Assembly (NCBI GenBank): GCA_028285305.1
Contig: JANQPV010000022.1
Span: 1-64,000, forward strand
Length of the DNA: 64,000 bases
DNA from: Alphaproteobacteria bacterium
Lineage (GTDB): Bacteria; Pseudomonadota; Alphaproteobacteria; SMXP01
Reading direction: 5' to 3'
Both the position numbers and the translations under genes were made by a program. Below are positions 1 through 64,000 of this stretch, in pieces. Below the pieces are notes generated by a model. The model made no database searches, was not told the DNA's origin, and saw only the letters and a list, made by a program, of their open reading frames with translations. Position 1 is the first letter of the stretch. Every line of letters starts with the position of its first letter.

Positions 1-55
1 CCAGGTGAAGTGGAATCCGGTTCACCGTCAGGAAACGCGCAAAACAAGGAATCTG

Positions 56-92
56 GAGCCGTTTTGTGTTTCCGTCAAAACCAAAACGGCTC
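56..92 (+). promoter_or_regulatory. Hairpin in the htpG leader
   Basis: Perfect 11-bp inverted repeat (GAGCCGTTTTG at 56-66, CAAAACGGCTC at 82-92) with a 15-nt loop, ending 18 nt before the htpG start codon. There is no T-tract after it, so a leader structure is as likely as the terminator of an upstream gene outside the window. It is not a CIRCE element. The ribosome binding site AGGAG (100-104) lies just downstream. Confidence 0.45.
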
Positions 93-110
93 TAGAGCAG
101 GAGTAGGAAA

Positions 111-2039
111 ATGACGTCGTCTGACGACGGTGCTCACAGCGACCAAACCGAGAACCATCAATTTCAAGCCGAGGTGGCGAAGTTGCTGCACCTCATGGTG
201 CATTCGGTCTATTCCGAAAGAGAAGTTTTTCTTCGTGAGCTGATTTCAAATGCTTCGGATGCCTGCGACAAGCTGCGCTATGCCGCTCTCACCTCTCCGG
301 AGCTGGCCGGTTCGGACGCGGTTTTTCGCATTGTCGTCCGCGCCGATAAAGAGGCGTCCGTGTTGGAGATCGCGGATAATGGAATTGGTATGGACCGATC
401 CGAGCTCATCGAGAACTTGGGAACCATTGCCCGGTCAGGGACTAGCCAGTTCGTTGAGAGCCTCTCGGGAGATGCGGCGAAGGACACGCAACTGATCGGG
501 CAGTTCGGTGTTGGATTTTATTCTGCGTTTATGGTGGCTTCGCGCGTGGACGTCTTCAGCCGAAAGGCAGGGAGCGAAGACATATGGTGCTGGTCTTCCA
601 ATGGCGAGGGTGCGTTTGAGATTTCTGAAGCCAAGGAAGAGGTAAACTTGCTTGATGGGCGCGGAACGCTTATCCGCTTGCACCTGTCAGAAGAGAGCAA
701 GGAATTTCTTGAGCCGAGCACTTTAAAGCGTATCATCAAAGATTACTCGGATCACATCTCTTTCCCCATCTTCTTTGCGGAAGATTCAGACGGGGATGGG
801 GAACAAGTGAACTCTTCGGGAGCGCTTTGGGGACGGCCGAAATCTGAAGTTTCCGAAGACCAGTACAAAGAGTTCTACCATCATGTGGGTGGTCAGTTTG
901 ACGATCCTGCGCTCACGATCCATTACCGGGCCGAAGGCCGTCACGAATATTCTGTGCTGCTGTTTATCCCTTCGCAGCGGCCCTTGGATCTCTTTGACCC
1001 AAACCGCAATGCTCGTGTCCGGCTTTATGTCAAACGGGTTTTCATCACCGATGATGCGGAGCTGATGCCGGGCTATCTAAGGTTTATCCGAGGCGTGATC
1101 GATTCAGAAGATATGCCCCTCAATATCAGCCGGGAAATGCTGCAAAACAATCCCTTAGTGGCCAATATCCGGGGGGCAGTGAAGCGGCGTGTTTTGACGG
1201 AACTGAAGAAGGCGGCAGAGAAGGACAAGGAAACGTTCTTGTCCATTTGGAAGGCCTTCGGTGCGGTCATTAAGGAAGGTTTGTATGAAGACTTCGAACA
1301 GCGGGATGCTCTTCTGGAGCTTTCGTTGTTCCGAACCACTTCGTCGGGCGATGGCTATCGTTCGCTGAATGACTATGTGGAAGACATGTCGGAGAACCAA
1401 TCCGAAATCTACTTCATTCAGGGAGACGATCCGGATGCGCTTGCCAATAGTCCCCAGCTCGAGGGCTATAAGGCCCGGGGTTTGGAGGTTCTGTTGCTGT
1501 CCGACCCAGTCGACGCGTTTTGGACCTCGTCGGTACCCCAATTCAATGAGAAGTCCTTTACGTCCGTGTCCCGGGGGGAAGCGGATCTGGATAAGTTTCC
1601 CACGGAATCGGGGAGCACCTCCGAAGACGAACCATCCGATGCGTCTCTGGGTACGCTGGTTGCGGCATTCAAGCAGGTTCTTGAAGGCCGGGTTGCTGAT
1701 GTGCGCAAGTCAAATCGGCTGACCACAAGTCCTGTTTGCTTAGTGACGGATGGGGCTGCGATGGATCCCTATATGGAACGCATCATGGCTCAGTCCCGCG
1801 GCGAGGATGGTGCCGCCCTTGATCTCATGTCGACGCGCATCTTAGAAATCAATGGTTCGCATCCTCTTGTTCGCGTTCTGGCGGACAAAGCTGCCTCGGA
1901 CGGCGTTTCCAAAGATATAGAAGATGCGGCGCGCCTCTTGCTCGACCAAGCGCGGATTATTGAAGGGGAAGCCGTTGTCGATCCGGCCGAATTCACTCAA
2001 AAAATGAGCGCATTTGTCGAACGCGCTCTCGCCTCGTAA
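111..2039 (+). CDS. htpG: Molecular chaperone HtpG (bacterial Hsp90)
   Basis: Cytosolic ATP-dependent chaperone, 642 aa, normal for the family. The N-terminal GHKL ATPase motifs are intact: ELISNASDA (residues 43-51), DNGIGM (89-94), GTIARSGTSQF (104-114) and GQFGVGFYSAF (130-140). The middle-domain signature NISREMLQNN is present and the C-terminal dimerisation domain follows. There is no eukaryotic MEEVD tail, as expected. The ATG is preceded by AGGAGTAGGAAA. It converges on the DUF1223 gene with a 5-nt gap. An upstream leader hairpin may matter for control, but no heat-shock operator was identified. Confidence 0.97.
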   Translation: MTSSDDGAHSDQTENHQFQAEVAKLLHLMVHSVYSEREVFLRELISNASDACDKLRYAALTSPELAGSDAVFRIVVRADKEASVLEIADNGIGMDRSELIENLGTIARSGTSQFVESLSGDAAKDTQLIGQFGVGFYSAFMVASRVDVFSRKAGSEDIWCWSSNGEGAFEISEAKEEVNLLDGRGTLIRLHLSEESKEFLEPSTLKRIIKDYSDHISFPIFFAEDSDGDGEQVNSSGALWGRPKSEVSEDQYKEFYHHVGGQFDDPALTIHYRAEGRHEYSVLLFIPSQRPLDLFDPNRNARVRLYVKRVFITDDAELMPGYLRFIRGVIDSEDMPLNISREMLQNNPLVANIRGAVKRRVLTELKKAAEKDKETFLSIWKAFGAVIKEGLYEDFEQRDALLELSLFRTTSSGDGYRSLNDYVEDMSENQSEIYFIQGDDPDALANSPQLEGYKARGLEVLLLSDPVDAFWTSSVPQFNEKSFTSVSRGEADLDKFPTESGSTSEDEPSDASLGTLVAAFKQVLEGRVADVRKSNRLTTSPVCLVTDGAAMDPYMERIMAQSRGEDGAALDLMSTRILEINGSHPLVRVLADKAASDGVSKDIEDAARLLLDQARIIEGEAVVDPAEFTQKMSAFVERALAS

Positions 2040-2044
2040 GGGCT

Positions 2045-2878
2045 TTAGTTTATTGCCGCGATTTTCAGGGCGCCCACAATTCTGCCGTTCGATTGATCTT
2101 GGAGGACAATCGCGCAGGAATCCGCGTCTTCTTTAATGAGATTGGCCAAGGGGATGGCGTGTGAGAGGGGCTCACCATTATACGTCTTCAGCTTCGTGAG
2201 ATCGTCGACGACGTTCGAATAGGCGACCGTGCGTCCTCTGTTCTCTCCCTTTTTGATGGCGACCGCATGGGCCCCCGCCCGATACGTGATAGCGATCAGT
2301 TCTGCGTCTATCGATTGCAGTTCTTGAGGCGCCTCAGACACGGTCACGACCACTTTTTCGCCTTCCAGCTTTGAATCCAACTGAACGGGAAACTGGTTTT
2401 GGGCCGACCTGGACGCGATTTCTTCCAAAACCTTTGTTCGTTTGCTCCCGATAACATCGACTTCGCCGTTGATTACGATTTGAGGCGTGTATTTGTGGTC
2501 GCCAAAAAAGTCGGCATAGGATTGTTGCCTGGAGGTGTTCGCTCTGGTGGCAAATGTGTCCTTCCACCCCAAGTAATCCCAATACTGAATAGGGAGAGTT
2601 AAAGCCACGAGATCCCTCTCCAGCGCAAGCTCGTTCATGAGTTTGTCTGCAGGCGGACAGGATGAACATCCCTGACTGGTGAACAGTTCCACGACGACAC
2701 TTGGGTTCGTGATCTGAATCTGTTTGCCGGCCTTGGTTATGGTCGTTGTCGGCGTCGTCGCAAATCCGTGCTGGGAGGGCAAAAGGATAGCAACGAGCGC
2801 GAGGACCAATAGTCCTGCTCCCACCGCAAGCGTAACGTGTCGGGCGTTTGGCTGAGCCAATACAATATTTTTCTTCAT
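2045..2878 (-). CDS. DUF1223 family thioredoxin-like secreted protein
   Basis: 277 aa from the ATG at 2878; a GTG 13 codons upstream is possible but less likely. A hydrophobic segment at about residues 15-34 looks like a signal peptide or signal anchor, so the protein probably acts in the periplasm. The VVVELFTSQGCSSCPPAD segment with CxxC (Cys71, Cys74) and the IQYWDYLGWKDTFA segment are the DUF1223 signature. The fold is thioredoxin-like and the substrate is not known. Location beside acnA is common in alphaproteobacteria. The product is inferred from family resemblance only. Confidence 0.85.
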   Translation of the reverse strand: MKKNIVLAQPNARHVTLAVGAGLLVLALVAILLPSQHGFATTPTTTITKAGKQIQITNPSVVVELFTSQGCSSCPPADKLMNELALERDLVALTLPIQYWDYLGWKDTFATRANTSRQQSYADFFGDHKYTPQIVINGEVDVIGSKRTKVLEEIASRSAQNQFPVQLDSKLEGEKVVVTVSEAPQELQSIDAELIAITYRAGAHAVAIKKGENRGRTVAYSNVVDDLTKLKTYNGEPLSHAIPLANLIKEDADSCAIVLQDQSNGRIVGALKIAAIN

Positions 2879-2950
2879 GAGAGTATCATACCTGGACAGC
2901 CCGCTTTCGCGAGTCACAGATGTTCACTCATGTGTGACGCCTCACCCTGC

Positions 2951-5653
2951 TCAAGCGGCTAGGTTTCTGAGTACGTAGTGCAGAATTCCGCCGTTTTTGA
3001 TGTAGTTTAGCTCGTCTTCCGTGTCGATCCTGCAGCGGAGCGCGACCGTTTGGGGCTTGCCTTTGCCTTTCCGAAACGATGCTTCGATTTTGGCGCGGGG
3101 CTTTAGTCCTTTTGCCAAACCGGTGAGTGAAACGGTTTCGGAGCCGTCGAGCTTGAGCGTTTTGCGGTCCGTGCCTTTGGGAAACTCCAGAGGAAGAACG
3201 CCCATGCCGATCAGATTGGAGCGATGGATGCGTTCAAAGGATTCTGCGATAACGGCCCGAACGCCCAATAGACGCGTTCCTTTGGCGGCCCAGTCCCTCG
3301 AGGATCCGGTTCCATATTCCTTTCCAGCAACGACCACGAGAGGCACACCCTCCTTTTGGTATTGCATGGCGGCGTCATAGATCCACATTTCCTTACCGCT
3401 TGGGTGGTGGACAGTGACGCCCCCTTCTACTCCTGGAACCATTTCGTTCTTTATGCGGATGTTTGCGAACGTGCCGCGCATCATGACTTCATGATTTCCG
3501 CGCCGTGAGCCGAAGGAATTGAAGTCTACGAACTTCACTTTCTTTTTGGTGAGGTAGTCTCCGGCCGGGCTGTCCTTTTTGATGGCGCCAGCCGGGCTGA
3601 TATGGTCGGTGGTTATCGAATCCCCGAACAGTCCTAAGACACGGGCGCTCTCAATGTCTTGAATAGACGAGGGTTCTATATCCATGTCTTCGAAATAAGG
3701 GGGGTGCTGAACATAAGTCGAGGTTTTGCTCCAGCCATATGTTTGGCCGCCTTCGACTTTGATCTTTTGCCACCTCTTGTCGCCCAAAAACACGTCCCCG
3801 TAGCGGGTCCGGAACATCTTTGGTGTGATCGACTTTCGAACCATGTCGGCAATCTCTTTCGAATTTGGCCAGATGTCCTTGAGGTACACCGGCTTGCCGT
3901 CTTTGCTTTCTCCAAGGGGCTCCGAATCGATGTCGATGGTCATTGTGCCCGCTAACGCGTACGCGATCACGAGGGGCGGGGACGCCAAGTAGTTTGCCCG
4001 AACGTCCGGATTCACCCGGCCCTCGAAATTCCGGTTGCCGGACAGGACGGACGTCGCGACGAGATCACCTTTTTTGATGGCCTCAGAGATTTCAGGGGGC
4101 AGGGGGCCGGAGTTTCCAATGCATGTCGTGCAGCCGTAACCGACCAAATCAAATCCCAATGCATCTAAATCGTCTTGCAGGCCGGCCTTTTCGATATAGT
4201 CGGTCACCACTTGTGATCCGGGTGCAAAGGATGTCTTGACCCAGGGTTTCACCTTTAGGCCCAAGGCCCGGGCATTCCGCGCTAGAAGCCCAGCACCGAT
4301 CATGACGTCCGGATTGGATGTGTTGGTGCAGCTTGTGATCGCTGCGATGACCACGTCGCCGTGGCCCAGATCGAAGTTTTTGCCTTTCACGGAAACGCGC
4401 TTGCCCGCTTCCGATTTCTTCTTGAATTCCGTGTCCATCACGCCTGCAAATGCAGCTGCCGCGTCGTCCAACACAATTCGGTCTTGGGGGCGCTTTGGCC
4501 CCGCAATGCTGGGTTCGACTGTGCCGAGATCGAGGTGGAGCGTACTCGTAAAAACGGGATCGGGCGTGCGGGAGGTCCGATAAAGTCCTTGGGCTTTGGC
4601 GTATTTTGCAACCAACTCAACCTCGGCCGGTCGTCGTCCGGTTGCTGTCAAATACTCCAGCGTGTCGCTGTCGACCGGGAAGAAGCCGCAAGTTGCGCCG
4701 TATTCGGGTGCCATATTGGCGATGGTTGCCTGATCTTCAAGGGAGAGAGCGTTAAGGCCGCTGCCGAAGAACTCAACAAACTTGCCGACCACTCCTTTTT
4801 TGCGCAGCATCTCCACCACCGTCAGTACAAGGTCGGTTGCGGTCACGCCGCGTTTCAGTTTTCCCGTCATTTTGAAGCCGATGACTTCAGGTATCAGCAT
4901 GGAAATGGGCTGGCCCAGCATGGCCGCTTCGGCTTCTATTCCGCCCACGCCCCAACCGAGCACGGCCATACCGTTTACCATCGTGGTATGACTATCGGTC
5001 CCCACCAATGTGTCGGGATATGCCAGAGAGATTGACTTGCCTTTCTCTTTGGTTTTTGCGGTCCAAACGGTCTTGGCCAGGTATTCCAAATTCACCTGAT
5101 GGCAGATGCCTGTTCCGGGAGGTACGACGCGAAACTGGTCAAAGGCTTCGGATCCCCAGCGCAAGAACTCGTAGCGCTCTCCATTGCGCTGATATTCCAT
5201 TTCAACATTCTTTTTGAAAGATTGAGCGGTGCCGAAGTAATCGACCATCACGGAATGGTCGATGACGAGGTCAACGGGGGCCAGGGGATTGATTTTTTTG
5301 GGATCGCCGCCAAGGGCTGTCATGGCATCACGCATCGCAGCCAAGTCGACGACCGCCGGCACGCCGGTGAAATCCTGCATGAGGACACGTGCCGGCCGGT
5401 ACGCGATCTCTCTCGTGCTTTTTTTTGTCTTCAGCCATCCGGCGACAGCTTTAATGTCGTCCACTGTTACGCTGCGGCCGTCTTCGTGGCGAAGCAAGTT
5501 TTCGAGCAGGACTTTGAGAGAAAACGGCAGTTGGCCGATGTCCTCGAAACCTTTTTGTTGTTCGAGAGCCTTCAGGCTGAAATAGTGGTACGTGGTGTTG
5601 CCGACTTTGAGCTTGCGGCGCGTGTTGAGTGTGTCCTGTCCGATGGTGGTCAC
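2951..5653 (-). CDS. acnA: Aconitate hydratase A
   Basis: Isomerises citrate to isocitrate via cis-aconitate in the TCA cycle. At 900 aa it matches the AcnA/IRP-type family. The [4Fe-4S] cluster cysteines are visible in SCTNTSNP and in [10 protein letters not shown]. The C-terminal swivel domain contains [17 protein letters not shown]. The ATG start is preceded by a purine-rich AGGAG-like stretch. The gene is transcribed away from the crotonase/ccm cluster, and the 214-bp gap between them must hold both promoters. Cytosolic enzyme. Confidence 0.97.
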
Positions 5654-5867
5654 AAGGGAACTCCTCTTGTTCGTATTCTTGAATGGTGACCTCGTTCGTT
5701 GTCTTTGGATCAGCTCGCAGTATGCGTCTTTGCGCCGGAGAATCGTGAAGAGTGGTTTGAGATCACAATGTGACCTGTTCTTTACTCACAGACCGCCGAA
5801 ATGAAAAGGGGTAGGCGAACAACAATCGCGCAATATTTGCGGGATTGGCGATGATTGGGAGAAGTTT

Positions 5868-6680
5868 ATGACGCGCGCAAACACGGTTCTGACAGAACAA
5901 AAAGGTAACGTGACGACAGTCATTCTTAATCGTCCAGATGTACGCAATGCAGTTGATGGGGCGACGGCGCAAGCCTTGGCGGCCGCCTTTCTGGATTTCG
6001 AGAATGATCCAACTTCTTCCGTGGGCGTTCTTTATGGAGAGCACGGTGCCTTTTGTGCCGGTGCGGATTTAAAGGCCGTGTCTGCCGGCGAGGGCAACCG
6101 GGTGGTGGCGCCTGGAGTGGGCGAGGATTGGGACCCGCTTGCCGATGATGGACCCATGGGGCCCTCACGGATGTTGTTGTCGAAGCCTGTCATTGCCGCT
6201 ATTGCCGGGCATGCCGTGGCGGGCGGTATGGAGCTAGCGCTGTGGTGCGATCTGCGCGTCATGGAAGAAGATGCGGTGTTCGGAATCTTTTGCCGGCGCT
6301 GGGGGGTGCCGCTTGTCGATGGTGGGACCATTCGATTGCCGCGCTTAATCGGGCAGTCTCGGGCTATGGATTTAATTTTGACGGGACGACCGGTCGGAGC
6401 GGAAGAGGCATTGGCGATTGGCTTGGTCAACCGCGTTGTGCCAAAAGGCGCGGCGCGAGAGGAAGCGGAGAAATTAGCCGACGATATCTCTCGCTTCCCA
6501 CAAAGATGCTTGCGGTCTGATCGAACGTCCGCCTACGAGCAATGGAGCTTGCCGCTTGATGAGGCTCTGCTTCGAGAATTTGAGCTGGGCCGGGAAACAA
6601 TTCGCTCCGGCGAAACCCAAGAAGGGGCCAAACGCTTTGCGAGCGGCAAGGGGCGCGGGGGACGTTTCGACGAAATATGA
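5868..6680 (+). CDS. Enoyl-CoA hydratase/isomerase (crotonase) family protein
   Basis: 270-aa crotonase-fold protein. The oxyanion-hole regions are recognisable: HGAFCAGADLKAV and AIAGHAVAGGMELALWCDLRV. In the segment that normally holds a catalytic glutamate, the sequence reads RRWGVPLVDGGTIRLPRLIG with no obvious Glu. It may therefore not be a classical hydratase, and the substrate is unknown. The stop codon overlaps the ccmA start (ATGA), so it is translationally coupled to heme exporter genes, which is odd for an acyl-CoA enzyme. RBS GGGAG precedes the ATG. Confidence 0.85.
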   Translation: MTRANTVLTEQKGNVTTVILNRPDVRNAVDGATAQALAAAFLDFENDPTSSVGVLYGEHGAFCAGADLKAVSAGEGNRVVAPGVGEDWDPLADDGPMGPSRMLLSKPVIAAIAGHAVAGGMELALWCDLRVMEEDAVFGIFCRRWGVPLVDGGTIRLPRLIGQSRAMDLILTGRPVGAEEALAIGLVNRVVPKGAAREEAEKLADDISRFPQRCLRSDRTSAYEQWSLPLDEALLREFELGRETIRSGETQEGAKRFASGKGRGGRFDEI

Positions 6681-7336
6681 GCATGAGTGCGGTGGGCAGA
6701 GCTGAGGCTCAAAAAAAGAACCTTGTTGGTGAGCAGATTACTTGCCGGCGGGGTGTGCGGACCGTCTTTCACAATTTAGACTTCACGTGCTCGGCGGGCG
6801 TCCCCTTAATTGTGAGAGGCGACAACGGGTCGGGCAAAACCAGTTTGTTGCGCATTATCGCAGGGTTGCTTGATCCGTTTGAGGGGGGTGTTCGCTGGGA
6901 TGGGGGGCCGGGGGACCCCTCTTCTCAAGAAGTGGACCCCTGCGAGGTCCACTACCTTGGGCACTTAAATGGATTGAAGTCGGGCCTGACGGTGCGCGAG
7001 TCGCTTGTCTTCGATGCCGCTCTGCAAGGACTTGGTTCCGACAAATTGGACGTGGGATTGGAAGCGTTTAATCTTAAGCCGCTTGCGGACACAGCGGTTC
7101 GGTTCTTGTCGGCGGGCCAGAAACGCCGCGTTGCTCTCGCAAGACTTTCCGTCATCCCAAAACAACTCTGGTTGCTGGATGAGCCGAGCGTGGGTTTGGA
7201 CAGGGACAGCACTCAGCGTTTGTGGGATGTTGTCGCGCACCATTTGAGCGACGGTGGGTTCGCGGTTATCTCTTCGCACGAGCCTGTGCCGTTATGTGAC
7301 GGCGTTGATATGTTCCTGTCTCCGCGCGAGGCCTAA
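6677..7336 (+). CDS. ccmA: Heme exporter ATP-binding protein CcmA
   Basis: ATPase of the CcmABCD complex that releases holo-CcmE during System I cytochrome c maturation. 219 aa. It has Walker A GDNGSGKTSLL, an ABC signature variant LSAGQKRRVALARL, and Walker B LWLLDEPSVGLD. It starts inside the stop of the preceding crotonase gene and is followed after 5 nt by ccmB, so it is part of one transcript. The start ATGAGCATG offers two adjacent ATGs; the first is used here. Peripheral to the inner membrane. Confidence 0.95.
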   Translation: MSMSAVGRAEAQKKNLVGEQITCRRGVRTVFHNLDFTCSAGVPLIVRGDNGSGKTSLLRIIAGLLDPFEGGVRWDGGPGDPSSQEVDPCEVHYLGHLNGLKSGLTVRESLVFDAALQGLGSDKLDVGLEAFNLKPLADTAVRFLSAGQKRRVALARLSVIPKQLWLLDEPSVGLDRDSTQRLWDVVAHHLSDGGFAVISSHEPVPLCDGVDMFLSPREA

Positions 7337-7341
7337 TCTTC

Positions 7342-8031
7342 GTGCGGACGCTCTCTATCTGTATTGCGATTGTTCGCCGGGACGTTCTGCTGGGTTGGCG
7401 CAGCGGCGCCGGTGTGGCGACGGCGATCGGATTATACGGGCTTATCGTTGTCCTTGTTCCATTCGGTTTGGGACCGGATGGAGATCTGCTTTCCAATGTC
7501 GCCCCGGGGATCTTGTGGATCGCCCTGAGCTTGGCGTTGCTGCTCACTCTCGATCGTCTGTTTCAAATCGACCTTGAGGATGGCAGCTTAGATTTGCTTT
7601 TCCACTCGCCCGCCGAGCTGGAGTTGATTGTTTTGGCGAAATCTCTGGCCCATTGGTTGATTGCGCTTGTCCCTCTCCTTCTTGTCACTCCTGTTTTGAG
7701 CCTCTTTTTGAACATGTCGATTGATCGGACCTTGGCGACCATGACAAGTCTGACGCTTGGATCACCGACACTGGTGTTTATCGGCGCGATCGGTGCGGCG
7801 CTTTCGGTGGCGATCAAAAGAGGGGGAATAATAATTGGACTCCTGGTGCTGCCCCTTTATGTTCCCGTCATCATATTCGGTGTTGGGGCCGCCCAGGCGG
7901 GGACCAATGTTTTTTTTGCAGGTGCAGAAGGGCCTCAAGCGAGCCTTCTTTTTCTCTCCGCTCTTTCTCTCTTTTCCGTCGTGTTGGGGCCCATAGCGGG
8001 CGCGGCCGCACTGCGCTCAGTCAGATCCTGA
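7342..8031 (+). CDS. ccmB: Heme exporter membrane protein CcmB
   Basis: Polytopic inner-membrane subunit that pairs with CcmA. 229 aa with about six hydrophobic segments, the length and pattern typical of CcmB. It starts at GTG 7342, five nucleotides after ccmA, with no nearby ATG in frame. It ends 76 nt before the Lon-like protease gene that separates it from ccmC. CcmB is usually followed directly by ccmC, so this arrangement is unusual. Confidence 0.93.
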   Translation: MRTLSICIAIVRRDVLLGWRSGAGVATAIGLYGLIVVLVPFGLGPDGDLLSNVAPGILWIALSLALLLTLDRLFQIDLEDGSLDLLFHSPAELELIVLAKSLAHWLIALVPLLLVTPVLSLFLNMSIDRTLATMTSLTLGSPTLVFIGAIGAALSVAIKRGGIIIGLLVLPLYVPVIIFGVGAAQAGTNVFFAGAEGPQASLLFLSALSLFSVVLGPIAGAAALRSVRS

Positions 8032-8107
8032 TCGGTTGAGGTTGAATTGATCAACGTGACGGACATACCATCCTCTCAGTTTGATAATATGTTTGGAATG
8101 TACGTCT

Positions 8108-10579
8108 ATGGAATTGCCCACTCCGCTCGAAACGCCCCTCTTGCGCCGCCGTTGCGATCCGAACCTTCTCGGATTTGCGACCACAAAGGACCTTGAGCCC
8201 TCCGATGGGCTGATCGGTCAGTCGAGAGCACTTGAAGCCTTGCGTTTTGGAACAGAATTGAACGCGGGCGGCTACAACATATTCGTTCTGGGGACGCCGG
8301 GTACAGGACGGCATAACGCCGTGTTCCAGTTTCTGGACCGGTGCGCTGACGAGCGCCATCCCACGGATGATTGGGTCTATGTCTATAATTTCGAAGAAGC
8401 TCACCGGCCCCGCGCCCTACGCCTGCCTTCGGGATCCGCGCGCCGGTTCGCCGCAGACATGGATACGCTCATTGACTCTCTGAAAACCTCCATGCCCGCC
8501 GTCTTCGAGAGTGAAGACTACCAAACGCGCCGGAAATCGATTGAAGAGGCCTTTCGGGGAGCTCAAGAGCTCGCATTTACCGAAGTGTCCAACAAAGCGG
8601 AACAACAGGACCTTCGTTTGCTGCGTACGCCCCAGGGACTTGCCATTGCTCCGCTGCGTGACGGTGAGGTGATTGATCCGGCAGCGTTCGAAAAGCTTCC
8701 CGAGGAAGAGCGCAAGGAAACACAAGATCGAATTTCGTCGTTGCAGAGTGAATTGCGCGAAGCGATGGAACAAGTCCCCGTTCTGGATAAAGACCGAAGA
8801 GAAAAAATCAGGAAGCTGAATCGCGATCTTGCGGAAGTCGCCGTTGGCCGCGCAATGATGGATCTCGTCAATACTTTCCGCCGGGATGAGTCCATCGCGT
8901 CCGAGGACCGAGAGGAAATCTTCGCTCATTTAAAGGAGGTGCGGTCGGATCTCATTGAGAATGCGCATTTGTTCGTCCAATCGGCGGACCAACTCGATAC
9001 CCCTCAAGCGGAGCTCACGCCCGAATTGCCGCTTGACCTGCGGTTCAACCGCTACCGGGTGAATGTCATCGTTTGTCATCAGAAGGCTGATGAAAGCGAT
9101 GAAAAATGCCTTCCCAATGCGCCGGTGGTTTATGAAGATTATCCAGGGCTTGGGCATTTGGTGGGCCGGATCGAGCACGTGCCCCATATGGGTGCCATGT
9201 TAACGGATTTCACCCTCATCAAGGCAGGGGCTTTGCACCGTGCCAATGGTGGTTATCTCGTCATGGATGCGGAGCGGCTCATCTCAATGCCGTATGCGTG
9301 GCATGCCCTAAAGCGCAGTATCCGTTCGCGCGCCGTGGCGATCGAGCCTCCGATGACGGGATCGCAAACGGTCACCGCCGTTACTCTGGAACCGGAACCG
9401 ATCCCGCTCGATGCGAAAATCATCCTGATTGGGGAACGTCAAACATTCTACCTGCTGTCTCAATTGGACCCCGACTTTCGCGATCTTTTCAAGGTTGCCG
9501 TAGATTTCGACGAAATCATCGAACGAGATTCTCAGAGTACGCAGGAATTTTGCCGCCTTATTGCCGGGATCGCAGACAAGGAAGGTATGAAGGCGCTCAC
9601 GGCGGGGGGCTGTGCTGCGATGGTCGAACATGCGTCGCGTCTCGCTTCAGACGGGGAACGCCTCACGCTGCGTGTTTCAATATTGGCGGATATTGTTCGA
9701 GAGGCGGACTATTTGGCTGGTCGTGCCGGGCGCGAGGTTGTCGAAGACGAGGATATCAAGCGCGCGATCGATGCCCAAGTCCGGCGTTTGGATCGGGTTC
9801 GAGATCAGTCGCATGAACAGATCACCCGGGATACTGTTCTCATCGACGTCGAAGGGGCTGCGGTCGGCCAAATCAATGGGCTGTCGGTCCTGCAGATCGG
9901 TGCCTTCGCATTTGGGAAGCCCACCCGGATTTCTGCGCGGACAAGCGTGGGAGACGGACGGCTGATCGACATTGAGCGGGAAGTTGAACTTGGGGGACCC
10001 CTGCATTCGAAGGGGGTTCTGATCCTGTCTGGTTTCTTGGCCTCCAGGTATGCGCAAGACATGCCCATTTCGTTGGCGGCGAGTTTGGTCTTCGAACAAA
10101 GCTATGGAGGTGTCGACGGCGATTCCGCCTCTTCCACCGAATTGTACGCTCTCTTGTCTGCCCTGTCAGGGGTTCCGATTTCCCAAGGCCTTGCCGTGAC
10201 CGGGTCCGTCAATCAGTATGGAGATGTTCAAGCGATCGGCGGGGTCAATGAAAAGATCGAGGGATTCTTTGATATTTGCTCTGCAAAAGGGCTCGACGGC
10301 AAGCAGGGCGTTCTAGTCCCTCATTCAAATGTGAAGCACTTGATGTTGCGGGAAGATGTGGTTCGTGCCTGTGCTGAGGGGCACTTTCGCGTCTTCGGTG
10401 TGAGTCATATCGACCAAGGCATTGAGATTCTAACGGGCGTTTCGGCAGGTGAGCGGAACTCAGAGGGTTTCTATCCCGAAGGGACGATTAATCGCAGGGT
10501 TGAAGACAAGTTGAGATCGTATGCTCAGGTCCGGCAAGATTTCTTTGCCGGTAACGGATTTGGCAAGACGGAGGTCTAA
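8108..10579 (+). CDS. Lon-related ATP-dependent protease (AAA_32/LonB-like)
   Basis: 823 aa from ATG 8108; an in-frame TTG at 8081 would add nine residues. The N-terminal AAA-type region has a P-loop-like GTPGTGRHNAV in which Arg replaces the usual Lys. A charged coiled-coil insertion follows, then the GALHRANGGYLVMDAERL motif of this Lon subfamily. The C-terminal S16 protease domain has DGDSASSTE (catalytic Ser673) and GGVNEKIEGFF (catalytic Lys716). No N-terminal LAN domain is seen, so it is not classical LonA. It is predicted cytosolic. It lies between ccmB and ccmC, which suggests co-transcription. A role in cytochrome maturation would be inference only. Confidence 0.9.
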   Translation: MELPTPLETPLLRRRCDPNLLGFATTKDLEPSDGLIGQSRALEALRFGTELNAGGYNIFVLGTPGTGRHNAVFQFLDRCADERHPTDDWVYVYNFEEAHRPRALRLPSGSARRFAADMDTLIDSLKTSMPAVFESEDYQTRRKSIEEAFRGAQELAFTEVSNKAEQQDLRLLRTPQGLAIAPLRDGEVIDPAAFEKLPEEERKETQDRISSLQSELREAMEQVPVLDKDRREKIRKLNRDLAEVAVGRAMMDLVNTFRRDESIASEDREEIFAHLKEVRSDLIENAHLFVQSADQLDTPQAELTPELPLDLRFNRYRVNVIVCHQKADESDEKCLPNAPVVYEDYPGLGHLVGRIEHVPHMGAMLTDFTLIKAGALHRANGGYLVMDAERLISMPYAWHALKRSIRSRAVAIEPPMTGSQTVTAVTLEPEPIPLDAKIILIGERQTFYLLSQLDPDFRDLFKVAVDFDEIIERDSQSTQEFCRLIAGIADKEGMKALTAGGCAAMVEHASRLASDGERLTLRVSILADIVREADYLAGRAGREVVEDEDIKRAIDAQVRRLDRVRDQSHEQITRDTVLIDVEGAAVGQINGLSVLQIGAFAFGKPTRISARTSVGDGRLIDIEREVELGGPLHSKGVLILSGFLASRYAQDMPISLAASLVFEQSYGGVDGDSASSTELYALLSALSGVPISQGLAVTGSVNQYGDVQAIGGVNEKIEGFFDICSAKGLDGKQGVLVPHSNVKHLMLREDVVRACAEGHFRVFGVSHIDQGIEILTGVSAGERNSEGFYPEGTINRRVEDKLRSYAQVRQDFFAGNGFGKTEV

Positions 10580-10663
10580 ATTGTCCGGATCAGAAGGTCG
10601 GCGAAGCTCTCAAAAAAGCGGTCACTGTGGTGATCCATTCATTGAAGATGTACGAGTTGCTTG

Positions 10664-11398
10664 ATGAGTAAATACGCAAACCCCCACCTCTTCATGAAAT
10701 ATTCCAAGCCACTGCTTCCTTGGGTGGGGGGGCTCTGCACTATCATGCTGGTCGTGGGTTTCGTCTGGAGCTTTTATCTGGTACCGCCCGATTATCAGCA
10801 AGGGGGTTCGGTGCGGATCATGTTTGTTCATGTTCCGGCAGCGTGGCTCTCTCAATTTGTCTATGCTTCGATCGCCGCCGCCAGTCTTGTTTCGCTGATC
10901 TGGCGCCACGCCTTGGCGGATGTGTTTGCCAAGTCGGCGGCTCCTTTGGGGGCCGCCTTTACATTGCTTATGCTGGTCACCGGATCCATATGGGGAAAGC
11001 CTATGTGGGGAACATGGTGGGAATGGGATGCCCGGTTAACGTCCGCCCTCATTCTTTTCTTTCTTTATTTGGGCTATATCGCGCTTTGGCACACGATCGA
11101 GAATCAGCAGGTGGCGGCCCGAAACGCCGCTATTTTGGCTCTGGTCGGATTTATCAATATTCCGATTATCCGGTTTTCGGTCGACTGGTGGAACACACTC
11201 CACCAGCCGGCGAGCGTGATTCGTTCAGATGGTCCCTCAATTGATTCAGTCTTTTTGGCCCCTCTATTGTTCATGCTCGTCACCTACACCATCTTTTTTG
11301 CGCTGATGGTGGTTATTCGCATGCGGACCGAGATTATGCGCCGACGTTTGTCGTCCGCCCGATACGCATCAGCTGCCTTTGAAGAGAGTGTTGCTTAG
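10664..11398 (+). CDS. ccmC: Heme exporter protein CcmC
   Basis: Inner-membrane heme-handling protein that attaches heme to CcmE. 244 aa from ATG 10664, preferred over a TTG one codon earlier. It has about six membrane segments and the periplasmic tryptophan-rich motif WGTWWEWDARLTSALILFF that binds heme. Conserved histidines occur in FVHVPAAW and in the WWNTLHQPAS segment. It is followed after 3 nt by ccmD. Family membership is clear. Confidence 0.95.
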   Translation: MSKYANPHLFMKYSKPLLPWVGGLCTIMLVVGFVWSFYLVPPDYQQGGSVRIMFVHVPAAWLSQFVYASIAAASLVSLIWRHALADVFAKSAAPLGAAFTLLMLVTGSIWGKPMWGTWWEWDARLTSALILFFLYLGYIALWHTIENQQVAARNAAILALVGFINIPIIRFSVDWWNTLHQPASVIRSDGPSIDSVFLAPLLFMLVTYTIFFALMVVIRMRTEIMRRRLSSARYASAAFEESVA

Positions 11399-11401
11399 AC
11401 C

Positions 11402-11536
11402 ATGGACTCCTACGCTGAATATGTGGTGCCTGCCTACTTGATCTCCGTCGCTGTGCTCGGTCTCATCGGCATCTACTCGGTTCATCAGTATGCGCGTGTG
11501 AAGAAGAAACTGTCCGCAAGCGGCGAAGAGATCTGA
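11402..11536 (+). CDS. ccmD: Heme exporter accessory protein CcmD
   Basis: 44-aa protein beginning MDSYAEYVVPAYLISV, with one membrane helix (about residues 9-27) and a basic juxtamembrane segment HQYARVKKKL. This is the usual CcmD architecture. It starts 3 nt after the ccmC stop and ends 19 nt before ccmG. CcmD holds holo-CcmE release by CcmABC in place. Short and divergent in sequence, so the call rests on architecture and position. Confidence 0.88.
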   Translation: MDSYAEYVVPAYLISVAVLGLIGIYSVHQYARVKKKLSASGEEI

Positions 11537-11555
11537 AGGTGGAACAGTACAGCCT

Positions 11556-12116
11556 ATGAATACCGCGCCGCGATTGTTCTATCTGATTCCAATCGGAATC
11601 TTCTTTGTGTTGTCGATTATCTTTGTTGCGGCGTTGATGCGCGACAATCCGCAACGTCTTGTCTCACCCAATGTAGGAAAGGCCGCACCCGAGCTCGATT
11701 TGCCTATCTTAGCGTTCGAGGAGGACCCAACCCAGCTCGCGACTCAAAGGCTCGTTAGCCGGATCATTGCGCAGTCGGACCGGACCGTGGTGATCAATTT
11801 CTGGGCTTCGTGGTGCACTCCCTGTCTGGCCGAGCATCCCCATTTAATGAATTTGGCCGCACAGGAAAGTCTCGATCTCCACGGGATTAACTATAAGGAC
11901 ACTCAAGAGGACGCGCTGCAGTTCCTTCGGCGCCATGGAAACCCCTTTAGTTTGGTGGGAGTGGACGAAGATGGGCGCGCCGGAATTGATTGGGGGATTA
12001 CCGGGGTTCCCGAAACTTTTGTGATCTCACCTGAGGGCCGTGTGTTGGATCACGTCGGCGGCCCACTTACGGAAGATGATTACGATCGCATCATTGCGCT
12101 CGCACGTAGGCGTTAA
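11556..12116 (+). CDS. ccmG: Thiol:disulfide interchange protein CcmG (DsbE)
   Basis: Membrane-anchored periplasmic thioredoxin that keeps apocytochrome c cysteines reduced. 186 aa: an N-terminal anchor at about residues 8-27, then a thioredoxin fold with NFWASWCTPC (Cys87, Cys90) and the cis-proline segment GVPETFVI. The family motif GINYKD is also present. It closes the ccm cluster. ccmE, ccmF and ccmH are not in this window and must lie elsewhere. Confidence 0.94.
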   Translation: MNTAPRLFYLIPIGIFFVLSIIFVAALMRDNPQRLVSPNVGKAAPELDLPILAFEEDPTQLATQRLVSRIIAQSDRTVVINFWASWCTPCLAEHPHLMNLAAQESLDLHGINYKDTQEDALQFLRRHGNPFSLVGVDEDGRAGIDWGITGVPETFVISPEGRVLDHVGGPLTEDDYDRIIALARRR

Positions 12117-12202
12117 CGAATGATTTAACGATTCGCTTACATCCGTTTGGTAACGTCAGAAACGGGACCGCAGTCCCGATGTGAGAGTACGTACGAGTTC
12201 TG

Positions 12203-12535
12203 ATGGTTGATATTTCCGTAAATGCTTCTTTGCTCACGGCGCAATATGCGCGTGCTACAAACTCGTCAGCGGAGTCTTCGCGGTTTGTTCGTAACCTGAA
12301 TCAGGCCGACACTGAGAGCCGAGCCGTTGAATTCAGCGATGAGCGCTCTTTGCCCGTCGACAAGGTCGAAGTCACCGCTTCCAATATTGATTCATTGGGT
12401 CAGCTTGAGGGATCTGGGGCAAAGAATGATCCCATCCCGGCAACGGAAGAGGATCTAACTGGTGTCGGCCGGCGAGAGCAGCCAATCCCTTCACGCAACA
12501 TTCCCCTCGGTTCCACAGTGGATTTGATCGTGTAA
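12203..12535 (+). CDS. Hypothetical protein
   Basis: 110 aa, start ATG 12203, not recognised as any family. The sequence is hydrophilic, with no signal peptide or membrane segment. The N-terminus (MVDISVNASLLTAQYARAT) could form a short amphipathic helix. The rest is rich in Ser, Asp, Glu and Pro and looks largely disordered. A small hairpin (CGGGAC/GTCCCG, 12163-12178) lies between ccmG and this gene. It converges on the MarR-type gene and shares the terminator region at 12554-12580. Confidence 0.6.
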   Translation: MVDISVNASLLTAQYARATNSSAESSRFVRNLNQADTESRAVEFSDERSLPVDKVEVTASNIDSLGQLEGSGAKNDPIPATEEDLTGVGRREQPIPSRNIPLGSTVDLIV

Positions 12536-12553
12536 TCTTTGCGACAAAAACAA

Positions 12554-12580
12554 CGCCCCGACCGTTTGCCGATCGGGGCG
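12554..12580 (-). terminator. Rho-independent terminator of the MarR/H1-tail gene
   Basis: Stem CGCCCCGA/TCGGGGCG (8 bp, extendable with one mismatch) around a short loop. Read on the minus strand it is followed by TTGTTTTTG, a T-rich tract. It therefore serves the minus-strand gene ending at 12609 and may also stop the convergent plus-strand transcript. Confidence 0.8.
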
Positions 12581-12608
12581 CTGAACTTCAGTAATACGTC
12601 AGATTGAA

Positions 12609-13184
12609 TTACTTCTTGCGAGCGGTCTTGCGCTTCTTGGCTGCGGGCCGCTTCTTGGCTGCGGTCTTTTTCTTAGCCGCGGGACGCTTTTTTGCAGCCG
12701 TTTTGCGCTTGGCCGCAGGACGGCGAGCCGTTTTTGCAGCTGCGGCTTCCATTTCCTTATCGATTTCTTCTGAGATTGACTGAAGGAGCCTTACAAAGTC
12801 GCCTTGTTTCGACTTGGCCAGAACCTTCAGGACATCATCGTCTGCCTTTGTGACTTTGGGCTCGGCCGAGTTCATCGACTTACGTCCGGACGCGGTAATG
12901 CTCACGGCGTTTGCGCGGGCATCGGCCTTTGTCCGCTTTCTTGTAAGCAGGCCTTTCTTGATCATCCGGCTGATCATGTCGGCCAAGGTGCTGCGGTCGA
13001 TACCCGTAGCCTTGACGAGGTCCGTTTGGCTCAAGCCTTCGTTCTTAGATACCGCATGCAAAACAGCGAATTGACGAGGTGTCAGATCATTGTTTCCCAT
13101 TTGGTCGGAATATTTGTCAAAAGAGTATTGCTGAGCCCTGCGCAGCAGGTGCCCGACAGACTTGTTCAAATCAAATTTAGCCAT
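12609..13184 (-). CDS. MarR-family regulator with histone H1-like C-terminal tail
   Basis: 191 aa. Residues 1-140 form a MarR winged helix: LTPRQFAVLHAV, then GLSQTDLVKATGIDRSTLADMI as the recognition region, then the wing. Residues 151-191 are a low-complexity tail of Lys, Arg, Ala and Pro with repeats of the type AAKKRPAAKK; 22 of its 41 residues are Lys or Arg. Such tails resemble eukaryotic H1 and bacterial H1-like proteins and should bind DNA non-specifically. The ligand and targets are unknown. An inverted repeat upstream (13301-13319) is a possible operator. Confidence 0.85.
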   Translation of the reverse strand: MAKFDLNKSVGHLLRRAQQYSFDKYSDQMGNNDLTPRQFAVLHAVSKNEGLSQTDLVKATGIDRSTLADMISRMIKKGLLTRKRTKADARANAVSITASGRKSMNSAEPKVTKADDDVLKVLAKSKQGDFVRLLQSISEEIDKEMEAAAAKTARRPAAKRKTAAKKRPAAKKKTAAKKRPAAKKRKTARKK

Positions 13185-13300
13185 TTGTTTCCCCTATTCA
13201 ATTGGAGGTTTCGAGTGCGTGTTTGGATACATTCGGTCAGCACCTGCAAATGTGTGCATAGAAATAATCAAAACACGTACAACAGGCTATCGTCACTACA

Positions 13301-13319
13301 CATTAATTTTTGTTTAATG
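13301..13319. promoter_or_regulatory. Possible operator upstream of the MarR/H1-tail gene
   Basis: Inverted repeat CATTAA (13301-13306) and TTAATG (13314-13319), in an AT-rich intergenic stretch about 117 nt upstream of the regulator start. The size suits a MarR dimer site, but no second copy or experiment supports it. Confidence 0.3.
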
Positions 13320-13534
13320 GTGACTTTTTGATCTCATCTCCATACAAATAATACTTAGCCATTCGTCCTGAGCGGATTGTCTTGGCACGTCAGTTCAAAC
13401 GAAATGCTGTAATTCGTGTGCATATGTAACCCCTTATCCTCTTGATTTTTCATGGTTTTTTTGATTACTTGAAGAAGCGTGTCCCGGGGTGTTGCGAAAC
13501 GGACACACTGACAAATTAAGTGAAGCTGAAGCTC

Positions 13535-14110
13535 ATGACCAAATTGCCGAAACCCACTTTCAGTCAACGGATTCCGGATGGCGAAGACAGGATTCGGGAC
13601 GTATGCGACCGATGTGGCTGGATCCACTACGATAATCCCAAAATCGTCGTTGGATCCGTGTGCACATGGGCCGACAAGATTCTTCTCTGTCGGCGTGCCA
13701 TCGAGCCGCGTCAGGGATTTTGGACCCTTCCGGCAGGCTTTTTGGAGCAAAACGAAACAACTGAAGAAGGGGCCAAGAGAGAGGCCCAGGAGGAAGCGTG
13801 TGCAGATATTCAGCCACAGGCTCTTCTGGCGATCTACAATATTGCCCGCATCAGTCAGGTCCAAATTATGTATAAGGCGAAGTTGGTTTCACCGGATATA
13901 GCGATTGGTCCGGAAAGCCTGGAAGTGGGCCTATTCTCCTGGCACGAAATACCGTGGTCGGACCTCGCCTTTCCTAGTGTTTATTGGGCTCTGAACCAGC
14001 ACAAACTGGTTGCTGACACAGAAATTTTCGCACCTTTTGTCAATCCTGAAGATACATCGGACTTTGAGGGAGAAGATCCGTTCGCGGGCCTTGTTTCGAC
14101 CTCAAGTTAG
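13535..14110 (+). CDS. Nudix hydrolase with N-terminal zinc-ribbon segment
   Basis: 191 aa from ATG 13535; a GTG at 13520 would add five residues. An N-terminal CDRCGWIHYDNPKIVVG segment is a short zinc-ribbon-like motif found in ADP-ribose/NADH pyrophosphatase-type Nudix proteins. The Nudix box reads GFLEQNETTEEGAKREAQEE, with the metal-binding REAQEE intact and Cys in place of the late Gly, which is common in this subgroup. It hydrolyses an unidentified nucleoside diphosphate derivative. Its stop codon overlaps the convergent yciB stop by 4 bp. Confidence 0.88.
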   Translation: MTKLPKPTFSQRIPDGEDRIRDVCDRCGWIHYDNPKIVVGSVCTWADKILLCRRAIEPRQGFWTLPAGFLEQNETTEEGAKREAQEEACADIQPQALLAIYNIARISQVQIMYKAKLVSPDIAIGPESLEVGLFSWHEIPWSDLAFPSVYWALNQHKLVADTEIFAPFVNPEDTSDFEGEDPFAGLVSTSS

Positions 14111-14754
14111 TCGGATTTGGACACGGATGGTGCGTATTTGGTCAGCAACGGCATTTGGAACATTCCAAAGATCATTGTCAGAGGCAACACACCCCACACT
14201 TTGAACGAGACCCAGAATTCTTCTGAGAAATTGCGCCATATGACTTCGTTGAGGACTGCCAAAAAAATGAAAAAACACGACCAGCGAATTGTCAGAACCC
14301 GCCACCCTTGATCATTCAGGGCGAAGATTTCTCCGAACAAGTACTTCATGAATGTGCGGCCAGACATAAGGCCTGCAATGAGGATGGATGCAAACAGCAT
14401 ATTCACAATGGTTGGCTTCATCTTGATGAATGTATCGTTCTGAAGCACCACCGTCAGGCCGCCGAAAACAAGGACGACAACACCCGTAATCAACGGCATG
14501 GGGGCAATGCGGCCTTGTTGGGTGTAGGCGAATGTGAGGGCTGCAGCCGTTGCGATCATATAAGCGACAGTTGCGATGATCAGCTCTGAGACATCTCCTG
14601 CGCCCACTACGGCATTTGCCCGCTCTTCGCCGATGAGAAAATACAGACCAAAGAAAACAAACAGAGGGCCTAAATCGACCAATGTGCGGATTAGTGCTTC
14701 TTTCGTGTCCGTGGATTCAGCGGTTTCGGGCTGCGGTGAGGTCGATTCAGTCAT
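14107..14754 (-). CDS. yciB: Inner membrane-spanning protein YciB (IspZ, septation protein A family)
   Basis: 215 aa with five to six hydrophobic segments and the family motifs KPTIVNMLFA, SGRTFMKYLFG, WRVLTIRWSCFFIFLAVLNE and WVSFKVWGVLPLT. The family affects cell envelope and septum synthesis, but the biochemical role is not established. It follows ftsY in the dapF-mtaB-ftsY-yciB order typical of alphaproteobacteria, with 63 nt between ftsY and yciB. The N-terminal ~20 residues are a polar Ser/Thr/Glu-rich extension. Confidence 0.93.
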   Translation of the reverse strand: MTESTSPQPETAESTDTKEALIRTLVDLGPLFVFFGLYFLIGEERANAVVGAGDVSELIIATVAYMIATAAALTFAYTQQGRIAPMPLITGVVVLVFGGLTVVLQNDTFIKMKPTIVNMLFASILIAGLMSGRTFMKYLFGEIFALNDQGWRVLTIRWSCFFIFLAVLNEVIWRNFSEEFWVSFKVWGVLPLTMIFGMFQMPLLTKYAPSVSKSD

Positions 14755-14817
14755 GGCATGAACTCCGCACTGTGCTGTTTTTTCCTAAGTTTAATACGTT
14801 TCTCTCATCGCCAGAGA

Positions 14818-16452
14818 TCAAGCTTGGGGAAAGAGCTGGCTCTCTTCATGCGATTGACGTCCGGATTCCTGCGTTTCAGGCGTTGCCGCGCCAACCAAAG
14901 CCTGCGCAAACGCTTCAGCCTTGAATTCTTGTAAGTCATCTATGCCTTCGCCGACACCGATGAAATGGACAGGCAGGGCAAATTTTTCTGCGATTGCGAC
15001 GAGAATACCTCCCCTCGCCGTTCCGTCCAGCTTCGTCATAACGAGGCCCGTGACGCCCGCCGTGTCCTTGAAGGCCTCAACTTGACTCACGGCGTTTTGA
15101 CCTGTGGTCGCATCAAGAGTTAGTAGGACGGCATGGGGGGCCGTCGGGTCCAATTTTTTAATGACGCGCACGATCTTTTCGAGCTCGGCCATGAGATTCG
15201 CCTTGTTTTGAAGGCGGCCAGCAGTATCGATGAGCACGATGTCCGAGCTATTCTGTCGTGCTTCTTCTATGGCCTCGTAAGCCAGTCCTGCGGCATCGGC
15301 GCCGATATCCTTTGCAATCACCGGATTATCCGTCCGTTCGCCCCAGATTTTCAGTTGCTCGATGGCGGCGGCCCGAAATGTGTCGCCCGCAGCCAAGACA
15401 CATGATTTGCCCTCAGCCTTTTGTTTGGCGGCGATCTTTCCAATCGTCGTGGTTTTGCCGGATCCGTTCACGCCTACCATCAAGATGACAAACGGCTTGG
15501 ATGTCTGAGAAATAACCAACGGGGTTTCCGTTGGCCCAAGGACTTTTACGATTTCATCCGCCAGGACTTTGCGGACTTCCTCGGGAGCAATTTCTTTGTC
15601 GTATCGCCCTTCCGCGAGGCTGGAGCTGATTTTTGCCGCCGTGACGACCCCAAGGTCGGACGAAATAAGCAGATCCTCAAGTTCTTCGAGAGTATCGTCG
15701 TCTAGCTTGCGCTTGGTGAAGATGCCGGTGACACCTTCGCTCAACTTGTTGCTGGAACGGGTCAGGCCTGATTTCAGTCGGGAAAAGAAGCCTGGCTTTT
15801 TGTCCTTACTTTCTTGTGTTTCCTGCTGGCCTTCGTCCGCTTGCTTGCTATCCTCTTTGGAGCGGGCGCCAAAACGCGCCAGAAGTCCCTTGTTCTCCTC
15901 CGGTCCCTCCCTGCCGACGTGATCCGTTGTATCCTCCGTCCCCGGTGGGCTTTGATCCGTGGCGGTCCGATCTTGCGGCGCTACGACCTGGGCTGTCTCG
16001 TTCCGCTCCAAATTTGCAGTTTGACGAGAGACGCTCTCAATCGGTGCAGGGGCATCTTCACCGGTCTTGTCATTGTCTTTGGGGCCGACGCCGAAGCGGG
16101 ATAGCAATCCCTTTTTTTCTTCTTTTTCTGCGGTGGGAGCAGGGGGGTCGGATGTAATGGCCTCCGTTGGACTTAGATCTTTAGCGCCTTGGTCGTTAGG
16201 GGCTGCGGACGGCGTTGACTGGATCGTTGGGGCCGGCTCGCTTGAAACAGCGGTTTGCTCTTGCTTCGAGCTGAAACCAAATCTTGAGAGAAGTCCCGAC
16301 TTTTTTTGCTCTGCAGGAGGATCAGTGGTTTGTGTGGGGTCGGGGCTTTCCGCAGGCGGCGATGGCTTCTCCAAAGTGGATTCCGGGTTCTTGGAGCTTT
16401 TGTTGCCCCACGGAATAAGTCGGCGCTTTTTGTCTTCTTCTTGATTTGCCAT
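14818..16452 (-). CDS. ftsY: Signal recognition particle receptor FtsY
   Basis: GTPase that docks SRP-ribosome complexes at the inner membrane. 544 aa from the ATG at 16452, which follows the mtaB stop by 1 nt. The NG domain is complete (GVNGSGKTTTIGKIA, DTAGRLQNKANLM, TKLDGTARGG). The acidic A domain is long and carries a repeated motif: SGLLSRFGFSS (52-62), KGLLSRFGVGP (114-124), KGLLARFGARS (188-198) and PGFFSRLKSGLTRSS (220-234). The last is the normal membrane-binding helix at the A/N border; the first three look like duplicates separated by Pro/Glu-rich linkers. Confidence 0.96.
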   Translation of the reverse strand: MANQEEDKKRRLIPWGNKSSKNPESTLEKPSPPAESPDPTQTTDPPAEQKKSGLLSRFGFSSKQEQTAVSSEPAPTIQSTPSAAPNDQGAKDLSPTEAITSDPPAPTAEKEEKKGLLSRFGVGPKDNDKTGEDAPAPIESVSRQTANLERNETAQVVAPQDRTATDQSPPGTEDTTDHVGREGPEENKGLLARFGARSKEDSKQADEGQQETQESKDKKPGFFSRLKSGLTRSSNKLSEGVTGIFTKRKLDDDTLEELEDLLISSDLGVVTAAKISSSLAEGRYDKEIAPEEVRKVLADEIVKVLGPTETPLVISQTSKPFVILMVGVNGSGKTTTIGKIAAKQKAEGKSCVLAAGDTFRAAAIEQLKIWGERTDNPVIAKDIGADAAGLAYEAIEEARQNSSDIVLIDTAGRLQNKANLMAELEKIVRVIKKLDPTAPHAVLLTLDATTGQNAVSQVEAFKDTAGVTGLVMTKLDGTARGGILVAIAEKFALPVHFIGVGEGIDDLQEFKAEAFAQALVGAATPETQESGRQSHEESQLFPQA

Positions 16453-16453
16453 G

Positions 16454-17716
16454 TTATGTTTGCTCAGCAACCACTTGTCCATTCGCCACCGAAAGGGCTC
16501 TGACGGCTACGATTTCGCCGACGCGCCCGCTCCTGTTTACTTGAAACGGTGTGTAGTCACGGCCGCGGCCCCGTCCCCCCCGTTCTATCAAAACTTCATC
16601 GGTATTCCCAATTTTGCGATCCAAGTGTGCACTCAGTTGTTGCTCACCGAACCTCCTAAAACGGGCGGAGCGCTCCTTGATTGTATGGTTGGGGACTTGC
16701 GGCATCTTGGCTGCGGGCGTTTGGGGGTGCGCGGAAAATGGGAAAACATGCAAGAACGTGATGCCGCACTCGGCTGCATGGCGGAGCGTGTTGTCGAACA
16801 TGTCGTCCGTCTCGGTGGGAAACCCTGCAATGAAGTCGGCTCCCAGCTCAATTTCGGGTCTGCGGTCGCGCAGGCGGTGACAGAAATCGACGGCCTGGGC
16901 GGGTGTGTGACGGCGTTTCATCCTTTTCAAGATGATCGGGTCCCCTGATTGCAGAGAGAGATGCAAGTGAGGCATCAGCCGCTCGTTGCCAGTGATCAAG
17001 TCGAACAGCCGGTCATCGACTTCTATGGAGTCGATCGACGATAGCCGGAGCCGCGGTAACTTAGGGCAGCTGTCCAGGATTGTTTCTACAAGCCGCCCTA
17101 GGTTCGTATCATCAGAAAGCTCGTTACCGTAAGAGGTGAGATCAACACCTGTTAGAACGACTTCCTTGTGTCCCAGATCGATGAGCTGACGGATGCGTTC
17201 GACAATGTTTTTTGTCGGAACGCTTTGAGCGTTGCCCCGGCCGTAGGGTATAACGCAAAATGTGCAGCGATGATCGCAGCCGGTTTGGATTTGCACGAAG
17301 CTGCGCGTTCGTGAGGACAGGGTGACCTTGAGTGCGTCGGCTTTGTCTCGTTCAGAGAATATGTCGCTCACGTTGACGCGGCTCGGGTTTGATTTCGCCG
17401 CGTAGGCGTGCAGATCCAGTTTCTCTCGGTTGCCTAAAACTTCGGACACTTCAGGCATGGATGCAAAGAGCTTTGGATCGATCTGGGCCGCACATCCGGT
17501 TACCGTTAGGTGCGCATCGGGATTCTCTCTGCGAAGCCGTCGGATGGTTTGCCTTGCTTGTCTCTGGGCCTCGCGTGTAACGGCGCAGGTGTTGACGACG
17601 ATTGCGTTCGATCGGCCGGCTTGCTCGGCTAGATCGCGGATCGCATCCGACTCAGCGTGATTCAGCCTGCAGCCAAAGGAAACGACTCTGACGCTGGTGT
17701 CGGAGGGGGCCGTCAT
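16454..17716 (-). CDS. mtaB: tRNA t6A37 methylthiotransferase MtaB
   Basis: Radical-SAM enzyme that converts t6A37 to ms2t6A37 in tRNA. 420 aa. The N-terminal UPF0004 domain carries the second cluster (VSFGCRLNHAESDAI, NTCAVTREAQRQARQTIR, TGCAAQ). The radical SAM CxxxCxxC is CDHRCTFCVIPYGRG. A C-terminal TRAM-like segment follows. It sits between dapF (3-nt gap) and ftsY (1-nt gap), a tight operon. The first methionine is used, immediately after dapF. Confidence 0.95.
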   Translation of the reverse strand: MTAPSDTSVRVVSFGCRLNHAESDAIRDLAEQAGRSNAIVVNTCAVTREAQRQARQTIRRLRRENPDAHLTVTGCAAQIDPKLFASMPEVSEVLGNREKLDLHAYAAKSNPSRVNVSDIFSERDKADALKVTLSSRTRSFVQIQTGCDHRCTFCVIPYGRGNAQSVPTKNIVERIRQLIDLGHKEVVLTGVDLTSYGNELSDDTNLGRLVETILDSCPKLPRLRLSSIDSIEVDDRLFDLITGNERLMPHLHLSLQSGDPIILKRMKRRHTPAQAVDFCHRLRDRRPEIELGADFIAGFPTETDDMFDNTLRHAAECGITFLHVFPFSAHPQTPAAKMPQVPNHTIKERSARFRRFGEQQLSAHLDRKIGNTDEVLIERGGRGRGRDYTPFQVNRSGRVGEIVAVRALSVANGQVVAEQT

Positions 17717-17719
17717 TGA

Positions 17720-18562
17720 TCAAGTCTGGAAGAAGGAAGCGTCGAGCACACCGTCATAGTCAAATGACGTTGGGCCGGTCATGAGGATGTGATCGTCAGC
17801 GTCGCGCCATTCGATGGTCAGCGGCCCCCCGTCCAATGTAACCGTTGCGGTGCGCTCCGACAGGCCGTTGCGGACCGCTGCGGGAACGACAGCGCATGCG
17901 GCCGTGCCGCAGGCTTTGGTGACGCCGACACCGCGTTCCCAGACCCGTTGGCGAATTTCGACTGGGTTTTCGATGGTTGCAATGCTGACATTCGTGCGTT
18001 CCGGAAAGAGCGGATGGTTTTCGACGAGGGGACCAAACTTTTCCAGGTCGTGTGCGCTCACGTCTTCAACAAAAAAGATGCAATGAGGATTGCCGACATT
18101 CACAGCGGACGGCGAATGCAAGACCGGATTATCGATAGGGCCGAGTTTGATATCGACCATCCGTGTATCCATGCGCTCTGCGAGCGGAATATCCTCCCAA
18201 TCGAATTTCGGAACACCCATATCTACGGTGACGTGGTCGCCGACTTCGCACTTCAATAAACCAGCATTCGTTTCGATTGCGACCCGGTCGCGGTTCAGCT
18301 CTTCGGCCAGTTCCCTGGCAACACAGCGGGTGGCATTGCCGCAGGCGTCTACTTCACCGCCTTCATTGTTGAAGATGCGCATGAACGCGTCGGCGCCGCC
18401 TCGGCCCCTTTCGATGAGGATCAGCTGATCGCAGCCGATCCCAGCGTCGCGATCGGCTATTTTCGCGGCAATTGACGGCGTCATGGGAATGGGCTCTGCC
18501 CTGGCATCGAGCACAACGAAATCGTTTCCCAGTCCGTTCATCTTTTTAAAGGGGTAAGTCAT
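17720..18562 (-). CDS. dapF: Diaminopimelate epimerase
   Basis: Epimerises LL-DAP to meso-DAP for lysine and peptidoglycan synthesis. 280 aa, the usual length. Both catalytic cysteine loops are visible: DACGNATRCVA and KACGTAACAVV. The N-terminal KMNGLGNDFVVLDAR signature is complete. It is the first gene of the dapF-mtaB-ftsY run. The 168-bp region shared with the divergent symporter gene must hold its promoter. Cytosolic. Confidence 0.96.
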   Translation of the reverse strand: MTYPFKKMNGLGNDFVVLDARAEPIPMTPSIAAKIADRDAGIGCDQLILIERGRGGADAFMRIFNNEGGEVDACGNATRCVARELAEELNRDRVAIETNAGLLKCEVGDHVTVDMGVPKFDWEDIPLAERMDTRMVDIKLGPIDNPVLHSPSAVNVGNPHCIFFVEDVSAHDLEKFGPLVENHPLFPERTNVSIATIENPVEIRQRVWERGVGVTKACGTAACAVVPAAVRNGLSERTATVTLDGGPLTIEWRDADDHILMTGPTSFDYDGVLDASFFQT

Positions 18563-18730
18563 GGCCCTCTATATGATCATGTGGGCCCTGAAATCTAGAG
18601 TGGTTTGCGTAAGCAAAGTGTGTTCGTCGGGAGTTAGATTGTATAGGGTTCGCCGCAAGCGGGGCGTCTGTCCCTAGAATGGCCATGGGATGAATGGCCC
18701 AGATCGGACAAAAATGGCGGAGAGGGGCGC

Positions 18731-20014
18731 ATGAAACTTTGGCTGCAGGTTCTTATCGGGTTGGGTTTGGGCGCAGCAGCTGGATTGGGGCTGCGCTATG
18801 GGCTTGGGCCTGAACAGGCGAGCGAAATCGTCGAGACTTGGGTCAAACCCTTTGGAGACGCGTTTGTCCGGCTGATCCGCATGTTGGTGGTTCCTCTTAT
18901 CTTCACAACGCTCGTTGCTGGTGTCACGGCTATGGGAGATCCAAAGAAGATGGGATCGCTGGGTGGGACGGCGATTGGCATGTATTTCATCACCACATGG
19001 TTTGCCGTTTCCCTGGGTTTGGCGATTGGAACGGTGATTAAGCCCGGTGAAGGGGTCGACTATTCCGGTGTGGATGCATCAAGTGTGGAGTCCATCGAAG
19101 GCCGCCTAGACCGAGCCGCCGAAGCGGGGGGCATCGTGGATCGGCTTTTGGATATCATTCCGTCGAATCCCGTTGAGGCCCTTGCCACAACGGATGTGTT
19201 GCCCATCATCTTTTTTGCGATCTTCTTTGGTATCGGAATCTTAATGGCCGGTGAGAAGGGCAAGCCCATTGGTCAGGCAATCGAATCCGCGGCGGACGCC
19301 ATGCTCAAAGTCACAATCGTGGTGATGTCGTTTGCCCCTTATGGCGTCTTTGCGCTGATGACCTGGGTGATGGCGACCCAGGGGCTCGGCGTTCTGGATA
19401 ACCTTTTGATGCTGGCGCTCGCGCTCTATGCAGCATGCGCCCTGCACATCATCTTTGTTTACGGCAGTATCATCAAAATCATTCTCCGCTTGCCAATTGC
19501 GCGGTTCTTCCGAGGCATTGCCGATGCGCAAGCGGTGGCGTTTTCGACCGCCTCTAGCTCGGCGACTTTGCCGGTAACGATCGCGGTGGCCTCAGATAAT
19601 CTGGGCATCAAGAAATCCGTGGCCTCTTCAGTGCTGCCGCTGGGTGCAACCATCAATATGGATGGCACGGCGATCTATCTCGGCCTTGTGGCGCTCTTTG
19701 CGGCTCAAGCGATTGGCATTGAGATGACGCCCACGAATTACGTGATGGTGGCTTTGACGGCCTCTCTGGCGTCTATCGGGGCGGCGGGCATTCCCTCGGC
19801 GGGTCTTCTTTTGGCAGTCACCGTTCTCGATGTCATCGGCGTGCCGCCGGAGCAGGCGGTCCTGATCGTCGCCTTCATTTTCCCATTTGACCGTCTCTTG
19901 GACATGATGCGGACCATGACGAATGTGACAGGCGATACGGCTGTGGCCACCGCCATTGCCAAGTTCCAAGGCGAGCTCGACGAAGAAGTGTTCCGGGCTA
20001 AGGATCCGCTGTAA
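18731..20014 (+). CDS. Dicarboxylate/amino acid:cation symporter (DAACS family)
   Basis: 427-aa inner-membrane transporter of the glutamate/dicarboxylate family. It has the serine-rich re-entrant loop STASSSATLPVT, the GATINMDGTAIY motif with the NMDGT signature, and a second hairpin loop ASIGAAGIPSAG. About eight membrane segments plus two hairpins are expected. GltP- or DctA-type substrate choice cannot be set from the sequence. The ATG is preceded by GGAGAGG. It stands alone between divergent dapF and a convergent lipoprotein gene. Confidence 0.92.
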   Translation: MKLWLQVLIGLGLGAAAGLGLRYGLGPEQASEIVETWVKPFGDAFVRLIRMLVVPLIFTTLVAGVTAMGDPKKMGSLGGTAIGMYFITTWFAVSLGLAIGTVIKPGEGVDYSGVDASSVESIEGRLDRAAEAGGIVDRLLDIIPSNPVEALATTDVLPIIFFAIFFGIGILMAGEKGKPIGQAIESAADAMLKVTIVVMSFAPYGVFALMTWVMATQGLGVLDNLLMLALALYAACALHIIFVYGSIIKIILRLPIARFFRGIADAQAVAFSTASSSATLPVTIAVASDNLGIKKSVASSVLPLGATINMDGTAIYLGLVALFAAQAIGIEMTPTNYVMVALTASLASIGAAGIPSAGLLLAVTVLDVIGVPPEQAVLIVAFIFPFDRLLDMMRTMTNVTGDTAVATAIAKFQGELDEEVFRAKDPL

Positions 20015-20071
20015 CCGTCCCAGGACGCTCCGTTCATATCAGAAATGGTCTTTTGCCGTTCTCAATCTGAC

Positions 20072-20656
20072 CTAGGAGGACGGAACGCTCGGCGGTTCAG
20101 AAGGTTTGTTGCCTGATGGAGGGGCTTCCTCTCCTTCGAAGTGGTTCACCAACGCTTCTATGAGTTGCGAGATATTGCCTTTTATTGAGCCTTCATTGGC
20201 GAGTCGCAATCGCTCGACCGCCATGAACGCCTCCCCGACTCCCGCAGTGTATTCTTGGGTTATGGTTCGTTCGAACACGGCATCGCCCGTCGCGATATCC
20301 GTGAGGACGTAGTTCACGTCGGAAACGACTGTAAGATTCAATCCCGCAAAAGGTTGTTTGAGTTTTTCCAAGGTTGCGTCGAGCCGATATTGTCCGGCGT
20401 CCGTCGCCAACATAGCGTGAGCGGCGAATGATTGACGCAGGGCTTCGGCAAAATCCTCATTCGAAACTTCCGAAGTCCATAAGGGATTTGTCTCTTGGCC
20501 TCCGCTCACGCTTCCTACCGAAAAGGCCGCATTAAGCGGCGATCCGTCTTCGATTAGCGTTTCTTCAGTGACTGGAGCCACCATCGCACCTGGTTTGGAT
20601 GCTGTCGCGCAGCCGCTCAGCACCAAGCCCACCATGAGTACAAGAGTATACTTCAT
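20072..20656 (-). CDS. Putative lipoprotein, unknown function
   Basis: 194 aa from the ATG at 20656, chosen because it begins a clean lipoprotein signal (MKYTLVLMVGLVLSGCATAS) with lipobox LSGC. The mature part is a mixed alpha/beta sequence ending in a Pro/Ser-rich tail. The segment YVLTDIATGDAVFERTITQEYTAG resembles outer-membrane lipoproteins of the DUF4136/LptE-like type only loosely. No function is assigned. It is divergent from another small lipoprotein gene. Confidence 0.75.
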   Translation of the reverse strand: MKYTLVLMVGLVLSGCATASKPGAMVAPVTEETLIEDGSPLNAAFSVGSVSGGQETNPLWTSEVSNEDFAEALRQSFAAHAMLATDAGQYRLDATLEKLKQPFAGLNLTVVSDVNYVLTDIATGDAVFERTITQEYTAGVGEAFMAVERLRLANEGSIKGNISQLIEALVNHFEGEEAPPSGNKPSEPPSVPSS

Positions 20657-20746
20657 TGGATCCCCCAAAGACATTATTGACCGAGTGTTGAACTCTATCA
20701 AGATCTCGCTAGAGTTGCAGCATTTAATGACGACTTTGGGTTACAC

Positions 20747-21082
20747 ATGAATGACTTTGCTCTCACATTTGTCATCGTCTTTTCGGTATTAGTTGGAGGT
20801 TGTGCAAGCCGTGAGGCAAAGCCCGTTGAGACTGACCAACCTTTGGATGCGCGGCTGAGCTGCTCTCATCTCCACGGGGAGCGGGAGAACAATATCAAGC
20901 GTTTGGAAGAGCTGACCGGGGAGAGCCGAGACAAAGTCGCGCAAAACATTGGGAGTATCTTGTTGCTCAATCCCTTTTTAATGGATTTGTCCAACACGCA
21001 AAAGAAAGAGGCGGAAGCAATTTACGCCCGAAATCAGCGCATTGAGGAGCTGCTCGCCGAAAACGAATGCGAAGATACCTAA
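20747..21082 (+). CDS. Small putative lipoprotein, unknown function
   Basis: 111 aa. Signal segment MNDFALTFVIVFSVLVGGCAS with a lipobox VGGC. The mature part includes NIGSILLLNPFLMDLSNTQKKEAEAI, followed by an alpha-helical region with RNQRIEELLAENEC. Prophage and secretion-associated lipoproteins often carry similar metabolite-binding helices, but no family is recognised. It shares a 90-bp divergent promoter region with the preceding lipoprotein gene. Confidence 0.7.
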   Translation: MNDFALTFVIVFSVLVGGCASREAKPVETDQPLDARLSCSHLHGERENNIKRLEELTGESRDKVAQNIGSILLLNPFLMDLSNTQKKEAEAIYARNQRIEELLAENECEDT

Positions 21083-21172
21083 TTGGTATGACCTCAATTG
21101 ACATCGCAGGCATTTGGAATTAGTCCACAAGCCATCCGGCAAAGTCGTTAGAAGTCCCGGTTTGAGAATCAC

Positions 21173-21201
21173 CACCAGTCAGCGAGGATCGCCCACTGGT
21201 G
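21173..21201 (+). terminator. Possible weak terminator upstream of ffh
   Basis: CACCAGT (21173-21179) and ACTGGTG (21195-21201) form a 7-bp stem with a 15-nt loop. A T-rich CTTTTGGTGTTT follows. It would end the small lipoprotein transcript. The stem is short and the loop long, so this is tentative. No SRP RNA signature was found in this gap. Confidence 0.3.
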
Positions 21202-21262
21202 CTTTTGGTGTTTGGCGATTTGCAATCGACTTCCACCAATCCCAAATCCCTTTAGAGGTCCT

Positions 21263-22744
21263 ATGTTTGAAACTCTGAGCGAACGGTTAGGCGACGTCTT
21301 CGAGAAGCTGCGCGGGAGCGCCAGCCTGTCGGAAGACGATGTGTCCGCCGCTATGCGGGAAGTGCGCGTTGCGCTTCTTGAAGCCGACGTGGCTCTGCCG
21401 GTCGTCAAAGAGTTCGTCAAAAAAGTCAAAGAGCGGGCGATCGGCCAAGAAGTCCTGCGCTCGGTCACACCCGGCCAAATGGTTATCAAGATCGTCAACG
21501 ATCACCTGGTAGAAATGCTGGGTGGCGGCGAAGGAGCGGACGATCCTGCTCTGAATCTCAATGCGGTCCCCCCGGTGCCCATTTTGATGGTGGGTTTGCA
21601 GGGGTCTGGTAAGACAACGACCACCGCAAAAATCGCGCTTAAGCTCAAATCCGCTGAAAAGAAAAAAGTGCTGATGGCGTCCCTCGACACGCGGCGGCCG
21701 GCGGCGCAAGAGCAGCTGAAGGTGTTGGGCGAGCAGGGTGAGATTAACACCTTGCCCATCATCGAAGGTCAGCAGCCGGTCGACATTGCCAAGCGTGCCT
21801 TAGAAGCAGGCCGGCTTGGCGGCTTTGATGTGGTCCTGCTTGATACGGCGGGCCGTCTTGCCATTGATGAAGCGCTGATGGCGGAAGTCGCCGAGATTCA
21901 GCAAGTCTCTAACCCGTCGGAAACGCTCCTCGTTGTCGATGCCTTGACCGGTCAGGATGCGGTCAATGTGGCGGAGAATTTCCAGAAACGGGTAACGCTT
22001 TCCGGCATTGTCATGACACGGATTGACGGCGATGGCAGAGGTGGTGCTGCGCTGAGTATGCGTGCCGTTACGGGTTGCCCCATCAAGTTCATGGGGACCG
22101 GCGAGAAAATGGATGCGCTCGAAGCGTTCCATGCGGAACGCATCGCCAACCGTATCCTCGGAATGGGGGATGTGGTTTCGCTCGTTGAAAAAGCAGCCGA
22201 AACCCTTGATCAAAAAGAAGCCGAGAAAATGGCCAAGAAAATGGTCAAGGGCACATTTGATCTCAATGACCTCAAGGCGCAGCTTCAACAGATGCGCAAA
22301 ATCGGCGGAATGGGCGGGGTTCTCAATCTGTTGCCGGGCGTGGGCAAGATTAAGAAACAGCTCAATGAGGCGGATCTGGACGACAAGGTCCTTATCCATC
22401 AGGAAGCCATTATTAATTCGATGACAGAGCAAGAGCGTACGAGTCCGAAGCTTCTCAACGCGTCTCGAAAGAAACGGATAGCCGCTGGGTGCGGCTTGAC
22501 GGTCCAAGACGTGAACCGTCTTATTAAAATGCATCGTCAGATGTCGGATATGATGAAGAAGATGGGCAAAGCGAACAAAAAAGGCAAAGGGGGCGGATTG
22601 CCGCCGGACCTTCTGCCCGGCTTGGGCAGCGGTGGCGGTATGCCCGGACCTGGACCATCGTTACCGGGTCTAGGCGGGGCTCCAGGACAATTGCCGGGCC
22701 AGTTGCCGGGATTGCCGCCCGGTTTCCCCGGAAACAAGAAATAG
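21263..22744 (+). CDS. ffh: Signal recognition particle protein Ffh
   Basis: GTPase that binds signal peptides and 4.5S RNA and pairs with FtsY. 493 aa from ATG 21263, which begins the canonical MFETLSERLGDVFEKL; a TTG upstream would add 17 unlikely residues. RBS AGAGG lies 5 nt ahead. The G domain has GLQGSGKTTTTAKIA, DTAGRLAID and TRIDGDGRGGAALS. The M domain is Met-rich. The last ~45 residues are a Gly/Pro/Leu repeat tail (GLGSGGGMPGPGPSLPGLGG and onward). First gene of the trmD block. Confidence 0.97.
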   Translation: MFETLSERLGDVFEKLRGSASLSEDDVSAAMREVRVALLEADVALPVVKEFVKKVKERAIGQEVLRSVTPGQMVIKIVNDHLVEMLGGGEGADDPALNLNAVPPVPILMVGLQGSGKTTTTAKIALKLKSAEKKKVLMASLDTRRPAAQEQLKVLGEQGEINTLPIIEGQQPVDIAKRALEAGRLGGFDVVLLDTAGRLAIDEALMAEVAEIQQVSNPSETLLVVDALTGQDAVNVAENFQKRVTLSGIVMTRIDGDGRGGAALSMRAVTGCPIKFMGTGEKMDALEAFHAERIANRILGMGDVVSLVEKAAETLDQKEAEKMAKKMVKGTFDLNDLKAQLQQMRKIGGMGGVLNLLPGVGKIKKQLNEADLDDKVLIHQEAIINSMTEQERTSPKLLNASRKKRIAAGCGLTVQDVNRLIKMHRQMSDMMKKMGKANKKGKGGGLPPDLLPGLGSGGGMPGPGPSLPGLGGAPGQLPGQLPGLPPGFPGNKK

Positions 22745-22782
22745 TAAGTAAGAAGACAAAGAGATTATAAAAGGGAATATCA

Positions 22783-23214
22783 ATGGCTCTAAAAATTCGA
22801 TTGGCTCGGGGAGGCAGCAAGAAGCGCCCCTACTATCAAATCGTGGTTGCGGATTCTCGGGCGCCTCGGGATGGCCGGTTTATTGAAAAAGTCGGCTTCT
22901 GGAACCCGATGTTGCCGAAAGACAGTCCGGATCGGGTTGGTTTTGACTCGGAACGGATTAAGCATTGGATCGGCGTTGGGGCGAAGCCGACGGACCGGGT
23001 TGCGCGGTTTCTTAACACGCAAGGGCTTTACGAGTGGAAGGCGGGCAACAATCCGAATAAAGCGAAACCTGGCCAGAAGGCGCTCGACCGTTTGGAAGAG
23101 AAGAAAGCGGCGGAAGAGGCCGCCGCTGCGCCGGAAGAGGCTCCTGCCGAAGATGCGCCGGCTGAAGAGGCAGAAGCCGAGGAGCCTGCAGCAGAAGACG
23201 CCGCAGAGGAGTAG
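22783..23214 (+). CDS. rpsP: Small ribosomal subunit protein S16 with acidic tail
   Basis: 143 aa; S16 is usually about 80-90 aa. The N-terminal core is standard ([20 protein letters not shown], then [11 protein letters not shown] and [20 protein letters not shown]). From about residue 105 the sequence is almost only Glu, Ala, Asp and Pro, giving a strongly acidic low-complexity tail. C-terminal extensions of S16 are known in alphaproteobacteria. It starts 38 nt after ffh and is followed by rimM after 20 nt. Confidence 0.96.
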
Positions 23215-23234
23215 GTCAGAGGTTGTTGTGAGCG

Positions 23235-23795
23235 ATGCCGGGTGATCATCTCATTCGGGTTGCCGTCGTTATGGGAGCGAAGGGCCTGAAGGGCGAAGTG
23301 AAACTTAAGGCGTTTACGGAGGATATTTCAACTCTTTGTGCTTTGACGGAGTTTGTTCTGGAAGATGGTCGCGCGTTGGTTCGAGGCGTGTTCTCTCAAG
23401 TTGGAAAGTCTACGGTCGTTCAGTTCAAAGGTGTTGAAACGCGTGAGCAAGCGGAGGCGCTGAAGGGGAGATCGTTGTTCGTGCCCCGGTCAGCGCTGCC
23501 GAAACCGGCAGAAGACGAGTTCTTTTACGAAGACCTGAAGGGACTGATTGCACGGGGAATGGATGGCCGTCCGATCGGGCGCGTCGTCAATGTGGCCGAT
23601 TTTGGGGCTGGCGATCTCTTGGAGATTACAATGGAGGACAGCGAGCAGACGGTCTTTGTTCCTTTCGTTTTAGATCAGGTGCCGGAGGTCAATGTCGAAG
23701 ATGGTTATGTCGTTATCGATCCCGCCGCCGGTCTGCTCGATGAAGAGGACCGGGACAGTGAAGACAAGGATGGATTAAATGGAGGCGCAGTCTAA
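23235..23795 (+). CDS. rimM: Ribosome maturation factor RimM
   Basis: Helps 30S head maturation by binding S19. 186 aa. The N-terminal RimM domain carries RVAVVMGAKGLKGEVKLKAFTED; the C-terminal PRC-barrel-like domain carries EDEFFYEDLKGLIARGMDG and FVPFVLDQVPEVNVEDGYVV. An acidic C-terminal stretch ends the protein. It lies between rpsP and trmD, the usual place. Confidence 0.95.
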   Translation: MPGDHLIRVAVVMGAKGLKGEVKLKAFTEDISTLCALTEFVLEDGRALVRGVFSQVGKSTVVQFKGVETREQAEALKGRSLFVPRSALPKPAEDEFFYEDLKGLIARGMDGRPIGRVVNVADFGAGDLLEITMEDSEQTVFVPFVLDQVPEVNVEDGYVVIDPAAGLLDEEDRDSEDKDGLNGGAV

Positions 23796-23817
23796 GCTTT
23801 AGATCGAGTGGTTTGCT

Positions 23818-24537
23818 ATGACCCAGACGAGTGATCCGTGGGCAGCTTGTGTGCTGACATTGTTTCCCGATCTGTTTCCCGGCCCGCTGGGCGGATCGGT
23901 GATCGGCAAAGCGCTGCAAGACGGGATTTGGTCGCTAACGACTGTTGATATCCGGGAGTTTGCGGATGATCGGCACCGGACGGTCGATGGGCCTCCTGCC
24001 GGTGGCGGGCCGGGCATGGTTCTTCGGGCCGATGTGGTGGCAGCCGCAATCGACTCGCTCGGCAGCGATGGACGGCCACTGATCTATCTGTCGCCTCGGG
24101 GCGCGCCGCTTGCACAGTCCCGCGTGCGGCAATTGTCCGAAGACCAGGGTGCCATTTTGCTGTGCGGGAGATTTGAAGGTGTGGATGAGCGTGTTCTGCA
24201 GCACCGGGAGGTTGAGGAAATAAGTCTTGGGGACTTTGTCTTGGCAGGCGGGGAAGTCGCCGCCATGGCGTTGATCGAGGCGGTTGTCCGCGTGCTTCCC
24301 GGCGTTGTTGGGGATGCGGACTCGGTAAAGGAAGAGAGTTTTGAGACGGGATTGCTCGAATATCCGCACTACACTCGGCCTCAGGAATGGGAAGGGACGA
24401 GAATTCCCGACGTCCTGATTTCAGGAAATCATCAGCGGATCCGGACCTGGCGGCGCGAACAGTCAGAAGTCTTGACCAAAATGCGGCGGCCGGATTTGTG
24501 GAAGCGTTATCAGGCGCGGACGGAGAACGAAGCATAG
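23818..24537 (+). CDS. trmD: tRNA (guanine37-N1)-methyltransferase TrmD
   Basis: Adds m1G37 to tRNAs using SAM. 239 aa, normal length. The SPOUT trefoil-knot motifs are present: LFPDLFPGPL, GGGPGMVLRADV, LCGRFEGVDERV and SLGDFVLAGGEVAAMAL. The C-terminal anticodon-binding domain includes YTRPQEWEG and RIRTWRREQSEVLT. It starts 22 nt after rimM; rplS follows after 71 nt. Cytosolic homodimer in the family. Confidence 0.97.
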   Translation: MTQTSDPWAACVLTLFPDLFPGPLGGSVIGKALQDGIWSLTTVDIREFADDRHRTVDGPPAGGGPGMVLRADVVAAAIDSLGSDGRPLIYLSPRGAPLAQSRVRQLSEDQGAILLCGRFEGVDERVLQHREVEEISLGDFVLAGGEVAAMALIEAVVRVLPGVVGDADSVKEESFETGLLEYPHYTRPQEWEGTRIPDVLISGNHQRIRTWRREQSEVLTKMRRPDLWKRYQARTENEA

Positions 24538-24608
24538 AAGGACACATTGCGGCCATTCACATCGGTGGCGCGCGATGGTAGAGAGCTTGGAAAATAAGGA
24601 ACACAAGA

Positions 24609-25076
24609 ATGACTAATCTCATCGAACAGCTCGAAAAAGAGCACATGGCTGAACTGGCCGAGAACAAACAGATTCCGGAGTTCGGCCCCGGGGACACCCT
24701 CAAGGTCCATCTGAAAGTGACCGAGGGCACCCGCGAGCGCATTCAGGTTTTTGAGGCCGTCTGCATCGGCCGCTCTGGAGGTGGGCTGAATGAGAACTTC
24801 ACCATGCGCAAAATCTCCTATGGTGAGGGGCTTGAGCGCGTGTTTCCACTGTTCAGTCCGCTTATTGAAAAGATTGAAGTGGTGCGCCGTGGCCGGGTGC
24901 GCCGGGCGAAGCTGTACTATCTGAGAGGGCGTACCGGTAAGGCTGCCCGTATTGCAGAAAAGCAAGACTTTCGCCCCGCCGAAGAAAAGGAAAAGCCAAA
25001 GCGTAAGCGGGGCCGACGCAAAAAGGACAAAGCCGAGGCTGCTCAAGCGGCTGAGGACGTGTCCGCTTCCAGTTAG
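24609..25076 (+). CDS. rplS: Large ribosomal subunit protein L19 with basic tail
   Basis: 155 aa, against about 115-120 aa for typical L19. The core is intact ([20 protein letters not shown], then [34 protein letters not shown] and [25 protein letters not shown]). The extension after about residue 118 is rich in Lys, Arg, Glu and Ala ([15 protein letters not shown]), so it is basic, unlike the acidic S16 tail in the same block. The RBS is AAGGAACAC just ahead of the ATG. Confidence 0.96.
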
Positions 25077-25162
25077 ACAATTTGGCTTTGCCTCATTTGG
25101 GATTGCAGAGCTAACGGGAGCTGGATGTAAAGATTGAAATGGTGGTTTGAAGTTGAGTGCCT

Positions 25163-25221
25163 GCCTCCCCCTGGTGGGGAGGCCGAAAAGATGGAGATAC
25201 GACATCTTTTCGGGTGGGGGG
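25163..25221 (+). repeat. Left terminal inverted repeat of the DUF559 element
   Basis: Hairpin A: GCCTCCCC (25163-25170), loop CTGGT, GGGGAGGC (25176-25183). Hairpin B: CCGAAAAGATG (25183-25193), 9-nt loop, CATCTTTTCGG (25203-25213). It is followed by GTGGGGGG. The repeat lies about 86 nt after rplS and ends 19 nt before the DUF559 start codon. Confidence 0.75.
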
Positions 25222-25240
25222 AAATTGGCAGCCTCGCAAG

Positions 25241-25621
25241 ATGATCGAACGGCAGCAGAGAGACCGAGCGAGAAAGCTCAGAAGCGAAGCAACCGAAGCT
25301 GAGCGCAGACTTTGGAAATATCTAAGGTCGAAGCAAGTAGAAGGTGCGAAATTTCGGCGGCAAGTCCCGATCTCTTCATACATTGCCGATTTCGCCTGCC
25401 ATTCTCATAAGCTAATTGTAGAGCTGGACGGCGGCCAACATAGCGCGGTGTCTGAAAAGAACTACGATGACATACGGACGAAAGCCTTGCAGAACGAAGG
25501 CTATAATGTTCTTCGTTTCTGGAATAACGAAGTTTTGACAAATGAAGAAGGCGTCGTTGATGCCATCCGAGATCAATTGAGAAAGCAGTTGTGCGACCCC
25601 CACCCGAAAAATCCTGCGTAA
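25241..25621 (+). CDS. DUF559 domain endonuclease-like protein
   Basis: 126 aa from ATG 25241; the frame is open upstream through the left repeat, but the family starts near MIERQQRDRARKLRSEAT. Domain features are ATEAERRLWKYLRSKQ, then FRRQVPISSYIADFAC with a conserved Asp, then LIVELDGGQH giving the E-x-D part of a PD-(D/E)XK-like site, and later NEGYNVLRFWNNEVL. This resembles Vsr-type nucleases. Activity is not proven for most members. The last eight codons (DPHPKNPA) and the stop lie inside the right inverted repeat, so gene and repeat are one unit. The gene interrupts the trmD-leu block. Confidence 0.88.
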   Translation: MIERQQRDRARKLRSEATEAERRLWKYLRSKQVEGAKFRRQVPISSYIADFACHSHKLIVELDGGQHSAVSEKNYDDIRTKALQNEGYNVLRFWNNEVLTNEEGVVDAIRDQLRKQLCDPHPKNPA

Positions 25622-25656
25622 CCTCCGATTTTTCGACCTCCCCACAAGGGGGAGGT
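25597..25656 (-). repeat. Right terminal inverted repeat of the DUF559 element
   Basis: Read on the minus strand it matches the left copy: ACCTCCCC, loop CTTGT, GGGGAGGT, then a second hairpin CGAAAAATC/GATTTTTCG, then GGTGGGGG. Plus-strand parts: CCCCCACCCG at 25597-25606, the 9-bp stem at 25605-25613 and 25627-25635, and the 8-bp stem at 25636-25643 and 25649-25656. It overlaps the 3' end of the DUF559 gene and ends 21 nt before leuC. Confidence 0.75.
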
Positions 25657-25677
25657 GTGATTGAGAGAGCTTGAACT

Positions 25678-27081
25678 ATGGCTGGAAAGACCCTCTACGA
25701 TAAAATCTGGGACGCCCATGTGGTCGATACGTCTGAGGACGGAACGACGCATCTCTATATCGATCTGCATCTGGTTCACGAAGTGACAAGTCCGCAAGCC
25801 TTTGAAGGCCTGCGCACGGCGGGTCGCAAAGTCCGCCGGCCTGATCTGACCCTTGCCGTTGCGGATCATAACATTCCGACCACAGACCGGTCTTTGCCCA
25901 TTGAAGATCCGGACTCCGCGCTGCAGTTGGAAACGCTCGCCAAAAACACCAAGGAGTTTGGTGTCGAGTATTTCGACATGCACGATATTAGGAATGGCAT
26001 CGTTCACGTGGTGGGGCCTGAACAGGGTCTCACGCAGCCCGGTATGACTGTGGTCTGCGGAGACAGCCATACCTCCACCCACGGCGCTTTTGGGGCGCTG
26101 GCTCACGGAATCGGAACGTCCGAAGTGGAGCATGTGTTGGCGACGCAAACGCTCATGCAGCGGAAAATGAAGAACATGCGGGTGAACGTCAATGGCCGGC
26201 TCGGCCCGGGCATAACGGCCAAAGATGTGGCTCTTGCCATCATAGGCAAGATCGGCACAGCGGGCGGAACCGGCTACGTCATCGAATATGCCGGTGATAC
26301 GATCCGTGGTTTGAGTATGGAAGGGCGCATGACCCTCTGCAATCTGACGATCGAAGGCGGGGCTCGCGCTGGTTTGGTGGCGCCGGATGAAAAAACGTTA
26401 GAGTATATCAAGGGCCGTCCCCGTGCGCCGAAGGGCGGGGCCTGGGAAATGGCGGTCGCCTACTGGAAGGCGTTGACGTCCGATCCCGACGCGGTCTTTG
26501 ACGAAGAAATCACTCTCAAGGCGGAAGACATCCCGCCTCTGGTGACGTGGGGCACGTCGCCAGAGGATGTGATCCCTGTCACCGGTTCCGTACCAGCGCC
26601 GGCCGATTTTGACGATGAGAACAAACGGATGGCTGTGGAACGCTCGCTCGATTATATGGGCCTCACGCCCGGCACCCCGATGCAAGATATCAAGATTGAC
26701 CGTGTCTTTATTGGATCGTGTACGAACAGCCGCATTGAAGATATGCGCGCCGTGGCTGAGGTTGTCAAAGGCCGCAAAGTGGCGGGCCATGTGAGCGCGA
26801 TGATCGTGCCCGGTTCCGGCCTTGTTAAGGCACAGGCAGAAGAAGAAGGGCTCGATCAGATCTTTCTCGAAGCGGGTTTTGAATGGCGGGAAGCGGGCTG
26901 CTCCATGTGCTTGGCAATGAATCCCGACAAGCTCCAACCCGGGGAACGCTGCGCCTCAACGTCAAACCGGAATTTTGAGGGTCGCCAAGGGCCCGGCGGG
27001 CGCACCCATTTGGTCAGTCCATCTATGGCGGCGGCGGCGGCCATCAAAGGTAGCTTCGCCGATATCCGAGAGTTCGAGTGA
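25678..27081 (+). CDS. leuC: 3-Isopropylmalate dehydratase large subunit
   Basis: Aconitase-family subunit of isopropylmalate isomerase in leucine synthesis. 467 aa. Cluster ligands are in [13 protein letters not shown] and GCSMCLAMN. The ends [12 protein letters not shown] and [17 protein letters not shown] are standard. The DUF559 element sits directly upstream, so its hairpins may reduce read-through from the rplS side. The stop overlaps the start of the YceI gene. Confidence 0.97.
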
Positions 27082-27713
27082 TGTTCCATACGCTTTCTCG
27101 TCGAGCGGCTTCGTCGCTTTCGGTGTTGCTAATCGCTCTTTCCCTCGGAGCATGCGCAGCGTTGCTTACACCAGAGGTTTCGTCCGAGCCGGTTGCCCTC
27201 AAAGCCGGTCAGTACACGCTCGATGACAAACATGCCGTGTTGCTTTGGAAAGTCAGCCATCTTGGGCTTTCGCAATATGTGGGCCGGTTCAATACATTTG
27301 ATGCCGCACTCGATTTCGAAGAGAGCTCGCCGGAAAGCGCGCGCCTTTCTGTGGTCGTCGATACGGCCAGCATTGACGTGAATTTCCCCAAATTCGAAGA
27401 AGATTTGCGCGGCGGGCGGTGGTTCAATACCGAGGCCCATCCGCAAGCTACGTTCGAGAGCACCGGCATCGAGGTGACCGGCGACGCCACCGGGCGCGTG
27501 ACTGGAGACTTCACATTGTTGGGCGTGACAAAGCCTGTAACATTTGAGGTGACCTTTGTGGGCGGCGCGCGCAATCCGCTCAGCCAGTCCTATACCGTCG
27601 GGTTCGAGGCGCGCACTGTCATTCAACGTTCCGAGTTCGGAATGGATGCGGCTCTACCCGCTGTGGGCGACGCAGTCGAACTGGAAATTCATGCTGAGTT
27701 TGTGCGGGACTAG
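27081..27713 (+). CDS. YceI family lipoprotein
   Basis: 210 aa. A signal segment with lipobox LSLGAC precedes a YceI lipocalin-like beta barrel ([57 protein letters not shown]). YceI proteins bind isoprenoid-like lipids in the periplasm; the ligand here is unknown. The ATG overlaps the leuC stop (TGATG), and leuD follows after 11 nt, so it is translationally tied to leucine genes although it has no known role there. Confidence 0.9.
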
Positions 27714-27724
27714 GAGAACAATCG

Positions 27725-28330
27725 ATGGACAAGTTTGACAAGCTCACCTCCGTGGCGGCTCCTTTGCCTCTGGTGAATGTGGACACGGACATGATCATTC
27801 CGGCGCGGTTCCTCAAGACCATCCAACGGGCCGGACTGGGCGAGCATCTCTTTTCCAATATGCGGTACGAAGAGGATGGGTCGGAGAAACCGGATTTTGT
27901 GCTTAACAAACCGGCCTACAAAGACACGCAGATTTTGATTGCCGGGGACAATTTCGGATGTGGTTCGAGCCGGGAGCATGCGCCCTGGGCGCTTCTCGAT
28001 TTTGGCATTCGCTGTGTTATTGCGCCCGAGTTTGCCGATATCTTTTACAACAATTGTTTCAAGAACGGGATTCTGCCTATCAAAGTGTCCAAAGAGAATT
28101 GGGACAAATTGATGGACGATGCGGAACGGGGCTCCAATGCCACCTTAACCGTTGATCTGGAAGCGCAAGAAGTGCGTGGTCCTGACGGAGGTGTCGTGAC
28201 GTTCGATATTGATCCGTTCCGAAAGCATTGTCTGCTTAATGGTCTTGATGATGTGGGCCTGACGCTAGAGAAGGCGGACAAGATCGATGCGTTTGAAGAA
28301 AAGCGCAAAGCGGCCATGCCTTGGGCATAA
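27725..28330 (+). CDS. leuD: 3-Isopropylmalate dehydratase small subunit
   Basis: Partner of LeuC. 201 aa, normal length. N-terminal [19 protein letters not shown] and the substrate-binding swivel motif [21 protein letters not shown] are intact. It is separated from leuC by the YceI lipoprotein gene, and leuB follows after 18 nt. RBS: GGAG (27713-27716) upstream of the ATG. Confidence 0.97.
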
Positions 28331-28348
28331 GGTGGGGAGAAAAGGGAC

Positions 28349-29452
28349 GTGTCTAAACAATTCAACTTGCTGATGTTGGCCGGCGATGGGATCGGGCCGG
28401 AAGTCATGGCCGAGGTCTCCCGCTTCATCGACTGGCTGTCGTCCAATCGAGAGATTTCGTTCGACGTAGATGAAGCTCTTGTCGGCGGCTGTTCCATTGA
28501 TGCGGACGGCGTGCCCGTGACCGATGCAACAATGGAAAAGGCGATGGCGGCGGATGCCGTGTTGCTCGGGGCTGTCGGCGGACCGAAGTGGGCTGATGTG
28601 GAATTTGCCATCCGCCCGGAGGCCGGACTGCTTCGGCTTCGCAAAGATATGGAGCTGTTTGCAAATCTGCGACCCGCCATCTGTTTTGAGGCGCTCACGG
28701 ATGCGTCTTCGCTCAAGCCTGAGGTGGTCGGCGGCCTTGATATCATGATCGTCCGGGAGCTGACGGGCGGCGTGTATTTCGGGGAGCCACGCGGAATCAC
28801 GGACCTGCCCAACGGGCAACGGCGCGGCGTAAACACCCAAGTCTATGACACAGAGGAAATCCGAAGGGTGGCACGGGTTGCGTTCGACCTCGCCAAAAAA
28901 CGCGGGAACAAAGTTCACTCTTCGGAAAAATGCAATGTTATGGAGTCGGGCCTTCTTTGGCGGGAGGAAGTGCAGTGGGTCCACGACAACGAATTTGCCG
29001 ATGTGGAGCTTGAGCATATTCTGGCGGACAATTGCGCGATGCAGCTCGTCCGTTGGCCCAAACAGTTCGACGTGATCGTCACGGACAATCTCTTTGGCGA
29101 TATGCTCTCGGACGAGGCGGCCATGTTAACCGGGTCGCTTGGCATGTTGCCGTCCGCTTCGCTGGGGGCTGCGGACGCCGGGGGTAAGAGCAAAGCCTTG
29201 TATGAACCTGTGCACGGGTCTGCCCCTGACATCGCGGGGCAAGGGATCGCCAACCCTATTGCAACACTCCTCAGCTTCGGCATGGCCTTGCGATATTCGT
29301 TTGATTGCCCGGAGGAAGCCGATCAATTGGATAAGGCTGTTGAAACGGTTTTGGCCGAAGGTCTGCGTACGGCGGATATTGCCAAAGACGGCGAGACGGC
29401 GGTATCAACTCAAGAAATGGGCCGGGCCATTGTTGAGGCGATGGCGGGCTGA
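28349..29452 (+). CDS. leuB: 3-Isopropylmalate dehydrogenase
   Basis: NAD-dependent oxidative decarboxylation of 3-isopropylmalate. 367 aa, GTG start at 28349, preceded by GGTGGGGAGAAAAGG. Motifs: [27 protein letters not shown], the metal-binding [14 protein letters not shown], and the NAD-binding [18 protein letters not shown]. Last leu gene of the cluster; a palindromic repeat separates it from asd. Confidence 0.97.
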
Positions 29453-29477
29453 ACGTCGAGTGCGTGTTACCCATTGT

Positions 29478-29554
29478 GTCATTGCGGCGAAAGCCGGGAT
29501 CCACTTTTTCTTCATGGATCTTCAGATTTGGATCCCGACTTTCGTCGGGATGAC
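29478..29554. repeat. Intergenic palindromic repeat between leuB and asd
   Basis: Arms GTCATTGCGGCGAAAGCCGG (from 29478) and the opposing arm ending CTTTCGTCGGGATGAC at 29554 form an imperfect long hairpin that includes GGGATCCA/TGGATCCC. This is the common bacterial type of dispersed extragenic palindrome with GTCAT...ATGAC ends. It may also act as a terminator or processing site between leuB and asd. Confidence 0.7.
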
Positions 29555-29614
29555 GCCATTAGTATTATGGCTCCCAGTTGCAGGTCAGATTTTAAGGGAT
29601 TGAGAAGGTAGACA

Positions 29615-30637
29615 ATGACTTATAAAGTTGCAGTGGTCGGAGCAACCGGGAATGTGGGCCGGGAAATGCTGGCCATCCTTGAGGAGCGTCAGTTTCCGGT
29701 TTCGGACGTCGTTCCGATCGCATCGCGCAGTAGTCAGGGAACGGAGGTCTCGTTCGGTGACGATACGCTCAAGACCCAAGCTCTCGATCATTTCGACTTT
29801 GCGGGCACGGACATTGTTCTGTTTTCCGCCGGCGGCAAAGTGGCCCTGGAGTGGGCGGAGAAGATCGCCGACAAGGTTTGTGTTGTGATCGACAATTCGA
29901 GCGCCTTTCGAATGGATCCGGATGTGCCGCTGATCGTTCCGGAGGTGAATGCGGATGCGGTCGCCGGCTACACAAAGAAAGGCATTATCGCCAATCCGAA
30001 CTGTTCGACCGCGCAGCTTGTTGTTGCGTTGAAGCCGCTTCATGACGCAGCGACAATCAAGCGGGTGGTGGTGTCGACCTATCAGTCCGTGTCGGGCGCC
30101 GGTAAGGATGCCATGGACGAATTATGGACCCAGACGCGCGGCATTTATGTAAACGATCCCGTCGAGAAGAATTCCTTCACCAAGCAGATCGCGTTTAATG
30201 TCATTCCACATATTGATGCGTTTATGGATGACGGATCGACCAAGGAGGAGTGGAAGATGGTCGTGGAAACCAAGAAAATTCTCGACCCTTCGATCGACCT
30301 CACAGCGACTTGTGTCCGGGTTCCTGTGTTCGTCGGACATTCTGAAGCCGTTAATGTTGAGTTCGAAACTCCCCTTACCGACGAAGAGGCGCGTGACATT
30401 TTGAGGGAAGCGCCAGGCTGTCTTGTCGTTGATAACCGCGAGGATGAGGGCTACGTCACGCCGGTGGATTGCGTAGGAGATTTTGCAACCTTTATCAGCC
30501 GTGTGCGGAAGGATCCGACTGTGGAGAACGGTCTCAACCTCTGGGTCGTATCGGACAATCTGCGCAAAGGGGCGGCGCTCAATGCAGTGCAGATAGCCGA
30601 ACTCATGGTGAACCGGCGCTTGCTTGAGGCAGCCTAA
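29615..30637 (+). CDS. asd: Aspartate-semialdehyde dehydrogenase
   Basis: Makes aspartate semialdehyde from aspartyl phosphate, the branch to lysine, methionine and threonine. 340 aa. NADP-binding GATGNVGREML at the N-terminus, catalytic Cys130 in NPNCSTAQLV, and QSVSGAGKDAMDEL in the active-site region. The ATG is preceded by GAGAAGGTAGACA. It supplies the same pathway as dapF at 18 kb. It converges on pdxY. Confidence 0.97.
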   Translation: MTYKVAVVGATGNVGREMLAILEERQFPVSDVVPIASRSSQGTEVSFGDDTLKTQALDHFDFAGTDIVLFSAGGKVALEWAEKIADKVCVVIDNSSAFRMDPDVPLIVPEVNADAVAGYTKKGIIANPNCSTAQLVVALKPLHDAATIKRVVVSTYQSVSGAGKDAMDELWTQTRGIYVNDPVEKNSFTKQIAFNVIPHIDAFMDDGSTKEEWKMVVETKKILDPSIDLTATCVRVPVFVGHSEAVNVEFETPLTDEEARDILREAPGCLVVDNREDEGYVTPVDCVGDFATFISRVRKDPTVENGLNLWVVSDNLRKGAALNAVQIAELMVNRRLLEAA

Positions 30638-30670
30638 GGTGCGCTTATGCGCCGGTGTGCTGTGCACGTT

Positions 30671-31498
30671 TCAGTTCTCTAGAAGAGCTTGAGACTCGAC
30701 CAGATCGAGTTCTCTGCGGCTTTTGTCTGAGCTTGCCTTTAGGATCTCATGAAGAGAGGCAACCGTGCGCGCCAGGGCGTTTCGGTTTTTTCCTATCCGC
30801 AAGTAGTGACCGAGATAAAGAGCCGTGAACAGATCGCCGGCGCCGTGGGGCACATGAGGGAGTTTGGGTGTTGCTTCTAAATGGCTCGTGTGCTGATTAA
30901 TGAGCAATGTCCCGATTTGTTCTTCGCTGACGGGGGTGGACGTGCAGATCGTGGTCTTGTTCGTCAGGCTTCGTGCGGCATTCTCCGCATCTGCATGATG
31001 GGTCAAAGTTGTGTGGGCGAGTTCGCCGAGTTCGTACCAGTTGGGCGTTATGACGTCCGCGAGTGGTATTAGATCCTTGACGATCGCCTTGGGAATGTCT
31101 CGGCTGACATAGAGACCTGAGTCTTGGTCTCCGCACACGGGATCGCAGCAATAGAGCATTGCCGTATTGGCTTCCTTAAGGGCGGCAATGTGGGTCGCAA
31201 TGATGGCGGCTTGCTCCGCGTTGCCAAGGTATCCCGTAATGATCCCATCTATCTTGCCGAACCATCCGTTTTGGTAGAGGCCGTCCAGAAGTTCACTTAG
31301 TTCGTAGGCTGTGAGTGACCGTCCGCCGTAGGTCTTGTGCCCCGGATGATTGGAGTAGATCACGGTGGGTACAGAAATCACCTCAAATCCGATGCGCTGG
31401 AGCGCGAACGCGGCGGCTGCGTTGCCCACATGGCCGTAAGCGACGTGGGATTGAATTGATAGAATCCTTCTGGTGACGGGGAGGTTCATCACGACCAT
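30671..31498 (-). CDS. pdxY: Pyridoxal kinase PdxY
   Basis: ATP-dependent phosphorylation of pyridoxal in vitamin B6 salvage. 275 aa; an ATG three codons in (31489) is an equal start candidate. Ribokinase-fold motifs: SIQSHVAYGHVGNAAA, VIYSNHPGHKTYGG, ITGYLGNAEQ, CDPVCGD and the anion-hole GAGDLFTALYLGHYL. Single gene on the minus strand between asd and the ethylmalonyl-CoA genes. Confidence 0.93.
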   Translation of the reverse strand: MVVMNLPVTRRILSIQSHVAYGHVGNAAAAFALQRIGFEVISVPTVIYSNHPGHKTYGGRSLTAYELSELLDGLYQNGWFGKIDGIITGYLGNAEQAAIIATHIAALKEANTAMLYCCDPVCGDQDSGLYVSRDIPKAIVKDLIPLADVITPNWYELGELAHTTLTHHADAENAARSLTNKTTICTSTPVSEEQIGTLLINQHTSHLEATPKLPHVPHGAGDLFTALYLGHYLRIGKNRNALARTVASLHEILKASSDKSRRELDLVESQALLEN

Positions 31499-31688
31499 AA
31501 GTTGTTCAATTAACTCATCAAGCCTTTTGAATATTCCTTAAATATTGGTTTGCGCTTAACTGGATGTTTACCAAGTGCCGATTTTTCGCGTTTCGGGCCA
31601 GTTTTGAGGCGAAATGCCCGCTTGGCAGGATGTCATTTGACACTATAAAGGCGACTTCGGACCCTTAATCCTCAGAAAGGCCAGATGG

Positions 31689-32597
31689 ATGACACAATCG
31701 GCGAAACCTGCTTATCGGCCCCGGCGCAGCGTTCTTTACATGCCAGGCTCAAATGCGCGTGCGCTTGAGAAGGCCAAATCGATCCCTGCAGATGCGCTCA
31801 TTCTCGATTTGGAGGACGCTGTGGCCCCGGATGCAAAGGCTGACGCGAGGGCGCAGGTTGTGAATACCGTCAAAGAGGGAGGATACGGGCTGCGTGAAAT
31901 TATTATTCGAGTGAATGGCCTCGATACGGAATGGGGCGAAGAGGATGTACGGGCGGCGGTGTCAGCCAAGCCTGCAGCGGTCTTGGTGCCCAAGGTGGAC
32001 GATGCTGCAGCGGTGGAACGTTATGAAGCACTCATCGATGAAGGTGATGCGAGCGGCGACGTGGCGCTTTGGGCGATGATGGAGACGCCGAAAGCGATGC
32101 TCAACGCGGAAACAATTGCCGCGGCTTCTCAGCGGCCCGGCTCGCGCCTGTCCGCCTGGGTCATGGGTACGAATGATCTTGTAAAGGAAACAGGTATTGT
32201 TCAGACGGCAGATCGATATGCACTGATCACGTCGCTGTCCCTCTGTTTGCTGGCCGCCCGCGCTTACAATTTGATCATCATTGACGGCGTCTACAATGAT
32301 ATCAAAAACGAATCGGGCTATGAGGCCATCTGTCAGCAGGGCATGGAAATGGGGTTCGACGGGAAGACCTTGATCCATCCGTCTCAGGTCGAGGCTTGCA
32401 ATCGGATCTTTTCCCCCACGGAAGAAGAAGTCTCTTTCGCGCGGCAAGTGATTGAGGCGTTCGAGCAGCCGGAAAACCAGAATAAGGGCGCAATTAAAGT
32501 CGACGGCAGGATGGTCGAACTTCTGCATGCTGAGATTGCTAAGAAGACCGTGTCTATTGCGGATGCGATCTCCGAGCTTGATGCGGCGCATGGGTGA
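31689..32597 (+). CDS. mcl2: HpcH/HpaI-CitE family CoA ester lyase, probable (S)-malyl-CoA thioesterase
   Basis: 302 aa. Motifs RRSVLYMPGSNARALEKA, LDLEDAVAPDAK, LWAMMETPKAML, VMGTNDLVKE, DGVYNDIKNE and GFDGKTLIHPSQ match the Mcl2 type of the citrate-lyase-beta family more than Mcl1 malyl-CoA lyase. Mcl2 hydrolyses (S)-malyl-CoA to malate in the ethylmalonyl-CoA pathway. The next gene encodes mesaconyl-CoA hydratase, which supports this reading. The Mcl1/Mcl2 choice is from memory of the family, so a general CoA-ester lyase remains possible. Confidence 0.82.
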   Translation: MTQSAKPAYRPRRSVLYMPGSNARALEKAKSIPADALILDLEDAVAPDAKADARAQVVNTVKEGGYGLREIIIRVNGLDTEWGEEDVRAAVSAKPAAVLVPKVDDAAAVERYEALIDEGDASGDVALWAMMETPKAMLNAETIAAASQRPGSRLSAWVMGTNDLVKETGIVQTADRYALITSLSLCLLAARAYNLIIIDGVYNDIKNESGYEAICQQGMEMGFDGKTLIHPSQVEACNRIFSPTEEEVSFARQVIEAFEQPENQNKGAIKVDGRMVELLHAEIAKKTVSIADAISELDAAHG

Positions 32598-32608
32598 GTA
32601 TTCCCTGT

Positions 32609-32710
32609 CGTCATTGCGAGGAAGCGCCTGCTTTCGCGGACGTAGCTGACGAAGAAATCCAGCTCAATGAACAAGAGTTTCTGGATCATTTCGTTCTGCT
32701 CGCGATGACG
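32609..32710. repeat. Intergenic palindromic repeat between mcl2 and mch
   Basis: Outer arms CGTCATTGCGAG (32609-32620) and CTCGCGATGACG (32699-32710) pair with one mismatch. Inner arms GAAGAAATCCAG and CTGGATCATTTC form a second imperfect stem. This is the widespread GTCATTGCGAG...ATCCAG dispersed repeat type. It differs in sequence from the repeat at 29478 and from the DUF559 element ends. Confidence 0.75.
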
Positions 32711-32790
32711 GATTTTCTGGGGCCTGCTTCTCAGCTCTTATGCCTCTGCACCAGTCGATAATTTCGGTGAACCAAGAAGATAAGCAGAAT

Positions 32791-33846
32791 ATGACCAAAA
32801 CAAATCCCGGCAACTACTTTGAAGATTTCACAGTCGGACAAAAGCTCGTCCATGCGACGCCGCGCACCATCACAAGCGGGGATGTGGCGCTCTATACGTC
32901 CTTGTATGGTCCCCGTTTCGCGCTGCAATCGTCGGCGCTGTTCGCGCAGTCCTTGGGCTACCGGGACGCGCCGGTGGATGATCTTCTGGTGTTTCATGTT
33001 GTTTTCGGCAAAACGGTGCCAGATGTGTCACTTAACGCGGTCGCAAATCTTGGATACGCAGAGTGCAGATTTTTGAGGCCCGTTTATGTCGAGGACACCC
33101 TCACCGCAACGTCGGAAGTGATTGGGCTCAAGGAAAACTCGAACGGGAAATCGGGCGTGGTGTATGTGCGGTCAACGGGCTTTGATCAGAGGGGCGATGC
33201 GGTCCTCGATTATATCCGTTGGGTGATGGTGCACAAAAGAGATCAGGGCTCTAGGGCACCGGAGGCGCAGGTGCCGGAGCTTAAAACGGCGCTCTCCGAG
33301 AATGACCTTTGCGTTCCGGAAACACTCGCCCTTGAACGCTATGACCGGCAAGAGGCGGGAAGTTCATACCTTTGGGACGACTATGCCATCGGTGAGAAGA
33401 TCGATCATGTGGACGGGATCACGGTCGAAGAAGCCGAGCATATGATGGCGGCGCGGCTCTATCAGAATACAGCCAAGGTGCACTTCAATCAGTTCTCGGC
33501 GGACAAAGGACGCTTTGGGCGGCGGCTCGTTTATGGTGGGCACGTCATGAGCGTCGCGCGGGCTTTGTCGTTTAACGGCCTCGCGAACGCTCAAACCATT
33601 CTTGGTATCAACGGAGGACGTCATGTGGCGCCACTCTTCGCGGGCAATACTGTTTTTGCCTGGACTGAAGTTTTGGATAAGGCCGCAGTTCCTGGACGGT
33701 CCGATTGCGGGGCCTTGCGTCTTCGGTTGGTGGCCACCAAAGACCAGCCTTGCGATGGCTTCCCGGATAAGGACGAGGATGGCAAGGCCGATCCCGCCGT
33801 CATTCTGGATCTCGATTACTGGGTGCTGATGAAGCGCGCGTCTTGA
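32791..33846 (+). CDS. mch: Mesaconyl-CoA hydratase (MaoC family)
   Basis: Hydrates mesaconyl-CoA to methylmalyl-CoA in the ethylmalonyl-CoA pathway of acetate assimilation. 351 aa from ATG 32791; an upstream in-frame ATG at 32740 adds 17 unlikely residues. Strongly family-like segments are GNYFEDFTVGQKLVHATPRT, DDLLVFHVVFGKTVPD, LNAVANLGYAECRFLRPVY and GLKENSNGKSGVVYVRSTGF. Two hot-dog halves. It pairs with the malyl-CoA thioesterase gene upstream. Confidence 0.9.
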   Translation: MTKTNPGNYFEDFTVGQKLVHATPRTITSGDVALYTSLYGPRFALQSSALFAQSLGYRDAPVDDLLVFHVVFGKTVPDVSLNAVANLGYAECRFLRPVYVEDTLTATSEVIGLKENSNGKSGVVYVRSTGFDQRGDAVLDYIRWVMVHKRDQGSRAPEAQVPELKTALSENDLCVPETLALERYDRQEAGSSYLWDDYAIGEKIDHVDGITVEEAEHMMAARLYQNTAKVHFNQFSADKGRFGRRLVYGGHVMSVARALSFNGLANAQTILGINGGRHVAPLFAGNTVFAWTEVLDKAAVPGRSDCGALRLRLVATKDQPCDGFPDKDEDGKADPAVILDLDYWVLMKRAS

Positions 33847-33848
33847 GG

Positions 33849-33874
33849 CCTCCTGACAGGAGGTTGTCAGGAGG
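33849..33874 (+). terminator. Strong hairpin after mch, possible terminator
   Basis: Perfect 10-bp stem CCTCCTGACA/TGTCAGGAGG with a 6-nt loop, starting 2 nt after the mch stop. It has no T-tract behind it, so it could equally be a 3'-end stabilising structure. Confidence 0.5.
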
Positions 33875-33914
33875 GCTGGGTTAGTTTGGACTTCCTACAC
33901 ATAGGGAGCCAAAC

Positions 33915-34325
33915 GTGCCGAGATCCATATTTGATGAACTTGTCCTTCCACCAGTGGCGATCCTCTTGGGTTGGTCGCTCCTTTCCATCGATCCAACCGA
34001 AGGCACCATTGAAGTCGGCTTTGAAGGGAAGCCGGAATTTGCAAACCCGGCCGGCCATGTTCAAGGAGGTATGGTCACGGCGATGCTGGACGATACGCTG
34101 GGCCCGGCATTGTTTGCCATGACCGAGGGCAAACAATTTGGGACCACGATTGATCTTCACACTCACTTCTTGCGACCCGTGCCGCTCGGACCCATTCGGA
34201 CACAGGGCAAGGTTACCCGCCGGGGGCAAAACATTGGCTTTATGGAAGGTCAGCTGTTCGATAGAAGCGGCCAACTGGCGGCACGGGCAACGGGAAGCGC
34301 TTTTCTAACGCCTTTTCGGACCTGA
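33915..34325 (+). CDS. PaaI-family hot-dog thioesterase
   Basis: 136 aa, GTG start. The segment NPAGHVQGGMVTAMLDDTLGPALFA is the hot-dog thioesterase helix, with HVQGGMVTAMLDD holding the usual catalytic region. The strand GTTIDLHTHFLRPVP is also typical. It hydrolyses an unidentified acyl-CoA. It follows the mch hairpin by 40 nt, so a link with the CoA-ester pathway upstream is plausible but not shown. Confidence 0.85.
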   Translation: MPRSIFDELVLPPVAILLGWSLLSIDPTEGTIEVGFEGKPEFANPAGHVQGGMVTAMLDDTLGPALFAMTEGKQFGTTIDLHTHFLRPVPLGPIRTQGKVTRRGQNIGFMEGQLFDRSGQLAARATGSAFLTPFRT

Positions 34326-34409
34326 GACCGCGAATTCGTGATCGGTCTTGATTGGCCCATCGCTGCCCTTGTGCTTTATGGTTCCTCTTAGGATTGATAC
34401 AGGGATGGA

Positions 34410-35105
34410 GTGGGTGACGTGGCGCGCGAATCCAAGAAACGCGGTGAACCGGTCGAAATTCGTTTGTACAAATTCGAAGGGCAATGGGGACCGTTTAAGG
34501 TCAAAATTCCGTGTGGGGAGTGTGCCCTTACCGAAGACGTGATTGAGGCGACTATTGAGCACGAGCTCAAAAACGCGAAAGTTTCATTTGTTGCCAAAGA
34601 ATGGTTGACCTATTGGTGGGAGCCCTTTTTTGCCGGCGGCGGTTGGCATGCGCCCATCGTTCTGGTGGACGGCAAGATCATTTCGCAAGGGGATGCGCTC
34701 AACCGGGGCGTCCTTGCTGAAGCGGTGGTACGGGAGCATGTGAAACGGTTCGATCTTGAGGGCACTCACTTTTACGGTAAATCCAAGTGTTCTCACTGCA
34801 ACCGGGCCAAGACCTATATGGAACAGGCGGGCGTCGACTATCAGTATCATGATGTTGTAGAAAATCCGGGCGCCATGTATGAGATGCTCGCGCGCGTAAA
34901 ACCTATTATCGGAGAGAAGACGCCGGTCACGACGCCACAGATCTGGATCGACGGAGAGTTCATCGGCGGTGCCGACGATCTCGGCAAACGATTGGGTATC
35001 GAGAACATTGAGCCCGATCCCAGGCGTGGGCGCGGCGCGCTCAGCCCCCAGCACCACCTTTCAGGCAAGAAAAAGCTTGCGCTGCAGGCCAAGTATTCGG
35101 GGTAG
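34410..35105 (+). CDS. Two-domain thioredoxin-fold protein with C-terminal glutaredoxin
   Basis: 231 aa from GTG 34410; GTG 34419 with GGAG eight bases ahead is an alternative. The N-terminal half (to about residue 112) has a CGEC motif (Cys35, Cys38) and an HAPIVLVDGKIISQG cis-proline strand, so it looks like a degenerate thioredoxin fold. The C-terminal half has the glutaredoxin CxxC as KCSHC (Cys127, Cys130) and TTPQIWIDGEFIGGADDL. A basic tail ends the protein. Predicted cytosolic dithiol redox function; the partner is unknown. Confidence 0.8.
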   Translation: MGDVARESKKRGEPVEIRLYKFEGQWGPFKVKIPCGECALTEDVIEATIEHELKNAKVSFVAKEWLTYWWEPFFAGGGWHAPIVLVDGKIISQGDALNRGVLAEAVVREHVKRFDLEGTHFYGKSKCSHCNRAKTYMEQAGVDYQYHDVVENPGAMYEMLARVKPIIGEKTPVTTPQIWIDGEFIGGADDLGKRLGIENIEPDPRRGRGALSPQHHLSGKKKLALQAKYSG

Positions 35106-35132
35106 AGGAGGTGATTCACAATCGTTATTGGC

Positions 35133-35915
35133 TCAGTCCGACACCGGATTTGAGAACTCGGATGTTCCGTTAGCGCTCTTCTGGAAAAACACATAAAGCC
35201 CATAATGGCCCCAATCATCGATCCGGTGCACGAAGAATTTCTCGATACCGAAGGATCCCATTAAATTCAGTATGCGGTTTATGCTGTACCGGGTCATTAA
35301 CATAGAGGGTGCGTTCCATTTTCGTCCCAGCGCGAGATTTCCCATGATACGCAGAGGGGGGACAGTTTTGACGAATTCCCTCAAGCCATGGCGCAGTGGG
35401 CCGTTGGAGTGACCATAGGTAAAGTGAATTGCGCCGACACCATTTGGCGCAAGACCTTCAATCATGTACTGAATTGCAGCCTCGCCAAGGCTTCTGGGCA
35501 TGTGTTGGAGCACGATATGGCTGTGCACAAAATCGAATTTCTCATTGAATGTCGGGAAGCCGTTTTTGCTGTTCACGAACTCGACGTTTGAGCGGTTCTG
35601 TTTGCTGGCTAGTGATTGAGCGGTGCTGAGCATGCCCTCTGAGATATCCAGTCCGACGACGTGATCGAACCGATCCGTCATCGGAAACACCAGCCGGCCA
35701 ACTCCGCAGCCAAAATCCAGAGCTCGGCCGTGCGGAGTGAATTCAAAGTGCTGCTCAAGTAATTCGAAAACACGGGACATGTGAACTTCGCCCGTGGAAA
35801 GAAACTGTTGTAGCTGTTGTTCGTCCAGTTGCTGTCCTCGGAAGCGATCGAAGCTCAGAACACCGTAGAAAGGATCGCTCGACCCAAGCCGTTCCCAAGT
35901 TTGCTCCGCGCCCAT
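35133..35915 (-). CDS. Class I SAM-dependent methyltransferase
   Basis: 260 aa. SAM-binding motif I is ALDFGCGVGRLVFPM, followed by HVVGLDISEGMLSTAQ (motif II) and FDFVHSHIVLQHMP (motif IV region). The closest general class is the Methyltransf_11/25 type. The substrate is unknown. It is divergent from the oxygenase-like gene at 36186, with about 270 bp between them. No signal peptide or membrane segment. Confidence 0.85.
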   Translation of the reverse strand: MGAEQTWERLGSSDPFYGVLSFDRFRGQQLDEQQLQQFLSTGEVHMSRVFELLEQHFEFTPHGRALDFGCGVGRLVFPMTDRFDHVVGLDISEGMLSTAQSLASKQNRSNVEFVNSKNGFPTFNEKFDFVHSHIVLQHMPRSLGEAAIQYMIEGLAPNGVGAIHFTYGHSNGPLRHGLREFVKTVPPLRIMGNLALGRKWNAPSMLMTRYSINRILNLMGSFGIEKFFVHRIDDWGHYGLYVFFQKSANGTSEFSNPVSD

Positions 35916-36185
35916 ACGAAACCCAGTCCTGCTCTAATGCTGAATGGACATACGATCTATACCCCGATGTGCGTCGAAGCTGAAGGCAAAACACATAGCA
36001 GCATAGGCAATGCTCTATTTCCGCGGCCGACTTGCTCATGTTTTGTGCGGGTTTGGCGGTCTTCGCAAGTCCGATTTGTGCTCGCACTTTCAAATACTCT
36101 TATTGGGCGTGCCCGTCGTTCGGGTTGCGCCCAATACCGGGTCCGAGGTAGAAGCCTTGCAGTCTCGGTGTTTCTTAAGCGTGGT

Positions 36186-36902
36186 GTGAGTCTTGTGCTG
36201 TTGTCGCTGAATGAGCACGATCCGGAGGCGGTGGCGCACCGCATCAATGAGAACGGCATCGATGTGATCGAGAACTTTGTGTCCAAGACTGCCCTGAAAG
36301 AGGCTCAGCGCTCCATTCGTGAATCAGCCGAAAAGAGCAAGATGTACGGCGACCCTATCGATCATGACGCGGCAGCCAAAAACACCTTTATTGAGAACTG
36401 GCGACGCGCCCCGTCGTTTCTGGAATTTTGCCGTAGTGTAAGCTGTTACGTGCACGAACAGATTCCAGCTTCGCCGAACTGGCGGCATACGCTTAGAATT
36501 CTGACCGGTGAAAATTGCGAGCCCAACTCACTCTTGTTTCACTACGATTCCTATGTTTTGACCGCACTCATCCCCATCCTTATGCCCTCGCGCGAGGAGA
36601 CAGCGCAGCTTATTCTTATTCCGAACGCTCGCCCCGTCCGCCGCTCTTATCTCGTCAATGTGTTTGACAAACTGATCGTCGACTCGCCGCTGTCTCAAAC
36701 TGTTTTGAAACGGAGAAATGAAAACAATCGTTTGAAACGCGTGCCGATGGTCCCGGGAAATCTCTATCTGTTTTGGGGCTACCGCTCGATTCACGCAAAC
36801 GATGCCTTTGATCCGGAAGAGATCCGGTGCACCGCGATTTTGCACTTTTGTGAGTGTCACCACACAAGCAAGCTCAAGCAATTCTTGTCAACCTACAGAT
36901 AA
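36186..36902 (+). CDS. Putative 2-oxoglutarate/Fe(II) oxygenase-like protein
   Basis: 238 aa from GTG 36186; GTG 36195 is also possible. The frame is open back to 35817, but that part overlaps the methyltransferase gene and does not look coding. A possible metal site is HYDSY (HxD) and IHAND, with a later Arg in IRCTAILHF. This order (HxD...H...R) suits the double-stranded beta helix of phytanoyl-CoA dioxygenase-like enzymes. The assignment is by motif only. The gene converges on the LysR gene and overlaps its 3' end by 10 bp. Confidence 0.55.
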   Translation: MSLVLLSLNEHDPEAVAHRINENGIDVIENFVSKTALKEAQRSIRESAEKSKMYGDPIDHDAAAKNTFIENWRRAPSFLEFCRSVSCYVHEQIPASPNWRHTLRILTGENCEPNSLLFHYDSYVLTALIPILMPSREETAQLILIPNARPVRRSYLVNVFDKLIVDSPLSQTVLKRRNENNRLKRVPMVPGNLYLFWGYRSIHANDAFDPEEIRCTAILHFCECHHTSKLKQFLSTYR

Positions 36903-37783
36903 GCTGCCGCCTCTCTGCATGCGTCCTCGAAGATTTGGACCAAGTGGCGTGCCAGAGGTGCGAGCATGGTTTCCGAGCGGATGATCAGCGCGCTTTCCCA
37001 TGTCACCTGGATGGCGATATTCACTTCTCTCAGTTCGCCGCGGGCAATCTCGTCCTTGAAAACGGATCTAGGGGCTGTGCAAAGTACATCGCTCCGCAGC
37101 GTCGTTTTCTTGAGCAGGTCGTAATTGTCGGAGTAGATCTTCGGTCTGGGCAAAAGCCGGCTCCCTACCCGGGTTGCCGACCCTCTTGATTTGGGAGCGG
37201 CGACGCAGAATTGGGACAGCGTTGTTTCATCCAGATCTTGGAGTTCGAAAATGGGGTGCTCGGGCCGTGCGACCGCGATCAATTTATCTCTCACCATGGG
37301 GAGGGCCGTTACCTCATTGTCGTCGATAGCCTGAGCACTGAACGGGCCGACCACCAGATCCAGTTCAGAGGCTTTGAACATTTTCATCAGCGTTTCGGGG
37401 TCTTCCGTCGCGATGGAGAGGGCTGCGTTTCCGGTTGTCTCGATGAACTTGCTGAGAACGCTGGGCAGCAAAATTTGTTCGATGATCGGTCCAACACCCA
37501 AGTTCAAGATGCCCGTGTCCAATTGGGTGGTGAGCTCCACATGGCGCTCGATTTCGCGCAATTGGTGGTCAATGGGTTTCGCCTTTGAGAGGATGTACGC
37601 GGCAATGTCCGTAGGCAACAAGCCCTTTGGAGAGCGGTGAAAGAGCTGCGCGCCCAGCCGGTCCTCGAGGCGAGAGAGTTTCCGGCTGAGTGTGGGCTGG
37701 GATTGATTTAGGAGGGCGCTCGCCTCCGACAGGCTCCCGGCTCTGACCAGGCCGCGAATGAGGTCGATGTCGGTCGTGTCCAT
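36893..37783 (-). CDS. LysR-family transcriptional regulator
   Basis: 296 aa. The N-terminal winged helix is typical: LIRGLVRAGSLSEASALLNQSQPTLSRKLSRLEDRLGAQLFHR. The C-terminal part is the two-lobed effector-binding domain. It is divergent from the two tautomerase-fold genes with 160 bp between, so these are likely targets. The effector is not predictable. The upstream region is very AT-rich. Confidence 0.92.
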   Translation of the reverse strand: MDTTDIDLIRGLVRAGSLSEASALLNQSQPTLSRKLSRLEDRLGAQLFHRSPKGLLPTDIAAYILSKAKPIDHQLREIERHVELTTQLDTGILNLGVGPIIEQILLPSVLSKFIETTGNAALSIATEDPETLMKMFKASELDLVVGPFSAQAIDDNEVTALPMVRDKLIAVARPEHPIFELQDLDETTLSQFCVAAPKSRGSATRVGSRLLPRPKIYSDNYDLLKKTTLRSDVLCTAPRSVFKDEIARGELREVNIAIQVTWESALIIRSETMLAPLARHLVQIFEDACREAAAYL

Positions 37784-37943
37784 AGTCTCTCCAGGCTCGG
37801 TCGTCTCTTGACTTGGGCCCTCACTATGGGCAATTTGCGTTATTCATTTTTTTTATATCTCTTCTTAAATCTATTCAATTTATTTTTATCTCATAATCCT
37901 TCATCTTCCCTGGACTGGAACCATTGATGAAGGAGCTGAAGCG
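37784..37943. promoter_or_regulatory. Divergent LysR/tautomerase promoter region
   Basis: 160 bp, strongly AT-rich in the middle. It includes TTAT-N9-ATAA (about 37878-37894), compatible with a LysR T-N11-A type site. AAGGAG lies ahead of the first tautomerase-like gene. The actual operator is not resolved. Confidence 0.35.
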
Positions 37944-38261
37944 ATGACGCGTTGTGTGTGTTTGGTTCAAGAGGGCCAAACTCCTGATGAGAGGAAAACC
38001 ATTTTAGGCGGTCTGCTGAATACTTATTCCGAGCGGGCCTTTGGAGAGGGAGCCGACATCAATTGGGTGACGGTGCCCGCAGGCAGCGGCTTTACAGCTG
38101 CTCAGCCGTCCACTTCGTCTATTGTTTCCTTCACCGCGCCTCAAGCCGTCGAACAAGGCGTGCGAACCTCGTTGCTCACCGACTTGTGCGACCTGTGGAT
38201 GGACGAAACCGGTTGCTCCCTCGACGAGATTGTCGCCGTTATCAACGACCCCCGCGATTAG
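37944..38261 (+). CDS. Tautomerase-like protein lacking the N-terminal proline
   Basis: 105 aa. The sequence VPAGSGFTAAQPSTSSIVSF and the LLTDLCDLWMDETGCSLDEIVAVI helix resemble the 4-oxalocrotonate tautomerase/MIF superfamily. However, the residue after Met is Thr, not the catalytic Pro1 of the superfamily. It may be a non-catalytic partner of the next gene product, 10 nt downstream. RBS AAGGAG. Family call is tentative. Confidence 0.6.
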   Translation: MTRCVCLVQEGQTPDERKTILGGLLNTYSERAFGEGADINWVTVPAGSGFTAAQPSTSSIVSFTAPQAVEQGVRTSLLTDLCDLWMDETGCSLDEIVAVINDPRD

Positions 38262-38271
38262 GAGAAAAATC

Positions 38272-38685
38272 ATGCCACTCTATATGTGCAATGCCGCCAA
38301 AGGCGCCATATCCGCTGAGGCCAAATCCAAGATTGCCGCTGATGTGACTCGCATCCACTGCGAGGTCACCGGAGCGCCGGCAACCTTTGTCCATGTCTTT
38401 TTCTTTGAAGAGGCTGAGCACATGCCGCTGGACGGACATGGCGCCGTTCTCTTCGGGACGATCCGCGGTGGCCGAACGGATGCGCAAAAAGTGCAAATGA
38501 AAGACGAAATGCAAGAGGCGATCAGGCTGCAAGCAGGTGTTCCTCAAGAAAAGATCTCGGTCCTGATTGCCGAAACGCCTGCAAACTGGGTCATGGAAGG
38601 CGGCGATTTGCTCCCCGAACCTGGAGAAGAGGCCGAGTGGCTGAAAGCTCATGAAGCGAAAGTGGCGGAAGCCAGAACCACGTAA
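38272..38685 (+). CDS. Tautomerase family protein with Pro1
   Basis: 137 aa from ATG 38272 (RBS AGGAG), chosen because it exposes the catalytic proline: MPLYMCNAAKGAIS. Further motifs: FVHVFFFEEAEHMPLDG and KISVLIAETPANWVMEGGDLLP. The latter resembles the cis-CaaD/malonate semialdehyde decarboxylase group. The substrate is unknown. It is probably co-transcribed with the preceding tautomerase-like gene under LysR control. Confidence 0.8.
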   Translation: MPLYMCNAAKGAISAEAKSKIAADVTRIHCEVTGAPATFVHVFFFEEAEHMPLDGHGAVLFGTIRGGRTDAQKVQMKDEMQEAIRLQAGVPQEKISVLIAETPANWVMEGGDLLPEPGEEAEWLKAHEAKVAEARTT

Positions 38686-38783
38686 GGATCGCTCGTCGCG
38701 ATTCTTCCATTCTCAAACATGACGCGTGCTGGCGAAAAAAAAGCGCCAATTGGGTGAGCGAGAGTTTCATAGGAGAAGACGTC

Positions 38784-39170
38784 ATGACCCTAGTGGCGAG
38801 TGCATTTCTGCTTTTGAATTCGACTGTCATTGGATTGATCGGTGCTGCGTACCTCTATGACCCTAATCTTCTCCTAGCGAATTATGGGCTATCTGTGGAT
38901 AATCCGGGTATGGATAATATGCTGCGCAGTTCCTATGGCGGTTTGTTTTTTGCGCTCGCGCCGCTGTTTGCTCTTGGTGCGGTAAAAAAAACGCGCAGAG
39001 CCGATGCTTTGATCTTAGTGAGTTTGTTCATGGGCGGACTGGCGGTGGGGCGTATCGCCAGCCTCCTGCTGGCAGGCGCGCCGGACCCGTCCATGTACTC
39101 ACTGCTCGCATATGAAGCCGTTGCATGTGTGATCGCGCTTTTTCTCTCCCGCAGCGTTGTGAGCGCTTGA
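38784..39170 (+). CDS. DUF4345-like small membrane protein
   Basis: 128 aa from ATG 38784 (RBS AGGAG). Four hydrophobic segments, with YDPNLLLANYGLSVDNPGMDNMLRSSYGGLFFALA between the first and second helix. This layout matches DUF4345 inner-membrane proteins. Function unknown. It is about 98 nt after the tautomerase gene. Confidence 0.7.
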   Translation: MTLVASAFLLLNSTVIGLIGAAYLYDPNLLLANYGLSVDNPGMDNMLRSSYGGLFFALAPLFALGAVKKTRRADALILVSLFMGGLAVGRIASLLLAGAPDPSMYSLLAYEAVACVIALFLSRSVVSA

Positions 39171-39269
39171 ATTGTTGTTGCTGAATTGATCGCTTGAACT
39201 TCCCAATGCGACATTGTTAGGTCGGTTTTCAACCGATGTAAGCATCATGGAAGCGGCGGGCAAAAAGGC

Positions 39270-41522
39270 ATGAAGCTGGGCGATGAACTGGGACGAGACC
39301 AATTGCTTTTGGGCTTTTGGTTTGTCGTCCTTTTCTCTGTTTTCATGGCGCAGCAGCGGTTTGCGGAGCCGCCTTCCATCGATGAAGCGCATGTGTTCGA
39401 TGTGGATCGCGCCATCGCGCGGCTCGCCCGGATCCTGGGTGATGAAGAGCCGCATCCGGTCGATTCAATTACAAACGACCAAGTGCGCGAGAGGTTGGTC
39501 CAAGAGATCCGCGCTCTAGGGTTCGCGCCGTTGGTGCGCGACGACTTTCACTGCCGCGCGGATCATTTTATTTCATGTGCCCGTGTACAGAATATTGTGT
39601 TCTGGGTGGGGGCGCCTGGCCCCAATGCGGTCATGATGGCCTCTCATTATGATTCCGTGCCGGCCGGTCCGGGTGCGGCGGACGATGGGGCGGGGGTTGC
39701 CGTCAGTCTCGAGATTGCGTCCCTTTTGAAGAACCGCCTTAGAGATCGAGCTTTGCTAGTTCTCATCACAGACGGGGAAGAGGCCGGACTTCTCGGTGCC
39801 GCCTCGTTTGTGGAACGGGATCCGCTGGCGCGTCAGGTTACGGCGGTGGTCAATATGGAAGCGCGCGGGACAACGGGCGCGGTTACTCTTTTCCAGACCA
39901 GCCGGCCCAACGGCCGCGATATTGCCGGCCTTACTCGGAGTGGATCAAAGCCAGCGGCAAACTCTCTGTCAGCGGATATTTACGAGCTGCTTCCCAATGA
40001 CACGGATATGACTGTGTTCCTGCAATATGGGATGGATGGCGCCAACTTCGCGTTCGCCCACGGCGCGCGGAACTATCATACGCCGAATGATACGCTGGCC
40101 AATCTCGATAGGGCATCGGTTTTCCACATGGGAACCAGCGTGCTGGCGTCCGTGGAAAGCCTATTGGATCAAGAGGCGGACACAGCGGAAATCCAAATGA
40201 TTTACGCAGATGTCCTTGGGCGCGGGGCGATCGTTATGCCGCAAACCTGGGGCTTTGTACTCATCCTTGCCGGGGGCCTTGCGGCCTTCATTCTCTTTTT
40301 GACTTTCCCGGATGGCGCCCCTTGGTGGTCCTTCCTGGCGCCTGGTGCGGTTCTCATGCTGGGAGCCGGTCTTGCGGTTGGGGCTGGGCTTTTGCTAGCC
40401 GCCCTTCGTTCCGAAACGAGTTTCGGCGCCGCGCACCCTGGGGCAGTGCGAGCGGTACTCCTGTCCGCGGCGCTCGTTAGTGCAGGTGTTGTATACGGAT
40501 GGGTGGGCAAGGTGAGCTCAGGTATCCGGCTTTGGGCCAGTGGCTGGATCTGGTTTGCCGTCCTCGGCTTGCTGGCGTTCCCGGTGACGCCGGGGGCTTC
40601 CATTCTCTTTGCCCCTGCGATGGGTTTGTTTCTAGTAGCTGCCTTAGCCGGGTTCCTCGTCAATATCAGACACGCGGCTCTCCTCTCGCTGGCGGGTGTG
40701 CTCTTGTTTGTCGTCCTTGCGCTGCCCCTTTCGGCCCATGGGGAGAACGCCTTGTTCGTTGAGAACGCTGCGCCTTTTGTCATCTTCCCACTGATCGCCT
40801 TTGTTCTGACGACGCCTTTGATTGTCTCACCTCAGGTGTTCGGTGGACAATCGAAGATCGTCTTTGGGGGTCTTGCGGGCGGTGCGCTCCTAACGTCGCT
40901 TGTTTTTGCCTTGCTCGTTCCCGCTTACAGCGATACGGCGCCCCGTCCCCTGTCCATCGCGCACGTCACGAAGGTCTCGACGGGCGAAGCCTATTGGAGC
41001 ATGGGTTCCGATGAGCGCCCGCCCGAGTCATTGAATATGGCGGTCTCTGTGGAGAAAGCCATGCAAGACCCTTTGCCAGGCGTGCGGTATGTTGCGCCCG
41101 CGCCAGCGGCAGAAGGGGCGGATTCACTGACGTTCGACATCGTTCGCGACACGCGGGTAGGCGAAAACCGGGTTGTACAGATAGCCATCAGCGCGCCCAA
41201 CGCCGACCGGGTGTGGCTTCGCACCCTCGATGCTTCGGCGATACGGGCTATCCGATTGAACGGCGAGCCCGTCACAGTTGGGGCTTCCAACGGCCGCAAC
41301 ATCTTTTGCCATGGCCGCTCTTGCCGAGGTATAGATCTGGAGCTTACTCTTGACCCTTCGAAGCCTGCGCCGTCCTTTTACCTCATGAGCATGATTTTTG
41401 GAGCGGAGAAAATCAGTGAGCCGATTGTTGCGGCAAGACCGTCTTGGGCTGTGCCCGTTCATACGGGTGATTTTGGATTGACGTGGACCAAGGTGGAGTT
41501 TGAACCTCAGGAGCTTCAGTAA
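39270..41522 (+). CDS. M28 family metallopeptidase with multi-pass membrane domain
   Basis: 750 aa. A single N-terminal membrane segment is followed by an M28 aminopeptidase-type domain: ASHYDSVPAGPGAADDGAG (His and Asp zinc ligands), LITDGEEAGLLGAASF (Glu-Glu), VVNMEARG, and HGARNYHTPND (last His). About eight membrane helices follow (residues 320-560) and then a ~190-aa beta-rich exported tail. This layout resembles eukaryotic ER metallopeptidase 1-type proteins. Zinc ligands appear complete. Probably cleaves peptides on the periplasmic side. Confidence 0.88.
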   Translation: MKLGDELGRDQLLLGFWFVVLFSVFMAQQRFAEPPSIDEAHVFDVDRAIARLARILGDEEPHPVDSITNDQVRERLVQEIRALGFAPLVRDDFHCRADHFISCARVQNIVFWVGAPGPNAVMMASHYDSVPAGPGAADDGAGVAVSLEIASLLKNRLRDRALLVLITDGEEAGLLGAASFVERDPLARQVTAVVNMEARGTTGAVTLFQTSRPNGRDIAGLTRSGSKPAANSLSADIYELLPNDTDMTVFLQYGMDGANFAFAHGARNYHTPNDTLANLDRASVFHMGTSVLASVESLLDQEADTAEIQMIYADVLGRGAIVMPQTWGFVLILAGGLAAFILFLTFPDGAPWWSFLAPGAVLMLGAGLAVGAGLLLAALRSETSFGAAHPGAVRAVLLSAALVSAGVVYGWVGKVSSGIRLWASGWIWFAVLGLLAFPVTPGASILFAPAMGLFLVAALAGFLVNIRHAALLSLAGVLLFVVLALPLSAHGENALFVENAAPFVIFPLIAFVLTTPLIVSPQVFGGQSKIVFGGLAGGALLTSLVFALLVPAYSDTAPRPLSIAHVTKVSTGEAYWSMGSDERPPESLNMAVSVEKAMQDPLPGVRYVAPAPAAEGADSLTFDIVRDTRVGENRVVQIAISAPNADRVWLRTLDASAIRAIRLNGEPVTVGASNGRNIFCHGRSCRGIDLELTLDPSKPAPSFYLMSMIFGAEKISEPIVAARPSWAVPVHTGDFGLTWTKVEFEPQELQ

Positions 41523-41557
41523 TCAGAGTGTTCCCATAACTCGGCCAAGCGCTCCAT

Positions 41558-42817
41558 TCAAAAGAGCTGCCCGACAATTTGTGGGCGTCTCATTTGCAGA
41601 TACCGCCGCGCTTCTTGCTCTTGTCCCAACCGTGTAAGTGAATAGGAGACGGTCAGCTCCAAGAGATCGCGTTGCGCCCGGCTGCCGCCCAGACGCTCAT
41701 GGAAAGGCATTACAGGCGTGAGATGATCAATGGCCGATTGCCAGTTCTCGTCGATGAAGTTTTGGAACGCGTGGGCTATGGCCGCAACCACATCTCCGGC
41801 CAAGCCTTTGGGATTGTCCAGGTAGGGCGCGATTTCTTCGTGCGCCTTTGTAAAGGCGAAGGCGATTACAGAATGGGCGTCTGCGAACGAGAGTCCGGGA
41901 CGCGCGAAGTGTTCGTGGGCATACTCTCGTGCCAGGTCCCACAGATCGGGGTGCCGGTCCTGACCGGCTAACTCCGTGCGCAGTAGAATGGCGACGAGAT
42001 CCGTCATCACGTTGATGGGCGGTGCGCTTGTTTTGCTTGGATGCACATCCGCTGCAACGATCTCCCATACCCGCGCGACTTCGCCCATTTCCAGCGCCCA
42101 AAGGGCATCGTGCCAGGCGAGGTGGCAATGGAGAAGCCCGTCACGGCTATAGTTTGCGCGCCAGTCGTTGAGGGCGGTTCTTCCCGTGTCGCTGTTGCCT
42201 TGCTCATAGTGGATGTGCGCTCGGTGGTGCACCGCGTTGGCATTCGCCGGGTTTGCCTCGAATGCTTTGTCGTTCAACGCCTCGGCCCGATCGAGCTGAC
42301 CAACTTCGCTTAACGCAAACGCATACTGGCTTTCAAACCACCAATCATCCTTATAGTGATCGACGAGCGGGACCATGAATGCAAGGTTCTCGGCCTCGCG
42401 ACCCACTTTTCCGCTAAACCCGATCAGTCCGAACACACCGCAACAAGGCAGCACCGTCATGACGTCTCTTGGATATGTGCGAATATGATCTTTGATGCGT
42501 TTGAATCCTTCACCGCTCCTTCCGTTTACCAACGCGTCCATGATGTCGACATGGGCTTGTTCTCTCGCACTTGTTCCGCCTACCATTTCAACGGCGCGCT
42601 TCGCGCAAAGACTGGCCTCTTGTGGCTTAGCCACGATCTGCAGGGCCCGGGCAAGATCTGCGTGGGCCACGGCAAAGGCTTCGTCTTCCTGTGTTGCGGC
42701 CTTAAGCGCTTCGATGCCGCCGGGCTGTGCGGCGAGGAACAGATCGATCCCTCCTTGATAAAGCTCGAGCGCTTTATCTGAACGTGTACTGACAGTGTTT
42801 CCGTATCGGTCTTGCAT
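41558..42817 (-). CDS. Tetratricopeptide-repeat protein
   Basis: 419 aa, cytosolic, all-alpha. TPR-like helices are seen in KALELYQGGIDLFL, AVAHADLARALQIVAKPQEA, YAFALSEVGQLDRAEALNDKA and NAVHHRAHIHYEQGNSDTGR. The family with a conserved W in the HLAWHDALWALEMG segment is widespread and of unknown function. It stands alone; a 260-bp gap precedes the next plus-strand gene. Confidence 0.8.
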   Translation of the reverse strand: MQDRYGNTVSTRSDKALELYQGGIDLFLAAQPGGIEALKAATQEDEAFAVAHADLARALQIVAKPQEASLCAKRAVEMVGGTSAREQAHVDIMDALVNGRSGEGFKRIKDHIRTYPRDVMTVLPCCGVFGLIGFSGKVGREAENLAFMVPLVDHYKDDWWFESQYAFALSEVGQLDRAEALNDKAFEANPANANAVHHRAHIHYEQGNSDTGRTALNDWRANYSRDGLLHCHLAWHDALWALEMGEVARVWEIVAADVHPSKTSAPPINVMTDLVAILLRTELAGQDRHPDLWDLAREYAHEHFARPGLSFADAHSVIAFAFTKAHEEIAPYLDNPKGLAGDVVAAIAHAFQNFIDENWQSAIDHLTPVMPFHERLGGSRAQRDLLELTVSYSLTRLGQEQEARRYLQMRRPQIVGQLF

Positions 42818-43078
42818 ACCTAATTCTCAGAATCGCGTGGCTCGATTTTAGTATACATATAAGTGCTTCTCGTCATTGAGAAATTTGGAAAGGGCGAGAG
42901 CGGCTCGGGCTTCGGAAAAACGTCGTCTTCAGCGTGCCTAAATGAACTTTCGCTTTCGGGCGTTCCCTCTGACGATCTGTCCTCAAGCTTACCGCACCGC
43001 GAACGGGGCTTTTGGCACCGGACGGAAAGACGTGTAAGCTGGCTTGCGGAATTCCTACTCAAAAGCAGGTCCACGCCC

Positions 43079-43627
43079 ATGTCCAGAATCCTAACATTGA
43101 TCATCGCTGCCATGTTTGCTGCTGTTGCCAGTGTTCATGCCGCTCCGCTCATTCGCGGTGCGGCGCTTTTTGAATCTCTGTCTATGGAGGGAGTAAGTCT
43201 CGCCATGTCGCCGAGAGACGCCTTCGATTTGCTCCACGCGAACGGATATACATCCGGCGCGATCACGTCCTATGAAGACTGGGGGGAGGGCTCTCTCAAT
43301 CTCGTGCGGGGGTCGTACGGCGGACCGGAGGGATACTCCTCGATCACTCTTGGCCGTGCGGACGATCGCTTGGCGCTCATTTCCGAGTCGCTTAATCGGC
43401 CCGGTATCGATGTGGGAGCGGAGATCAGCTCCGTTCAATCGCATTTTGGTATTGGGGCTGATGAAGTGGATTGCCGGCTCAACACAGCCGGTACGGGCGG
43501 GTCCTGCGCGGTGCGCGACGCAGAAGAACCCGATGCGGTGACAATGAAGTTCACCATGACTGCACAGAGTATGATGATTTTGCGTTCGGTCTCCCGTCCG
43601 AAGGAGCTCAAGAAGACATTGGAGTGA
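43079..43627 (+). CDS. Exported hypothetical protein
   Basis: 182 aa from ATG 43079; an upstream open frame to 42863 is not convincing. MSRILTLIIAAMFAAVASVHA is a clear Sec signal peptide with AxA-type cleavage. The mature part has two cysteines near the end (DCRLNTAGTGGSCAV), possibly a disulfide. No family recognised. Confidence 0.65.
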   Translation: MSRILTLIIAAMFAAVASVHAAPLIRGAALFESLSMEGVSLAMSPRDAFDLLHANGYTSGAITSYEDWGEGSLNLVRGSYGGPEGYSSITLGRADDRLALISESLNRPGIDVGAEISSVQSHFGIGADEVDCRLNTAGTGGSCAVRDAEEPDAVTMKFTMTAQSMMILRSVSRPKELKKTLE

Positions 43628-43906
43628 TACTGAACAGTTGCGATTGCCTTAGAATCACAACGCGATTGCATTTGTAATCATGGCTTATGAGATTGACTTA
43701 AGCGAAGTGGAAAACGTGCTTTTGCGAAGTCACTTCTGCAAATCTCACAGTCCTTGAAGACTTGAGAGAAGCGCCACGCAGTCTGCGCGATCTCCTTTGA
43801 TCGCCGAGAAGTGATAGTGCTGATCTTGCATTCAGCCGTCTGATTTGACTGCAAGACGTCACAGCTTGACAGGTTCACGCGCGCCAATCATGTTTATGAA
43901 GGCCAA

Positions 43907-44797
43907 CTATGGAGACCAGCTCAGGGATGTTTTCTGTTCAGAGACTGTCCAGAGTTCCGTTGCTGCTCCCTGATCCAGGGCGCACTCATCTAGCGGACAC
44001 TCGCCGACAGGGCCGATTGTCTGCGCTCTTTTTGTGGGGCCATAGAGTTTCTCAGACTCCACCTCCTTTTCCGCGGCGCACATCACTTCGGGCCAAGAGC
44101 CTTTCTCGCTCGATTGCGCGACAATCGGCGCGAGTAGGGACCATAAAATCTTGTTAAATACGCTGGCCGTGTCATTCAATAAATTGGACTTTGACGCGCC
44201 CGGATGACAGACCTGGACCAGAACGTTCTTGCGAGCCGTCTCGACCCGGCGTTGCAATTCGTATCCGAACATCATCTGTGCGAGCTTGCTCTGGGCGTAG
44301 GCGTTCCAGGCGGAGTATTTTTGATCGAAGTTGAGGTCTTCGAACTGAATTTTTTTCAGTCCCACCTTGTAGGCATTGCTCCCGACGACCACGATGCGTC
44401 CGCGCGATTCTTCGATCCTATTAAAGAGCAATCCACACAGTAGGAAATGACCGAAGTGGTTCACACCAAGCTGGCTTTCAAATCCGTCAACGGTGATCTC
44501 CTGTTTGGCCACCTGCGCGATTGCGGCATTACAAATGAGGGCGTCAATGTGAGGCGCTTTCTCGATGACTTCCACCGCTGCTTCCCGCACGGAATCCAAC
44601 GCCGCCAGGTCCATTCGCACGAACGCCACGTCGGCGTCGTTGCCAAGTTCGTTTTCCAAGGTCGCGATGGCGGCAGCTGACTTTTGAGCGTTGCGGTTCA
44701 TCATCAACACACTCGCCCCTTTGGACAAGAATAGCCGCGCCGCTTCAAATCCCACGCCATCGCTGGCGCCGGTGATGGCATATGTTCTGCCTTTCAG
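43907..44797 (-). CDS. Short-chain dehydrogenase/reductase without a canonical start codon
   Basis: SDR fold. The first usual start (GTG 44755) lies after the cofactor glycine motif, which reads ITGASDGVGFEAA when the same frame is followed upstream. A CTG codon at 44797 would give KGRTYAITGASDGVG, a normal SDR N-terminus, making 296 aa. No ATG, GTG or TTG exists in frame before an upstream stop. The catalytic YAQSK and the ICNAAIAQ motif are present. So either a rare CTG start or a damaged 5' end. It follows the TetR gene on the same strand. Confidence 0.7.
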   Translation of the reverse strand: MKGRTYAITGASDGVGFEAARLFLSKGASVLMMNRNAQKSAAAIATLENELGNDADVAFVRMDLAALDSVREAAVEVIEKAPHIDALICNAAIAQVAKQEITVDGFESQLGVNHFGHFLLCGLLFNRIEESRGRIVVVGSNAYKVGLKKIQFEDLNFDQKYSAWNAYAQSKLAQMMFGYELQRRVETARKNVLVQVCHPGASKSNLLNDTASVFNKILWSLLAPIVAQSSEKGSWPEVMCAAEKEVESEKLYGPTKRAQTIGPVGECPLDECALDQGAATELWTVSEQKTSLSWSP

Positions 44798-44971
44798 AGC
44801 GCCAAGTCGCTTCGGCGTCCAGCCCCTTCGTCCAAATTTATTCTTGGTACTTATTGTTCGATCTCCACATCAATGAGCTGATCCCATGGAAGCCAAAAAC
44901 TCATAGTCTACCCACCAATGATTTTGGACAAGAAAGAGTGGGGTGCCCCCGATCGTTCGCGTTGTCTATTG

Positions 44972-45589
44972 CTACGCCTTGTCGAGCGATCCCATTATTG
45001 CCGGGACTAGTAAGTCTGACAAGAAGGCGCGCTGTTCATCTTTGCCATAGTCGTCGCGCATGAGGAGGAGCGCATGTATGCTGATGATAAGTTCGACGAT
45101 GCGTTCATTGGAAAGGTCACGGCGGACGCGCCCCTTCGCGCGCGCCTTGTCAATCACCGGAGACCAGGTCTGTGTCATGTCGCGAAGAATTCGGTCGTTG
45201 CCTTGGAAGAGAAATTGATCAACGCGGTGATTGGTATCCTTTTGCAGAATCTCGTTGAACAACTTATCCCCTCTAGCGGCTGCAATCGAGATGACAGACC
45301 CCTCGATCAATGCTTCTTCTAGATCCTCATAGCTTTCGATCTTCTTACGGATCTTATTGCCCATTTTGATTAGGCGCCGATCCAAAATGTGTTCGATAAG
45401 TGCTGGACGATCTTCGAAAATGCGGTAGAGCGTCTTTCGAGAGATACCGGCCGCTTCGGCGATATCCGTCATGGACGTGCGGTGGGGTCCATATTGCTCA
45501 AAGCAATTTAAGGCCGCCTCGGCGATTTCGTGCTTTGAGGTGCGACTAGTACCCACACTATCAGTGTGAGTGTCCATTCTGCGGGCCAT
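44972..45589 (-). CDS. TetR-family transcriptional regulator
   Basis: 205 aa. The N-terminal helix-turn-helix is typical: EIAEAALNCFEQYGPHRTSMTDIAEAAGISRKTLYRIFEDRPALIEHIL. The C-terminal ligand domain is unassigned. It starts 28 nt after the amidohydrolase gene on the same strand, so it is probably in its operon and may control the repeats at 47453-47511. Confidence 0.9.
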   Translation of the reverse strand: MARRMDTHTDSVGTSRTSKHEIAEAALNCFEQYGPHRTSMTDIAEAAGISRKTLYRIFEDRPALIEHILDRRLIKMGNKIRKKIESYEDLEEALIEGSVISIAAARGDKLFNEILQKDTNHRVDQFLFQGNDRILRDMTQTWSPVIDKARAKGRVRRDLSNERIVELIISIHALLLMRDDYGKDEQRAFLSDLLVPAIMGSLDKA

Positions 45590-45617
45590 AGGCTTTCCTC
45601 TGCAACTTGGGACGAAT

Positions 45618-47375
45618 TTACTCCGCTGCTTGAAGTTGCTGTCCGCTCAGATTTTGTGTGATCTGGACAAAAGCGCCGGGTGTTGCACCGGTACTTTTGC
45701 CTCGTTCATGCGTGATTTCGCCGTTCACTAGAATAAAGTCATAGCCGCCCGCGCGCGCCTGACGCCGCCAATCGCCTTCCGGCATGTCGTGAACAATTTC
45801 GTATTTCTCCATATCGAAATAAAGGTTGTCGAGTTCGTAGATGAGAATATCGGCCTTATAGCCAGGCAGCAACGCACCTCTGTCTTTGATCTGTACGGAC
45901 CTTGCGTGCTTCAAACTGAGTTGAAAGTGCATGTCCTCTAGTGAGCGCAATTTCTGCTCACGAACCATCCAGATAATAAGGTCTGTGCCGTAGTGGCCCA
46001 TGCCGAAGACTTTTGTGTGCGCGCCGCCGTCGGACCCGCCACAAATGACGGCGGGATTCGCCATGAGCTGGTGCGCTTGGTCCGGCGCCGTTGCCGACAC
46101 CTGAGGTGTCTTCAATTGCAGCGCCATCTCCGTCTTCACACCTAAGTCGGTGAGAACTTCCACAACATTCCGGCCAGTCTCTTCGGCGATCTGAGCCAGT
46201 GTCTTGCCCAGCCAAGGCTCCAAATCCGAATTATCTCCAACTGCGATGACGGTTTGGCCCTCCAGAGAGGCCGCCGCATTACCGGTTGCCGCAGTGGCAT
46301 ATTCTTCGGCGAAGCGTTTCACAAACGCCGTGTCCTGCAGGAGTTTAACAGATTCTGCATCGGTATTGCACGCTATGATCTCGCGAACCCCCGACAACAT
46401 CCCCGCCACTGCGTCTAATTGCCGAATGCTCAGTTCAACCCACCCTCGGTTCACGAGAGCCCCGACGGTGATATCGCAGCCGTCCGCGCGTAGTTTCTCC
46501 AGCCAGGCGAGATCTTCTTCCACCTTTTGCGGGACCAAGTCGTGGGTTAAAAACGCATTGTGGATGACACGCACGCGCGTGCCTTTGGCGAGCTCCGCCG
46601 CTCGCTCTGTGATCGAACGATCGCCGAAATACATGATCTGAGAGATCATCTGAATGACACCTTCGCCGCGATCGACCACTGCCTTGCAGATCTCAAGAAT
46701 GGCGTCGTGATCCATTGAGTCTGTGGGCATGCACGTACCGTCCGTATCGACATGGGAATTGCCTTCAGCGCCCATGACCGACATTGAAATGCCGATGGCG
46801 CCCTGATCCATCGCTTCGTTGATGAGCCGGTGAATCTCCGCCATCTCCTCCGCACTTGGACTTCGTGTCTTTGCGCCTTCAATTCCCATCACGTACACCA
46901 AGAGCGGGTTCAGCGGCAGATAAGTCAGTACGTTGACCCCTTTGGGGAGGCCGCGAATACGGTTCATGAAGTCGGGAAACGATTCCCAGTCCCATGGTAA
47001 AGCAGATCTTTGTTGGGAAACTGGAATCTGTTCCGTTGTTTCCAACATGCCCATGATGCGTTCCTGGTTCTTTTTGCGAACCGGCGCCATACCGAATCCG
47101 CAATTCGCGTTGACGACGGTTGTCACACCGTTCCTTCCCGCATCCAAACAATATGGATCCCAAAAGAGCGCCGCATCATAATGCGAGTGCTGAGTAACGA
47201 ATCCCGGCGCGACGATCTTACCTCGAGCATCAATTCGGCGCTTGGAACTGTGAGCGCTTAGGTCTCCGATCCGCTCAATGGTATCGCTGACGATCCCAAC
47301 ATCCGCGTAGTTTCCGGAAACGCCTGTCCCATCGATGACAAACCCACCTTCTATAATCGTGTCGAATGACGCCAT
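45618..47375 (-). CDS. D-aminoacylase-like amidohydrolase (amidohydrolase family 3)
   Basis: 585 aa from the ATG at 47375 (GGAGAGG ahead). Residues 1-60 form the beta-sandwich part (IIEGGFVIDGTGVSGNYADVGIV). Metal site: QHSHYDA (HxH). ANCGFG holds the cysteine typical of N-acyl-D-amino-acid deacylases, and GGSDGGAHTKVFG holds the catalytic Asp. Likely hydrolyses an N-acyl or related amide; the exact substrate is unknown. It probably forms an operon with TetR and the SDR. Confidence 0.85.
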   Translation of the reverse strand: MASFDTIIEGGFVIDGTGVSGNYADVGIVSDTIERIGDLSAHSSKRRIDARGKIVAPGFVTQHSHYDAALFWDPYCLDAGRNGVTTVVNANCGFGMAPVRKKNQERIMGMLETTEQIPVSQQRSALPWDWESFPDFMNRIRGLPKGVNVLTYLPLNPLLVYVMGIEGAKTRSPSAEEMAEIHRLINEAMDQGAIGISMSVMGAEGNSHVDTDGTCMPTDSMDHDAILEICKAVVDRGEGVIQMISQIMYFGDRSITERAAELAKGTRVRVIHNAFLTHDLVPQKVEEDLAWLEKLRADGCDITVGALVNRGWVELSIRQLDAVAGMLSGVREIIACNTDAESVKLLQDTAFVKRFAEEYATAATGNAAASLEGQTVIAVGDNSDLEPWLGKTLAQIAEETGRNVVEVLTDLGVKTEMALQLKTPQVSATAPDQAHQLMANPAVICGGSDGGAHTKVFGMGHYGTDLIIWMVREQKLRSLEDMHFQLSLKHARSVQIKDRGALLPGYKADILIYELDNLYFDMEKYEIVHDMPEGDWRRQARAGGYDFILVNGEITHERGKSTGATPGAFVQITQNLSGQQLQAAE

Positions 47376-47921
47376 TTTTCCTCTCCAGTGATGCTGTTTT
47401 CGGGGGCATAGAGAGCTTTCACCCGCTTGAGGTCCACTCCGCCCTTTTACAAGTGACACAAACCCTTAGATTTGTCACCTTTAAAATGACACAATAATGT
47501 AACTTTGTGTCGTACTGCGGAAGCATGAGTAGAAGTCGGTGTCTCGTTTCCATTCGATTGGGACGTTTCAATGTAGGGACACCGGCGTCTCGTGTAGGCC
47601 GAAACCTGAAACATGATTTCAAGTTCACAGTGACCAGGCCCGGCGACGATACTTTTGTTTGCACCACTTTGTTTGTGCAGAGAAAACCTCTGGGTCCGCA
47701 TGGCGAAAGACGCGCTCATTCTATCGCTTTGGAAACACTTCGCCTCCGGGCGGCCATCGCCCGTGCTGGCGTCAACTTCCGTCGGTTGCATTGCCGGTGC
47801 GTTTTTCCTCATACCCAACGGGTTGAGTTAAATCCTATCGGGTTATCTGTTGAGACTTGTGCTCAAATCGCCCTACACATAGAAATTGCTGGTATGCGTT
47901 CAAAGTAGGGGTGCCGCATTC
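47376..47921. other. Intergenic region between amidohydrolase and TonB receptor
   Basis: 546 bp without a supported gene. It is the shared upstream region of two divergent genes. Open frames on both strands here (about 120-130 aa) look compositionally random and overlap each other. The only structure noticed is the pair of inverted repeats described at 47453-47511. Confidence 0.6.
47453..47511. promoter_or_regulatory. Inverted repeats, possible TetR operators
   Basis: Two dyads of related sequence: GTGACA (47453-47458) with TGTCAC (47473-47478), and GACACAA (47488-47494) with TTGTGTC (47505-47511). They lie 78 to 136 nt upstream of the amidohydrolase start and share a GACACAA core. The nearby TetR protein is the natural candidate binder. 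Confidence 0.5.
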
Positions 47922-49961
47922 ATGTGGGGGACAATCAAAACCGTTGCGATCTGCGGTTTCACATCAATCGTCTGGTTGGCTTCGGTCCACGCGCAAGACG
48001 AGATCGCCGACGTAGATGAAATCGTCGTCTATGGCCGGGCGATCGATATGATCGGCGAAGCAAAATCAGGCTCCCAAGGCATTGTCGGATATGCCGATTT
48101 CGAAAACCGTCCGCTGTTGCGGGTCGGCGAACTCTTGGAAGTCATTCCGGGCATGGTTGCGACCCAGCATTCCGGTACCGGCAAAGCCAACCAATATTTC
48201 TTGCGTGGCTTCAACTTAGATCACGGGACGGACTTTGCAGGCTTCATTGATGGAATGCCCATTAATTTCCGAACCCACGGACACGGACAGGGATATCTGG
48301 ATCTGAACTTCATGATACCCGAGCTGACCGAACGCATAGAGTTCCGTAAAGGGCCGTACTTCTCCGACGTAGGAGACTTTTCGGCAGCGGGCACCGCCAT
48401 GTTCAAAACTTACGATGCACTCCCCGCTAGCATTGCGGAGGCCACAATCGGCGAAAACGGGTTTCGCCGAGGTCTGATCGCCCATTCGGTGGAAACCGGG
48501 AACGGAACCCTTCTGATTGCAGGCGAAACGGCATTCTACGACAGCCCGTTTGATCTTGATGAAGACCTTAGAAAGTTCAATGGTTTTGCTAAGTTCAGCC
48601 GCAAGGAAGGAGCGGCGGATTGGAGTGTTTCTCTCAGCGCATACGACTCCGAATGGAAGTCGACCGACCAAGTGCCTTTGCGTGCCATTAGAGGCGGCGT
48701 GATCTCGAGGCTTGGATTTATCGATCCCGATCTGGGTGGAAACACCACGCGCATCGCCGTCAACGGACAATCGAAAATCGATAATCTCAATCTTTCCGCT
48801 TATGCTCTCTACTATGATTTCAATCTGTTCTCGAACTTCACTTACTTCGTCAATGATCCTGTGAACGGGGATGAATTTGAGCAACAAGACGAGCGGGTCA
48901 CAATGGGCGGTGCGTCTCAATACAACCGGGACCTGTTGCTCGCAGGTAAACCCATCGCCTTCCGCATTGGTGGTGACGTCCGGTATGACAGAATCTTTTC
49001 GGTTGGTCTGTTCAATACCAGGGACCGGCAACGACTGAGTACAGTTCGAGACGATACCGTCGACGAGCTCAGTCTGGGCGCCTTTTCCGAAGTTGAGATC
49101 GATTTGACAAATCGATTGCGTGCGACCGTCGGACTGCGCGGTGATTTCTATAGTTATGATGTCGATGCCAACTTGACCCAGAACTCAGGAGACGGATCAG
49201 AAGGTATTATTACCCCAGCAGCTTCCCTCGCCTGGAGGGCGTCGGATAACATCGAGTTTTATGCTAACTATGGACAGGGGTTTCATTCCAACGATGTGCG
49301 CGGTGCAGCGATCTCCGTAGACCCAGTCACCCTCGCTTCTGTTGATCCCGTTGATGTGCTCGTACGCGCAGAAGGGGCAGAACTGGGTGCACGTTATGAA
49401 CGCGACTCGTTCAACGCTTCGCTTGTCGGATTTTGGCTCACGCTGGACAGTGAGTTGGTCTTTGTTGGCGATGCGGGTACCACCGAACCCAACGACGGCA
49501 CACAGCGATTCGGCGTCGAGTTCAACACGTTCTGGCAACCAACAGAATGGATCGCGTTTGATGCAAGTGCTGCGTTTACGGACGCTGAATTTAAGAATGC
49601 CCCCGCGAACATGAACAGGATCCCTCAGGCTGTGGAGAATGTTTTCGGCGCAGGCGTTTCGTTGAAACCGTTTGAGAACTTCACCACAACAGTTCGACTG
49701 CGCCGCTTTGGGGAAGCGCCGCTGATCGAGGACGGATCCGTGTCTTCGGAGCCAACCACTGTGGTCAATCTGGGGGCTTACTATAGCTTCAAGTCTGTCC
49801 GTTTTGGGCTCGACGTCCTAAACGTATTTGACTCTGAGGATGCCGATATCACCTACTTCTATGAATCTCGCTTGGCTGGTGAACCATCGGCCGTCGAAGA
49901 TATTCATCTGCATCCGGTGGAACCTCGCCAAATTCGCGGCAGCATCCGCATTCGGTTCTGA
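47922..49961 (+). CDS. TonB-dependent outer-membrane receptor
   Basis: 679 aa from ATG 47922. Sec signal peptide ending WLASVHAQ. After a TonB-box-like EIVVYGR, the plug domain follows: LRVGELLEVIPGMVATQHSG, then KANQYFLRGFNLDHGTDFAGFIDG. The rest is a 22-strand barrel ending in IRF with the terminal Phe. The plug resembles receptors for small organic substrates rather than siderophores. It is divergent from the amidohydrolase, so it may import the amidohydrolase substrate, which is inference. Confidence 0.9.
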   Translation: MWGTIKTVAICGFTSIVWLASVHAQDEIADVDEIVVYGRAIDMIGEAKSGSQGIVGYADFENRPLLRVGELLEVIPGMVATQHSGTGKANQYFLRGFNLDHGTDFAGFIDGMPINFRTHGHGQGYLDLNFMIPELTERIEFRKGPYFSDVGDFSAAGTAMFKTYDALPASIAEATIGENGFRRGLIAHSVETGNGTLLIAGETAFYDSPFDLDEDLRKFNGFAKFSRKEGAADWSVSLSAYDSEWKSTDQVPLRAIRGGVISRLGFIDPDLGGNTTRIAVNGQSKIDNLNLSAYALYYDFNLFSNFTYFVNDPVNGDEFEQQDERVTMGGASQYNRDLLLAGKPIAFRIGGDVRYDRIFSVGLFNTRDRQRLSTVRDDTVDELSLGAFSEVEIDLTNRLRATVGLRGDFYSYDVDANLTQNSGDGSEGIITPAASLAWRASDNIEFYANYGQGFHSNDVRGAAISVDPVTLASVDPVDVLVRAEGAELGARYERDSFNASLVGFWLTLDSELVFVGDAGTTEPNDGTQRFGVEFNTFWQPTEWIAFDASAAFTDAEFKNAPANMNRIPQAVENVFGAGVSLKPFENFTTTVRLRRFGEAPLIEDGSVSSEPTTVVNLGAYYSFKSVRFGLDVLNVFDSEDADITYFYESRLAGEPSAVEDIHLHPVEPRQIRGSIRIRF

Positions 49962-49972
49962 GCGCTCGGCCG

Positions 49973-50389
49973 CTAGGTTCCCGGCGGCACGCCCACGGCA
50001 TTTCCCTGATGCTGTTCGGTGGAGGCGAGGGTGTCTAAGAGTTCGACCACCTCGCAAACCAAGCCGTCCCGCGTTTTTGCGAAGAGAATGTATTCCACAT
50101 CGTAGCTATAGCCCCGCCGACTGACGGCGTGAATGTTGAAGCGCACAACGCTGGAGGCTTCATCGCCAATTTCGTCCTGGATATCCACCTTCATCTTGCT
50201 GCCGTCATAGATTTTGTTAAAGACGGCATCGTTGAATGCACAGACTGCGTCTTTGCCCACGTGGGGTCCGGCAATATTATCCGGCAGCGAATAATTCAGT
50301 CGCCAAGTCACATCGTCGGAATACATGGCTGCAAGGGCCTCACAGTCGCCGAAGGCTTCAACAACGCGCCGCGCAGGGGTTTTGGTCAT
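49973..50389 (-). CDS. SnoaL/NTF2-like protein
   Basis: 138 aa. It has a small alpha+beta cone fold pattern: ARRVVEAFGDCEALAAMYSDDVTWRL at the N-terminus, and VVRFNIHAVSRRGYSYDVEYILF in the sheet. This suits SnoaL-like NTF2-fold proteins, which range from isomerases to non-catalytic binders. Function not predictable. It ends 12 nt after the convergent TonB receptor and follows the secreted protein gene by 28 nt. Confidence 0.75.
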   Translation of the reverse strand: MTKTPARRVVEAFGDCEALAAMYSDDVTWRLNYSLPDNIAGPHVGKDAVCAFNDAVFNKIYDGSKMKVDIQDEIGDEASSVVRFNIHAVSRRGYSYDVEYILFAKTRDGLVCEVVELLDTLASTEQHQGNAVGVPPGT

Positions 50390-50417
50390 AGGATCTCTCT
50401 TGAGGTTTTGATGCGTA

Positions 50418-51149
50418 TTAGGGGACTTGGTATCTCCACAAAATTGTGTTGTCGGTTTTGAGATCGTCTGCCCAGATCAGTTTTGCTGAGTCATCCCAGG
50501 CGATATCGTTGTATCCAAACTTTGCGCCAATCTGCTCCTCTGTGTACACCGTGGCCGTTGCCCAGCTGGAGTCGTCAAAGTCTTTTGCTTGCCAGTCAGC
50601 GGGTTCTTCGGCGATGGAGGCCTCGCACTCTTTGAGGGGTTGGCTCGATTTTTCGCATTCCGGATTGAGGGGCGCCTTATGAATGACCAATCCTCGCCAC
50701 TCCTCAGATGTCGTTGCGACGATCTCGCCGCTTTGTGTTTCGGATATTTGGGCGATGAAGCCGCCGTCGCCCATCTGTTGGAAAAGGGTGAAGCCGTCCC
50801 ACAGACGGGCGAAGCCAAACAACGATCCGATATATTCAAGGCCGCTGTCATTTTCGACATAGTCCTTCGTCACGACCGCTATGGTCAACGGGTACGCCGC
50901 GCGAAAACTGATTGTGTCGGAGTTGAATGATCTTATCGTTTCGAAGGGAACGGAATCTTGGCCCACCAATTGTCCGTTCACGTAAAGAGCAAACCAATTG
51001 TCTGCCCATACCGATGCTGTGAATTCAGTCTCTTCCGAGCTGCCTTCGGCTCGCTCTGCCTCATCGCTCTCTTGCGCAATTGCGCCGTATTCAGCAGGCA
51101 ACAAAGCCATAGCTGCGATGAGCAGATTCCTTATCCACGCCTTAGACAT
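50418..51149 (-). CDS. Exported protein with predicted beta-sandwich domain
   Basis: 243 aa with a Sec signal (MSKAWIRNLLIAAMALLPAEYGAIA). The mature part has ASVWADNWFALYVNGQLVGQ and WQAKDFDDSSWATATVYTEE, both typical of galactose-binding-like jelly-roll domains. Three cysteines in CEKSSQPLKECEAS and nearby could form disulfides. No enzyme motif is seen. The gene sits between the NTF2-like and exported SDR genes on the same strand. Confidence 0.65.
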   Translation of the reverse strand: MSKAWIRNLLIAAMALLPAEYGAIAQESDEAERAEGSSEETEFTASVWADNWFALYVNGQLVGQDSVPFETIRSFNSDTISFRAAYPLTIAVVTKDYVENDSGLEYIGSLFGFARLWDGFTLFQQMGDGGFIAQISETQSGEIVATTSEEWRGLVIHKAPLNPECEKSSQPLKECEASIAEEPADWQAKDFDDSSWATATVYTEEQIGAKFGYNDIAWDDSAKLIWADDLKTDNTILWRYQVP

Positions 51150-51203
51150 TCAAAGTGTCTCCTAACGTTGAAATCACTTGGCGATTGCTCGCGGCTGATT
51201 CCT

Positions 51204-52211
51204 TTACCCCTCCGTCACGGCTTTCAGCCATGGCGCATATGGACCATTGCTGAGGGCGGCGGCTTGGATTTGGGCCATGGCCGCGTTCGCTGCCGTTGAG
51301 GTCTGGGTGTTGGGATGAACCGGCCGGCGTAAGGGGCGCGCGCCCGCCGGCATGGCGATGATCTCCGCCATTGCCCGGGGTACATCCATGGGATCGGTTG
51401 TGCCGCCACCGCCCATGCCGCTGGCCATTTCTATATGCTGTGCATATGCTGTTTCCCTTTCTTCGCCTTCGCGTTCCAAGAGCTCAGCCAGATAGCGCTG
51501 GCCGTTTTCCCAGATCTTGGTGGGATAGCCGCCGGGCTGGATGATGGTGATTTCAACACCTGTGGGGGCCAGTTCGTAGGCCATGCTTTCAAACATAGCT
51601 TCAACACCGAATTTGGTGGAGCTATAGAGGCCGATGTTCGGGATGATCAATCGTCCGAGTTGGGACGATACCGCAAAGATGAGGCCTTGATTGCGGGCGC
51701 GCATGGCAGGCAGGGCGGCCCGGGCGACACGCTGGTAGCCCATCACGTTCGTTTGAAACATGATTTCCATGGCTTTTTCATCGGACAATTCGCCAGGACC
51801 GCCCACGGCGATGCCGGCATTGTTGACCAAAACGTCCAAGGCGCCGCCGGCAATCTCTTCCGCTTCGGCGACACCTTTGGTGACTTGTTCCGGGTCCATG
51901 ACATCGATTTCAACGATCGAGAGTTTGAGGCCTTCCTTTGATGCAACGTCTTTGAGCTCTTCAGCCTCAGGACGTTTACCACCGTCCAGATTACGCATGG
52001 AGGCGATGACCGTGGCACCGGAACGGGCGAAATGGAGAGCGGAGAGCTTGCCGAAACCTGAACTGCATCCGGTGATGAGGATCGATCTGCCGGTTAAGTC
52101 CACTTCGCTCGCGGTCTGGGCTGTTGCTTTTGTCGCCAGTGTCGCGGCGGCGAGCGCTGCCGTGCCGCCAAGGAGCTCGCGGCGATTGGGAGTGATATCG
52201 GACTTTGTCAT
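51204..52211 (-). CDS. SDR-family oxidoreductase with Tat-like leader
   Basis: 335 aa. The first ~32 residues (MTKSDITPNRRELLGGTAAL and an Ala-rich stretch ending TAQ) look like a Tat signal: twin Arg in NRRELL, a weak hydrophobic core, and an A-x-A site. The SDR part has ILITGCSSGFGKLSAL for cofactor, NNAGIAVGG, and catalytic YSSTK. An exported SDR is unusual because NAD(P) is not normally free in the periplasm. Substrate unknown. Confidence 0.82.
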   Translation of the reverse strand: MTKSDITPNRRELLGGTAALAAATLATKATAQTASEVDLTGRSILITGCSSGFGKLSALHFARSGATVIASMRNLDGGKRPEAEELKDVASKEGLKLSIVEIDVMDPEQVTKGVAEAEEIAGGALDVLVNNAGIAVGGPGELSDEKAMEIMFQTNVMGYQRVARAALPAMRARNQGLIFAVSSQLGRLIIPNIGLYSSTKFGVEAMFESMAYELAPTGVEITIIQPGGYPTKIWENGQRYLAELLEREGEERETAYAQHIEMASGMGGGGTTDPMDVPRAMAEIIAMPAGARPLRRPVHPNTQTSTAANAAMAQIQAAALSNGPYAPWLKAVTEG

Positions 52212-52285
52212 GGCGGGATCCTCTTACCTGTTTGAATTGTGAGCTGCCTTCCTCATACCACGGTCTGCTCTCGAGGCTATAAAGA

Positions 52286-52311
52286 AAGGGGCCGCCAACC
52301 GGCCGCCCCTT
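52286..52311 (-). terminator. Rho-independent terminator of the siderophore receptor gene
   Basis: Read on the minus strand: AAGGGGC and GCCCCTT form the main 7-bp stem, with a further GGCC/GGC stretch inside. A T-rich TTTCTTTAT tract follows. It lies 27 nt after the receptor stop and before the SDR gene. Confidence 0.8.
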
Positions 52312-52337
52312 GTGTACTCTCCAATCGAGAAGGGCCG

Positions 52338-54425
52338 TTAGAAGCGGCCGCTGATGGAAAACCGCGCGTTGATCGGAGCGCCCACAGTCGCCTGATGGGT
52401 ACTGTGTGAGTACGGGAAGTAAAGCGTGTCCGTCAGGTTCTCGATATTGACTTGAATACGGACTTTGTCAGACACATCATAGTAGCCGGTCGCATCAACA
52501 CGCGTATAGCTCGGCAACGTGGCAGTCGATCCGTCCGTGATCAAAGATTCATCCTGATAGACGACACCCAATCCCAGGCCAAACCTTTCTGTAAACTGAT
52601 AGCCGCCCCAGAATGAGACCATGTGCTCCGGTAACTCTCTTGGCTCCAGGCCCGTCGCAGTTTCCCCGTCAAGGTAACTGTAGCCGCCGGAGACGAACAA
52701 ACGGTCGGTGACCTGTCCTTGAACTTGGAACTCAAAACCGTCAACCTCAAGACCTCTGACTTCGAATGTTTCGCCTGTTACATTGTCTCTTTCGGCGCGC
52801 GTTTGTTCGTTCTGGAAATATGCCGCCGTAAAGCTCAATGCAGGTGTGAAGTCCCACTTCACACCAAATTCCAGATTTTCGAAGACATCAGGGTCCAACT
52901 GGTCGCTGATGTTTGCAAACTGCTCCCCGCTGCGCGGCAGAAACGATTCGCTGTAACTCGCATATATCGAGATGTTTTCTCGGGGTTTGACAATAATGCC
53001 GCCACGCGGCGAAATCTCCTCGTCCTTTCGGCTTTCTGAGCCACCGTTTAGAATGTCGTCCACTTCGATGTCGAAACTGTCATACCGTACGCCGACGACC
53101 ACATCCAACCAGCTGGCCAGCTCAATCTGGTCCTGGATGTAGACCGAGTAGACGTCAATTCCCACATCGGTGTCGTCATTGGGATCTGCCGTAAAGTCAT
53201 TCGTGGTCGGAGCGCCTAGGTTCGTAACGCCCACACCTCCTCTAAAATTCAGCGGACGCTGAACACTGAAAAATTCGACATCGTCTGCCGAATCGCTCCA
53301 GAAAGCGTTAAAGCGGTCTTGCCGTGAGTCCGTATTGATGTACTCGCCGCCTGCCACAATGGTGTGGCCGATCGGGCCTGTTTCAAATTCCCCAATCAAG
53401 TTGGCCGACAGAATCAGATTTTGACGATCAGTGGCGTCCACATACCCATCAATGCCTACCACGTCAGGCGAAACCGCCTGATTGTAAGATGATGCGTAAA
53501 AGTTTGAGTACAGCTTGTCGTAATCGCCGTAAAAGGCGCTGAACACACCCTTTAAGCTGTCCAAGAATTCATGTTGGAGATTTGCGCGAAATAGGTGGGC
53601 TTTGAGCTCATGAAAGTTCAAGTCTTCATCACCGAAGACAATGTCTTCGAAGGCTTCGACAGGACGTCCGTTGGAACCCGTTGGAATGCCACGATCGATA
53701 AAGCGCTCGTGATTGATATACTCATAGGATAGATCGAGCGTCGTCGACGGGCTTAACTTAAACTTAGCTGTCGGGTTCACTCCAAAGCGATCTCCATCGT
53801 AGAAATCTCGGTGATTGTTTAAGTTCTCGTACATTGCATTCACTCGGAATGCCGCTTTTTCGTTTTCCGAATAGTTGCCGTCGACCTGAAACCCGAATTC
53901 GCCGAATGTGTCGACCGCTGCCTGGTAGCCCACAAAGGACTCACCGATCTCGCCTTTTTTGGTGACGCGATTCAAGATGCCGCCGGTGCCGCCGCGGCCA
54001 AAGAGAAGAGCGTTTGGCCCACGGAGGATTTCGACTTGCTCTAAGTTGTACAGAGGGCGGTAGTATTGGACATCGTCGCGGACTCCATCAATGAAGAAAT
54101 CCGCAGTGGACCTTACACCGCGGAACACGATTGCGTCCCTGTGGCCCTCACCTTGGGACATGTTGACGCCAGGCGTGTAGTTGATGATCTCGCCCACGCT
54201 AGAGAAGCCCCGAAGTTGGATTTGCTCCGCCGTGACAATCGAGAGGCTTTGCGGAACGTCAATGATGGGGGTTGGCGTTTTGACCGCGTTGACTTGATCC
54301 TGATACAGAACCTTTCCCTTCACAATGATGTTGTCGATGTCGCTGTCTTGAGCATGGGCGCTCACGGAGGTGAGCGCAGTGGTGCAGAGAGCTGCCAGAA
54401 GCAGCCTTTTACGAGAATCCCTCAT
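52338..54425 (-). CDS. TonB-dependent siderophore receptor
   Basis: 695 aa. Sec signal MRDSRKRLLLAALCTTALTS... ending SAHAQ. The plug has IDVPQSLSIVTAEQIQLRGF, INYTPGVNMSQGEGH, VFRGVRSTADFFIDGVRDD and VEILRGPNALLFGRGGTGG, which is the siderophore-receptor pattern of the FhuA/FptA type. The barrel ends in SGRF. A Fur-like box lies just upstream. It imports a ferric siderophore of unknown type. Confidence 0.93.
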   Translation of the reverse strand: MRDSRKRLLLAALCTTALTSVSAHAQDSDIDNIIVKGKVLYQDQVNAVKTPTPIIDVPQSLSIVTAEQIQLRGFSSVGEIINYTPGVNMSQGEGHRDAIVFRGVRSTADFFIDGVRDDVQYYRPLYNLEQVEILRGPNALLFGRGGTGGILNRVTKKGEIGESFVGYQAAVDTFGEFGFQVDGNYSENEKAAFRVNAMYENLNNHRDFYDGDRFGVNPTAKFKLSPSTTLDLSYEYINHERFIDRGIPTGSNGRPVEAFEDIVFGDEDLNFHELKAHLFRANLQHEFLDSLKGVFSAFYGDYDKLYSNFYASSYNQAVSPDVVGIDGYVDATDRQNLILSANLIGEFETGPIGHTIVAGGEYINTDSRQDRFNAFWSDSADDVEFFSVQRPLNFRGGVGVTNLGAPTTNDFTADPNDDTDVGIDVYSVYIQDQIELASWLDVVVGVRYDSFDIEVDDILNGGSESRKDEEISPRGGIIVKPRENISIYASYSESFLPRSGEQFANISDQLDPDVFENLEFGVKWDFTPALSFTAAYFQNEQTRAERDNVTGETFEVRGLEVDGFEFQVQGQVTDRLFVSGGYSYLDGETATGLEPRELPEHMVSFWGGYQFTERFGLGLGVVYQDESLITDGSTATLPSYTRVDATGYYDVSDKVRIQVNIENLTDTLYFPYSHSTHQATVGAPINARFSISGRF

Positions 54426-54442
54426 CTAATATTCCCCAGGCG

Positions 54443-54465
54443 TTTTTGATAATCATTCGCAAAAA
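54443..54465 (-). promoter_or_regulatory. Fur-like iron box
   Basis: On the minus strand it reads TTTTTGCGAATGATTATCAA, with the GATTATC/GATAATC core of Fur boxes, about 18-40 nt upstream of the siderophore receptor start. Position and gene type support iron repression. It fits Fur-type consensus rather than the Irr or RirA motifs as remembered. Confidence 0.65.
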
Positions 54466-54734
54466 TAGCGCGAGGGGTTCGCAATTGCATTTGCAAACAA
54501 GAGAGTCAAGGTCTTTAGAGATGAGGTGGGCACTTGGTCGCAATCTGTGCGTCTTTGTTGCAAAAGTGTGGCGGATTGGGAACAGAAGCCCAGTCGGGTC
54601 AATCTGCTCGTTTCGATTTGAGTGTCGGGGATATCTTATGAGAATCGTGCGTCCGGCTAGGGATTCCGGATGATTTGCAGCCGAGGGGGCTTAGAGCTGT
54701 GTCTGGGTTAAACGGAAAAAGAACCTAAGCGGGT

Positions 54735-54782
54735 TTCCGGAACCGTCCGCATACTTGCGCATGCCATTGGACGGTCCCGGAA
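54735..54782 (-). terminator. Long hairpin after the YHS-domain gene
   Basis: TTCCGGAACCGTCC and GGACGGTCCCGGAA pair over 14 positions with one mismatch; GCAT/ATGC may extend the stem inward. It lies 19 nt after the minus-strand YHS gene. A T-rich TTCTTTTT is about 14 nt further on, so termination is likely but not classical. Confidence 0.6.
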
Positions 54783-54800
54783 CACGTGGTGGTTTTGCGA

Positions 54801-55271
54801 CTACTTCGCTGCGGCTTTTGCTTTCAGATCCGGCCAGTTGACATCAGCTTTTTCGATGTGGCCGGGGACGTCTTTTTCCCATTTCCGCTGCACACCGGCG
54901 CTGTAATTCAGATACAGTTTGTTATCGACGATCTTCCAGTGATTGGGGTTTCCTCGCGCAAGATAACCGCCGGAGGCCGCCCAGGCACACCATCCGCCAT
55001 ATTGAGGGGCGTATTGTTCCGGGGCCGATTCAAATGCCGTTTTGTTATCCGCACTCGCAAAACGCCAGATCCGGCCATTCCAATTTAGTTCGTGGTCGGC
55101 GGAACCCTTGGTGGCTTTCCCGACGGAAAAGTAAGCGACAGGGTCGTAGCCGTCGACGGCAAGATTGTTTCTTTTTGCGTAGATATAGCTTGAGGCGGCG
55201 CTGCTGGCGACGGGGGCCAACGCTATCAGGGCAAAGGCCAATGCCGCGAATGTGACTGTTTGATATTTCAT
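54801..55271 (-). CDS. Exported YHS-domain protein
   Basis: 156 aa from ATG 55271, with a Sec signal peptide (MKYQTVTFAALAFALIALAP..., cleavage near SSA). The YHS domain reads NLAVDGYDPVAYFSVGKATK and AFESAPEQYAPQYGGWCAWA, with one cysteine. YHS domains bind copper or other metals in some proteins. It is often found beside metal-related genes; here it is near the siderophore receptor. Function unproven. Confidence 0.85.
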   Translation of the reverse strand: MKYQTVTFAALAFALIALAPVASSAASSYIYAKRNNLAVDGYDPVAYFSVGKATKGSADHELNWNGRIWRFASADNKTAFESAPEQYAPQYGGWCAWAASGGYLARGNPNHWKIVDNKLYLNYSAGVQRKWEKDVPGHIEKADVNWPDLKAKAAAK

Positions 55272-55334
55272 CGTTTCTTTTTTCCTTTTCTGATGTGGCG
55301 TACGAAGACGGTGTTGGAACACAACAATTAGGTG

Positions 55335-56270
55335 ATGTTTATGCCGAACAGCGGACCTTTTTCACTTCTCACCCGGGCGCTCATCCCCATCTTATTGGGT
55401 GCGTTTGGACTTGCGTACACAGTACAGGAAAGACAAGCGGAAGAGTTTGAACTTCTCGTGAGCTTGTTGACAGATGAAGCGCCGCAACGGCGGGAAGCCG
55501 GGGATAGCCTATGGGTGCGCTACTCCTTGCGGTGCGATGAACTTATCGAGAGGGTGACGTTACAATGCCGTCTTGGAGAGGAATATCGCGAAATCATCAC
55601 AGGATTGGTCGCAGACGCGCGGTTGGCCAATCTCAAAGACTATGAACAGCAGCCGGCGCGGCAGCAAATGGTTGTCGTGGCCGATGTTGAAAACGAGGCT
55701 GTTGGCGCCTTGAGTGGAAACAATCCTTTTGATCTGTTGCCGGAAGATGCTGTTGAGGACGACGAACCCGTGTTTGCCGAGGCTCCGGCTGAACCAGGCG
55801 AAGCCGCAGGGGCATGGCCCAGCGAAGACGCTTCTGGCACCGGTCGCGTATTCTCGGAGCAAACGGCTCTTCTCATGCACGAGCCGGTCTCCAAGATTGT
55901 GCAACAGCTCGATCCTCTTCTTTACGTTCATATTCCTCCAACAGTCGACAGGGACATGGTTCGGCGTTTTGAGTTGGCGCTTGAACAATATTCCATCAAC
56001 GGCCGCTCCATTGTCGTTCCCGGCATACAGCTTGTTAATCAGACTGCTGATGAAACCCAGTTGCGGTACTTCAAGGAGATCGACCGGGAAGAAGCGTATG
56101 AGATGGCCGATTACCTGCGTAAACTCGGATGCTCCGTTGCTGATCCCGTAAGCCTTGCGGTCCGTTACAACGAGGACAAGCGTGTGCGGCCGCGGACATA
56201 CGAGCTTTGGGTTGCCGGCGATGCAGAAACGGGGTGTTTAAGAGACTACGCAGAAGGGGCAATGAACTAG
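55335..56270 (+). CDS. Hypothetical protein with N-terminal membrane segment
   Basis: 311 aa from ATG 55335; GTG 55332 and ATG 55341 are alternatives. One hydrophobic segment (LLTRALIPILLGAFGLAYTV) then a Cys pair (RYSLRCDELIERVTLQCRLG). A central acidic, Pro/Ala-rich linker (about residues 135-175) leads to a C-terminal domain with QLVNQTADETQLRYFKEIDREEA and LRKLGC that resembles LytR_C or SPOR-like envelope modules only weakly. Not assigned. Confidence 0.6.
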   Translation: MFMPNSGPFSLLTRALIPILLGAFGLAYTVQERQAEEFELLVSLLTDEAPQRREAGDSLWVRYSLRCDELIERVTLQCRLGEEYREIITGLVADARLANLKDYEQQPARQQMVVVADVENEAVGALSGNNPFDLLPEDAVEDDEPVFAEAPAEPGEAAGAWPSEDASGTGRVFSEQTALLMHEPVSKIVQQLDPLLYVHIPPTVDRDMVRRFELALEQYSINGRSIVVPGIQLVNQTADETQLRYFKEIDREEAYEMADYLRKLGCSVADPVSLAVRYNEDKRVRPRTYELWVAGDAETGCLRDYAEGAMN

Positions 56271-56464
56271 TGCGTTTCGGAGGGATTTGTTTTCGTTCCG
56301 TAAAGCCTCTGACTTAATTTAATGATGAGGTAAGGTGCGTGCGGTTTTGTCCCCATGATTGAGACAATTGGTGGCCTTGAGCCAGGCCCGATGTAATGTC
56401 ATAAGTGCTGACCGATTCCTGGTTCAGGCGCCACGGAAATAAGAGGAAAAAGGACAAACGTTTC

Positions 56465-56875
56465 ATGTCCGAATCAAATCAAAAGGCTACACGGCCGCTT
56501 TCGCCCCATCTGCAGATTTATCGCTGGCCCGTCACCATGATCACGTCGATCACCCATCGGGCAACGGGTGTGGGAAACTATATTGGCACGTTCTTTTTGG
56601 CGTGGTGGCTTCTGGCCGCTGCGATGGGGCAAAAGGCTTATGAGACCTTTCAAGCCGTGGCCGGTAGTCCGATCGGACTGATTGTGCTGTTTGGCTATAC
56701 TTGGTCTCTTATCTATCACCTTTGTAACGGTGTTCGGCATCTGACGTGGGATGTTGGCGCGGGCTTTAAAAATGCGACGGCGGAAACGACGGGCGCTTTT
56801 GTCATTATTATCTCTTTGGCGCTGACATTGTTTGTTTGGGTCGTCGGGGTTGCCGGAATGGGAGGTGGCCAATGA
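56465..56875 (+). CDS. sdhC: Succinate dehydrogenase cytochrome b556 subunit
   Basis: Membrane anchor of complex II that binds heme b and quinone. 136 aa from ATG 56465, with three membrane helices. Motifs RPLSPHLQIYRWPVTMITSITHRATG and HLCNGVRHLTWD (axial His region) are typical. First gene of sdhCDA; sdhD overlaps its stop (ATGA). Confidence 0.95.
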   Translation: MSESNQKATRPLSPHLQIYRWPVTMITSITHRATGVGNYIGTFFLAWWLLAAAMGQKAYETFQAVAGSPIGLIVLFGYTWSLIYHLCNGVRHLTWDVGAGFKNATAETTGAFVIIISLALTLFVWVVGVAGMGGGQ

Positions 56876-57252
56876 GCATTCAGACGCCTTTGAACAAAGT
56901 GCGGGGCTTAGGGTCGGCCCAAGAAGGGGTCGGCCACTTTTGGCACCAACGGGTCACGGCAGTCGCCCTTGTTCCTTTGGTCCTGTGGTTTCTTGTCTCG
57001 CTCTATCACCATATCGGCGATCCCTATCAGGAAGTTGTCGAATGGCTGGGAAAGCCGACGACCGCTATTCCGCTTTTGTTTCTCATCCTCGCGGGTTTCT
57101 ACCACATGAAATTAGGGATGCAGGTGGTCGTTGAAGACTATGTTCAAAAGGACTCGTCCAAGATCATTTTGTTGCTTTTGAACAATCTCGTGGCAATCGG
57201 ACTCGGTGTAGTCTGTGTTTATGCCGTTTTGAAACTGAGTTTCGGGGTCTAA
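56872..57252 (+). CDS. sdhD: Succinate dehydrogenase hydrophobic anchor subunit
   Basis: 126 aa from ATG 56872, overlapping the sdhC stop by 4 nt. Three membrane helices. [19 protein letters not shown] and [16 protein letters not shown] (His-x-Lys region for heme/quinone) match SdhD. sdhA follows after 4 nt. Confidence 0.94.
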
Positions 57253-57256
57253 TCCT

Positions 57257-59083
57257 ATGTCTAAATCAAATGGTGGGGCTGCTCCGGCTACGAATGGCCA
57301 GGCCTATCCAATCACCGATCACACATTTGACGTGGTTGTCGTCGGTGCCGGCGGCGCGGGGTTGCGCGCAACAATGGGTGCGGCGCAAGCTGGGCTCCGG
57401 ACGGCATGCATCACGAAAGTGTTTCCCACCCGCAGTCACACAGTCGCCGCTCAAGGCGGCATTTCGGCGTCCCTTGGAAATATGGGAGAGGACGATTGGC
57501 GCTGGCATATGTACGACACGGTTAAGGGCTCCGACTGGCTGGGTGACCAAGACGCGATCGAATACCTGTGTAAAGAAGCTCCGCAAGCGGTCTATGAGCT
57601 TGAGCATTTTGGTGTGCCCTTTTCCCGGACCGAAGACGGAAAAATCTACCAGCGGGCGTTCGGCGGGATGACGTCGAACTTCGGCGAAGGGATCGTTCAG
57701 CGTACATGTGCAGCGGCCGACAGAACGGGACATGCGATCCTTCACACGCTCTATGGGCAATCCCTTCGTTTTGATGCGGAGTTCTTCATTGAGTACTTTG
57801 TCCTCGATTTGTTGATGGACGAGGAAGGCGCTTGCCGGGGGGTCTTGGCTTGGAAATTGGACGACGGCACCTTGCACCGGATCCGGGCACAGCGAACTAT
57901 CCTTGCCACGGGCGGGTATGGACGGGCCTATTTTTCCTGTACATCTGCACATACGTGTACCGGCGACGGTAATGCGATGGTCTTGCGCGCGGGATTGCCG
58001 CTGCAAGATATGGAATTCGTTCAGTTTCATCCGACGGGTATCTACGGTGCGGGTGTTCTGATCACGGAAGGTGCACGCGGCGAAGGCGGATATCTTGTGA
58101 ACTCGGAAGGCGAACGCTTTATGGAGCGATATGCGCCTTCGGCCAAAGACCTCGCCTCTCGTGATGTTGTGAGCCGATCTATGACGATGGAGATCCGCGA
58201 AGGACGCGGTGTCGGTCCTGAAAAAGATCATATTTTCCTGCATTTGGATCATCTGGATCCGAACGTTCTTGCTGAACGGCTGCCTGGTATTTCGGAATCG
58301 GCGAAGATCTTTGCCGGTGTGGATGTTACCAAGCAACCCATTCCAGTGATTCCGACGGTTCACTATAATATGGGCGGGATACAGACAAATTATCACGGCG
58401 AAGTCTATACTTTGAAAGACGGCGATCCCGACACGATCGTTCCGGGCTTGATGGCGGTCGGCGAGGCGGCCTGTGTGTCTGTGCACGGTGCAAATCGGCT
58501 AGGGTCAAATTCGCTGATCGACCTCGTGGTGTTCGGCCGGGCTGCCGGGCTGCGGTGTGAAGAAACGCTCGACATCGGTGCAAAGCAACCTGACTTGGAA
58601 AAAGATGCGGCTGAAAAGGCTCTCTCCCGATTGGACCGTTTGCGCCATGCGGATGGTTCGACGTCGACGGCGGAACTGCGCGGCCGCATGCAGCGCGTGA
58701 TGCAAAACAATTGCGCTGTGTTCAGGACCGGAGAGGTCCTTGAAGAAGGTCAGGTCCTCATCTCAGAAGTCTTCCAGGGCGCGGCCGACATTAAGGTGAG
58801 TGACCGCAGCATGATCTGGAACACGGATCTTATGGAAACCTTGGAGTTTGACAATTTGATTAGTCAGGCTGTGGTGACCGTGAGTTCGGCTGTTAACCGA
58901 ACGGAAAGCCGGGGGGCGCACGCAAGGGAAGACTATCCTGACCGGGACGACGAAAACTGGATGAAGCACACGCTTGCCTGGATCGATGAAAAAGGCGAGG
59001 TCGTTATCGATTACAGACCTGTCCACTCCTACACCCTGACCAATGATGTCCAGTATATCGAGCCCAAGGCTCGGGTTTACTAG
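57257..59083 (+). CDS. sdhA: Succinate dehydrogenase flavoprotein subunit
   Basis: Oxidises succinate to fumarate with covalently bound FAD. 608 aa. GAGGAGLRA at the FAD site; the [16 protein letters not shown] segment contains the FAD-linked His; [10 protein letters not shown] and [20 protein letters not shown] are conserved. The C-terminal domain is complete. Unlike the usual sdhCDAB order, sdhB does not follow directly; two other genes lie in between. Confidence 0.97.
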
Positions 59084-59233
59084 CAATTCCCTAGGGTTTG
59101 TTTAGGGCTCTACTGTCAAAACCTGTGTTTTTGCTGACCTTGGGATCGGTTTACTGGAGCGTTCGCGATTAACTTGCAAGTCTGGCCGGGGCTCCGCTAA
59201 ACTGAGTTGGGAGCACTGGTTTAGAGCGGAAAA

Positions 59234-59758
59234 GTGGAAAGAACCGAACGTTGGGCGAAAGTCCTAAAAACGGTTGGGCACCTGGAAGGGCAGCCGATTG
59301 TGTCGGTGATGCCCGCCCAGTTCGTTGAACCAACCCGGGGTGGCGCCTCGTCCAAAAAGGTGTTGGGGCAACTTGTTCTTACCGCCGAGCAGCTCCTCTT
59401 TTTCCGCGTTCAACGGGGCCGGTCGGACATCGTCTTGCGGCACGACCCCATACCCATAGATATCAAGGCCATTGTCGACTTGGAGGTGGACTCGGACGGG
59501 GACCGCATTCACGAGATGATCATTGAGCACGGCGACAAGAAACACGCGTTCAAATGCTATGAGGACAGCGACGTTGTTGTGGCCTTCACGTCGGCTCTGG
59601 CTGCTCTCAGCGAAGGGCGCATGCTTCCGGCCGAGTTGCCTCTCGATCAGGACGACAAGGTTCGCGTCAAAGAGAGTCAGGCTTGGAACTATTTTCTCGG
59701 TCTGATCATTCTTGGTATTCTGGGGCTGTTCTACTGGCTTTTTCAGTGGACGTTTTAG
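59234..59758 (+). CDS. Hypothetical protein with C-terminal membrane anchor
   Basis: 174 aa, GTG start 59234 (GAGCGG ahead). The body is beta-rich (KKVLGQLVLTAEQLLFFRVQ, DIKAIVDLEVDSDGDRIHEM), reminiscent of a PH-like domain. One membrane helix lies at the end (NYFLGLIILGILGLFYWLF). It has no known role in succinate oxidation. It lies 150 nt after sdhA and precedes creD. Confidence 0.65.
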   Translation: MERTERWAKVLKTVGHLEGQPIVSVMPAQFVEPTRGGASSKKVLGQLVLTAEQLLFFRVQRGRSDIVLRHDPIPIDIKAIVDLEVDSDGDRIHEMIIEHGDKKHAFKCYEDSDVVVAFTSALAALSEGRMLPAELPLDQDDKVRVKESQAWNYFLGLIILGILGLFYWLFQWTF

Positions 59759-59992
59759 AGCCGCGATCCCTTCTTCAATGAATTGGCTCTAAGATCTTGG
59801 GCTTTCGTCTATCCGGACGGTGAACCGGATACCCGCTTGTTCAAGTTGAAGACAAGCTCCCACCGGGAAACGCCTAAGGCGGCTGCCGCATCTAAGGAGA
59901 ATTTGCACAAACGAGTCACGGTCCGGCCGGGAAAGTGCCGTTGTCTGTTCCTTTATTCAGATTGGGTCAAATAACAGGGACGCAAGTGAGCC

Positions 59993-61357
59993 ATGGCGAC
60001 GACGGAAACGGCTGAGCGGCCGAGAGGTGCTGGCGGTGTGAGGCCCTTCCTCAAATCACCAACGGCCAAACTCTTCCTTATCGGCATCATTATTTTTGTT
60101 TTGCTTGTCCCGTTGATGATGGTGTGGGCTCTCCTTAGCGACAGGGAGCGCCGGGCAAGCGAAGTGGAAGCGGATGTCAGTCAAAGCTGGGGCGGCGCGC
60201 AGCGGGTGGCCGGGCCCTTTTTGATTGTGCCGTACAAAGAAGTGCGGCGGGTTAAGCAAGAAGACGAGATTGTGGAGAAGGTCGTGCGCCAGAATATGGT
60301 GTTTTTGCCTGATGATTTGAGTATCGAAACAAATGTTGAAGGCGAAATCCGCAAACGCTCCATATTTGAAGTCTCTGTCTACAGAGCAAGCCTGACGGTC
60401 ACAGGTGAGTTCGCCGCCCCCAAATCGGAAGAGTTGGTGGATGACACCGCGACGATGCTTTGGGAAGAGGCGCTTCTCGCGATCGGCGTTTCGGACGTGC
60501 GGGCGTTTCAGGACAACGTGCTCCTTAAAACCTCGCTGAGCGGCGACCGGATTCCGTTTGAGCCCAGTGTCGGCGTGCCTGGCGCTTACATCAACGGTAT
60601 TCACGCCCCTCTCAAAAACGCGGAGAACGGTTTTCGTTTCGAGGTCGATGTGAACCTCAAAGGCTCCCAGACGCTGTCCTTTGTGCCAGCGGGGCGCAAT
60701 ACGCAGGTGAAAGCCACATCAAATTGGCCGGACCCTAGCTTTTATGGTTCCTTCCTTCCGGATACGCCGCGAATCTCCGATGACGGTTTTGAAGCGGAGT
60801 GGCAGGTGCCCCATCTGGCGCGCAGCGTGCCTCAGCAATGGATTCTGGGGCAGTACAATCTCAACGTCTTCGACAATTCTCAGTTCGGGGTGCGGTTCTA
60901 TCAGTCTATCGACTTTTATCATCTGGTGGAGCGGTCGCTGAAATACGCAGTGCTCTTTATCGTGATCGTTTTTGCGGCTGTCTTCGTGCTGGAGTCTCTC
61001 TCTGGCGAGCGGGTGCATATGGTGCAGTATCTTTTTGTGGGCCTGTCGCAGATCGTGTTTTATCTGTTGCTGCTCTCTTTGGCTGAGCATCGGGGCTTTG
61101 AGTTTGCTTACCAGGTGGCGGCGGTGGCGACGGTCAGTCTCATTACGATCTACACGGGCCTCATTCTGCGGAGCGTTTGGCGTGGCATCGTGATGTTTGC
61201 GGTGCTGCTCTTGACGTACGGGTTGCTCTACTTCCTCTTGAAGCTTGAGGATTATGCCTTGTTGGTCGGCTCCGTGGCCGTCTTTGCGGTGCTGGCGATT
61301 ACCATGTTCGCCACGCTGCGGCTCGATTGGAGCCCAGGGACGCCGGAGAAGAGGTAG
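59993..61357 (+). CDS. creD: Inner-membrane protein CreD
   Basis: 454 aa, inner-membrane protein of the CreD family. One N-terminal membrane helix is followed by a large periplasmic beta-rich domain (VAGPFLIVPYKE, FLPDDLSIETNV, VPGAYINGIHAPL), the SFYGSFLPD segment, and five C-terminal helices (from about residue 320). In Enterobacteria creD belongs to the CreBC regulon and affects envelope integrity. Here no creBC is visible. It sits between sdhA and sdhB. Confidence 0.9.
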   Translation: MATTETAERPRGAGGVRPFLKSPTAKLFLIGIIIFVLLVPLMMVWALLSDRERRASEVEADVSQSWGGAQRVAGPFLIVPYKEVRRVKQEDEIVEKVVRQNMVFLPDDLSIETNVEGEIRKRSIFEVSVYRASLTVTGEFAAPKSEELVDDTATMLWEEALLAIGVSDVRAFQDNVLLKTSLSGDRIPFEPSVGVPGAYINGIHAPLKNAENGFRFEVDVNLKGSQTLSFVPAGRNTQVKATSNWPDPSFYGSFLPDTPRISDDGFEAEWQVPHLARSVPQQWILGQYNLNVFDNSQFGVRFYQSIDFYHLVERSLKYAVLFIVIVFAAVFVLESLSGERVHMVQYLFVGLSQIVFYLLLLSLAEHRGFEFAYQVAAVATVSLITIYTGLILRSVWRGIVMFAVLLLTYGLLYFLLKLEDYALLVGSVAVFAVLAITMFATLRLDWSPGTPEKR

Positions 61358-61556
61358 GAAGCGTGGTGAATTGATCGGGTTGCGACCCCTCGCCCCAACC
61401 CGATCCAAGAGGGTGCAATTCCGCGTATTTGATTTGAAGGGCAACGGGTTTGTACCCTTCACAAGGTTGCGAGTTTGTTTGCAACTTTGCGCCTAGATTG
61501 GTACTCAAGAAGCAAGCTGGCACGCGCCCTGGCTGACGAAAACGCAAGGATATCAA

Positions 61557-62336
61557 ATGGTTGAACTCACGCTGCCGAAGAACAGCAAGATTCGTAAAGG
61601 CAAGACTTGGAAGACCGGGGCCAAGCCCAAAAACAAGAAGAAGTTCAAGGTCTATCGTTGGAGCCCGGATGACGGCAAAAACCCGTCCATGGATACTTAC
61701 GAGGTGGACATGGACACGTGCGGACCAATGGTTCTGGATGCGCTCATCAAAATCAAAAACGAGATTGATCCGACTCTCACCTTCCGCCGTTCGTGCCGGG
61801 AAGGCGTGTGCGGGTCTTGCGCTATGAACATTGACGGACGGAACACGCTCGCCTGTACCAAGGCCATCGACGATGTGGACGGTGAGGTGACTATATATCC
61901 TCTGCCGCACATGGAAGTGGTGAAGGATTTGGTGCCGGATCTGACGACCTTCTATACCCAATATGCCTCCATCGAGCCTTGGCTTCATACGGACACACCT
62001 CAGCCGGAAAAGGAATGGCTGCAAAGCCGGGAAGACCGGGACGAGCTTGATGGGCTTTACGAGTGCATCCTATGCGCCTGTTGCTCGACCTCTTGCCCCA
62101 GCTATTGGTGGAACGGCGACCGCTATCTGGGGCCCGCGGTTCTTTTGCAAGCCTACCGTTGGCTCATCGACAGCCGCGACGAAGCGACCGGCGACAGGTT
62201 GGACGACCTCCAAGATCCCTTCCGGCTTTATCGGTGTCATACGATCATGAATTGCGCGAACACTTGCCCCAAAGGGCTTAACCCTGCCAAGGCCATTGCC
62301 GAAATCAAAAAGATGATGGTCGAACGTCATGTCTAG
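61557..62336 (+). CDS. sdhB: Succinate dehydrogenase iron-sulfur subunit
   Basis: 259 aa. [2Fe-2S]: [15 protein letters not shown] with a downstream Cys (NTLACTKA). [4Fe-4S] and [3Fe-4S]: [16 protein letters not shown] and [18 protein letters not shown]. The N-terminal ~15 residues are Lys-rich ([18 protein letters not shown]). The ATG follows AAGGATATCAA. It is separated from sdhA by the PH-like protein and creD, with a 200-nt gap after creD. Confidence 0.97.
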
Positions 62337-62347
62337 CGAGTGACGAG

Positions 62348-62782
62348 ATGCCGGACGCACTCATCATCACCCTGGCTCAGGACGGCCAAGACGCTCAGTT
62401 TGCGTTTCCGGTGATGGAGCAGTTGCGGCCTGACATCGACGAGGAACACTTTCCTCAGCGTATTGATGAGTTGATGGAGGACGGCTATCAGTTGGCCATG
62501 CTCTTCCAAGAACTCAAAGTGGTGGCCTGTGCAGGCTATTCATACGGTGATAGCTTGGCGTGGGGTAAATACCTCTATGTACATGATCTGGTGACGGATG
62601 AAGAGTCGCGCGGCCAAGGATTTGGGTCGGCACTCTTATCTTGGCTCAAAGAGCAGGCGCGCCAACATGGTTGTGATCAGTTGCACCTCGATTCCGGTGT
62701 GCGACGGGAAGGCGCGCATAGATTCTATGTGCGTGAGGGTATGGAGGATGCGAGCAAGCATTTTCGCTGGACGCTCAAATAG
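62348..62782 (+). CDS. GNAT-family acetyltransferase
   Basis: 144 aa. The GNAT acetyl-CoA loop is seen in VHDLVTDEESRGQGFGSALLSWLKEQA, with the RGQGFG variant of R/QxxGxG/A. Strands and helix order fit the fold. Acceptor unknown. It starts 11 nt after sdhB. Confidence 0.85.
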   Translation: MPDALIITLAQDGQDAQFAFPVMEQLRPDIDEEHFPQRIDELMEDGYQLAMLFQELKVVACAGYSYGDSLAWGKYLYVHDLVTDEESRGQGFGSALLSWLKEQARQHGCDQLHLDSGVRREGAHRFYVREGMEDASKHFRWTLK

Positions 62783-62806
62783 TTGTTCAGCTCAAAGGAG
62801 ACACTC

Positions 62807-62983
62807 ATGATCGGGCTCATTCGATTTCTTGCACTTTTCTTTGTGTTTTCATCCGTTTCGGCTTGTGTACCCCTCGCGGTTGGCGCTGGCGGTGGCTACG
62901 TCATCCATGATGAGAGCACAGAAGGGGACGGCAACTTCGACCCTCTTGAAAACCTTCGTGGCAAGGGTGACGGCAAGAATTAA
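62807..62983 (+). CDS. Small lipoprotein
   Basis: 58 aa from ATG 62807 (RBS AAAGGAG). Signal MIGLIRFLALFFVFSSVSAC with Cys at the lipobox, then a short glycine-rich mature part (VPLAVGAGGGYVIHDE). Too short for a family call. It lies between GNAT and the macro-domain gene, probably in the same transcript. Confidence 0.7.
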   Translation: MIGLIRFLALFFVFSSVSACVPLAVGAGGGYVIHDESTEGDGNFDPLENLRGKGDGKN

Positions 62984-62992
62984 GGTCCGGTT

Positions 62993-63520
62993 GTGCTTGA
63001 TCGTCTCAGCGTTCAGCAAGCGGATATTACAACGCTCAAGGTTGACGTCATCGTGAATGCAGCAAAGGAATCGCTCCTTGGTGGCGGCGGTGTCGACGGG
63101 GCCATTCACCGGGCGGCTGGGCCGGACTTGCTGGAAGAATGCCGGACATTGGGAGGGTGCTCCACGGGAGATGCCAAGCTTACCAGAGGCTATCTTCTGC
63201 CGGCAAAGCATGTCATCCATACGGTTGGACCCGTCTGGCAAGGGGGTGCAGCCAACGAGGACGACTTGCTAGCGTCCTGCTACCGGCGCTCGCTTGAAGT
63301 CTGCCAAGATGCTGGCGCAGTCTCAATCGCATTCCCCTCTATCTCAACAGGTGTTTATGGGTTTCCGGCGGAGCGGGCGGCCGCCATCGCTGTGCAAACG
63401 GTCGTCGACTATGCGTCGAAGCACGAGGACCCCAGGACCATCATCTTTTGTTGCTTCTCGCCTGAACAGGCCGAAATGCATCAACGAGAAGTCGACCGTC
63501 TGATCACAGATTTTCTCTGA
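62993..63520 (+). CDS. Macro-domain protein, probable O-acetyl-ADP-ribose deacetylase
   Basis: 175 aa, GTG start 62993. Macro-domain motifs: [26 protein letters not shown] (Asn and Asp of the ADP-ribose pocket) and the second loop [20 protein letters not shown]. This is the MacroD-type set of motifs, whose members remove acetyl or ADP-ribosyl groups. The target is unknown. The 3' end overlaps the convergent MarR gene by 17 nt. Confidence 0.9.
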
Positions 63521-63923
63521 CTTGTCTGAGCGTCTGAGCGGCCTCTTTGACTTTGGCGGGGCTAAAGGGCCAAGGGCGTTCGGCAATCAAGGCGTTTTCT
63601 TTCTCCCACATGCGGGTCATGGCCCTTGTACCTTCGTCCGTGAGCGTAATATTCATAGAGCGCTTGTGTGCGGGATTTTCTTGTGCCTCGACCAAGCCAG
63701 CTTCCAATAACTCATTGACCAGAATCTGAATCCTCTGCCGCGTCACGCCGCGTGCGTTTGCGATCTGTGGCACCGTATGGGGACCGTTGCGCCTCACAAA
63801 CTCCATGACCGCCCGCATGCCGGCCGTGATGCCTTCATCGGTATGGAGATCGTCGATGAACGAGGTCATGGCGTTAAAGGTGAGCCGGATTTCATTGAAC
63901 AGGTTGGTCAAGTCTTCTTCCAC
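63504..63923 (-). CDS. MarR-family transcriptional regulator
   Basis: 139 aa from GTG 63923, chosen over the ATG at 63980, because two palindromes (63941-63983) would otherwise lie inside the coding sequence, and the extra N-terminus MTTYIVILTTLLSNRKRIS does not look like a MarR start. The helix-turn-helix is [31 protein letters not shown]; the wing is [16 protein letters not shown]. It likely represses itself through these palindromes. Confidence 0.85.
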
Positions 63924-63940
63924 CGAGATGCGCTTTCTAT

Positions 63941-63959
63941 TTGACAATAGTGTTGTCAA
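63941..63959. promoter_or_regulatory. MarR operator palindrome 1
   Basis: TTGACAA (63941-63947), 5-bp spacer, TTGTCAA (63953-63959). Perfect 7-bp arms. It lies 18 nt upstream of the proposed MarR start codon and next to the second palindrome. Confidence 0.7.
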
Positions 63960-63983
63960 TATGACAATATATGTTGTCATATT
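63958..63983. promoter_or_regulatory. MarR operator palindrome 2
   Basis: AATATGACAA (63958-63967), 6-bp spacer TATATG, TTGTCATATT (63974-63983). Perfect 10-bp arms sharing the TGACAA core with palindrome 1. The spacing between the two centres is about 20 bp, so two dimers could bind on the same face of the helix. Confidence 0.75.
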
Positions 63984-64000
63984 ATTGGAGGCGTTTCAAT

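Follow-up and report, generated by a model that had tools for sequence, protein, structure and literature searches.

Intrastrand triplex motif repeats (TM, also PIT or TMECO) have been described in more than 260 genomes and have no known mover (Holder et al. 2015, PMC4666352). Each consists of a pyrimidine arm, a loop, a purine arm, a short linker and a third purine arm in mirror orientation, and the copies are dispersed, often as inverted pairs; E. coli K-12 has 23 of them, the gonococcus about 100 and Microcystis hundreds, and single-stranded TMECO DNA forms a stable triplex in vitro, with no footprint in vivo (PMC4666352). Transposases and integrases were sought near the E. coli copies and none was found, and that paper makes no mention of DUF559, ycjD or a nuclease (PMC4666352). 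A second described system, REP/REPIN sequences with their RAYT (TnpA-REP) enzymes, has an enzyme gene between inverted palindromic repeats, gene-less pairs and solo repeats, and a repeat type that tracks the enzyme clade. The locus reported here shares this logic, and RAYT/REP units are in this respect its closest analogue, with an enzyme of another superfamily: RAYTs are Y1 HUH transposases, whereas here a PD-(D/E)XK nuclease is combined with a repeat that has a third mirror arm. YcjD, a DUF559 protein, was listed as a member of the PD-(D/E)XK superfamily in 2005 (PMC1189080). In the open-access literature (subscription papers and preprints being outside the scope of the search) no report was found that ties DUF559 to inverted repeats or that describes it as the gene of a repeat-bounded element. 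The TM repeats and the superfamily membership of YcjD are already known; new with respect to this literature is a DUF559 nuclease gene bounded by TM repeats.

The window, i.e. the whole stretch of 64,000 nucleotides that was analysed, comes from Alphaproteobacteria bacterium and contains such a gene between rplS and leuC (Table 1). The locus is probably one copy of a widespread compact element of ~450 bp, mobile or mobile-derived, in which a single DUF559 gene lies within an inverted TM pair and whose spread would be driven by the nuclease.

Table 1. Features of the element and its neighbours in the window.
Feature	Position	Strand	Details	Basis
Whole element	25164..25655	+	492 bp, between rplS and leuC	inverted-repeat search, strict motif finder
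Left TM repeat	25164..25219	+		strict motif finder, fold
Left pyrimidine arm	25164-25170		CCTCCCC	
Left loop			CTGGT	
Left purine arm	25176-25182		GGGGAGG	
Left second hairpin	25183-25212		in linker	
Left third arm	25213-25219		GGTGGGG	
Right TM repeat, inverted	25598..25655	-		strict motif finder, fold
Right pyrimidine arm	25649-25655	-		
Right purine arm	25637-25643	-		
Right second hairpin	25605-25636	-		
Right third arm	25598-25604	-		
DUF559 PD-(D/E)XK (Vsr-fold) nuclease gene, predicted	25241..25621	+	126 aa from ATG 25241 (likely start)	PF04480 match
Last eight codons including stop	25598..25621	+	PHPKNPA-stop, inside right repeat	fold/sequence
rplS, left neighbour	24609..25076	+		ORF list, synteny
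leuC, right neighbour	25678..27081	+		ORF list, orthologues

A preliminary description of this DNA had proposed that inverted repeats flank the DUF559 gene, and they were recovered by an inverted-repeat search of the window, as flanking arms of 33 nt at 85% identity (25164-25196 / 25623-25655) and inner arms of 14 nt at 100% (25207-25220 / 25597-25610); the element thus has terminal inverted repeats, as insertion sequences and MITEs do. Read from the outside in, each repeat has CCTCCCC and GGGGAGG, separated by a loop of 5 nt, then a second hairpin (~30 nt) and GGTGGGG. The finer points of that description also held: the closing pair of the first hairpin covaries (G25163-C25183 in the left copy, A-T in the right), the second hairpin is paired in both copies despite different stem bases, and the last eight codons are made by the right repeat. 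The nuclease likely starts at the ATG given in Table 1 and not at GTG 25157, a codon immediately outside the left repeat from which an ORF would read through that repeat. Several long overlapping ORFs on both strands surround rplS and the element (24510-25205) and have no support as genes. A chance origin of the inverted repeats is excluded, because their scores at the own locus (36-46) exceed the shuffle maxima (20-26), because a strict TM finder (7-nt arms, perfect third arm) returns exactly two motifs in the 64 kb, namely the ends of the element, and none in five shuffles, and because the hairpin pattern occurs at 7 sites per strand in the host genome versus 0 for a reversed control.

The GGTGGGG tail, absent from the preliminary description, repeats the purine arm GGGGAGG in mirror orientation, a T facing the A, and is a potential third strand. 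In antiparallel purine-motif triplexes G is placed on G:C pairs and A or T on A:T pairs. Since the tail mirrors the purine arm according to this rule, each window end is a perfect TM; both satisfy the full arrangement (pyrimidine arm, loop, purine arm, linker, antiparallel mirror third arm) over 7 triads. The window repeats and the E. coli copies of Holder et al. (PMC4666352) have the same motif; the window subtype differs from the published repeats in the extra second hairpin of its 30-32 nt linker and in its associated DUF559 gene, and triplex folding of its ends is predicted from sequence. Among long asymmetric hairpins beside DUF559 genes, selected without requiring a third arm, the mirror third arm is better than the parallel one in 215 versus 85 (binomial p 4e-14, an optimistic value in that the hairpins are not independent). 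Such hairpins were used because self-mirror arms such as GGGAGAGGG confound mirror counts over fixed 7-mers. Perfect mirrors follow 226 of 566 hairpins beside DUF559 genes, versus ~41 expected from scrambled arms.

The window protein is a clear member of the DUF559/YcjD family, matching PF04480 over profile positions 2-108 of 109 (E 1.2e-41, 141.5 bits against a cut-off of 20.6) and the family structure PDB 3hrl at E 3.8e-24. The DUF559 profile itself matches 3hrl at E 1.2e-39, the Vsr-fold endonuclease of a mobile intron (3r3p) at E 2e-5 and Vsr (1cw0) only distantly, at E 0.08. On these matches the protein is assigned a PD-(D/E)XK / Vsr-like fold, with predicted nuclease activity; residues E21, E61, D63 and H67 are invariant and D50 is conserved in at least 90% of 69 sequences, and pN/pS values of 0.09-0.62 indicate purifying selection on DUF559. 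Vsr repairs T:G mismatches and is paired with a cytosine methyltransferase; it has no flanking repeats, whereas the DUF559 gene is repeat-bounded. V.NgoAXIII of the gonococcus may, we assume, be a DUF559 protein as well. No HUH family, and hence no Y1 HUH transposase, matches the window protein, and no known RNA family was found by Rfam at 12 loci. Searches of PADLOC and PHROGs gave only weak matches, to nuclease or helicase domains and homing endonucleases; a defence role for the element is therefore not supported.

Association of gene and repeats is not peculiar to the window. A first set comprised 109 non-redundant DUF559 loci, taken from plasmids as well as whole genomes and picked by highest DUF559 score, so that multi-domain DUF559 proteins with weak matches fall outside it. 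Flanking inverted repeats score above their own shuffle maximum in 97 of these loci, and a strict TM lies within about 350 nt of the gene in 101, on both sides in 64 and on one side in 37. TM density is 2.78/kb near the gene versus 0.05/kb distally, and the nearest TM pair faces inward, with its third arms toward the gene, in 56 cases but outward in only 3. Elements have a median length of 451 bp, and 82/109 have their stop codon within the right repeat or past it. A further 77 DUF559 loci from named organisms, found with a 10-row DUF559 alignment that also gave matches on viral contigs, include Gamma-, Beta- and Deltaproteobacteria, Nitrospira, Binatia and Gastranaerophilales; a strict TM is present in 68 and an inverted-repeat score of at least 34 in 63, whereas control genes of these loci give 8/71 and 1/71, respectively. 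At one locus (L219) N runs make the inverted-repeat score meaningless, and its removal changes nothing. Overall, the loci range from Proteobacteria to Cyanobacteria and Deinococcus; the Deinococcus gene has long inverted repeats, the Neisseria gene a weaker pair, and E. coli ycjD and its Klebsiella relative a TM just downstream, which in E. coli is on one side only.

It is extremely improbable that the repeats are simply terminators of a small gene whose similarity reflects convergence of G+C-rich hairpins. They are indeed hairpins at gene ends, but the window repeats have no T-run, possess the mirror third arm and share their two-hairpin form with dispersed copies, control genes are without such repeats, and E. 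coli TMs show no terminator activity (PMC4666352, discussion).

At the level of genomes, a canonical TM pattern (which misses other TM types, including that of the window) is present in 52/91 genomes with a strong DUF559 gene versus 16/260 without (OR 20, p 2e-23), and the association persists when one genome is taken per family (OR 28, p 3e-10) and outside the class of the host (12/16 DUF559 genomes versus 10/133 without). TM copies thus concentrate in DUF559 genomes, with odds ratios of 20-37 across comparisons, which genome size may inflate; roughly one in three sampled genomes of the class has a DUF559 gene. There are also TM-rich genomes in which no DUF559 gene was detected, e.g. G046 with 35 copies and G563 with 130, and many DUF559 genomes without the canonical pattern. 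The former could mean that the repeats are spread by another agent (a RAYT, replication slippage or recombination), with the DUF559 gene carried between pairs by homologous recombination and not acting on them, and the existence of gene-less pairs and solo copies, together with the 23 TMs of E. coli for a single ycjD with a TM on one side, fits that account as well. It is nevertheless rather unlikely, as a passenger gene would not be expected to recur between the repeats across phyla, nor would its clade be expected to keep one repeat type at sites that are unrelated (see below), and Holder et al. report no gene for mobility near the TMs of E. coli (PMC4666352).

As in RAYT/REP units, the host genome contains an enzyme gene between inverted repeats together with solo repeats and pairs that lack a gene. 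Pattern and similarity searches gave a second full DUF559 element on contig C36, a gene-less inverted TM pair of 218 bp on C60 and a solo repeat on C24. The second stem has different bases in all seven host-genome copies, the two of the window and five more, and remains largely paired throughout; another genus of the same family (L020) has the two-hairpin form as well, again with a stem of its own. The solo repeat on C24 (L016, 1371-1531) adjoins an inverted pair of the commoner TM type, such that two types cluster at one intergenic site. In three genomes of the same family the rplS-leuC gap is 104-150 bp and contains neither a DUF559 gene nor such a repeat; in the window genome it is 601 bp, or 109 bp minus the 492-bp unit. 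As the intergenic sequences are too diverged to align, this comparison demonstrates absence at a syntenic site and not an exact junction, and no consistent target-site duplication was seen at the window and host-genome copies inspected by eye. The preliminary description had regarded the element as a unit kept for its structure, comparable to REP/RAYT but with a Vsr-like nuclease, and had named uniqueness of the repeats to this locus, or presence of the element at this site in all relatives with no further copies, as grounds for rejecting that idea. Neither is the case, and with repeats in multiple copies, absence in relatives and an association that spans phyla the idea is supported.

The similarity of the DUF559 profile to 3r3p, a related nuclease fold acting in mobile DNA, and the phage homing-endonuclease families among the weak matches raise the alternative that the nuclease cuts sites that lack the unit (a solo repeat or another target) and that the unit is copied in by homologous repair. 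This is improbable: unlike the mobile-intron system, there is no intron or intein host here, and the TM-bounded units occur at non-homologous sites; related elements are found where the flanks have no homology, which homing does not produce.

Signs of relocation come from the genus of genome G016, taken to be Sphingomonas from the match of locus L094 to a S. parapaucimobilis record (L079). DUF559 matches number 1 to 10 per genome in 30 of its 31 genomes and lie at different sites, and related elements occur without homology in their flanks. The ends of one element recur as solo copies at other sites, at 91-100% identity, in several species, and an alignment of two species over about 121 kb, at 87% identity, shows TM pairs of one that are absent or replaced in the other. 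For comparison of enzyme and repeat, the fetched loci were reduced to 29 distinct genomic sites and the repeat-encoded protein tails were left out of the tree; on it the repeat type changes 5 times versus 15 in shuffles, with 0/200 shuffles as low. Nuclease clade and repeat type are thus co-inherited across unrelated sites. Several Sphingomonas elements are at the same site in many species, and many have been in place for a long time, so that movement is rare or the element partly domesticated.

Such fixed elements, together with the purifying selection on DUF559 and the finding that the Caulobacter DUF559 protein VsrA is responsible for an SOS response in cells without the methyltransferase ScmA (PMC12907096), would suit a nuclease of repair or genome maintenance, Vsr-like or resolving triplex or hairpin blocks, for which the repeats are its own regulatory or processing sites and which has little or no mobility. 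That interpretation is unlikely given the spread of 0-10 copies per genome over different sites within one genus, the scattered solo and gene-less repeats, and the absence of the element from the syntenic gap of three relatives of the window genome.

Among the loci compared at other sites, neither a transposition event nor a target-site duplication was seen, and no empty site of a full element was perfectly clean. At the L128 site a sister genome carries a different 825-bp stretch; on Azospirillum plasmids the element is at the same site in all compared; and in the comparison of S. meliloti pSymB the flank is not shared and there is no motif in the 50 kb read. On pSymB of S. meliloti Ak57 (L085, ~1850-2550) the DUF559 gene lies between inverted repeats of ~113 bp with 98% identity, each of them a TM pair; these repeats may be the RIME elements of rhizobia. 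The E. coli sapF-ycjD-fabI segment is, as queried, mostly missing in about 2,000 of 5,426 genomes, and in three E. coli examples (L213, L214, L216) efflux genes follow sapF where ycjD sits elsewhere, which is not a clean empty site.

Co-inheritance of nuclease and repeats as a unit is well supported by these sequence comparisons, but from joint inheritance alone it does not follow that the enzyme acts on the repeats; that the nuclease moves the element, and does so by recognition, nicking and copying, is what we infer. In the mechanism proposed, the Vsr-fold nuclease would recognise its own repeat, most likely when this is exposed at replication forks as a single strand folded into hairpin plus third strand, with the triplex rather than the hairpin alone perhaps being read, and would nick beside it; repair- or replication-coupled copying would then place the whole unit, or its ends alone, at a new position. 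On this view solo repeats and pairs that lack a gene would be non-autonomous passengers, the counterpart of REPINs in RAYT systems. A bolder proposal, put forward tentatively, is that DUF559 nucleases are dedicated to a DNA triplex (or a hairpin-plus-third-strand fold) and might have created, and still be dispersing, the TM repeats of hundreds of genomes, as a new class of replicating element with a Vsr-fold nuclease instead of a transposase. A nuclease gene that is bounded by TM repeats and recurs in many bacteria looks like an unrecognised kind of small mobile element, and one that is also co-inherited with the repeats is a candidate mover and origin for abundant bacterial triplex-forming repeats, a question that thereby becomes testable. 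If true, this would provide a function for the large uncharacterised DUF559 nuclease family, and a protein that may recognise DNA triplexes.

Two minor observations concern Sphingomonas. On a plasmid of S. parapaucimobilis (L079, 1350-1917) a TM pair occurs in two near-identical direct copies with the DUF559 gene between them, in the gap before dnaG, a site common to several species of the genus. A second family of long palindromes (CCCGCTCCCCCACCCGGCCACCCA ... TGGGTGGCCGGGTGGGGGAGCGGGC) forms clean insertions of 110-137 bp in one Sphingomonas genome that are absent in a relative (L193-L212; G398:C61 versus G409:C1), e.g. at A88474/B94733 and A154125/B163136.
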